Part shown: one piece after another, positions 1 through 35,245 of the stretch
Layout of the letters: each line of letters starts with the position of its first letter
Numbering within the stretch: position 1 is the stretch's first letter
Source: Flavobacteriales bacterium
Lineage (GTDB): Bacteria; Bacteroidota; Bacteroidia; Flavobacteriales_D; Crocinitomicaceae
DNA length: 35,245 nt
NCBI GenBank assembly: GCA_947463385.1
Contig: CANHSL010000016.1
Coordinates: forward strand, 1-35,245
Direction of reading: 5' to 3'
Translations under genes and position numbers: made by a program
The notes under the pieces: generated by a model
Told to the model about the DNA's origin: nothing
The model's database searches: none
Seen by the model: only the letters and a program-made list of their open reading frames with translations

Positions 1-61
1 AAATACAAACAGCAAACTCTAATCTATTTCTTGGCTTCCGTAAAGGATGTTAAAACCCTCA
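1..61. other. window edge, no gene recognised
   Basis: This is sequence beyond the 3' end of the DCC gene. One short minus-strand frame of about 12 codons begins with ATG and stops. No frame shows recognisable protein similarity, and no clear hairpin is visible. It may be the end of a neighbouring gene outside the window. Confidence 0.3.
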
Positions 62-451
62 TCATAAGGTGCGTCCCGCCAAGCGAACATCCACTGTGCA
101 CTCCTTAAATATCCTTTTTCTCCGCTTGGCAACAAAGTTATAAACGGTATCGCGCAGCCCACGTGGGAAAAGCCATCCCAAGCGAAGAACGAACAAGTAT
201 CCCTTTAAAAAAGCCAACAGCTTCAACACCGCAGTGGATTTACTGTAAAGTTGTTTACCATCGAAAAAATATACCGTATCCTCGTCCATTTTATAGGACG
301 GGTGATTTCTAAGTAATTCGTTAGTAGATGCTGTATCCAAGGCCGCAAATAAAATCTTGGATTCTTTCTCGTGGTTTAAGATAAACGTCACCACCCGATT
401 ACACAAGGGGCAACCACCATCAAAAAATAATATGGGTTGTTTAGATGACAT
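62..451 (-). CDS. DCC-family (DUF393) thiol-disulfide oxidoreductase-like protein
   Basis: A small protein of about 129 residues. Its N-terminus has the family signature DGGCPLCN (Cys14 and Cys17), a thioredoxin-like CxxC motif, and it ends in a basic stretch. The family is named for its conserved DCC-type motif and is proposed to act in thiol-disulfide exchange; the partner is unknown. ATG codons exist at 463 and 451. I prefer 451 because the protein then begins directly before the conserved strand (MSSKQPILFFDGG), but 463 is possible. Either start lies inside the end of the upstream BtuF-like gene, so the two are probably translationally coupled. It is the last gene of a three-gene minus-strand operon. 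Confidence 0.8.
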   Translation of the reverse strand: MSSKQPILFFDGGCPLCNRVVTFILNHEKESKILFAALDTASTNELLRNHPSYKMDEDTVYFFDGKQLYSKSTAVLKLLAFLKGYLFVLRLGWLFPRGLRDTVYNFVAKRRKRIFKECTVDVRLAGRTL

Positions 452-1178
452 TTCGTACGCCATACCATGAACATTCTTCGCCTGAGATCAGCGCGACCTC
501 TGCATTTGGAAATAAGGTCTTAAAATACTCGAAATCCGTTTCTTTAAATGGATAGGGTTCTGTACTCAACAAAACCACTTCTGGATTATATGCTACATTT
601 TCACTCCATAGAGGATAACGTGCTTCTTTGACGCAGTTTTCATATCCAATGGCCGTGAGGTAAGAATCAATGTAGGTGTTTTTACCCACCAACATAATCG
701 GATCCTTCCAAATGACATACAGAGCTTTTTTTCCTTGACCTTTATGGGAATTCCGATTTAAATATGTTTTCCATTGCTCAACCCATCGCGGACCTTCCAC
801 TGCTTCACCAAGTATAGTTGCCAAATCAAGAATCATTTCATACATGTCTTCGATGGAATTCACATCGCTCATGTACACGGGGGCCAATTCCCGCAAACGG
901 GTGATGTCTTCTTCCTGATTTTCTTCTTTATTTCCAATAATTAAATCGGGACTTAGCGCCTTGATTTTATCAAAATCTGGTGTTTTAGTGCCGCCAATGC
1001 GCGTTTTGGTTTGAAACCAAATTTCAGGATAAATACAGAATTTCGTGATTCCAACGACGCGCTCTCCCATACCCAAGGCGTATAGAAACTCCGTGATGGA
1101 TGGAACCAGGGAAATGATGCGTTCAGGATTCCGAGGAATCGAAATGACGCTGCCAAGTTGATCCGTGAATTCAGGCAT
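441..1178 (-). CDS. BtuF-like helical-backbone metal/cobalamin-binding receptor
   Basis: 245 residues. The N-terminal half carries the classic periplasmic-binding-protein class III sequence PERIISLVPSITEFLYALG, followed by VVGITKFCIYPE and the segment KALSPDLIIGNKEEN, as in cobalamin and Fe-siderophore receptors (BtuF/FecB fold). There is no signal peptide or lipobox, so as written it would be cytoplasmic unless exported another way. Similar leaderless proteins annotated as cobalamin-binding or helical backbone metal receptors are common in Bacteroidota. The ATG overlaps the stop of the upstream PLP enzyme by one base (TAATG), indicating coupling. No permease or ATPase gene is adjacent. The ligand cannot be read from sequence; cobalamin is a guess from the family. 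Confidence 0.75.
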   Translation of the reverse strand: MPEFTDQLGSVISIPRNPERIISLVPSITEFLYALGMGERVVGITKFCIYPEIWFQTKTRIGGTKTPDFDKIKALSPDLIIGNKEENQEEDITRLRELAPVYMSDVNSIEDMYEMILDLATILGEAVEGPRWVEQWKTYLNRNSHKGQGKKALYVIWKDPIMLVGKNTYIDSYLTAIGYENCVKEARYPLWSENVAYNPEVVLLSTEPYPFKETDFEYFKTLFPNAEVALISGEECSWYGVRNVI

Positions 1179-2539
1179 TAGGCCATCGCTGAAATGATGT
1201 CGTATCGTGTTACTATATGAGCTTTTCCGTCAGCTAGTTCAACTAAAACAGCCGGCGTATCTTTGTTAATCAATTTGCAAAGTTCTTCCAGTGGCGTATT
1301 CTGTTTAACCACGGGAAATGGAGCCCTCATAAGGGATGAGATCGGTGCATCTCGGAGTGCGGGATCGTCGACCAACACTTGATACATGTGACTGTCTTCA
1401 ATAGAACCTACAATTTTGCCATCCTTCAGTACTGGAATTTGGGAAATCCCATAGGTACGCATTTTGGCAATGGCATGTGACACTAATTCTTCAGCATACA
1501 CCATAACCAAGGGTTTATCTTTATGTTTAGCAACTAAATCACCTGCTGTTAACAATTCTTCTTCTAAAAATCCGCGTTCACGCATCCATTCGTCATTAAA
1601 CATCTTACCCACATAGCGGCTTCCGTGGTCATGAAACAAGACCACCACCACATCGTCTTTAGTCAACTGCTCCCCCATCTGTAACAAGCCTTTGATCGCT
1701 GCACCTGCGGAATTCCCAACAAAAATCCCTTCCTCGCGTGCCAACCTTCGGGTATATACGGCCGCATCTTTATCGGTCACTTTTTCAAAATGATCGATTA
1801 CATCAAAATCTACATTGGCAGGCAAGATGTCTTCTCCGATTCCTTCGGTGATGTAGGGATAAATCTCATTTTCATCAAAAATCCCTGTTTCTTTATACTT
1901 CTTGAACACTGAACCGTAGGTATCGATTCCCCAAATCTTAATGTTCGGATTTTTTTCTTTCAGATATTTACCTACCCCTGAAATGGTTCCTCCAGTTCCT
2001 ACTCCAACAACAAAATGTGTAATTTTTCCATCGGTTTGCTCCCAAATCTCTGGTCCCGTTTGTTCGTAATGTGCCGTACGATTCGATAAATTATCGTATT
2101 GATTTACATACCAAGAATTCGGAATTTCGGTAGCTAGGCGTCTTGAAACGGAATAATACGAACGTGGATCGGTAGGTTCTACGGCTGTTGGACACACCAC
2201 CACTTCTGCTCCAACTGCGCGAAGGATGTCCATCTTCTCCTTCGACTGCTTATCGTTGAGTACACAAATCAATTTGTAGCCTTTGATGATACAGGCCAAT
2301 GCAAGGCCCATGCCCGTATTTCCTGAAGTACCTTCAATGACTGTACCTCCCGGTTTTAAAATCCCAGCTTTTTCAGCATCTTCTATCATTTTCACGGCCA
2401 TTCGGTCCTTCACAGAGTTCCCCGGATTCGTGGTTTCCACTTTCGCTAATACTAAGGCAGGAATATCCTTTGTTAGTTTATTGATTTTAATGAGTGGGGT
2501 GTTCCCGATAGTCTCAAGTACATTATTGAAAATTCGCAT
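1178..2539 (-). CDS. PLP-dependent cystathionine beta-synthase / cysteine synthase with C-terminal CBS domains
   Basis: 453 residues from the ATG at 2539. Residues 1 to about 320 form a fold-type II PLP enzyme: IGNTPLIKI near residue 11, the Schiff-base lysine in NSVKDR (Lys44), the phosphate-binding loop GTSGNTG at 70-76, and GVGTGGTISG. A linker leads to a CBS-domain pair from about residue 336 to the end, the architecture of eukaryotic-type cystathionine beta-synthase, where the pair is regulatory. The likely reaction is beta-replacement on serine or O-acetylserine giving cystathionine or cysteine; sequence alone does not separate these. A longer frame reaches 2575, but the start at 2539 fits the family N-terminus and lies just downstream of a TAATTTTG promoter element. 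First gene of the operon. Confidence 0.88.
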   Translation of the reverse strand: MRIFNNVLETIGNTPLIKINKLTKDIPALVLAKVETTNPGNSVKDRMAVKMIEDAEKAGILKPGGTVIEGTSGNTGMGLALACIIKGYKLICVLNDKQSKEKMDILRAVGAEVVVCPTAVEPTDPRSYYSVSRRLATEIPNSWYVNQYDNLSNRTAHYEQTGPEIWEQTDGKITHFVVGVGTGGTISGVGKYLKEKNPNIKIWGIDTYGSVFKKYKETGIFDENEIYPYITEGIGEDILPANVDFDVIDHFEKVTDKDAAVYTRRLAREEGIFVGNSAGAAIKGLLQMGEQLTKDDVVVVLFHDHGSRYVGKMFNDEWMRERGFLEEELLTAGDLVAKHKDKPLVMVYAEELVSHAIAKMRTYGISQIPVLKDGKIVGSIEDSHMYQVLVDDPALRDAPISSLMRAPFPVVKQNTPLEELCKLINKDTPAVLVELADGKAHIVTRYDIISAMA

Positions 2540-2553
2540 GCAAGAAGTTTTGA

Positions 2554-2561
2554 CAAAATTA
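2554..2561 (-). promoter_or_regulatory. -7 promoter element TAATTTTG for the CBS operon
   Basis: A perfect match to the Bacteroidota -7 consensus TAnnTTTG on the minus strand, ending 14 bases before the ATG at 2539. No convincing -33 TTG box lies at the usual distance. It supports the shorter start. Confidence 0.5.
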
Positions 2562-2608
2562 GCAATAAAAGGCACGCATCGCGTGGATAAAAACCCATGA
2601 TTTTACCT

Positions 2609-2616
2609 TACTTTTG
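2609..2616 (+). promoter_or_regulatory. -7 promoter element TACTTTTG directly before mtaB
   Basis: A perfect TAnnTTTG match, only three bases before the mtaB ATG at 2620. Transcription would begin at or next to the start codon, implying a leaderless or nearly leaderless mRNA. It forms a divergent pair with the element at 2554-2561. Confidence 0.55.
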
Positions 2617-2619
2617 CAC

Positions 2620-3927
2620 ATGCAATTTCAACGAAAGGTTTCGTTTTATACGCTCGGTTGTAAACTTAATTTCTCCGAATCCTCTACCCTTGCCCGTAGT
2701 TTCGAGGAAGCAGGCTATGCCCGAGTTGCTTTTGATGAAGAGCCCGATGTATTCGTTATCAACACCTGTTCTGTTACAGAAAATGCAGACAAAAAATGCA
2801 AGCAATTGGTGCGCAAAGCCAAAGAAATCAATCCAAATGGCTATGTAGCTATCGTGGGTTGTTTTGCCCAATTAAAGCCAGAAGCGATTGCAAACATTCC
2901 AGGCGTAAATATGGTGCTCGGTGCCAACGAGAAATTCAAATTATTGGAAGAGGTTGAAGCGAATTACAGCAATGCCGAACAAGTGATTAAACACGAGTCC
3001 ATTAAACATGCCTTGACTTTCAACCCCTCATTCAGTGCCGGCGACCGCACCCGTAGTTTCTTGAAAATTCAAGACGGATGTGATTACTTCTGTACCTTTT
3101 GTACGATCCCTTTGGCCCGTGGGAAAAGTAGAAATGCAACGATAGCAGAAACCGTATTAGAAGCTCGTAAATTAGTGGATAGTCCAGTACGTGAAGTTGT
3201 ACTAACGGGAGTAAACATTGGGGATTTTGGTCAAGGAGGAGACGAAACATTTTTCCAACTGATTCAAGAATTAGACACCCTAGAAGGGATCGATCGGTTT
3301 AGAATTTCTTCCATTGAGCCGAACTTACTGAGCAATGAAATCATCGATTTTTGTTTAGGTCGAAGTACGCGATTTATGCCCCACTTTCACATTCCACTTC
3401 AATCTGGAAGCGACCGCATATTGAAATTGATGCGAAGAAAATACGAAAGATCTGTCTTTCAAGACCGCGTAGAACAGATTAAACGCTTGAATCCAACATG
3501 TTGTATCGGTGTGGATGTTATTGTTGGTTTTCCGGGAGAAACGTATGAAGATTTTCAGGAGACTGTTGACTTTTTACATTCCCTTGACATCTCCTACCTG
3601 CATGTTTTCACCTATTCTGAACGCGCCAATACTACGGCTGTGAAACTTGGAGAAGCTGTTCCGATGCACATTCGAAAAGAACGAAGCAAACAACTGCATT
3701 TACTCAGTGACCGAAAGAAAAAACAATTCTATCACAGCCAATTAGGCCTGCAGAAAAGCGTATTATTCGAGCATGAAGAAGATGAAGGTAAAATGTATGG
3801 ATTCACTGAGAATTATGTTAAAGTCGAGGCTACATATAATCCATCGCTTGTAAATCAATTGGTAAACGTTCACCTAGAACAGCTAACCTTAGATCAAACC
3901 GTAAAAATAACGATTGAAAATCCGTGA
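2620..3927 (+). CDS. mtaB: tRNA threonylcarbamoyladenosine methylthiotransferase MtaB
   Basis: 435 residues. A radical-SAM methylthiotransferase that adds the 2-methylthio group to t6A37 of ANN-decoding tRNAs. The N-terminal UPF0004 domain has its three cluster cysteines at Cys14 (YTLGCKLN), Cys50 (NTCSVT) and Cys81 (VGCFAQ). The radical-SAM CxxxCxxC motif is at Cys154, Cys158 and Cys161 (GCDYFCTFC), and a TRAM-like domain closes the C-terminus. YTLGCKLN distinguishes MtaB from MiaB and RimO. I chose ATG 2620 rather than the in-frame TTG at 2614 because 2614 lies within the -7 promoter element and ATG gives the usual MtaB N-terminus. The next gene starts three bases after the stop. Confidence 0.93.
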   Translation: MQFQRKVSFYTLGCKLNFSESSTLARSFEEAGYARVAFDEEPDVFVINTCSVTENADKKCKQLVRKAKEINPNGYVAIVGCFAQLKPEAIANIPGVNMVLGANEKFKLLEEVEANYSNAEQVIKHESIKHALTFNPSFSAGDRTRSFLKIQDGCDYFCTFCTIPLARGKSRNATIAETVLEARKLVDSPVREVVLTGVNIGDFGQGGDETFFQLIQELDTLEGIDRFRISSIEPNLLSNEIIDFCLGRSTRFMPHFHIPLQSGSDRILKLMRRKYERSVFQDRVEQIKRLNPTCCIGVDVIVGFPGETYEDFQETVDFLHSLDISYLHVFTYSERANTTAVKLGEAVPMHIRKERSKQLHLLSDRKKKQFYHSQLGLQKSVLFEHEEDEGKMYGFTENYVKVEATYNPSLVNQLVNVHLEQLTLDQTVKITIENP

Positions 3928-3930
3928 GTT

Positions 3931-4362
3931 ATGAATAAAGTTTATATTACTCGTAGAGAAACCTTTAATGCTGCACATAAATTGTGGCAGCCAACGTGGA
4001 GCGACGAAAAGAACAACGAAGTATTCGGACGTTGTGCAAATAAGAATTGGCATGGCCATAATTTTGTATTGTTTGTTACGGTGTGTGGGGATCCAGACCC
4101 TGAGACCGGATTTGTAATGAACTTAAAAGATTTGAGCACCATTATAAAACATGAGGTGACCGAAAAATTAGACCATAAGAACCTAAACTTGGACGTGCCA
4201 TTTCTGGAAGGAATCATGGCTTCCACGGAGCATATCGTGATTGCAATATGGAAAATCCTTGAACCGAAAATCGCCGAATACGGCGCAGAACTTTCGAAAT
4301 TAAAATTGGTGGAAACTGAAAACAATTTTGTAGAGTATTTCGGAGGCAAGCAACCCTTTTAA
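3931..4362 (+). CDS. 6-pyruvoyl-tetrahydropterin synthase family enzyme (PTPS/QueD family)
   Basis: 143 residues of the COG0720 family. Zinc ligands are His16 (FNAAHKL), His41 and His43 (HGH). The catalytic cysteine is Cys35, and the Asp-His pair is Asp81-His82 (KLDHKNLN). The spacing is CxxxxxHGH, as in animal 6-pyruvoyl-tetrahydropterin synthase, not the CxxxHGH of queuosine-type QueD. The likely substrate is 7,8-dihydroneopterin triphosphate, the product of GTP cyclohydrolase I, which is encoded next. This suggests a tetrahydrobiopterin-like pterin rather than queuosine, although some family members are promiscuous. It starts three bases after mtaB stops and is probably cotranscribed. Confidence 0.88.
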
Positions 4363-4385
4363 CATTTAAAAAAGAACATAAAATT

Positions 4386-4952
4386 TTGAAACAAGAAGAA
4401 TTAGAGCAACATTTTAGAGCGATCATTGAAGGCTTAGGAGAAGACGTAAGCAGAGAAGGATTGCTCAAAACACCTGAACGTGTGGCCAAATCTATGCAGT
4501 TTTTAACGCATGGATACGACATAAATCCCGACACCATTATTGAGGAGGCAATTTTTCATGAAGCGTATTCTGAAATGGTCTTGGTTAAAGACATCGACGT
4601 ATATTCTTTGTGTGAGCATCACATGTTGCCCTTTTTCGGCAAAGCACACATCGCATATATACCGGACGGTAAAATTGTGGGTTTAAGTAAACTTCCACGG
4701 GTAGTAGATGCTTATGCCAGAAGGTTGCAAGTGCAAGAGCGATTGACGATTGAAATCAGAGATTGTATTCAGCGTACGCTTGCACCCAAAGGAGTGGCTG
4801 TTGTTATTGAATGTGCACACATGTGTATGCAGATGCGCGGTGTAGAAAAACAAAATTCAGCGACCACTACCAGTGCATTCACAGGAATTTTCTTGTCGAA
4901 TGAAGCAACTCGAAAAGAATTTATACATTTGATACAAAGTAAACTCCATTAA
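4386..4952 (+). CDS. folE: GTP cyclohydrolase I
   Basis: 188 residues. Converts GTP to 7,8-dihydroneopterin triphosphate, the first step to folate and biopterin-type cofactors. Family landmarks are [20 protein letters not shown] near the N-terminus, the zinc and substrate segment [42 protein letters not shown], and [11 protein letters not shown] with the third zinc ligand. The start is TTG: the next ATG in frame falls within the conserved region after TPERVAKS, which would delete essential sequence. It lies 23 bases after the PTPS gene, giving a pterin pair, and the following membrane-protein gene starts two bases after its stop. Confidence 0.95.
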
Positions 4953-4954
4953 AA

Positions 4955-5662
4955 ATGACTGATTATTCAAACAATACCTACGAAGCGAGTATTGCAAGTA
5001 ACTTTATTCGCTCGGTCTACAGCTACATGTTTATTGCGATGGCGGTATCCGGTGTTATCGCCTATGCGGTAGGAACTAATAAATTACTTTTTGACCAATT
5101 GTTTAAAACCAGTGATGGCGGAACTTCCATGTTATTTTACGTTATGTTGTTCGCTCCTTTGGTTATTTCAATGGTAATTCAATGGGGTTTTCAACGCTTA
5201 TCAATGTCGATTCTATTGGCGCTCTTTGTAGCCTACTCGGCGAGTATGGGAAGTACTTTAAGTGTGATTTTCATGGCCTACTCTACCCAAGCGATTGCCT
5301 TCACGTTCTTTGTAACAGCGGGTGCTTTTGCGGGAATGGCTGTATTGGGCTATACTACAAAAACCGATCTTACAAAATTCGGAAGTCTTCTGTATATGGT
5401 TTTAATCGGGATGATTCTCGCCAGTGTGCTCAACATATTCATCGGCAGTGGAATGATGGATTGGGTGATTACTATAGTTGGAGTTTTCGTATTTACCGGG
5501 TTGATAGCGTATCAAATGCAGCAATTAAAAATGGTGGCACAATCTCCGGAATTTTCTGCAGAAACTAGAAACAAGTTGGCCTTAATTGGTGGAATGCAAT
5601 TGTATATCCTATTTGTGAATTTATTTTTGACTTTGTTGCGCTTATTGGGCAACCGAGATTAA
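4955..5662 (+). CDS. Bax inhibitor-1 / YccA family membrane protein
   Basis: 235 residues, very hydrophobic, with about seven predicted membrane segments separated by short loops. The overall pattern (FIRSVYSYMFIAMAVSGVIA at the N-terminus, YSTQAIAFTFFVTAGAFAGM in the middle, and a charged C-terminal end after the last helix) matches the BI-1 family (UPF0005), whose members act in calcium leak or stress tolerance. The bacterial function is poorly defined. It starts two bases after the folE stop, so it is likely the last large gene of the mtaB transcript. Confidence 0.85.
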   Translation: MTDYSNNTYEASIASNFIRSVYSYMFIAMAVSGVIAYAVGTNKLLFDQLFKTSDGGTSMLFYVMLFAPLVISMVIQWGFQRLSMSILLALFVAYSASMGSTLSVIFMAYSTQAIAFTFFVTAGAFAGMAVLGYTTKTDLTKFGSLLYMVLIGMILASVLNIFIGSGMMDWVITIVGVFVFTGLIAYQMQQLKMVAQSPEFSAETRNKLALIGGMQLYILFVNLFLTLLRLLGNRD

Positions 5663-5672
5663 AATTTATGTT

Positions 5673-5680
5673 TACCTTTG
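5673..5680 (+). promoter_or_regulatory. -7 promoter element TACCTTTG for a small protein
   Basis: A perfect TAnnTTTG match in the gap after the BI-1 gene. It would start a transcript around 5685, about ten bases before the ATG of the 32-codon reading frame at 5696, and could also serve the GH3 gene. No clear -33 box. Confidence 0.45.
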
Positions 5681-5695
5681 GAAAAACTTTAACAT

Positions 5696-5794
5696 ATGTC
5701 AGGTAGATTTTTTGAAGAAAGTACAGCAGCGGTTGCAACCATTTACACCATTTTTTTACTTGTGGTTATTGGATCAATCTTGATCTTCGGTTAA
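5696..5794 (+). CDS. 32-residue single-span membrane protein (unrecognised)
   Basis: A short frame beginning ATG TCA GGT and ending TAA at 5792-5794. It encodes a short N-terminal part with two acidic residues (MSGRFFEEST), then an uninterrupted hydrophobic stretch from about residue 11 to 31 that would make one membrane helix, ending in Gly32. It fills the space between the BI-1 and GH3 genes, has its own promoter-like element 15 bases upstream, and stops 18 bases before the GH3 start. I do not recognise the family. By size it resembles small subunits such as CydX or CcoQ-type peptides, but no partner oxidase is nearby. Conservation would be the test. Confidence 0.5.
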   Translation: MSGRFFEESTAAVATIYTIFLLVVIGSILIFG

Positions 5795-5812
5795 TTATCA
5801 TTTGGGCTTGCC

Positions 5813-7324
5813 ATGTTGGTTGACGCCCTCTTCTCCACCTATATTCGTTACCGCCTAAAGCGAATCGAACTATATCGCGATTTCCCTATTGAATCACAAG
5901 TAAAGGTCCTTAAAGCACTTGTGGATGCCGGACAACACACCAACTTTGGGAAAATCCATGGCTTTGAACACATTGAATCTATTGCTGATTTCCAACAACA
6001 GGTTCCCTTACAAGATTACGCTACCCTAGAACCATTTATACAACAAGCGATTCATGGAGCTAAAGATGTACTTTGGCCAGGATACACCAAATGGTTTGCT
6101 AAAAGTTCGGGTACCACGGGAACACGGATTAAAACGCTTCCTGTAACGAAAGATAGCCTAGAACATACGCACTACGCAGGCGGAAAAGACCTCTTAGCTT
6201 GCTATCATCACAATGTACCGAACCGCAAACTTTACTCTAAAAAACATCTAATTCTGGGCGGAAGCAACAGCCTTCAAAACATTGATCAGCACGCCATTGT
6301 TGCCGACCTTTCTGCGATTATCATTGATAACTTACCCATATGGACTGAATTCCGCAGGGTTCCTGAAAAACAAATTGTATTGCACGCCGATTGGGAAGAA
6401 AAACTCATGCTCATGGCAGAAGCCAGTATGAATGAAGATGTTGCAATCATTGCAGGTGTGCCGAGCTGGATTAGCACCTTTGGTAAAATTGTATTGAAGC
6501 ATTCTGGAAAGAAAAACCTCAGTGAAGTTTGGCCAAATCTAGAACTCTACATTCACGGAGGAATGAGCCTTGCACCATACCAGAAACAACTGGACCACCT
6601 AATTGGAAGCCCTTCCATGAATTACGTTGAATCCTATAACGCATCTGAAGGATATTTTGGTTTACAAGATGACTTAAGTACCGATGGCTTGCTGTTGCTC
6701 ACGGATGCTCAAGTGTACTATGAATTCATCCCGATGGAATCCTACAAGGGGCTGGAATCAAGCGATGTATTAACCCTTGACCAAGTTTCATTAGATGTGG
6801 AATACGCATTGGTAATCTCAACGAGTGCGGGACTTTGGCGCTATATCATTGGGGACACCATCACCTTTACCTCGCTTTTACCATATCGATTCAAAGTAAC
6901 CGGAAGGACGGCGCATTACATCAATGCGTTCGGTGAAAAAGCGGTGGTGATGCACGTAGAACAAGCCATTAGTCAGTGGTCGGCCATGCAAAAAATTGAA
7001 ATCAGCAATTATACTGTGGCACCCTATTTTGATTTCGAACAAGGGATTGGTGGTCACGAATGGGCCATCGAAATCCCTGCGGAAATGGAACTTAGTACCG
7101 ATGCGGTTTTGCAATTAGATGCCTGCATGTGTAAAGTAAATTCAGATTACGATACCAAACGTGCAAATAACCTGAACATGCTTCCGCTGAAAATAACCAT
7201 GCTAGAACCTGGCACATTCTTCGCGTGGATGAAAAAAAATGGTAAATTCGGTGGACAACACAAAATTCCACGGGTAATGAATTCCCGTACCTACCTTGAT
7301 GAACTTATTCAATTTGAAAAATAA
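5813..7324 (+). CDS. GH3 family acyl-acid-amido synthetase-like protein
   Basis: 503 residues, full length for the GH3 superfamily (named from plant auxin-responsive GH3). The nucleotide-binding signature KSSGTTGTRIK is near residue 100, a second adenylate motif ESYNASEGYFGLQ lies mid-protein, and RYIIGDTITFTS with FKVTGRTAHYINAFGEK precedes the C-terminal lid. These are features of ANL-fold enzymes that adenylate a carboxylic acid and join it to an amine or amino acid. The bacterial substrate is unknown. Its stop lies 26 bases inside the next gene, suggesting coupling. Confidence 0.88.
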   Translation: MLVDALFSTYIRYRLKRIELYRDFPIESQVKVLKALVDAGQHTNFGKIHGFEHIESIADFQQQVPLQDYATLEPFIQQAIHGAKDVLWPGYTKWFAKSSGTTGTRIKTLPVTKDSLEHTHYAGGKDLLACYHHNVPNRKLYSKKHLILGGSNSLQNIDQHAIVADLSAIIIDNLPIWTEFRRVPEKQIVLHADWEEKLMLMAEASMNEDVAIIAGVPSWISTFGKIVLKHSGKKNLSEVWPNLELYIHGGMSLAPYQKQLDHLIGSPSMNYVESYNASEGYFGLQDDLSTDGLLLLTDAQVYYEFIPMESYKGLESSDVLTLDQVSLDVEYALVISTSAGLWRYIIGDTITFTSLLPYRFKVTGRTAHYINAFGEKAVVMHVEQAISQWSAMQKIEISNYTVAPYFDFEQGIGGHEWAIEIPAEMELSTDAVLQLDACMCKVNSDYDTKRANNLNMLPLKITMLEPGTFFAWMKKNGKFGGQHKIPRVMNSRTYLDELIQFEK

Positions 7325-8126
7325 GATAACATGTCTATTCGTCTTACTAGGCTCGTTCTTGGCATTCAGTCAAGAAACATTGATGCAAATTGAGGCGGAA
7401 CGTACCATTGAAATACCTGAAGGGAGCACCGCCGTATTTATTGACGGACAGCTCAATGTGTATTTTGTAAATAAAGACGAAATCAGCAAGCAGAGCAGCT
7501 ATTCAACGCCAATAAAACAGAGCTTAAAACAATGGCAAACCGTCGATGACATAGAGACCATTAGCACATTAAAAGTTTCGGTTTTCTCGAAAAGTCAACA
7601 ACAAATTTGTTTTTTGGATAACACCTTAAGTGCGAATGGGAATTGCATCAATTTAGATGACCTTGGTCTATTTAATGTAGGTGCCATAGCTACGAGCAAA
7701 CGACCTGATATGCTGTGGCTGTATGATGAATTAAATAGCAGTTTGATACTCTTTAATTTCATAAGCAAAAAGGAAATTCAAAAAGTGGATAACCTTCAAG
7801 GGATATTAGGAATATCGGGAGAAATCACATTAAATGAAAATGAATCAGGCCTATGGATTAGTTCATCCGATGGGAAAATTTGTCTAATGGATGACTTTAT
7901 GAATGTTGTTCGCTGTGTTTCGGAAACGAATCAAGCAATGATCCCATTTGCCGATGGATTTTTCTTTGTCAATGAAAACAGATTGTATTACCGTGATTTA
8001 TTCGAAGGTGTGAATGAAGTTCACAAAATATCCACAACGGAAAACATTCGTGAACTCTATATATCTGGTAATCAATTGATTGTGAGAACATCAAGCAAGC
8101 TAAATGTGTTTATAATTCAGCCTTAA
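7299..8126 (+). CDS. secreted protein of unknown function, possible beta-propeller
   Basis: 275 residues. The ATG at 7299 overlaps the end of the GH3 gene. An N-terminal Sec signal peptide is visible (basic LKNK, hydrophobic LFVLLGSFLAFS, cleavage before QET). The mature part is rich in beta-type segments and asparagine, with repeated strand-turn units such as LWISSSDGKICLMDD and LWLYDELNSSLILFN. This resembles a propeller-like fold, but no family signature is clear. A periplasmic or surface protein whose role may relate to the GH3 neighbour by position only. Confidence 0.65.
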   Translation: MNLFNLKNKITCLFVLLGSFLAFSQETLMQIEAERTIEIPEGSTAVFIDGQLNVYFVNKDEISKQSSYSTPIKQSLKQWQTVDDIETISTLKVSVFSKSQQQICFLDNTLSANGNCINLDDLGLFNVGAIATSKRPDMLWLYDELNSSLILFNFISKKEIQKVDNLQGILGISGEITLNENESGLWISSSDGKICLMDDFMNVVRCVSETNQAMIPFADGFFFVNENRLYYRDLFEGVNEVHKISTTENIRELYISGNQLIVRTSSKLNVFIIQP

Positions 8127-8180
8127 GTAACACAAAATTTCAATCCGAATTTTGTAATTTAGTGCCTTAAAATCAAATCA

Positions 8181-8795
8181 ATGCATATTGCAATCGCCGG
8201 AAATATTGGTGCTGGAAAAACCACACTAACCAACATGCTTTCAAAACATTACGGATGGGAAACTCATTTTGAAGACGTGGAACAAAACCCCTACTTGAAT
8301 GACTTTTACGAAGACATGCAACGGTGGTCGTTCAATTTACAAGTGTACTTCTTGAACAGTAGATTTTCCCAAATTCAGGACATTCATTCCCAAGAAAAAA
8401 CAGTAATCCAAGACCGGACGATATACGAAGATGCCTATATTTTTGCGCCGAATTTGCATTCTATGGGACTAATGACTACTAGAGATTTTGAAAACTATTT
8501 TTCATTATTCAATCTGATGGATTCATTTGTTAAAGCGCCTGATTTATTGATTTATCTGCGTGCTAGCATCCCTACCCTGGTGAGTCATATTCAAAAACGA
8601 GGTAGAGATTATGAAGAAAGCATCCGATTGGATTATTTGAAGCGTTTAAATGAGCGCTACGAAGCATGGATTTCTACCTATGATAAAGGCAAGTTATTGA
8701 TTATAGACATTGATAATAACAACTTCACCGAAAGTCAAGAAGACTTAGGAAGAATTATCAATGCCATTGATGGAGAAATACATGGATTATTTTAA
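8181..8795 (+). CDS. deoxynucleoside kinase (deoxyadenosine/deoxyguanosine kinase type)
   Basis: 204 residues. A salvage kinase that phosphorylates deoxynucleosides with ATP. The P-loop is GNIGAGKTT at residues 7-15. The substrate-side motif is QDRTIYEDAYIFA, corresponding to the ERS-type acid/base region, and the lid contains QKRGRDYEESI. A Trp-rich segment (MQRWSFNLQVYFL) is as in the dCK/dGK family. Substrate preference cannot be fixed from sequence. It starts 54 bases after the previous stop; an imperfect -7-like TAATTTAG lies at 8155. Confidence 0.9.
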   Translation: MHIAIAGNIGAGKTTLTNMLSKHYGWETHFEDVEQNPYLNDFYEDMQRWSFNLQVYFLNSRFSQIQDIHSQEKTVIQDRTIYEDAYIFAPNLHSMGLMTTRDFENYFSLFNLMDSFVKAPDLLIYLRASIPTLVSHIQKRGRDYEESIRLDYLKRLNERYEAWISTYDKGKLLIIDIDNNNFTESQEDLGRIINAIDGEIHGLF

Positions 8796-8812
8796 TTTCA
8801 ACCCAACCTTTC

Positions 8813-9802
8813 ATGGTTAATCCGAATCAAAAACCAATTCTTGTAATCACCGGTGCCGCAGGTTTTATTGGTTCTTGTCTTCTTGCAGAATACGCGCGTA
8901 AAAATACACACCACCTTATTGCGGTTGATGACTTTACCATTGAAAAAAAACAAGCAAATTTTGTTCATACGACGAGTGCTGAATTTATAGATCGTGAAGT
9001 TTTTTTGGACTGGTTTAATGCGCATGCTGCGCAGGTTGACGCCGTACTTCACATTGGTGCACGGACTAATACCACAGAACAAGATTTGGCTATTCTTGAC
9101 CATTTGAATTTCCAGTATTCAATTCGCATTTGGGATCTTTGTACGGAACACCAAATCCCAATGATTTATGCCTCTTCTGCGGCTACTTATGGAAATGGTG
9201 AACATGGATATGTCGATGACCATGCCTTAATCCCATCATTGAAACCTATGAATCCCTATGGACAATCCAAGCAGGATTTTGATTTATGGGTCTTAGCGCA
9301 AGAAAAAACCCCACCCTTTTGGGCGGGATTGAAGTTCTTTAATGTCTACGGACCCAATGAATATCACAAGGGTAGAATGGCATCAGTGGTTATGCATACC
9401 TTCAATCAAATTCAGGTGACAGGTGCCATGAGTCTTTTCAGATCGCACAAAGCAGGTGTTGCTGACGGATATCAATCCCGAGATTTTGTATATGTGAAGG
9501 ATGTGGTGCATGTGATCGTATTTTTACTTGAACACAAACCAAATTCAGCGATTTATAATTTAGGCTCCGGAGTAGCAAATCCATTTATTGATCTTGCTCG
9601 ATACACCTTTGAGGCGATGGGAAAAGATCCGAAAATTTCTTTTGTTGATACGCCCATTGATATCCGAGACACCTACCAATACTACACCTGCGCGAGCATG
9701 GAGAAATTACAGAAAGCCGGATATACCAAAGCATTTCATTCGTTAAAAGAGGGGGTTTTTGATTACGTTCAAGGATATCTCCTAGAACAAAGGTATTTCT
9801 AA
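8813..9802 (+). CDS. hldD: ADP-L-glycero-D-manno-heptose-6-epimerase
   Basis: 329 residues, extended SDR fold. It has the NAD(P)-binding TGAAGFIGS near the N-terminus, DDFTIEKK, HIGARTNTTE, the catalytic Tyr-Lys in NPYGQSK, FFNVYGPNEYHKGRMASVV and RDFVYVKDVV. These are the hallmarks of HldD (RfaD), which makes the heptose precursor of the LPS inner core. It starts 17 bases after the kinase gene. Its TAA stop overlaps by three bases the stop of the convergent DUF6089 gene, leaving no room for a terminator between them. Confidence 0.92.
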   Translation: MVNPNQKPILVITGAAGFIGSCLLAEYARKNTHHLIAVDDFTIEKKQANFVHTTSAEFIDREVFLDWFNAHAAQVDAVLHIGARTNTTEQDLAILDHLNFQYSIRIWDLCTEHQIPMIYASSAATYGNGEHGYVDDHALIPSLKPMNPYGQSKQDFDLWVLAQEKTPPFWAGLKFFNVYGPNEYHKGRMASVVMHTFNQIQVTGAMSLFRSHKAGVADGYQSRDFVYVKDVVHVIVFLLEHKPNSAIYNLGSGVANPFIDLARYTFEAMGKDPKISFVDTPIDIRDTYQYYTCASMEKLQKAGYTKAFHSLKEGVFDYVQGYLLEQRYF

Positions 9803-10638
9803 CGAAGCTTAAAGCATTTTCTTCCTCGTCCTAAGCGAACACTTACCATTCCCCCGGCATATACATACCAGTCTTTCGTAGTTGGATTGCCTCGGTAGCC
9901 GTTGCGTGCACCATCTAGGCTTTGATTCGAAAGTGCCGCAGCCATTTCACCGGAATACTGAGCCAATACGGAAGGATCAACAAATGTGGCTGATTTCACA
10001 TCATCCATGTAATCCGTAAAGGTTTTTCGAATTCCTAAATCGATGTTAAACGTAACCCGTTTTCCAATTTGTGCTTTCGCACCAATCCCGAGCGGAACAC
10101 ACAATTGAAAATTGCTGTAGGTTCCTTTCTTATTTAACACCGTTCCTTGTCCTTCGGTACCTAATGGCCTCAATTCTATTTCCTCTCCATTGATGGTAGT
10201 TTTTGGATTCATATAGAACCCACCAAGTTGCGTTAAAAAGTAGGCTGTACCTTGGATTTGCTTTTGACCATTTTTTCTACCAAAATAAAAGGGTGCAAAA
10301 TAGAATTCAATACCTACAGCAAGTTCTTTAATATCCGAATGAAAATTTAGATTGCGATTAACCAAGATTGAATTCGATGAATTCTTATCATCGGCTTCAA
10401 CGCTGCCTTGCAAATAAGATAACCTTAAGGCCATTCGCGAATGCAGGTTATACCGATACATGAAGCTAAATGCCCATTGACTGTTATTAAAGGGCATGAA
10501 GGGGTTTAAGTCTCCAATATAATACATCTGACCCAAGGAAAATCCCAATTCAGATTGCGATAAAAACGTTGCTTGTTGCGCCTTAACTTGAGGTAAGCCA
10601 AGGACTAAAAAAACCAATAAAATCAGCTTATTCCGCAT
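9799..10638 (-). CDS. DUF6089 family outer-membrane beta-barrel-like protein
   Basis: 279 residues from ATG 10638. The longer frame from 10692 would read through the upstream gene, whereas ATG 10638 gives a clear signal peptide (MRNKLILLVFLVLGLPQVKAQ). The mature N-terminus (ELGFSLGQMYYIGDLNP) and alternating beta strands such as AVGIEFYFAPFYFG match the DUF6089 family, widespread in Bacteroidota and predicted to be an outer-membrane barrel. The function is unknown. The start lies 11 bases inside the WD40 gene. It is the last gene of the minus-strand block. Confidence 0.82.
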   Translation of the reverse strand: MRNKLILLVFLVLGLPQVKAQQATFLSQSELGFSLGQMYYIGDLNPFMPFNNSQWAFSFMYRYNLHSRMALRLSYLQGSVEADDKNSSNSILVNRNLNFHSDIKELAVGIEFYFAPFYFGRKNGQKQIQGTAYFLTQLGGFYMNPKTTINGEEIELRPLGTEGQGTVLNKKGTYSNFQLCVPLGIGAKAQIGKRVTFNIDLGIRKTFTDYMDDVKSATFVDPSVLAQYSGEMAAALSNQSLDGARNGYRGNPTTKDWYVYAGGMVSVRLGRGRKCFKLR

Positions 10639-11485
10639 ATTCCCAAAGTGCGATTCGGTGATCGTCGGAAGCAGTAACGAAAGAATGTGCATTTTGTTGC
10701 ACCAATTGATTTACCGATTGCCGATGAAAGGTTATTTTTTGCAAGGGTTTGAGCGTTTCCATTTCCCAAACCTTGATTGATTTATCCCTACTGCAGGAAA
10801 CAAGGTAAGCCCCTACTTCGATTAAGCCATAAATCACTCCGCGATGTGCTGGAATAGCATGTACACAAACCTGATTGTTCCATACTCGAATATGTCCATC
10901 CTTTCCTCCTGAAATCAATAGATTTGTTGAGGTGAAAAGCAAGGAATTCACGCCACCGTCATGAGCATGCCAACGAACATTGACAGCATAGTCTGTTACA
11001 TCAAAGGCAAGCAGGTCACCATCTTTAGCACCAATATAGCAGCAATGGGAATGGGCATCGTAAACCATGGTACGAATTTTATCGGTACTAACTTGTTCTA
11101 GGTAGATCCAATCCAAGCGCACAAAATCCAAAATGGCTAAACGGCCGGAACCAAGTCCGATGTACAATTCCGTATCATTGAATGAGTACAAGGAAAAAAC
11201 TCCATCGCCTGAAAAGTGATATTCAAAGATGGTACTCCGAGTTCGGGGATTAATTAAGTAAAATTCTCCATTTAAATATCCAATGGCCAACAATTCCGGT
11301 GAAATGGCCCATAAGGAAATGGGAGAAACCTCACTCCGTACCGTAAAGGATTGAATTATACCGGATGAAAGGTCTATCGATTTCACCGTTTTATCTGCAG
11401 CGGCGGTAAATGCGATATTTTCAGAAATTGCTAAGCCATACACAGGGGCATCATGTAGCTTGTATTCTGAGTTGAGTACAAACAC
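10628..11485 (-). CDS. WD40-repeat protein
   Basis: 285 residues with no signal peptide. Several WD40-type blades are visible: HDAPVYGLAISENIAFTAAA near the start, then three strong C-terminal repeats around HDGGVNSLLF...GGKDGHIRVWN, HRGVIYGLIE...SRDKSIKVWE and HRQSVNQLV...DDHRIALWE. The size allows six to seven blades, a single cytoplasmic propeller, presumably a protein-interaction scaffold. The gene lies six bases after the phosphosulfolactate-synthase gene and overlaps the DUF6089 gene. Partner unknown. Confidence 0.85.
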   Translation of the reverse strand: MFVLNSEYKLHDAPVYGLAISENIAFTAAADKTVKSIDLSSGIIQSFTVRSEVSPISLWAISPELLAIGYLNGEFYLINPRTRSTIFEYHFSGDGVFSLYSFNDTELYIGLGSGRLAILDFVRLDWIYLEQVSTDKIRTMVYDAHSHCCYIGAKDGDLLAFDVTDYAVNVRWHAHDGGVNSLLFTSTNLLISGGKDGHIRVWNNQVCVHAIPAHRGVIYGLIEVGAYLVSCSRDKSIKVWEMETLKPLQKITFHRQSVNQLVQQNAHSFVTASDDHRIALWEYAE

Positions 11486-11491
11486 GGTGGG

Positions 11492-12319
11492 TTATTCTTC
11501 GGTCTCATCGACCACTTCGTTCTCGTCGTTCACTTGCTTCAAGCGATCGGCATAATCTTGTGGTAAAAAATCGAAAAACGTATCGCCTCTCAATCCTAAG
11601 CGAAGGCATTCCAGTGGAATCATATCGTTTGGCGCAATATTTCCAAGATTCACATTTGCACCAAATAATTTAATAAACCACACCTGTTGATTTTTTTGTG
11701 GGGCTTCCCAAAGAATTTGTGAAGGATCAATGCGCGCAATGATGTGATTAATAAGTAAGGTATGTGCTGTTCCATTCGGACGGAATACGCCCACATTTCC
11801 AGCTTCTCGTCCTTCAGCAATCACCTTCCAAGAACCTGCATCCAATTCAGCTTTCATCCAACTGACCCATTTGAACGGGGAAACAATAATCCCTGAATCC
11901 TTAGATCCAACTTCAGACAATACGGTCCGTGATTTAGCCATCGATTTAATCAGCTTACACTTTTCTTTGTGCGGGATAATAATCGAACCATCTGAAATTT
12001 CAACTAAATCCAACCCTAAGCGATCGAGCAGGCGTTGGTAATCATCAACACACCCACGGGCATAGAACGCTTCGAACAAGGTTCCTCCAAGGTACGGACG
12101 AATGCCAGCCTCTTTGTACAATTTGATTTTATCTTCAAGGTTATTTGTCACATAGGATGTTCCGAACCCGAATTTCACTAAATCGGTAAGGTGAGCGGAT
12201 GCCTCAATAAAATGTTCTGTTTCTCGGAGCCCCATCCCTTTGTCCATCATCATAGTAACTCCCTCGTTACGAGGTTTTTGTGGACGTTCCGGTATAAACG
12301 GAAGTGTAAAATTACTCAT
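11492..12319 (-). CDS. phosphosulfolactate synthase-like protein (ComA family)
   Basis: 275 residues. Near the N-terminus MMMDKGMG is followed by VKFGFGTSYVTNN, YLGGTLFEAF, LVEISDGS and SEVGSKDSG, and later VIAEGREAGNVGV. This is the TIM-barrel family of ComA, which joins sulfite to phosphoenolpyruvate giving (R)-phosphosulfolactate, the first step of coenzyme M in methanogens and of sulfolactate in Bacillus spores. No ComB phosphatase or ComC dehydrogenase is nearby, so the physiological product is unclear. Bacteroidota carry this homologue without making coenzyme M; a link to sulfonates or sulfonolipids is speculation. The start overlaps the TPR gene end by eight bases. Confidence 0.82.
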   Translation of the reverse strand: MSNFTLPFIPERPQKPRNEGVTMMMDKGMGLRETEHFIEASAHLTDLVKFGFGTSYVTNNLEDKIKLYKEAGIRPYLGGTLFEAFYARGCVDDYQRLLDRLGLDLVEISDGSIIIPHKEKCKLIKSMAKSRTVLSEVGSKDSGIIVSPFKWVSWMKAELDAGSWKVIAEGREAGNVGVFRPNGTAHTLLINHIIARIDPSQILWEAPQKNQQVWFIKLFGANVNLGNIAPNDMIPLECLRLGLRGDTFFDFLPQDYADRLKQVNDENEVVDETEE

Positions 12320-13712
12320 GCAGCAAAGTTACAAAATCTTTGTGATATTGAAGAGCCGGATTCCATTCCAGAATCAATGCAGCTTGAGTTTTATCGACTG
12401 CGACCAAAGAGGAAAAAATCATAAGTGCTTCAGGCATTCGATTCAAATGAACTAAGGTATGCGTAAACAAAAGCACATATTCTGGATTGTTTTCAAGCTC
12501 CATCTGAAAATCCTCAAGAAGTTCAAGCGCCTCTATGGGATGCTGACTCAAAAGAAAAAAAACATAATCGCGCAAGATTTCTTCATCTTCCCAATCCAAT
12601 TCTAAAGACTGAGAAAAGTAAAAACGTGCTTGATCAAGATCATCGATTTTATGGTATGCATTTGCTAGTACCAAATTAATTGAAGCATTTATAGGGTCAC
12701 AATCCAAGGCTTTATGAATAATTCCAATCGCTTCTTTCGTTTTACCTTGTATATCAGTAATAATCCCAATTCCCAACCATGCTTCATAGATATTTGGGTC
12801 AAATTCCAAACTCAGGCGGTAGTAATTTAACGCAATATCGTATTCTTTTAACTGCTCATGTGCCTCTCCCAAATAGCACAAGGCCATGGGATCATCACCT
12901 TCTAAGCTTAGTACTGTTTTAAAACGCTCAATGGCTTGGTAATATTTACCTAAGGACAAATACGCATTCCCCATATTAAAATGCGACGGTGCGAATTCAT
13001 CAAAAATTAGAATAGAATAGTCGTATGCCCAGATGGCTTTTTCAAAATTCTCAATTTTAGAATAAGCATTCCCAAGATTATACCACGCCATATTCGCATA
13101 GGGATTCTCTTCAATATACTTCAAATAGGTGTCTATTGAATCCTGATATCTACCAACGCGATCATAAGTGAAACCGAGTTCATACAACAAGGATTCTGAG
13201 GTTGGGTTTACTGAAAGTCCTTTGGTGAGGACCTCAATGCTCCCATCCATATCTTTCATTTTTTGGTAGGCAAATGAAATATCGAGATAAATTTCAATTT
13301 GATCCTCCTTATCCGCTAGGGGAAGCGCCATTGATAAATAATGTACAGCTGAGGTATAATCCTCCATTTGGCTGAAGATTGTACCGTAAGTTACCCAAAC
13401 CTCAAATTGTGGTAAGCCAGTTTGTTCTAAGGTAGCGAGTAATGATAGCGACTCACTATACGATTTCAATCCGCTAAGTGCTTGAGCAATTCTTAATTTA
13501 AATACTGGATTATAACTAAAATTGATGTCGGCCATTTCTGCCGCTCTTTTGGCTTTTTTAAAGTCCCCTTCAGCAAAATAATGATCAATAATTGCTTCCA
13601 TGCGATCACTGTCGATAAAACCAAGGGTGCTGCCAGATAAAAAAGATTCGAACAGCGCTATATCCCCTTCCAGTTGACCATCAAATTGTGCATCATCATC
13701 GTCCTCGAACAT
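12312..13712 (-). CDS. tetratricopeptide-repeat protein
   Basis: 466 residues, starting with a very acidic N-terminus (MFEDDDDAQFDG). It consists of about ten TPR helical pairs, clear in AWYNLGNAYSKIENFEKAIW, APSHFNMGNAYLSLGKYYQA, ALCYLGEAHEQLKEYDIALN and AWLGIGIITDIQGKTKEAIG. There is no signal peptide, so probably cytoplasmic. TPR arrays bind partner proteins; the overlap with the ComA-like gene suggests the two proteins are made together. An imperfect -7 element (TACATTCG at 13731-13738) lies 18 bases upstream. Confidence 0.85.
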   Translation of the reverse strand: MFEDDDDAQFDGQLEGDIALFESFLSGSTLGFIDSDRMEAIIDHYFAEGDFKKAKRAAEMADINFSYNPVFKLRIAQALSGLKSYSESLSLLATLEQTGLPQFEVWVTYGTIFSQMEDYTSAVHYLSMALPLADKEDQIEIYLDISFAYQKMKDMDGSIEVLTKGLSVNPTSESLLYELGFTYDRVGRYQDSIDTYLKYIEENPYANMAWYNLGNAYSKIENFEKAIWAYDYSILIFDEFAPSHFNMGNAYLSLGKYYQAIERFKTVLSLEGDDPMALCYLGEAHEQLKEYDIALNYYRLSLEFDPNIYEAWLGIGIITDIQGKTKEAIGIIHKALDCDPINASINLVLANAYHKIDDLDQARFYFSQSLELDWEDEEILRDYVFFLLSQHPIEALELLEDFQMELENNPEYVLLFTHTLVHLNRMPEALMIFSSLVAVDKTQAALILEWNPALQYHKDFVTLLHE

Positions 13713-13776
13713 GTTCCAATTGCTTTTAAGCGAATGTAGGGGATTCGAATCGGGTCACCTAAAAGTTGAGCCCTTT

Positions 13777-13809
13777 CTTTTCAACAAAATGGTGTGAGTT
13801 GTTGAAAAG
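13777..13809. repeat. perfect inverted repeat between moxR-type and TPR genes
   Basis: Arms CTTTTCAACAA (13777-13787) and TTGTTGAAAAG (13799-13809) are exactly complementary over 11 bases with an 11-base loop. It begins four bases after the MoxR gene stops (minus strand). There is no T-run after the stem, so it is either an atypical terminator closing the guaB-to-MoxR transcript, an mRNA-stabilising hairpin, or an operator. Confidence 0.6.
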
Positions 13810-13813
13810 TGAA

Positions 13814-14767
13814 TTACAGTAAGGAAGCGATAATTTTATCCATTGTAAAGCCATCCGCTTCGGCCTTATAATTCCGAACCAAACGGTGACGTAGAATTGG
13901 TGCCGCAACAGCTTTAACATCCTCAATATCAGGTGAAAATTTACCGTGTAAAGCCGCGTGACATTTGGCACCAAGGATCAGGTATTGCGATGCACGTGGA
14001 CCTGCTCCCCAGGTAATGTATTTCTTGGTCAATTCATGAACATATGGAGAATTGGCTCTTGTTTTAGCCACTAATTGAACCGCATACTCCAAGACATTAT
14101 CAGCGACAGGAATACGTCGAATTAAGGCCTGATAATCTAAGATTTCTTCTCCAGAAATCACCGAATTTACTTCTATCTTTAAATCTGACGTAGTCGCTTT
14201 AACAATGGTAAGCTCATCTTCATACACTGGATAATCAACCCACACATTGAACATAAATCGGTCTAATTGTGCTTCCGGCAAGGGATAGGTTCCTTCTTGT
14301 TCAATTGGATTTTGTGTAGCTAATACAAAAAATGGCTTAGGCAATACATAGCTGGTTCCTGCAGCTGTTACTTTACGTTCCTGCATAGCCTCAAGCAAGG
14401 CCGATTGGGTTTTAGGGGGAGTTCGATTGATCTCATCGGCAAGTACCATGTTCGTAAATAGCGGACCTTGAATAAACTTAAAGTTCCGAGATTCATCTAA
14501 AATTTCAGAACCTACGATGTCAGAGGGCATCAAATCGGGTGTAAACTGGATGCGATTAAAGCCTATCCCCAATGCACTAGAAATGGTATTAACTAATAAG
14601 GTTTTTGCCAATCCTGGAACTCCAATGAGCAAGCAATGCCCTCCGGAAAACATAGAAATCAACACCTGATCTACTACCTCTTCTTGTCCAACAATAACCT
14701 TATGGATTTCCTCTTTAAGCTTTTTATAACTCGCACTTAAGGCGATCAATTTCTCTGAATCATTCAT
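13814..14767 (-). CDS. MoxR family AAA+ ATPase
   Basis: 317 residues. It has Walker A GVPGLAKT (49-56), Walker B MVLADE (Asp111-Glu112), PPKTQSALLEAM, the sensor region VLATQNPIEQEGTYPLPEAQLDRFMF, and a C-terminal helical lid with RHRLVRNYKAEADG. MoxR ATPases act as chaperones for maturation of complexes, often with DUF58 and VWA-domain partners, but here no such partner is adjacent. Instead it lies four bases after the SurA-like foldase gene, which is an envelope-folding context. Confidence 0.92.
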   Translation of the reverse strand: MNDSEKLIALSASYKKLKEEIHKVIVGQEEVVDQVLISMFSGGHCLLIGVPGLAKTLLVNTISSALGIGFNRIQFTPDLMPSDIVGSEILDESRNFKFIQGPLFTNMVLADEINRTPPKTQSALLEAMQERKVTAAGTSYVLPKPFFVLATQNPIEQEGTYPLPEAQLDRFMFNVWVDYPVYEDELTIVKATTSDLKIEVNSVISGEEILDYQALIRRIPVADNVLEYAVQLVAKTRANSPYVHELTKKYITWGAGPRASQYLILGAKCHAALHGKFSPDIEDVKAVAAPILRHRLVRNYKAEADGFTMDKIIASLL

Positions 14768-14771
14768 AGTA

Positions 14772-16118
14772 TTAGTTATTTATCCATTGATGTTGAAACG
14801 GACAGGCAAGATATTCTGAATCGATACGAATGTATGCATTACCGAGTTTGGAATCAACCCATTTATTTAAAATTCGAGTACGCTTATCACTTTCTGCCGC
14901 TTGTTTAATTAAGGCATAATCGTCATTTAAGTTCGCTTTGTGTGCCGGAACACGTTTCATTAATCGAACAATACGAATTCCTTGTTCGCGTGTCATGAAA
15001 TCCATGTACAAATTCGGTTGGGTTACATCCCCCTCTTCCATTGCATCTGTGAGCAGATAGATTTGCTGATCGATTTCATTCAAATCACTCATATCCCACA
15101 TTTGTGAGGCATTCTTCGGATTCGTAATAATTCCTTTATTTTGTTTGGTAGAGGCATCATTTGAAAAGCGAGCTACCGCTTGCTCCCATGTTAATTCATT
15201 CATTTTAAGCATTCGATAACACGAATCCATACGTTGGGAGGCACGGTTCACAGCTTGAATGCTAAATTCCGGACGAATTAAAATGTGTAGACATACGAAA
15301 TCTTCACCGGCACGAGAAAGTAATTTTATGATGTGGTATCCGAACTCGGTTTCTATAATTTCAGAAATCTCATTGGGTTTCAATTTGAAGACAGTTGACT
15401 CAAATTGTGGGACCATCATGCCTTTTGTTGCAGCAATTTTACCGCCCATGGGCGCACTTCCAGGATCCATAGAATACAAGCGAGCCATGGACTCAAACGA
15501 TTTACCTGAAACTACGATTTCATTTCTAAGTCCGGCAAGTTTTGCATAAGCCGTTTTCTTATCCTCTTTGGTGATTTCTGGGTAAATGACAATTTGTTGA
15601 AATCCAAGTTGCATATTTATGTAAGGAATACTGTCTACCGGTAGGGCATTAAAAAAGGAAGTCACTTCTTTCGGAGTTACACTCAAGCCCAAGGTAATCG
15701 TATTACGCATTTCGTCTGCGAGCATTTTCGAACGGATGGATTCCCGAAACTTATCCTTTATTTCACTGTAGGTCATCCCATAAAACTCCTCGAGTTTTTG
15801 TCGCCCTCCCATTTGTTGCTGGATTAAGCGCAAGCGATTCTCCATGTCGGCATCCACTTGTTCATCGGCAATTATGATGCTGTCGAGTTTCGCTTGATTC
15901 ACTAAGACCTGCTCAATCATTAATTCTTCGAGCATACGGCAATCAAAGGCGCTATCAATTTCAACCTTTGCCTCTTTTGCCTGCATTTCTTGAATCTTTA
16001 AATCCGAAAGCAAAATGATGTTGTCTCCAATTTGTGCAGCAATTTTATCTAACACGATGGGTTGCGCATCAAGCAATCCAATACTACAGAGGAACAATAA
16101 AAGGAAATATAATCTCAT
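14772..16118 (-). CDS. periplasmic SurA-like peptidyl-prolyl isomerase
   Basis: 448 residues with an N-terminal signal peptide (MRLYFLLLFLCSIGLLDAQ). An N-terminal SurA-type chaperone region follows (IAAQIGDNIILLSDL with the QIGDNII entry typical of SurA). Then come two parvulin-like domains, at about 170-270 (GGKIAATKGMMVPQFE, TEFGYHIIKL) and from about 273 (VCLHILIRPE). SurA escorts outer-membrane proteins across the periplasm. Its ATG overlaps the upstream isomerase stop by one base (TAATG), so the two foldases are coupled. Confidence 0.88.
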   Translation of the reverse strand: MRLYFLLLFLCSIGLLDAQPIVLDKIAAQIGDNIILLSDLKIQEMQAKEAKVEIDSAFDCRMLEELMIEQVLVNQAKLDSIIIADEQVDADMENRLRLIQQQMGGRQKLEEFYGMTYSEIKDKFRESIRSKMLADEMRNTITLGLSVTPKEVTSFFNALPVDSIPYINMQLGFQQIVIYPEITKEDKKTAYAKLAGLRNEIVVSGKSFESMARLYSMDPGSAPMGGKIAATKGMMVPQFESTVFKLKPNEISEIIETEFGYHIIKLLSRAGEDFVCLHILIRPEFSIQAVNRASQRMDSCYRMLKMNELTWEQAVARFSNDASTKQNKGIITNPKNASQMWDMSDLNEIDQQIYLLTDAMEEGDVTQPNLYMDFMTREQGIRIVRLMKRVPAHKANLNDDYALIKQAAESDKRTRILNKWVDSKLGNAYIRIDSEYLACPFQHQWINN

Positions 16119-18070
16119 TATTTCCCGAGGTTGTAAAGCACTTTTTTATTGACTTTAACTTTGTATTTAGATGTTAAGCTTTCCAGCCAATTTTTCTCTA
16201 AGAAGTTTTGATAATCTGATGTTGCTGAACCTTTAGCTTCACTAAATTCTTTCTTCATAACTGGAAGCATATTCGTTACCTTCACCACATACAATTTCCC
16301 CTCAAACTCATAGGTTTTATTTACGCCCATGCTTAGGGATTTTCCTTTAAGAAACGCTGTTGTTTCTGGATCAAACTTGTTCATTTTTACTTTCAAATTC
16401 AATTCGGTGTCCTTGTTGATTTTCTCAATAACATGCTTAGAAGTTACGGTATCGTTTACAATCATCGAAGCTACTTCGTTGGCAACACCAAGGGTTAAAC
16501 ACTCATAAACCGTTGCCTCCAAACGTGCTGGCCACATATACTTGTCGCGGTTACCAAGGAAATAAGCACGCAAACCGGCTGTATCCTTTACCGCCTTGTT
16601 CCATACTTTGTCAGACATGACTTCATACAATAAAATTCCATCATGATACTCGTTAATAAGGGCCCTGTAATCCGGGTACTTCGCAGGTAGCAAGAGTTCC
16701 TCATACTCCAATACTGCAGCTTTTTCCCAATTTCTATATTGAGAAGCAACGGTCATTTTGGATTCATCCTTTTTAAGTGCGCGGTAATTCTTTTCTAAAT
16801 AGCGTGCAAATTGTTGTTGTCCAAACGAAACTCCATCTAAAGTAAACAAGGTTTTATTCGATTTCAATTCCTTAGCATTCCATTTACCCATAAAGTATGT
16901 AGAATCTAAATTTGATTCAAACCACGCTAAATTTTCTTTTGGTCCGGCTATGTATTTATACTTCGCCTTCATTTTTCGAACAAAGGAATCTTGCGTTTTC
17001 TTTGAGCGCTCATCTTTATTCACCTTGGTCTGCAATTCCTTTTTCATGGTTTCAAAAGCAGCCACATCTTTGCGCTCAAGGCGCTTAATGATGTGATACC
17101 CATAGTTTGTTTTTAGCGGTGCACTGAACTCACCGTCGGCTTTAAGGGCAAATGCAGCCTCTTCAAATTCAGGAACCATACGTTGGGTTGTTCCGGAACC
17201 AAACATTGGAAGCTCTCCTCCTTTTTTACTTGTTCCTGGATCATCCGAATACATCGCTACCATTTCTTCCCATTTAGCGCCATCTTTCAACTTTTGGTAG
17301 ATTTCATCCACTTTCTTTTTTGCATTATCCTTTGTGGCTTGATCTGCATCTTTGGCCACACTAATCATTAAGTGAGCGGTTTTTATAGAACCCCGTGATG
17401 GACGAAGACCGGTAGTTTTAAGGATGTGATACCCGAAACGTGTTCTGAATGGAGCAGATACTGTTCCAACCGCTGTTTTGTAGGCCATATCCTCAAAGGG
17501 ATATACCATTTGAAATGCAGTAAAGTAGCCTAAATCGCCACCATTCGTAGCAGCAGATGGATCATCTGAACCATTCTTCATTTTTGCAACCGAGGCAAAA
17601 TCTTCCCCTTTATCGATACGTGCTTTAAGCGCAAGAATTCGATTGTATGCAGCAAGCGTATCTGCAGGCGTTGCAGACGGATCAATTTTAACTAGGATAT
17701 GAGAACAACGCACCTCGTTCACTGTACGAAAATAAGCCTCGCGAACAAGGCTGTCATTTTGTGCAGAATCAATTAAATAAGGAATAGCTAATTGTCGCTT
17801 ATATCCTTCAAACTCACGCTTAAGCTTTGGAATGGTGTCATACCCTAAAGCCTCAGCTTCAATCACTTTCAATTTAAATTTCTTGAATAAATCCATATAC
17901 TCATCCATAGATGCCTGATCGTATTTTGGATTTGGATTATTTTTCAAGTAAATCTGTAAGAACTCACTTTTGGTGATTTTTTCTCCATTCACCTTCAGGA
18001 TAACTGGATCTTTTTGACCGTATGCTACGGAAAAAATAAGCGCTAATATTCCAAATACTACTCTTTTCAT
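16118..18070 (-). CDS. periplasmic peptidyl-prolyl isomerase with two parvulin domains
   Basis: 650 residues. The signal peptide MKRVVFGILALIFSVAYGQ is followed by a helical chaperone region (KITKSEFLQIYLKNNPNP). Two parvulin domains follow: 120-220 (VRCSHILVKI, NGGDLGYFTA, RFGYHILKT) and 229-330 (TAHLMISVAK, KKGGELPMFG, NYGYHIIKR). A long C-terminal half of about 300 residues has no clear domain. This two-parvulin protein followed by a SurA homologue is a common Bacteroidota pair for outer-membrane protein folding. It begins 14 bases downstream of the guaB stop. Confidence 0.88.
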   Translation of the reverse strand: MKRVVFGILALIFSVAYGQKDPVILKVNGEKITKSEFLQIYLKNNPNPKYDQASMDEYMDLFKKFKLKVIEAEALGYDTIPKLKREFEGYKRQLAIPYLIDSAQNDSLVREAYFRTVNEVRCSHILVKIDPSATPADTLAAYNRILALKARIDKGEDFASVAKMKNGSDDPSAATNGGDLGYFTAFQMVYPFEDMAYKTAVGTVSAPFRTRFGYHILKTTGLRPSRGSIKTAHLMISVAKDADQATKDNAKKKVDEIYQKLKDGAKWEEMVAMYSDDPGTSKKGGELPMFGSGTTQRMVPEFEEAAFALKADGEFSAPLKTNYGYHIIKRLERKDVAAFETMKKELQTKVNKDERSKKTQDSFVRKMKAKYKYIAGPKENLAWFESNLDSTYFMGKWNAKELKSNKTLFTLDGVSFGQQQFARYLEKNYRALKKDESKMTVASQYRNWEKAAVLEYEELLLPAKYPDYRALINEYHDGILLYEVMSDKVWNKAVKDTAGLRAYFLGNRDKYMWPARLEATVYECLTLGVANEVASMIVNDTVTSKHVIEKINKDTELNLKVKMNKFDPETTAFLKGKSLSMGVNKTYEFEGKLYVVKVTNMLPVMKKEFSEAKGSATSDYQNFLEKNWLESLTSKYKVKVNKKVLYNLGK

Positions 18071-18084
18071 ACGTCTTTAACTGT

Positions 18085-19557
18085 TTATTTTAAACTATAA
18101 TTCGGTGCCTCACGCGTAATTGTAACATCATGTGGATGAGATTCACGCACACCAGCTGAGGTAATTCGAACAAAACGGGCACCTTTTAACTCAGCAATTG
18201 TTTTTGCACCACAATACCCCATTCCTGCACGAAGTCCTCCGGTAATTTGATACATCACTTCAAGCAACTGTCCTTTAAATGGCACCCGACCGGATATCCC
18301 TTCTGGAACCAATTTTTTCATGTCCTCTTCGCCGGCTTGAAAGTACCGATCTTTGGAACCTTTCTGCATGGCTTCTAATGAACCCATTCCTCGGTAGGTT
18401 TTAAATTTTCGTCCTTCATAGATAATGGTTTCACCGGGAGATTCTTCTACTCCGGCAAACATTCCACCAAGCATCACGCTATCCGCACCGGCAGCGATTG
18501 CTTTTACAATATCTCCGGTATAGCGAATTCCACCATCAGCGATAACAGGCACGCCCGTACCTTCAATAGCCTTAGCCACCTCATTAATTGCGGTTAATTG
18601 AGGGACCCCAACTCCAGCAATAACACGGGTGGTACAAATGGATCCGGGACCAATCCCAACTTTCACTGCATCCGCACCAGCCTCAACCAGAAAACGCGCA
18701 GCGTCTGCTGTGGCAATATTCCCCACCACAACCTCTAAGGTTGGATAAAGGGATTTAATATCTTTTAATTGTTTTACTACACCAACGGTGTGGGCATGCG
18801 CCGTATCAATTACGATCGCATCAACACCTGCTTCAACAAGTGCCTTAACACGGTCCATCGTTTCATCTGCAATCCCTACGGCAGCCGCTACTCTAAGTCG
18901 ACCTAAATTATCTTTACATGAAAGGGGATGTTCTTTCACCTTTATAATGTCACGATACGTAATTAACCCGATTAATCTACCTTCCAAATCAACGACTGGC
19001 AACTTCTCAATTCTATTTTGCTGAAGGATTGTTTCAGCTGTGGCTAAATCCGTCCCGTCTTTGGTGGTAATTAAATTCGTTGAAGTCATAACCTCTACGA
19101 TTGGTTTTGATAACTCACGCTCGAAACGCAAATCACGGTTTGTCACGATTCCTTTCAAACACCTAATTTCATCTACTACTGGAATGCCTCCGATGCTATT
19201 TTCTTTCATTAATGCCAAGGCATCACCAACGGTTGCTGATTCCGATAAGGTTATGGGATCAATGATCATCCCACTTTCTGAGCGTTTAACTTTCCTCACC
19301 TCGATTGCTTGCTCAGCTATGGTCATGTTTTTATGCACTACTCCGATTCCTCCTTGTTGAGCGATGGCAATTGCCAACCGATGCTCTGTTACAGTATCCA
19401 TAGCAGATGATACTACCGGAGCGTTCACAATAATATTTCTTGAAAAACGGCTTTGCAGCACTACCTCTCGCGGTAAAACCTGAGAAAATGCAGGAACTAA
19501 CAAGACATCATCATAGGTGAAGCCTTCAGTAATTTGGGTGAGATTATTCAATGACAT
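18085..19557 (-). CDS. guaB: inosine-5'-monophosphate dehydrogenase
   Basis: 490 residues from ATG 19557. Oxidises IMP to XMP with NAD, the committed step to GMP. It shows [13 protein letters not shown] at the N-terminus, AMDTVTE, a CBS-domain pair at about 95-210 ([16 protein letters not shown]), the cysteine loop [11 protein letters not shown] with catalytic Cys308, [24 protein letters not shown] and the flap ending in the potassium-site region. The longer frame to 19587 adds ten residues not typical of GuaB. A TATTTTTG promoter element lies 28 bases upstream. First gene of the minus-strand block. Confidence 0.96.
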
Positions 19558-19584
19558 GTGTGAATCTAAAGCAATAAATTCTCG

Positions 19585-19592
19585 CAAAAATA
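19585..19592 (-). promoter_or_regulatory. -7 promoter element TATTTTTG for guaB
   Basis: A perfect TAnnTTTG match on the minus strand, 28 bases upstream of the guaB ATG at 19557. It lies upstream of and partly inside the longer reading frame, favouring the shorter start. No strong -33 box seen. Confidence 0.45.
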
Positions 19593-19675
19593 AGAAATTT
19601 CGGGGGATTTTTTTAGTGAAATATCGATGAAATGTTAATTAAATTAAAATCACCTATTTCCTCCCGTTTTTTCAC

Positions 19676-19683
19676 TAATCTTG
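19676..19683 (+). promoter_or_regulatory. -7-like element TAATCTTG
   Basis: One mismatch from TAnnTTTG, six bases before ATG 19690, so the transcript would have almost no leader. Confidence 0.35.
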
Positions 19684-19689
19684 TATTCT

Positions 19690-20322
19690 ATGAGATGGCT
19701 ACCTTTTTTATTTTTAACGCTCTTATGCCATTCGTACAAGGCACAACGCTCGGTTGTTGATACGTCGCGGATGCTTCAGATTTCAGGTGTAATCATTGCC
19801 GAAGACAACCTAGAACCCCTGCCCTACACCACCGTATGGAATCGATCAATTCGAAAAGGGGTAATTTCTGATTATTATGGTTTTTTCACCATGGTTTCAT
19901 TTCCTGGAGACACCCTTGTATTCAACTTTTACGGGTACTCAAGCTCGACCTATATCATTCCTGATACGCTAAGCGAAAACCGCTACAGCATCGTTCACAT
20001 GATGCAAGCCGATACCCTTAATATGCCTGAAGTCGTAGTTCACCCATGGCCTTCACGCGATGAATTCGCTCGATATTTTGTTGAAATGAAACCCTATGAT
20101 GACGCCATGCGCAAAGCGCAACGTGAACTATCCGGTGAATCTTTGGCATTTGTTGCCGCAAAAATGAGCAATGACGCTTCGTTGGCTTATGGCTATGCTC
20201 AAAATCAACGATTAACCAAACTATACACCAACGGTCAATTACCGGCGAACAATTTATTCAACCCGTATGCATGGGCTAAATTAGTTCAGGATTGGAAAGC
20301 AGGTAAACTTGGACGTCAATGA
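19690..20322 (+). CDS. secreted carboxypeptidase-regulatory-like domain protein
   Basis: 210 residues from ATG 19690 (an in-frame TTG at 19681 lies within the probable promoter). The signal peptide is MRWLPFLFLTLLCHSYKAQ. A carboxypeptidase-D regulatory-like beta-sandwich follows, roughly residues 28-95, recognised by ISGVIIAEDNLEPLPYTTVW, the turn SDYYGFFTM and GDTLVFNFYGYSS. The C-terminal 100 residues are helical and unrecognised. Such domains are common on Bacteroidota envelope proteins, including TonB-dependent receptors, but here the domain is not fused to a barrel. The stop overlaps the convergent HD gene stop by seven bases. Confidence 0.8.
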   Translation: MRWLPFLFLTLLCHSYKAQRSVVDTSRMLQISGVIIAEDNLEPLPYTTVWNRSIRKGVISDYYGFFTMVSFPGDTLVFNFYGYSSSTYIIPDTLSENRYSIVHMMQADTLNMPEVVVHPWPSRDEFARYFVEMKPYDDAMRKAQRELSGESLAFVAAKMSNDASLAYGYAQNQRLTKLYTNGQLPANNLFNPYAWAKLVQDWKAGKLGRQ

Positions 20323-21560
20323 TGCTGCGGATAGCACAGAAAATATTTCTCTACCGGATGCGCTAAGGCCGAGATATTCAGGTTGTCTGATGCCTTTGCC
20401 AAATCAATTACCTCCCCATTTTTCATTAACAAATTGATGTTTTGCTTATCGTTGGTATAGGCTTTATTCATCAATAAATCATGGTACACCAAATCCTCTA
20501 AGCCTTCCGAATCAACATTAAAATGATTGCGAACCAGTTCTTTTTCAAGGGAAATACGGTCAATCGGAAATGGCTGTTTTGAAATCTCAATTTTAAATAG
20601 GTTTCGATTGACTAACCCACTGCACAAGAGCGACAAAATTCGATCCTCATGATGCTGCCATACTTTGATCGCCCCCCAAATGTCGTAATCATCCAATTGC
20701 GCAAAGGCGTCTAAATATTGAGGGTCTGATTTGAAATCATTCAAGGTTACATCCCTTTGAAGGAATAAGGTCAAGGCTGGCGATGCAAAAAGCGGCACTC
20801 CGTGTTTAGCCAAGTGCTTCGCTCTTCGCAGGGCATGAATCAACATATGTTCGGCCGCCACTACTGTTTTGTGCAAATACACTTGCCAATACATTAAACG
20901 TCGAGCAACAATAAACTTTTCAACCGAATAAATCGCTTTTTCCTCTAACACTAAATTACCTTCATGGACAGCTAGCATTTCAATTAAGCGATCCGAACCG
21001 ATTATTCCTTCACTCACCCCGCTGTAAAAACTATCTCGATTCAAATAATCCAGTCGATCCATATCGAGTTGACTTGAAACCAATTGATGCAAATAGGGTT
21101 TAGTGTATTCGTTTTTAAAAATCAAATTGGCCCTTCCTAAATCATCACCGAATTCCTTCGACAAGCGGTCTATAAACAATCCACTCAAATCTTCATGGGT
21201 AACTCCATTTACGATATCGTATTCCAAGGCATGACTGAACGGACCGTGTCCGATGTCGTGCAAGAGAATGGCCAATTTAACAGCACGCTCTTCGTCTTCG
21301 GTAATTTCATTCCCTTTCCGACGAAGTACCGAAACCGCCAAGCCCATTAAGTGCATAGCACCCAACACATGGGTATAACGTGTATGTTGCGCACCCGGAT
21401 AAACCAAGTGTGAAAGCCCCAATTGCATAATACGACGAAGTCGCTGCATGTAAGGATGATTCAATACATCAAAAATTAATTCATCCGGAACCGCTATAAA
21501 TCCATAAACGGGATCGTTAATGATTTTCTTTTTATTGGAAGGATGAGAAAAAGTTGGCAA
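20316..21560 (-). CDS. HD-domain phosphohydrolase (dNTPase-like)
   Basis: 414 residues. The start is TTG at 21560; no ATG occurs in frame before the conserved region, and a TAAGTTTG promoter element lies 26 bases upstream. HD-superfamily metal ligands are visible: His64 (TRYTHVLG), His101-Asp102 (LLHDIGHGPFSH), and a later Asp in QLDMDRLDYLNRD. The N-terminal IINDPVYGFI and MQRLRRIMQLG match the SAMHD1/YwfO-like subgroup that removes triphosphate from deoxynucleotides or related nucleotides. The substrate has not been established from sequence. Confidence 0.88.
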   Translation of the reverse strand: MPTFSHPSNKKKIINDPVYGFIAVPDELIFDVLNHPYMQRLRRIMQLGLSHLVYPGAQHTRYTHVLGAMHLMGLAVSVLRRKGNEITEDEERAVKLAILLHDIGHGPFSHALEYDIVNGVTHEDLSGLFIDRLSKEFGDDLGRANLIFKNEYTKPYLHQLVSSQLDMDRLDYLNRDSFYSGVSEGIIGSDRLIEMLAVHEGNLVLEEKAIYSVEKFIVARRLMYWQVYLHKTVVAAEHMLIHALRRAKHLAKHGVPLFASPALTLFLQRDVTLNDFKSDPQYLDAFAQLDDYDIWGAIKVWQHHEDRILSLLCSGLVNRNLFKIEISKQPFPIDRISLEKELVRNHFNVDSEGLEDLVYHDLLMNKAYTNDKQNINLLMKNGEVIDLAKASDNLNISALAHPVEKYFLCYPQHH

Positions 21561-21585
21561 TTGCTTATTTTTACAATTAATACTG

Positions 21586-21593
21586 CAAACTTA
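21586..21593 (-). promoter_or_regulatory. -7 promoter element TAAGTTTG for the HD gene
   Basis: A perfect TAnnTTTG on the minus strand, 25 bases before the TTG start at 21560. It supports that unusual start and lies in the short divergent space shared with porX. Confidence 0.45.
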
Positions 21594-21607
21594 CTTAAAT
21601 ATACGCA

Positions 21608-23149
21608 ATGGGTAAAATACTTTGGGCTGACGACGAAATCGAACTATTAAAACCTCACATCTTATTCTTGGAATCTAAAGGATATTCAGTAGACCGCGTT
21701 ACTAACGGTACGGATGCCATTGATAAAGCGGAGGAAAACGCGTACGATGTCATTTTTTTAGATGAAAATATGCCTGGAATCAGTGGATTAGAAGCCTTAT
21801 CCAAAATCAAAGAAATCAATCCCTTGGTCCCTGTGGTAATGATTACCAAAAGTGAAGAAGAGTTCATTATGGAAGAGGCCATTGGGAGTAAAATCGCAGA
21901 TTACCTCATCAAACCTGTTAATCCCAATCAAATATTACTCAGTCTAAAGAAAATCTTACAGCAAACCCAGCTCGTAGCACAAAAAACCAACGTCAACTAC
22001 CAACAAGAATTTCGTCAACTTGGCATGCAGCTAAACAACCGAATGGACGCCAATGAATGGACAGAAATGTATCGTAAATTGGTGTATTGGGAATTGGAAT
22101 TAGAGCAAGCGGAAGACAAAGCCATGAAGGAAATCTTCGACATGCAGAAAAAAGAAGCGAATCAGCTGTTTTGCGATTTTATAGAAGACAATTACCTCGA
22201 TTGGTTGAACGGCACCGAGGACATGCCATACATGTTGCATAACATGATTCGAACGCGGGTATTACCAAAAATTGGCAAGGAAAAATTGGCGGTATTGGTA
22301 ATCGATAACTTACGCTATGACCAATGGAAAATTTTGGAACCCCTGATTTCTAAATCGTATCAAAAAGAGGAGGAGTATGTGATTTACTCCATTTTGCCCA
22401 CAGCTACACATTACGCGCGAAACGCGTTCTTTGCCGGATTACTTCCTTCCGAAATCGAAAAGAAATTCCCTCAATATTGGCGCTATGAAGAGGACGAGGG
22501 AAGTAAAAATCAATTTGAAAAAGAATTACTTGAGCAACAATTAAAGCGATTAAGCAAACAATGCAAGTGGAGTTATCACAAAATCACCAACCTGGAAGCT
22601 GGCAAGAAACTTAATGAGCAGTTTAACCAAATCAAGGATAACGACGTGAATTTTGTAGTGTACAACTTTGTAGACATGCTCTCACATGCACGAACAGAAA
22701 TGGAAATGATCCGTGAATTAGCCAGTGATGAGGCTGCTTATCGTTCACTTACAAAATCTTGGTTTGAACATTCACCGCTTCAGGAGTTGATACTAAAATT
22801 CAGAGAAATCGGAGCGCATTTAATCATCACCACAGACCACGGGACAGTTAAAGTGAATAAGCCCATCAAAATTGTTGGGGAACGCTCAACGAACACCAAC
22901 CTTCGGTATAAAGTTGGACGTGGTTTGAGTTATGATTCGAAAGAAGTATTTGTCGTTAATAAACCTACCGAGGCTTTCTTGCCTCAAATCAAACTCTCCA
23001 ATGAATATGTTTTCGCCAGGGAGTCAGATTTCTTTGTTTACCCTAATAATTACAATCATTTTGTGAATCATTATGGCAACACATTCCAACATGGGGGTAT
23101 ATCCATGGAGGAAATGCTGATTCCGTTTATTGAACTGCAACCCAAGTAA
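21608..23149 (+). CDS. porX: PorX-type response regulator with PglZ phosphodiesterase domain
   Basis: 513 residues. Receiver domain at 1-120 with the acidic pair Asp8-Asp9, phospho-acceptor Asp52 (VIFLDENMPG), Thr80 and Lys102 (YLIKPVNP). A helical linker leads to an alkaline-phosphatase-like PglZ domain with metal-site segments VIDNLRYDQW (Asp233), the nucleophile region PTATHYARN (around 264-272) and a C-terminal TTDHGT. In Porphyromonas gingivalis PorX partners histidine kinase PorY to control T9SS genes, and the PglZ domain hydrolyses cyclic oligonucleotides. No kinase gene is adjacent, as usual for porX. The window also encodes a T9SS cargo (DUF1501 protein). Confidence 0.9.
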   Translation: MGKILWADDEIELLKPHILFLESKGYSVDRVTNGTDAIDKAEENAYDVIFLDENMPGISGLEALSKIKEINPLVPVVMITKSEEEFIMEEAIGSKIADYLIKPVNPNQILLSLKKILQQTQLVAQKTNVNYQQEFRQLGMQLNNRMDANEWTEMYRKLVYWELELEQAEDKAMKEIFDMQKKEANQLFCDFIEDNYLDWLNGTEDMPYMLHNMIRTRVLPKIGKEKLAVLVIDNLRYDQWKILEPLISKSYQKEEEYVIYSILPTATHYARNAFFAGLLPSEIEKKFPQYWRYEEDEGSKNQFEKELLEQQLKRLSKQCKWSYHKITNLEAGKKLNEQFNQIKDNDVNFVVYNFVDMLSHARTEMEMIRELASDEAAYRSLTKSWFEHSPLQELILKFREIGAHLIITTDHGTVKVNKPIKIVGERSTNTNLRYKVGRGLSYDSKEVFVVNKPTEAFLPQIKLSNEYVFARESDFFVYPNNYNHFVNHYGNTFQHGGISMEEMLIPFIELQPK

Positions 23150-23189
23150 TTTTAGCTATTTTAGATTCGTTCAAAATAAGGGATTATTG

Positions 23190-23197
23190 TACCTTTG
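23190..23197 (+). promoter_or_regulatory. -7 promoter element TACCTTTG for sufS
   Basis: A perfect TAnnTTTG four bases before the sufS ATG (23202), with a TTCG at 23166-23169 as a possible imperfect -33 box 20 bases upstream. Transcription would begin at or beside the start codon. Confidence 0.5.
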
Positions 23198-23201
23198 TAC
23201 T

Positions 23202-24422
23202 ATGAGCGGATTCAATGTAAATGAAATCAGAGCAGACTTTCCAATTTTGAAGGAATCTGTTAATGGGAAACCCCTGATTTACTTTGACAACGGGGCGACC
23301 TCACAAAAACCAAGGCAAGTAATTGAACGCATATCGAACTATTATACGCATGAAAATTCAAACGTTCATCGGGGCGTGCATTACTTAAGTGATCAAGCAA
23401 CCAATGCGTATGAACAGGCAAGAAACACCGTGGCACGTTACATCAATGCGGCGCACAGCCAAGAAGTGATTTTCACCAAAGGAACGACTGATTCCATTAA
23501 CACCGTGGCTTTCAGTGTTGGCGAAACGCTCAAGCCGGGAGATGAAATTCTTATCTCGGGCATGGAACACCACTCGAATATCGTTCCTTGGCAAATGCTC
23601 TGTGAACGAAAAGGCACGATATTAAAAGTAATTCCCGTTACGCCAGAAGGCACCTTAGATTTAGAAGCATTCGACACCTTATTAAGTGAACGAACGAAAT
23701 TATTGAGCATCATCCACATTTCTAATACTCTCGGGACCATCAACCCCGTGGAGCAACTGATACAAAAAGCGCATCAAGTCGGCGCCAAGGTACTTTTGGA
23801 TGCCGCACAGAGTATTCAACACCTACCCATCGACGTACAACACTTAGATTGTGATTTCTTAGCTTTCTCAGGACATAAAGTGTTTGGGCCTACCGGAATT
23901 GGAATTCTTTATGGCAAAAAGGATCTATTAGATAGCCTTCCTCCCTATCAAGGCGGCGGTGACATGATTGAACAGGTGAGTTTTGAGAAAACTACCTACA
24001 ATGGATTGCCCTTAAAGTTTGAAGCTGGAACACCCAATATAAGTGGTGCTATTGCACTCGGAGCTGCCTTTAATTATTTATCCTCCCTTGATTTACAGGG
24101 TGCCTTTCAACATGAACATACCCTTGGAACTTATTTAAGGGCGCGAATGAGAGAAATTCCAACCATACGATTCATTGGGGAAGCTCCTGAAACGTGTAGT
24201 ACCTTGTCTTTTCTCATTGGTGAGTTACATCCCTTTGATTTAGGTACGCTACTCGATAAACAAGGAATTGCTGTGCGTACAGGTCATCATTGCACGCAAC
24301 CACTCATGAAACAATTCAATATTCCAGGTACGGTTAGAGCATCCTTGGCTTTCTATAATACCACCGAAGAAATAGATCAGTTCGTTGTTGCGCTAGAACG
24401 TTCAATTCACTTATTATCATGA
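23202..24422 (+). CDS. sufS: cysteine desulfurase SufS
   Basis: 406 residues. A PLP enzyme that takes sulfur from cysteine for Fe-S cluster assembly. FDNGATSQKP and EHHSNIVPWQ lie in the N-terminal half, the Schiff-base lysine is Lys226 (SGHKVFGPTGIG), and the persulfide cysteine is Cys364 in RTGHHCTQP, the class II (SufS/CsdA) arrangement. I chose ATG 23202 over the longer frame from 23130 because the latter starts inside porX and runs through the promoter element. It overlaps sufE by four bases (ATGA). Confidence 0.95.
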   Translation: MSGFNVNEIRADFPILKESVNGKPLIYFDNGATSQKPRQVIERISNYYTHENSNVHRGVHYLSDQATNAYEQARNTVARYINAAHSQEVIFTKGTTDSINTVAFSVGETLKPGDEILISGMEHHSNIVPWQMLCERKGTILKVIPVTPEGTLDLEAFDTLLSERTKLLSIIHISNTLGTINPVEQLIQKAHQVGAKVLLDAAQSIQHLPIDVQHLDCDFLAFSGHKVFGPTGIGILYGKKDLLDSLPPYQGGGDMIEQVSFEKTTYNGLPLKFEAGTPNISGAIALGAAFNYLSSLDLQGAFQHEHTLGTYLRARMREIPTIRFIGEAPETCSTLSFLIGELHPFDLGTLLDKQGIAVRTGHHCTQPLMKQFNIPGTVRASLAFYNTTEEIDQFVVALERSIHLLS

Positions 24423-24841
24423 GTAAATCCATCAACCAAATTCAAGACGAAATCATTGAAGAATTTGCAATGTTTGATGATTGGATGGAAAAATACGAGT
24501 ATATCATCGACTTGGGCAAGGAGCTTCCATTAATTGCAGATGTTAAAAAAACCGAGGATCGCTTAATTCATGGATGTCAGTCAAGGGTTTGGGTAGCTTC
24601 AGAAATGCTTGATAAGCACTTAGTGTTTACTGCAGATTCGGATGCCATTATCACAAAGGGGATTATTAGTTTATTAATTCGCGTATTATCGAACCAAACA
24701 CCTGAAGACATTGTTAAAAGTGAGTTATACTTTATCGGAAAAATTGGATTGCAAGAACACCTATCCCCTACGCGAGCCAATGGGCTTGTAGGCATGATCA
24801 ACCGATTAAAAAGTGACGGATTGAAGCAACTAACATCATGA
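24419..24841 (+). CDS. sufE: SufE sulfur-acceptor protein
   Basis: 140 residues. It receives persulfide sulfur from SufS and passes it to the scaffold. The acceptor is Cys53 in IHGCQSRVWV, with the family segments EEFAMFDDWMEKYEYIIDLG and SPTRANGLVGM. The ATG overlaps the sufS stop (ATGA), and the stop overlaps sufT in the same way, so all three are translationally coupled. Confidence 0.95.
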   Translation: MSKSINQIQDEIIEEFAMFDDWMEKYEYIIDLGKELPLIADVKKTEDRLIHGCQSRVWVASEMLDKHLVFTADSDAIITKGIISLLIRVLSNQTPEDIVKSELYFIGKIGLQEHLSPTRANGLVGMINRLKSDGLKQLTS

Positions 24842-25143
24842 TTGAACTAGAAAACGAAATCGTAAGCGTATTAAAAACCATCTATGACCCCGAAATTCCG
24901 GTGGATGTATTTGAATTGGGATTGATCTACGAAATCCGAATATCCGAAACGAATGAGGTAGATATTGACATGACCTTAACCTCACCCAATTGTCCGGTTG
25001 CTGAATCCTTACCAAAAGAGGTTGAAGATAAAGTGAAAGCGATGGAGGCCATCACAGATTGCCGGGTACATATTGTGTTTGATCCGCCTTGGGACAAGGA
25101 CATGATGTCTGAGGAAGCAAAATTAGAACTGGGATTCTTGTAA
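24838..25143 (+). CDS. SufT-like DUF59 / MIP18-family Fe-S assembly factor
   Basis: 101 residues, a stand-alone DUF59 domain. It has YDPEIPVDVFELGLIY near the N-terminus, the conserved cysteine in TSPNCPVAE (Cys52) and VFDPPWDKDMMSEEAK at the end. Members assist Fe-S cluster maturation (SufT in Gram-positives, MIP18 in eukaryotes). Coupled to sufE by ATGA. The TAA stop abuts the stop of the next, convergent gene with no gap. Confidence 0.9.
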   Translation: MIELENEIVSVLKTIYDPEIPVDVFELGLIYEIRISETNEVDIDMTLTSPNCPVAESLPKEVEDKVKAMEAITDCRVHIVFDPPWDKDMMSEEAKLELGFL

Positions 25144-25557
25144 TTAGTTGATTTTCTTGAATACGTAGCGTAAGCGCTGTTGTGCTTGCACGTCATAATA
25201 TTCAATTTCTAAATTCTTATTGGTAATTACGAAAATGCGGTTTTTAATCGTATCGGGTGCTTGTACCCAATTCAATTCAGATTCATTGAGTTTTAATAAG
25301 TACGTTCCCTGAAGCGCCAAGGTATCTGCCACGGAACCTTGAAACGTTTGAAACGCTGCTGTTAGTTCTCCTTGAACGGATTCATCTGTGATCTTAAGGG
25401 CACCTGCTGGATTGTAATCAAAAAAGGAAAACCCGTCCGCATCTTGCAACTTAACCATATCTACTTCCCAAGTACCTTGTAAATTCCGATTGAATCGACG
25501 TTCCTTATTGCATGAAACGAAGACAATTACACACACGAATAAACTAAAGATTCTCAT
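25144..25557 (-). CDS. lipoprotein, possible lipocalin-like fold
   Basis: 137 residues with a lipoprotein signal peptide (MRIFSLFVCVIVFVSC, lipidated Cys16). The mature part starts with NLQGTWEVD, a pattern seen in lipocalin-like Bacteroidota lipoproteins, and continues as short beta segments. No functional residues are recognised. It is the last gene of a five-gene minus-strand run beginning at the DUF1800 gene and starts nine bases after its upstream neighbour stops. Confidence 0.7.
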   Translation of the reverse strand: MRIFSLFVCVIVFVSCNKERRFNRNLQGTWEVDMVKLQDADGFSFFDYNPAGALKITDESVQGELTAAFQTFQGSVADTLALQGTYLLKLNESELNWVQAPDTIKNRIFVITNKNLEIEYYDVQAQQRLRYVFKKIN

Positions 25558-25566
25558 ATAAACTTC

Positions 25567-26745
25567 TTATTCTGGGGTAACCAAGGATTCTAAGTTTGCT
25601 TTCGAAAGTTTTATGGTTCCAATGCGGTTATAACTTCCCATAACCCTCACTTGTGTCAAAATCAGTAATTCTCCGTATGGTGTTTGAATCAAATCACAGG
25701 CTTTAATTGGAATGTTCTTGCTTATGTATGTGCCTGCTACTTTTTTACCCGTTTCGTCATAGAGCTTCAAGGACAATTGATTACTGCGCGTTGACGCAAG
25801 AAATGCGCGGTATTTAAGTCCCTTAATTGTTAATTCTTTAATTAAAACAGGTGTCTCATGGTTTAATTCAGAATCTCCTTGTGCCTCAAGCGAAGTAGCC
25901 ATCGCAACTGCGGTTGGATCCAAACTAAGCTTAGGATTAAAAAATACATACTCACCTGAAATACGGGACAAACCATATTCACCGGATCCGAGTGGTTCCA
26001 GTTGATTTATCCCTCCATCCAAGGCTGCGCCGTTGTAGACCCCTGTAAACTGGAGGTTATTATCTAAAAACACGGTAGAAAAGGAGTAATTATAAAACCC
26101 ATTCACCACAAAACGATCTTTTTCTGGCGTAGACTTGATGAAAAATGGCCATTGTTTCCCCGTATGCATTACATGTTTAAGCACCTGCTCATCTACGTTC
26201 ATACCAATCGTCAATGCTCCAACCCGAATAACGGTATCCAAGGCGGTACTTACTTCATGTATGCCCATCATTTGGGAAGATAAGGGGCAACTCATGAGGT
26301 ATAGGTGATTTCCATTATAATTGGCATGAACAGGATAACTCACTTCTTCCAAGGTTGACACCTGGACCACGGAATGATTTGTTTCATCGATACGCAAGAT
26401 ACGTGTATTTAATTCAATGGGATCCATACACACCACATACAGTTGCTCATTGATATTCAATAAGGACGGGACGGCATTCACATAGGCATCTGGCAGTTCT
26501 AAATTCCATTTAAACACGCCGTCTTTATCAATCTTCATGAGCTGGATCTTCCACCCATCAAATGCGCTCAATACGATGTAACCCTGATCTTGGGTCGACT
26601 TGATAATCGATAAAGGTGTAAAAGATCGGTTACCATTTTGGTCGTCGTAGATTTTTACAAAAGGTAAGGAAGAGGTATCTTTTTTCTCACAGGAAAATAG
26701 TAGAAAAAATAAGCCGAAGCAACAAAGCAATGCAATACGTTTCAT
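25567..26745 (-). CDS. lipoprotein of unknown function, propeller-like
   Basis: 392 residues. The lipoprotein leader is MKRIALLCCFGLFFLLFSC with Cys19 as the lipidation site, followed by a charged segment (EKKDTSS). The rest is rich in beta strands with repeats such as YIVLSAFDGWKIQLMKIDKDG and LYVVCMDPIELNTRILRIDE, like beta-propeller lipoproteins. No catalytic motif seen. The gap from the upstream barrel gene is a single base, so it is part of the same operon. Confidence 0.65.
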   Translation of the reverse strand: MKRIALLCCFGLFFLLFSCEKKDTSSLPFVKIYDDQNGNRSFTPLSIIKSTQDQGYIVLSAFDGWKIQLMKIDKDGVFKWNLELPDAYVNAVPSLLNINEQLYVVCMDPIELNTRILRIDETNHSVVQVSTLEEVSYPVHANYNGNHLYLMSCPLSSQMMGIHEVSTALDTVIRVGALTIGMNVDEQVLKHVMHTGKQWPFFIKSTPEKDRFVVNGFYNYSFSTVFLDNNLQFTGVYNGAALDGGINQLEPLGSGEYGLSRISGEYVFFNPKLSLDPTAVAMATSLEAQGDSELNHETPVLIKELTIKGLKYRAFLASTRSNQLSLKLYDETGKKVAGTYISKNIPIKACDLIQTPYGELLILTQVRVMGSYNRIGTIKLSKANLESLVTPE

Positions 26746-26746
26746 A

Positions 26747-27574
26747 CTACCATTTTTTATGGATTGGGACCATGAGCGTTAGCATGATGTCCATGGTTAA
26801 CAAATTGAATTTATCTTGTACATCTAGGTACTCAGCGGCCATACCGGTATAATCAGCATACCGTTCCAAGGGATCAATTGTTGTTCGCAAGCCATAACGA
26901 AAATTACCTGACAACGAAAGCGCAAATTGCTCACGGTAATACGATATGCCAGCACCACCCACCGCATACACATTGAAGCGATTCAAATGCTCCGTCATTT
27001 CCGCCACATTAGATGAAACGGCTGTTTTACGATCAACGGAACGATCAACCTGATTATCTGTATAAATCTGTTTGCTTGCAAAATATGCAATATCAGCAGA
27101 CAATCCTGCTTGAATGAACGGAGACCATCTGCGTGCGGAAAAATCCATTCGCGCAAGGATCGGAATTCGAATGTTGCTAATTTTTTGACGGTGTAAAAAC
27201 TCCTTATAGACTTCTCCGCCTGTGATGGTATCCGACCAATGGTAGTTGTTCATGTAGTTGTACCGCTGGGTCTGAAAACACGGTTGACTTACCACAGAGA
27301 ACAATTTGGTAAAGGCAAACGAAAAATGCAATCCATAAATACCTCCAGCGTGCTGGAATAAGTTACCGTATTTCTTGTCGAAATTCTCATTTGCCGACTG
27401 CGGTGTGGTTTCCATCAGACTGAACCGTTCCCTTACAATAGGTTGTGTAAAACCAGACCCCATGGTGACGCCGAAGAAATACCGATCTTTTCGATACTGA
27501 TGCTTTCTACTCTGTGCATTTACCTGTAACGAAATCAGCACCATTATTACACCTACAAACCAACGCTTCCTCAT
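26747..27574 (-). CDS. PorT-type outer-membrane beta-barrel protein
   Basis: 275 residues. The signal peptide MRKRWFVGVIMVLISLQVNAQ is followed by RKDRYFFGVTMGSGF and amphipathic strands typical of an outer-membrane barrel, for example FSFAFTKLFSVVSQPCFQTQ and YAVGGAGISYYREQFALSLS. This is the generic porin/PorT-like family of Bacteroidota, not necessarily PorT of the T9SS. Its ATG overlaps the DUF1501 gene stop by four bases. Confidence 0.7.
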   Translation of the reverse strand: MRKRWFVGVIMVLISLQVNAQSRKHQYRKDRYFFGVTMGSGFTQPIVRERFSLMETTPQSANENFDKKYGNLFQHAGGIYGLHFSFAFTKLFSVVSQPCFQTQRYNYMNNYHWSDTITGGEVYKEFLHRQKISNIRIPILARMDFSARRWSPFIQAGLSADIAYFASKQIYTDNQVDRSVDRKTAVSSNVAEMTEHLNRFNVYAVGGAGISYYREQFALSLSGNFRYGLRTTIDPLERYADYTGMAAEYLDVQDKFNLLTMDIMLTLMVPIHKKW

Positions 27575-29217
27575 GACTTAGATAAAATTACTTTACGGGT
27601 CAAGACCGCATCATTGGCATACATTCGCACCAAATAGGTTCCGCTAATCACCTGACCAAAATTAAACATTACACTGTGAGACCCTGGGGTATTTGGCGCA
27701 TCTTCGATCGCTCCCAAGGATCGTCCCATTAAATCAAACAACTCAATCTTCAAGTCCACCTCTTGTTTCAAGGTATAATCAATGAATAACTCTTGGTTCG
27801 TAGGATTCGGATAACAATTCAAGGATAAGTTCTGCTGAAAAAGCTCGGTTGTACTCAATTCTTTACAACGCACATAATCTATCCGTGAATCTACAAATTG
27901 CTCAAAATGAACTTCTTGAAGGGCCTGATCTGGCGCATTAAACCAATCTTTCACTACCGAAGTAAATACCTGCCGGTAATCAAATTCCATCGGTATGTTT
28001 CCATATTGCAAATTGGCTATATCCGGATTCACACCATACACTCCTGGATTGATGCAGGTTCCAAAAACCAACATAGGTGCTGCATTCCCGTGGTCCGTTC
28101 CATAACTTGCGTTAGACGCAACGCGTCGACCAAATTCCGAGAAGGTCATAGAAAGCACACGGTCGGCGAGTCCCATGTTTTGCAAATCATCATAGAATGC
28201 TTTCATCGCCGATGAAATATGGTATAGCAAGGCAGCGTGGGATCCCATGGTGGGGTTATTGTTAACCACCTGATTTGCATGAGAATCAAATCCTCCGATG
28301 CGGCAAATAAATATTTTAGTTCCGATACCCCCACTTAACAACCTGGAAATCACTTGTAATTGAGGCGCCAAGGGGTTGTGTTTTGAAGAAGCCGGCGCAA
28401 TGTATGGATATAAATCTGGGTACACTACATTCGAATTAGCTCCTGCTTCATACACGTCTTTTAAGCGTTCTGCATAGCTATTGGCTTGTTTTTCGATTTG
28501 CATGATGTACTCGATCTCGTCACCCGCATGTGTATCAGGAATGTTCAGCGGTGGGTCAATTCCAACGCTGTTAATCAAGTTATAAAAGGCTACGGGATCT
28601 TGAATGCTCAATCCTGCTGGAATTCCTTGCTCTCGATGAAACGCCAGCGAAACCGCCGTTCCCATTTCAATGGCTAATGGATCGGGAATTTGAGGGCTTG
28701 GATAATTATCTGGATACCCTGGATAGGTGTAATCTAAATAGCGTCCCATCCAACCGGAATTAAAATAATCGTTGTACCCTCCTCCCATCATCCACACATC
28801 GCGGCTTCGGAAATGCGAACCGTTCATATTTTCATAGGAAACGTTTTGGATCACTGCAAAATTCCCTTGGTCGTACATCGCCTTGGCGGCAGTCATGTCG
28901 GGATGCAAACCAACTTGTCGATTATCTGGAAGTGTTGAATCTAAGGTAATAAACTTTCGAAGGCCATTCTCTGGTATCGCAATGTTTGCCCGGTGATTAT
29001 AGTATTGTCCATATTGATTTATCGGAATCACGGTATTTAATCCATCATTCCCTCCGTGCATTTCTATCAACACTAAGACCTTGTCATTCAAACTATTCTT
29101 GGCGATTTTATGAAGTAAACTATCACCTTCGAACGCATACAAGGGCACTCCATTAAATTTCATCAACATTCCCGAACTTACCAGGGAAGACAGCTTCATA
29201 AAATCTCTTCTTTTCAT
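27571..29217 (-). CDS. DUF1501 protein with Tat-like leader and T9SS type A sorting tail
   Basis: 548 residues. The N-terminus MKRRDFMKLSS is a twin-arginine leader (RRDFMK). The body is a DUF1501 (sulfatase/phosphatase-fold-like) domain with VLIEMHGGNDGLNTVIP, SEFGRRVASNASYGTDHGNA and FDSHANQV. The last 85 residues (464-548) are a Por secretion tail: CYPNPTNQELFIDY, LFDLMGRSLG and GTYLVRMYANDAVLTRKVIL. It would be exported and then secreted or surface-attached by T9SS. DUF1501 genes are typically found beside DUF1800 genes, as here; no substrate is known. Confidence 0.88.
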   Translation of the reverse strand: MKRRDFMKLSSLVSSGMLMKFNGVPLYAFEGDSLLHKIAKNSLNDKVLVLIEMHGGNDGLNTVIPINQYGQYYNHRANIAIPENGLRKFITLDSTLPDNRQVGLHPDMTAAKAMYDQGNFAVIQNVSYENMNGSHFRSRDVWMMGGGYNDYFNSGWMGRYLDYTYPGYPDNYPSPQIPDPLAIEMGTAVSLAFHREQGIPAGLSIQDPVAFYNLINSVGIDPPLNIPDTHAGDEIEYIMQIEKQANSYAERLKDVYEAGANSNVVYPDLYPYIAPASSKHNPLAPQLQVISRLLSGGIGTKIFICRIGGFDSHANQVVNNNPTMGSHAALLYHISSAMKAFYDDLQNMGLADRVLSMTFSEFGRRVASNASYGTDHGNAAPMLVFGTCINPGVYGVNPDIANLQYGNIPMEFDYRQVFTSVVKDWFNAPDQALQEVHFEQFVDSRIDYVRCKELSTTELFQQNLSLNCYPNPTNQELFIDYTLKQEVDLKIELFDLMGRSLGAIEDAPNTPGSHSVMFNFGQVISGTYLVRMYANDAVLTRKVILSKS

Positions 29218-29227
29218 CTGCGTCGGG

Positions 29228-30871
29228 TTAAAATAGTTGATATTCTGGTGATTGCATCAAGGACTTAACTAATAACTCCAATTGAGCCTTAACAAGTGTA
29301 TTATTTGATGTCGATTGATAATTAGCCCATTCAGTCGTCCAATCAATCGCTCCATTATTCAATAAAATTTCGTCCTTAAAATAATCAAAGCGGGCCTGAT
29401 CAATTGCAATTGGAATAAGCCATTCCACAAGGTCTTGAACCAAAACGGCTGGGTCGGATGCTTGCATGGCATTGGCCTCTACAAAAGGAAGCACCTCTAA
29501 CTTTAGCAAGGATGTTCCACCGCTTGAAAACCCATTAATCAGTAACTCGGCAAACTTATATCGATTCGCTAAATAATTAGCCGAAATCCAGTACCGGTGA
29601 AATGATGGCACTTGAAAATACGGGTCATACCCTGCCACATCTAAAGGTTCAAATAATTCCAAGCCCTGCAAACTCATTTGCTGTAATAGTTGTCCGTACA
29701 GATTATAATGCTGGTTTAGATTTGTGGTAGGATTTGGTCCATTCAACTCAAAAAAGCGTATGGCCCCAAGCGTTAAATCCAAGGGGGATTTAATGATTGC
29801 CCCTATGCTATTATCACTGGTAGGCGGTGAATCTAAATCATAAAAATGTTCACTTTGTAACAGCACCTCCAACACACTCATCAGGTCGTAATTGTTCGCC
29901 ATTAAGGTGTTTGCCAGCGGCTCAATAATATCCGTTTCAATGGTTGGTGTAATTTCAAAATACACGAATTGACGATAAAGTCTTCGTACGATATGCTTTG
30001 CCGTATTCACAGAAGAAAATACCATGTCTACCGCGGCACCCAACTCGGTGTACACAGACGCTGTTGAACACGACCAATTGACTACGTTCGGAGTTTGAAT
30101 GGTTTGACTGCTGAAGGCCTGAGAAAACTGTTTCACTGTTACATCGTGCTGCGTTGCATTCCCGTTATTATCGGCCTTAACCTTACCGCTTGGAATCCCT
30201 GTGACCGGATCTACTGTTTGAAAAGTCGTATCGATACCCCACCCTGTAAGTACTTTAGTGAGGGATTTCACATCTTGCTCCGTGAAATTCGTATAATCTC
30301 CCAATGCAACCTCAGGACCTTTACCCACTGTAAAGAGTTCTAAAAATTCACGACCGAAATTCTCTTGAGGAACACTTTTTATATTGAGGTTTCCATCCAA
30401 ATGAATCAGCATGGCATTATCAATACACATGGCTTTAACCAAATCCTTATAATTCCCTAAGGAATAATGTCTTAGAACTCGCAAATAATCAATTGCCAAT
30501 TGCGGATTCCATGAAATACGGGTCATAATTACTGGAATGTGCGTATGGTAAAACCACAGCATTCGTTCCGTGAGGTTCGGACCTGAATTCTTAACATTGC
30601 TTAACCACCAGCACTTGGTTAAATCAGACCAAATGTCGTTGATTTGGGTTGGGTCAGGCACATTGGGATAAATCCAATCTGTTCCTGTATTGGGATCTTT
30701 TGGAAACGCAGGTATCGGATCATTTTGCACCAAGGCATTGAATGCGGCTTGCGCCGTTAAGGAGGAAAATGCGTTAATGTCTTGCAACCTTGGTCCCATG
30801 GTTGCTCGGCGCAAGAGATGCGCGGCTCGTTGTTTGCCAAGGGTACCAGAAATGGGAGCTAATGAGGCCAT
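29228..30871 (-). CDS. DUF1800 family protein without signal peptide
   Basis: 547 residues from ATG 30871 (an in-frame TTG at 30892 is less likely because it lies inside the promoter-like element). The N-terminus GTLGKQRAAHLLRRATMGP and the later YNLYGQLLQQMSLQGLELFEPLD, FGREFLELFTVGKG and LVKSLMQSPEYQLF are DUF1800 hallmarks. No signal peptide or membrane helix is seen, although its partner DUF1501 gene, starting ten bases downstream, encodes an exported protein. Function unknown. Confidence 0.85.
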   Translation of the reverse strand: MASLAPISGTLGKQRAAHLLRRATMGPRLQDINAFSSLTAQAAFNALVQNDPIPAFPKDPNTGTDWIYPNVPDPTQINDIWSDLTKCWWLSNVKNSGPNLTERMLWFYHTHIPVIMTRISWNPQLAIDYLRVLRHYSLGNYKDLVKAMCIDNAMLIHLDGNLNIKSVPQENFGREFLELFTVGKGPEVALGDYTNFTEQDVKSLTKVLTGWGIDTTFQTVDPVTGIPSGKVKADNNGNATQHDVTVKQFSQAFSSQTIQTPNVVNWSCSTASVYTELGAAVDMVFSSVNTAKHIVRRLYRQFVYFEITPTIETDIIEPLANTLMANNYDLMSVLEVLLQSEHFYDLDSPPTSDNSIGAIIKSPLDLTLGAIRFFELNGPNPTTNLNQHYNLYGQLLQQMSLQGLELFEPLDVAGYDPYFQVPSFHRYWISANYLANRYKFAELLINGFSSGGTSLLKLEVLPFVEANAMQASDPAVLVQDLVEWLIPIAIDQARFDYFKDEILLNNGAIDWTTEWANYQSTSNNTLVKAQLELLVKSLMQSPEYQLF

Positions 30872-30888
30872 AGTAACAAATTGTTCCC

Positions 30889-30896
30889 CCAAGGTA
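30889..30896 (-). promoter_or_regulatory. -7-like element TACCTTGG upstream of DUF1800
   Basis: One mismatch from TAnnTTTG on the minus strand, 18 bases before ATG 30871. Confidence 0.3.
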
Positions 30897-30944
30897 AGCA
30901 GAAAAATCTAAAGAAATGGGAAAGAGAAAAAACTTAACCCCAAC

Positions 30945-32120
30945 TTAACCGTTGAACACTACAGAAAGCATCGCCTCCACACCAACACGCAAGGCATCGG
31001 GATGAATATCAAATTTAGGATGGTGTACTCCGTAATTGATTTCTTTTGCTGGATCGCCTACCCCTAGTCGAAAAAAGCAAACGGGAACCTTATGGCTATA
31101 GAAGGCAAAATCTTCGGCTGTCATTCGCAAGGGCAAGGTTTCTATCGCATCAGTGCCGAACTGATTTTTTAAGGATTGTTCTACCCGATTGGTCACAGGG
31201 GGGTCATTCTTCAAAAATGGATATCCCGGGGCACGCTGAAACTCCACGCTTCCCCCATATCGAGAAGCGACCTCCTTCACATAATCATCAAAACATTCAA
31301 AAAACTCGGATCGCCATGCTTCATCCATAGTGCGCAAGGTACCTTTAAGCAAACATTCCGAAGGAATTACATTGGTTGAACCAAGTCCTTCAATCCGACC
31401 AAAACTCAGTACCGTTGGAACTCCTTCCGGATGAAATTCATCAATAATTTTCTGTGCGTTTAAAACTACTTCAGCGGCCATAGAAAGCGGATTAACGCAA
31501 TTCGCAGGCAAGGCACCATGTCCACCTACCCCAATGAATTTCAAATGTATTTCATCGCTCGAAGCCATATATAGTCCTGATCGAACCCCAAGTTTACCGA
31601 CCGTCATTTCCGGATACACGTGTAAGGCAACCAAATATTCTGGCTTTGGATATTCAAGTACGCCTGCATCAATCATGTAATTTGCACCTCCAGGAGCCAT
31701 CTCTTCACCCGGTTGAAAAATTAACTTCACTGAACAAGGCAAGGAATCTTTGTGTAAATTCAATAATTCGGCCACCCCCAAGAGAATGGAGGTGTGCACG
31801 TCGTGTCCACAAGCATGCATAACCCCAGGAACCAGCGATTTATATTCCACCTCATTTTCTTCTTGTATGGGCAAGGCATCTAAATCGGAACGCAAGCCAA
31901 TCCATCGATCCGTATTTGGGGCGTCAATGTAAGCTACCACCCCCGTCTTTCCAACGCCTTTGTCGTGACGAATCCCAAGTTTAGAAAGCGTTTCGGAAAC
32001 AAACAACATCGTATTGTGTTCTTGAAAAGAAAGTTCGGGATATCGGTGCAAGTAGGTTCGATACCCTTGAATGCGGCTTTCAATTTGAGCGACAGCCTTG
32101 GAGATTTCTTCAGGAATCAT
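30945..32120 (-). CDS. M20D-family amidohydrolase (IAA-amino-acid hydrolase-like)
   Basis: 391 residues. Zinc metallo-amidohydrolase: YLHRYPELSFQE near the N-terminus, the di-metal motif MHACGHDVHT (Cys104, His106, Asp107), QPGEEMAPGG with Glu139-Glu140, and LGVGDP plus VHHPKFDIHPDAL at the C-terminus. The M20D group removes amino acids or acyl groups from N-acyl amides (ILR1 in plants, HipO and AmaA types in bacteria); the substrate here is not known. It overlaps the TauE gene by 11 bases, suggesting one operon. Confidence 0.9.
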   Translation of the reverse strand: MIPEEISKAVAQIESRIQGYRTYLHRYPELSFQEHNTMLFVSETLSKLGIRHDKGVGKTGVVAYIDAPNTDRWIGLRSDLDALPIQEENEVEYKSLVPGVMHACGHDVHTSILLGVAELLNLHKDSLPCSVKLIFQPGEEMAPGGANYMIDAGVLEYPKPEYLVALHVYPEMTVGKLGVRSGLYMASSDEIHLKFIGVGGHGALPANCVNPLSMAAEVVLNAQKIIDEFHPEGVPTVLSFGRIEGLGSTNVIPSECLLKGTLRTMDEAWRSEFFECFDDYVKEVASRYGGSVEFQRAPGYPFLKNDPPVTNRVEQSLKNQFGTDAIETLPLRMTAEDFAFYSHKVPVCFFRLGVGDPAKEINYGVHHPKFDIHPDALRVGVEAMLSVVFNG

Positions 32121-32505
32121 GACTGGTTAAGCTTTGATACCCTGTAAGCAACAGGCGAAATGAAACATAGGCCATGATGAGGCCAAAAATAATTTTCACC
32201 CATGCATCGGGGAGTTTTAGCGAGAGTTTGGACCCGATGAAGCCTCCGATAACAAAAGTTGCAGCGATAACCAAGCCAAATTTCCAATGAACATTACCGG
32301 TTTTGGCATAATTCATTACCGCAAGAATCACAACCGGCATAGCCAACACGAATAAGCTGGTACCTTGTGCTTGGTGCTGGGTAAATCCGAGCGCATAAAC
32401 CAAAGCGGGAACAATAACAATTCCACCACCTACTCCAACGAATCCACTGAGGACCCCGGCAGCGAGGCCGATGCTAACCAAAATTGTAATTTCTTGTGCA
32501 GTCAT
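32110..32505 (-). CDS. half-size TauE/SafE family permease
   Basis: 131 residues from ATG 32505, with about four membrane helices. The N-terminus GLAAGVLSGFVGVGGGIVIVPALVY is the family repeat signature, followed by HQAQGTSLFVLAMPVV. Usual TauE/SafE permeases have two such halves (about 250 residues), so this is one half, which would need to dimerise; half-length members do exist. The family exports or takes up sulfite and small organosulfonates; substrate unknown. The longer frame to 32574 overlaps the ATPase gene and includes the promoter-like region, so I use ATG 32505. Confidence 0.82.
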   Translation of the reverse strand: MTAQEITILVSIGLAAGVLSGFVGVGGGIVIVPALVYALGFTQHQAQGTSLFVLAMPVVILAVMNYAKTGNVHWKFGLVIAATFVIGGFIGSKLSLKLPDAWVKIIFGLIMAYVSFRLLLTGYQSLTSHDS

Positions 32506-32509
32506 ATGA

Positions 32510-32517
32510 CGAAGGTA
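32510..32517 (-). promoter_or_regulatory. -7-like element TACCTTCG before the TauE gene
   Basis: One mismatch from TAnnTTTG on the minus strand, four bases before ATG 32505, implying an almost leaderless transcript. Confidence 0.3.
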
Positions 32518-32557
32518 GTATTTTTTTGAAATGTGGGATCGATTGCTGCCTTTGATA

Positions 32558-33733
32558 CTACTCACCCAATACAAACCGTTGGTTATAGTTATTCCAGCTT
32601 TGCACCCGAGCAGCGGTTCGTTGTTGATTAAAGGTTCCCGTATGTACTAGTGTTTTGCTGGCTATACGAACTGAGGCCAATTTATCAAAGTATGCCAAAC
32701 CATTGAACATGTTGGGCATAATGGTTTCACTGGCTTTTATTCCCACTACATTCAGTTTATCAGAGTGTTGCCAAATTAAATCCACTTCATGACCAACCGC
32801 ATCCCTCCAAAACCAAAAATCATACATCAAGTTATTGTGATAATTTTGTTTTAAGTATTCATTGATTACAAAATTCTCAAAAAGCGAGCCCTTATAGCTG
32901 CTTGTTTTCACACTTGCCGCATCGTTGATTTTAAGCAAAAAACAAAGCAATCCTGTATCGTAAAAATAGAGCTTAGAACTTTTCGTAATTCGCTTATTAA
33001 AATTGGAATGCAGGGGTTGTAGCTGATAAACGATGTAGCTTGTTTCCAAGACAGAAATCCAAGATTTTGCCGTGGGTTGAGAAATTCCGCATTCATTAGC
33101 CAACGAATTCAAATTAAGCAATTGCCCGGCCCTTGCAGCACACAAAACAATAAAATTTCGGAATTGCTTGAGGTCTTTTACATGAATCAATTCTGATAGA
33201 TCTCTTTCTACATAGGTTTGCAAGTAGTTCGAATAAAATACCTTCGAGGGAATATCACGGTCGTATAATGCCGGATAAAATCCGCGCTGTAAATTAACTG
33301 AATAATCAGCATCCAACCATCCGGCACTGTGCATTTCTTCTTGATCAAAAGGCAACAGTTTAAACAAGGCTACACGACCAGCAAGGCTCTGAGTTATGCT
33401 TCGCATTAGATGGAAGTTCTGTGAACCCGAAAGAATGTATTGCCCCATGATGCGATCCTCATCAACCTTCGTTTGAATATAGGAGAATAATTCAGGCACA
33501 CGCTGCACTTCATCCAAAATCACCTTTCCTTGAAATTCAGTTAAAAACGCGTTAGGATCATTTAATGCATATCTCCTGAGATCTAAATTCTCTAAATTCA
33601 CATAGGTATAGTCAGAAAACTGATTTTTAAGGAAGGTTGTTTTACCTGACTGACGAGGTCCGGTAAGTACAATCACGGGATACTTTTTAAGATAAATATC
33701 CATTGATTTTTTAATAGTTCTAATTCTGTCCAT
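32558..33733 (-). CDS. DUF4143-type AAA ATPase
   Basis: 391 residues from ATG 33733. N-terminal ATPase: Walker A TGPRQSGKTT (25-33), Walker B KVILDEVQRVPELF, and sensor YILSGSQNF. The C-terminal DUF4143 domain contains GSLFENFVINEYLKQ, FWFWRDAVGHEVDLIW and an endonuclease-like ending (KLNVVGIKASETI), reminiscent of PD-(D/E)XK proteins. These orphan ATPases are common accessory genes of unknown function, often near repeats. ATG 33733 fits the TATATTTG element 19 bases upstream. The tandem 23-bp repeats begin 35 bases upstream of it. Confidence 0.9.
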   Translation of the reverse strand: MDRIRTIKKSMDIYLKKYPVIVLTGPRQSGKTTFLKNQFSDYTYVNLENLDLRRYALNDPNAFLTEFQGKVILDEVQRVPELFSYIQTKVDEDRIMGQYILSGSQNFHLMRSITQSLAGRVALFKLLPFDQEEMHSAGWLDADYSVNLQRGFYPALYDRDIPSKVFYSNYLQTYVERDLSELIHVKDLKQFRNFIVLCAARAGQLLNLNSLANECGISQPTAKSWISVLETSYIVYQLQPLHSNFNKRITKSSKLYFYDTGLLCFLLKINDAASVKTSSYKGSLFENFVINEYLKQNYHNNLMYDFWFWRDAVGHEVDLIWQHSDKLNVVGIKASETIMPNMFNGLAYFDKLASVRIASKTLVHTGTFNQQRTAARVQSWNNYNQRFVLGE

Positions 33734-33752
33734 AACCCTTATAAATATTAAA

Positions 33753-33760
33753 CAAATATA
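33753..33760 (-). promoter_or_regulatory. -7 promoter element TATATTTG for the DUF4143 ATPase
   Basis: A perfect TAnnTTTG on the minus strand, 19 bases before ATG 33733. The first 23-bp repeat copy (33769-33791) lies across the position where a -33 box would be expected. Confidence 0.5.
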
Positions 33761-33768
33761 CAAATAAT

Positions 33769-33974
33769 TTTGAATTTACACGGGTAGTAACTTTGAAATT
33801 ACACGGGTACTTACTTTGAAATTGCACGGGTAGTAACTTTGAAATTACACGGTGGTTAACTTTGAATTTACACGGGTACTTACTTTGAATTTACACGGGT
33901 ACTTACTTTGAAATTACACATGTATTAACTTTGAATTTACACGGGTGGTAACTTTGAATTTACACGGGTGGTAC
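33769..33974. repeat. array of nine 23-bp tandem direct repeats
   Basis: Eight full units plus a slightly shortened ninth, starting at 33769, 33792, 33815, 33838, 33861, 33884, 33907, 33930 and 33953. The plus-strand unit is TTTGAAWTTACACGGG followed by a seven-base variable tail (TAGTAAC, TACTTAC, TGGTAAC and similar; W is A or T). There are no spacers. The first 16 bases are nearly invariant (exceptions: one A-to-G in copy 3, a one-G shift in copy 4, CATG for CGGG in copy 7); the tail varies in a limited set, so selection or recombination between copies is likely. It occupies most of the only non-coding stretch over 300 bases (33734-34092). Confidence 0.93.
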
Positions 33975-34030
33975 TGATACTCGTTAGAGTCATCCCCCTC
34001 TGACGGAGTCTGATACTCGTCAGAGTCATC
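33974..34030. repeat. 21-bp direct repeat pair with internal hairpin
   Basis: Two 21-base copies (33974-33994 and 34010-34030) differ by one base and are 36 bases apart. Between and across them, CTCTGACGGAGT (33998-34009) and ACTCGTCAGAG (34015-34025) can pair with a single-base bulge around the five-base loop CTGAT. A composite, repetitive intergenic element rather than coding sequence. Confidence 0.75.
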
Positions 34031-34038
34031 AGACCTCA

Positions 34039-34058
34039 TTCCCCCTTCAAAGGGGGAA
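34039..34058. repeat. perfect GC-rich hairpin
   Basis: Arms TTCCCCCTT and AAGGGGGAA (nine bases each, two-base loop) form a strong hairpin. On the plus strand it is followed by GAAAAAA and on the minus strand it is preceded by a T-run, the wrong side for an intrinsic terminator of the LuxE-like gene. It may still halt transcription or protect an mRNA end. Confidence 0.75.
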
Positions 34059-34092
34059 GAAAAAATCGGTAATGGTTTTATAAATTGTAACC

Positions 34093-35064
34093 CTACCTCA
34101 CCATCTGGTTACAGCCACGGATATCCGCTTGATTTACGCGGCCTTCGAGCAGGAATCCTCCCGGTACGAGTTTACCTAAATCGTCGGTTGCAATGAAACT
34201 GCAGCTGTTGAGGTTGGCTAAATCAATGATGTTAATTGCACCGCGCTGCCCCTCAGGAACCAGCGCCTTGGGGTCGCTCACATCGCGCAATACCACCCGC
34301 AACCATGACGGCGTACGGAATATTAAATCTGGTCCGCAATACCCTTGAGACAAGAGTTCGGTCATGCCGTATTCGGAATGAATTTCGGACGTATTTAATC
34401 CCTGCTTCAAGGCTTCGTGCAATTCGGGTTTCGTGAGTTCTTTTCGTCGGCCCTTCATGCCTCCGGTTTCTACCACCACCGCTTGTGAAAAATCATTGCC
34501 TTGCTCGGCTAAATCTAATAAGGCATAGGAAACACCAAACAACATGCATTTCCTTCCTGAAGCCAAAGCGGCCAGGTAGCGTGCATGAATTTGTTCCATT
34601 TCGTTCAAGACAAACCCCGACAAGGGATGTTCACTTTGTGAAATAAGCCCCTCCACCATATTCACCAATCCTGAATTTCCCTGCTCCAAATAATTAGGCA
34701 ACAAGGCCAAAATCACCCACTCTTTCGGAGATCCAAAATATTGCTCAAACCCAAGGGTATAACTTTGGGTATACAGGCTTGGATCGGCTACTATGTGTTT
34801 ACTCCTGCCCTGCTCCCCTGTCCCGCTGCTCATAAACACTAAGGGATAAGACGGTACTGGAGTGGAAACCACCTCGAATTCTTTAAAAAAACGGATCGGC
34901 AGAAAAGGAATATCCTCGAACCGATTAAGCTCTTCCACGTTCATTAAGCGCGCAAAGTCGCGGTAAATCGTGCAATTCGTTACTTGAAATTGTGCAATCT
35001 CAAGCGCCAAAGAACGAAATTCAGCTTCGCTTTGGGGTTCAAAAATGCGCGATGGATTAATCAT
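34093..35064 (-). CDS. LuxE/PaaK-type acyl-protein synthetase-like protein
   Basis: 323 residues from ATG 35064. An adenylate-forming fold fragment like LuxE: FLPIRFFKEFEVVS, the phosphate loop MSSGTGEQGRSKHI, VVETGGMKGRRKELTKPELH, EIHSEYGMTELLSQGY and a C-terminal TDDLGKLVPGGFLLEGR. LuxE activates a fatty acid as acyl-AMP for the lux reductase, but no lux genes are here and such orphan members are common in Bacteroidota, so the acid and acceptor are unknown. The longer frame to 35175 would overlap hemH, and ATG 35064 sits right after a TACTTTTG element. Confidence 0.85.
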   Translation of the reverse strand: MINPSRIFEPQSEAEFRSLALEIAQFQVTNCTIYRDFARLMNVEELNRFEDIPFLPIRFFKEFEVVSTPVPSYPLVFMSSGTGEQGRSKHIVADPSLYTQSYTLGFEQYFGSPKEWVILALLPNYLEQGNSGLVNMVEGLISQSEHPLSGFVLNEMEQIHARYLAALASGRKCMLFGVSYALLDLAEQGNDFSQAVVVETGGMKGRRKELTKPELHEALKQGLNTSEIHSEYGMTELLSQGYCGPDLIFRTPSWLRVVLRDVSDPKALVPEGQRGAINIIDLANLNSCSFIATDDLGKLVPGGFLLEGRVNQADIRGCNQMVR

Positions 35065-35068
35065 GTTA

Positions 35069-35076
35069 CAAAAGTA
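35069..35076 (-). promoter_or_regulatory. -7 promoter element TACTTTTG for the LuxE-like gene
   Basis: A perfect TAnnTTTG on the minus strand, four bases from ATG 35064; a leaderless or nearly leaderless transcript is implied. Confidence 0.5.
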
Positions 35077-35106
35077 AGAAGTTCTGCTAGAATCATCGGT
35101 TTTCCC

Positions 35107-35114
35107 TACCTTTG
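35107..35114 (+). promoter_or_regulatory. -7 promoter element TACCTTTG for hemH
   Basis: A perfect TAnnTTTG 31 bases upstream of the hemH ATG, back to back with the LuxE-like promoter. Confidence 0.45.
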
Positions 35115-35145
35115 AACTTTCCAAACTGCGAATTGTTTCTATCCC

Positions 35146-35245
35146 ATGAAAAAGACTTGTGTGCTCCTGATCCAACTTGGTACGCCCGATAGCCCAAAAA
35201 CCTCCGATGTTCGTCGTTACCTTTCTGAATTCCTCAATGACCCTC
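35146..35245 (+). CDS. hemH: ferrochelatase, 5' part only
   Basis: The frame from ATG 35146 runs open to the window end (33 codons). It reads [20 protein letters not shown] then LSEFLNDP, the highly conserved N-terminus of ferrochelatase, which inserts iron into protoporphyrin IX at the end of haem synthesis. The rest of the gene lies beyond the window. It is divergent from the LuxE-like gene. Confidence 0.88.

Follow-up and report, generated by a model that had tools for sequence, protein, structure and literature searches.

A conserved, overlooked gene for a single-span membrane protein in Crocinitomicaceae and its possible link to the respiratory oxidase

The small gene and its neighbors

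The window, which is the whole 35,245-nt stretch of DNA that we analyzed, comes from a Flavobacteriales bacterium of the family Crocinitomicaceae. It carries a BI-1 (Bax1-I) gene (4955 to 5662; Pfam PF01027) followed by a GH3-family gene (5813 to 7324; PF03321), both on the plus strand. The 150-nt gap between them holds a candidate promoter box and, on the same strand, a complete 32-codon frame, MSGRFFEESTAAVATIYTIFLLVVIGSILIFG, which occupies 5696 to 5794 with its stop included. It starts with an ATG at 5696, ends with a TAA at 5792 to 5794, and lies 18 nt upstream of GH3; this short gap suggests that the two genes are probably cotranscribed in this genome. The protein has two acidic residues (E7 and E8) and a single hydrophobic stretch, placed by eye in the translation at codons 11 to 31 (5726 to 5788, plus strand), which nearly reaches the C terminus. 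Single-sequence AlphaFold2 prediction gave one helix, spanning residues 2 to 31, with a mean pLDDT of 94.6. Farther downstream, a 276-aa protein without a Pfam match is encoded at 7296 to 8126, between GH3 and a deoxynucleoside kinase gene. In 15 of the 17 wider loci (L051 to L067), GH3 is followed by both this protein and the kinase, although identity is 23 to 47% for the former and 79 to 94% for the latter.

The open reading frame list contains 48 frames of at least 25 aa that overlap positions 4500 to 8500. Therefore, a 32-codon frame carries no weight by itself, and it is the conservation that exceeds chance. The original prediction named lack of conservation in relatives as refuting; the peptide search instead found the frame conserved. 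Matches were obtained in 39 of 60 genomes, our own included, at an E value of ≤10, and 34 of these had an E value of ≤0.0013. We also assembled a set of named relatives, chosen first for the N-terminal sequence MSDNFFE and then confirmed with tblastn; 81 were found and 80 loci kept, comprising 75 different DNA sequences and 56 different proteins. Their titles are mostly Crocinitomicaceae or Flavobacteriales, and a few are unrelated (Polynucleobacter, Chitinophaga pinensis, and Sphingomonadales). In all 80 loci, the protein ends in WG or FG followed immediately by the stop codon, and the position of the stop is identical, although this shared ending is not fully independent of the selection, because the whole peptide was used in the tblastn confirmation. 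The nucleotide changes point the same way. Among 30 different sequences, all of one length (28 from the genus and 2 from family f3), synonymous change is favored, with a pooled pN/pS of 0.34, and divergence is highest at the third codon position (0.20, 0.13, and 0.43 for positions 1, 2, and 3). Thus, an unlisted single-span membrane protein, as originally predicted, is borne out by the conserved frame, the pN/pS ratio, and the single predicted helix.

A GH3 gene lies directly downstream in 75 of the 80 named loci, at a distance of 12 to 164 nt and often of 12 to 42 nt. A DUF4290 gene lies behind the frame in three others; in the last two, no gene was recognized before the contig ended, 50 nt (L245) and 265 nt (L274) past the frame. 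GH3 was also directly behind the frame in 37 of the 38 loci collected first; the 38th, L068, was rejected as a spurious hit. The same adjacency is found in families f3, f11, and f13. In a further set of 29 loci fetched around the frame, which are genus representatives and not a random sample, GH3 is absent from 9, among them L096, which ends about 50 nt behind the frame. In seven of these nine, the frame is directly followed by DUF4290 and a murA-like gene; the Pfam match of the murA-like gene is to the EPSP synthase family, and we take its product to be MurA. The other two have an aldo/keto reductase gene in front of the frame. GH3 itself is present in 243 of the 245 genomes of the order. In 22 GH3 loci from the order's other families (L117 to L127 and L130 to L140), no recognizable frame was found upstream, and one genome, G087, has the small gene together with a weak GH3 match (1.2e-22). 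In family f9, GH3 domains lie within open frames of 860 to 890 aa (G215:C31:3359-4204 and G222:C50:4958-5815), which are possibly GH3 fusions.

BI-1 was recognized directly upstream in 55 of the 80 named loci and lies about 13 kb away from the frame in G029. We therefore rejected a link to BI-1. The gap between BI-1 and GH3, originally presented as the place that the gene fills, does not define its setting, since BI-1 adjoins it in only part of the relatives and GH3 is missing from the nine loci described above.

The promoter element

The segment TACCTTTG at 5673 to 5680 on the plus strand, read directly from the sequence, matches TAHHTTTG, which PMC6847099 gives as the refined -7 consensus of the Bacteroidota main sigma factor. 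In the same source, the -7 box of Flavobacterium johnsoniae is numbered from T-12 to G-5. By this numbering, the predicted transcription start falls at about 5685, which would leave a leader of some 11 nt.

The sequence TAnnTTTG occurs within 80 nt upstream of the frame in 76 of 79 named relatives, versus 5.0 expected after shuffling, and in those 76 the box always ends 13 to 23 nt before the ATG. A further count of the -7 box over the same 80 nt gave 75 of 78 relatives. As controls, we used genes from the same loci with a free upstream region, taking the first ATG as the start. The box was found within 80 nt of 109 of 346 control genes and in the 13- to 23-nt band of 28 of 346; the latter figure was 28 of 399 before the removal of 53 controls whose upstream region overlaps the small gene or its promoter. 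A Fisher test of the box against the earlier 399 controls gave a P value of about 1e-60, with relatedness ignored. Neither of the two variable positions of the box is a G in any of 73 distinct segments, as TAHHTTTG demands. In the same 73 segments, no single spacing of a TTG was dominant for a -33 TTTG/TTG element, and the sequence there is a T-rich stretch. The -7 box results uphold the claim that the gene has a promoter element of its own. A regulon search of our own genome found eight sites with the extended promoter pattern, versus five for the reversed pattern, and so gave no signal; none of the eight is the box found in the window.

The three named relatives without an exact TAnnTTTG are the three linked to DUF4290 (L265, L272, and L295). 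By eye, they have near-match boxes at the same place, TATCTTCG and TATCTTTA. The same three loci also show by eye a terminator-like hairpin with T's just behind the frame, so that with a variant box ahead and a hairpin behind, the gene looks as if it were transcribed alone. Among the nine GH3-less genus representatives, an exact box is present in three, namely, one of the seven beside DUF4290 and both of those behind the aldo/keto reductase gene. For the DUF4290-linked copies, this count covers the 80 nt upstream, measured in L082 from a few codons inside the frame. The other DUF4290-linked copies have near matches such as TATTTTTA, TATCTTTA, or TATCTTCG, as judged by eye. We had considered a promoter that is invariant whatever the neighbor, and this idea was dropped on account of the one exact box in seven. 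In other families of the order, the box lies within 80 nt in 10 of 12 cases and in the 13- to 23-nt band in 7 of 12.

Judged from the sequences compared, positions 5696 to 5794 almost certainly form a true gene under purifying selection, which encodes a single-span membrane protein and has a main-sigma-type promoter directly in front.

Distribution in the family, order, and class

A profile built from 23 relatives (A1) matched 185 of the 245 genomes of the order at an E value of ≤1. In the window's own family, Crocinitomicaceae, which consists mostly of aquatic bacteria, the row count of this search placed the frame in 148 of 155 genomes, the weakest at an E value of 0.0022. Two of the seven misses, G142 and G089, have a diverged frame upstream of GH3, and this raises the count to 150 of 155. 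In G012 and G032, the frame, BI-1, and a strong GH3 match are all missing, and in G028, where the frame was not found, BI-1 lies at a contig end; such absences therefore look like assembly gaps. G122 has GH3 with no small frame upstream (L357, G122:C28:263400-265400), and its small gene may have moved, been lost, or fallen into a gap. The frame was not found in G153 and G172, where the GH3 matches are weak too, nor in G006. Outside the family, the A1 search matched all six genomes of f13, the one genome of f11, and 14 of the 16 of f3, at E values of ≤3.1e-6. Family f10 gave a single match (5e-4), and in the remaining families of the order no A1 match fell below 0.04. Among the matches listed, G133 is the only genome with two, one of which is cut by a contig end. 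Among those same matches, the frame of our own genome occurs only in the window, with none near its cox genes.

A broader profile (A2), run against 396 genomes of the class at an E value of ≤0.1, matched 50, of which 18 by row count belong to the window's family. Family f17 stood out, with matches in 11 of 19 sampled genomes (a sample size inferred from handle numbers) versus 21 of the 359 remaining genomes (P of about 1e-8). One f17 hit, in G542, was rejected as spurious because it lies within a CcoG-like gene; a better frame lies elsewhere in that genome. With a profile that included f17 members, candidates appeared in 25 of 25 f17 genomes, a count that arises partly by construction and includes some weak scores (up to an E value of 0.064). 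One genome of the family, G633, has two strong matches. The f17 frames share a plan: a polar start that is in many cases rich in His, then an acidic motif, a single helix, and the end of the chain. The box occurs ahead of 10 of 25 of them, in the narrow band in 8 of 25, and many of the 15 without it have TTTTCG or TTTAGC at that place, as seen by eye. On weak profile scores, the f17 frames are probable homologs of the window gene, and relatives of the small gene thus probably occur in a second part of the class.

In 7 of the 25 f17 genomes, the frame lies directly behind genes for SCO1 and a cytochrome c (L178, L180, L181, L182, L183, L186, and L187), which were named by Pfam in one of the seven loci and by resemblance in the rest. 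Ahead of SCO1 and cytochrome c, f17 encodes a protein of about 120 to 140 aa that has an HDEVM-like motif (L199:14375-14800; L178, L180 to L183, L186, and L187); the one copy that was scanned, that of L199, had no Pfam match. In the g105 genomes of f17, the frame lies beside a presumed aminotransferase-like gene, and in other f17 genomes beside what we take to be a DUF58-like gene. GH3 was found in none of the 27 f17 loci, whose flanks are 1.5 kb or less. Given these settings away from GH3, with DUF4290 and the murA-like gene or with SCO1 and cytochrome c, the small gene does not depend on GH3.

Possible roles and known systems

A regulatory or assembly subunit role, as suggested in the original prediction, is plausible for a protein of this kind. 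The single helix with no chain beyond it, the usual presence of one strong copy per genome, the gene's own promoter, and its changing position together suggest that the protein is a small part of some core membrane complex. We tentatively favor an accessory subunit with a single helix, belonging either to the aa3-type cytochrome oxidase or to the supercomplex that this oxidase forms with alternative complex III (ACIII), and we give this reading somewhat less than even credence. SCO1 is a copper assembly factor of the oxidase, and the SCO1 and cytochrome c setting in f17 favors the aa3 oxidase. So does a rare His-rich N terminus that is common to the small protein and CoxA. In three genera of the family, the small protein begins with runs of His and Asp (MSEHHSDHH..., MSDHHDHSHDSHAHDDH..., and MSADHDHGHDDHGHGH...); this start is limited to some genera and is absent from the window's protein. 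At least five His within the first 25 residues were found in 1 of 1,559 distinct open reading frames of at least 100 aa, and that one is our own genome's CoxA. An even 400-kb sample of G095, one of the genomes whose small protein has such a start, likewise gave 1 of 354, a protein with scattered His that we take to be a tRNA-guanine transglycosylase; the two sets, the former from the loci collected, are neither random nor independent.

In the same 25 residues, CoxA has eight His in our own genome, nine in G095, five in each of G107, G265, G594, and G466, and four in G306 and G112. It thus reaches five in six of eight genomes, with part of the His belonging to a conserved later motif, and in G112 the small protein is His-rich, yet CoxA falls below this cutoff. 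Our own genome, G306, and G112 (with its His-rich small protein) have one COX1 match each, to a CoxA of about 600 aa. Oxidase subunit I of these Bacteroidota (L198:14159-16015 and L340 to L346) thus starts with a His-rich tail containing four to nine His. Against the oxidase reading, no act or cox gene is among the identified neighbors of the frame in the window's family. No such frame was seen beside SCO1 in 30 SCO1 loci drawn from the class, with a filter that recognizes seven of seven positive loci; proximity to SCO1 may have arisen just once, in f17, and would then say no more than proximity to GH3. Of the 245 genomes of the order, 244 have COX1, among them members of families in which no frame was found, and because COX1 is nearly universal, its co-occurrence with the small gene does not discriminate.

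The near-universal presence in the family, the gene's own promoter, and the varying neighbors would equally suit a single-helix subunit or assembly factor of another core inner membrane complex, such as ACIII itself, Na+-NQR, ATP synthase, Sec, or the type IX secretion motor. However, the small gene lies beside no genes for such complexes in the loci examined, whose neighbors are partly annotated, and the His-rich N terminus and the SCO1 and cytochrome c setting point to the oxidase; we hold this reading possible but rather doubtful. A membrane partner that anchors or regulates the GH3 enzyme, as an operon partner, would explain why GH3 so often follows at short distance (37 of the 38 loci collected first, 75 of the 80 named ones, and families f3, f11, and f13). 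This we consider unlikely, given the 9 of 29 representatives that lack GH3 (7 with DUF4290 and the murA-like gene), the hairpin seen by eye behind the frame in the three named DUF4290 loci, the weak GH3 match in G087, the 22 GH3 loci without a frame, and the f17 loci, where GH3 did not appear within the flanks.

Two further readings fare much worse. Size and a single hydrophobic helix recall the hydrophobic toxin of a type I toxin-antitoxin system, or a stress-induced peptide that depolarizes the membrane. Such a toxin is very improbable for a frame found in 148 of 155 family genomes; moreover, an antisense -7 box lies inside or just behind the frame in only 2 of 79 relatives versus 3.9 expected, and the gene had no plasmid match, nor positions 5300 to 6200 of the window any Rfam match. 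That the short frame lies just upstream of GH3 could also indicate a leader peptide or a translation-coupling frame controlling GH3, with an unimportant amino acid sequence. The amino-acid-level selection and the copies away from GH3 contradict this, and we give it hardly any credence.

If the small protein is an aa3 oxidase subunit, its N terminus would lie in the cytoplasm, and its helix would pack on the edge of the oxidase complex, where it may steady the complex or aid its assembly, much like the small subunit IV in the aa3 oxidases of Proteobacteria. The adjacency to GH3 would then reflect an inherited neighborhood and shared transcription, with no functional pairing. The stronger version, in which the protein is an unrecognized integral subunit of the Bacteroidota aa3 oxidase (or ACIII supercomplex), with a gene located far from those of the oxidase and present in several families of the class, we regard as rather unlikely. 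Gene finders readily overlook small single-helix proteins, some of which prove to be subunits of large complexes. This gene shows that conservation and promoter layout alone suffice to recognize such genes. As a small membrane protein that is nearly universal in the family, its product is a concrete target for searches of proteomes and respiratory supercomplexes, and if the oxidase reading is true, a missing small part of the respiratory oxidase is encoded by an overlooked gene.

Searches of Pfam and NCBIfam returned weak hits only, none convincing, and in alignment scans none was common to two members. A PDB sequence search with A1, against a library without chains of unknown residues, found nothing. 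In the literature searched on small Bacteroidota or Crocinitomicaceae proteins, GH3, and aa3 subunit IV, we recognized no paper on this protein family. Subunit IV of proteobacterial aa3 oxidases has about 50 aa or less, a polar and often His-rich N terminus, and one helix, and its chain ends just after that helix. The small protein resembles it in size, polar or His-rich start, single helix, and ending. The two differ in that there is no sequence match and no cox genes were seen next to the small gene; the subunit's model, PF07835 (COX4_pro_2), had no match in our own genome and was not among the Pfam hits of 5 singly scanned small proteins or 13 A3 members.

ActG of the Rhodothermus marinus ACIII offers a second comparison. 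According to PMC5928083, it has one predicted transmembrane helix and was detected by mass fingerprinting, without density, and some act clusters lack its gene. ActG and the small protein are alike by that description, as single-helix proteins; unlike for actG, no act cluster was seen to contain the small gene. Prli42 of Firmicutes is a conserved small tail-anchored protein, and KdpF and CydX are small subunits. With about 30 residues, one helix, wide conservation, and a gene that is easily missed, the small protein resembles these, although Prli42 belongs to a different phylum and the small protein has no convincing Pfam or NCBIfam model. It is a new family among the known small single-span membrane proteins.
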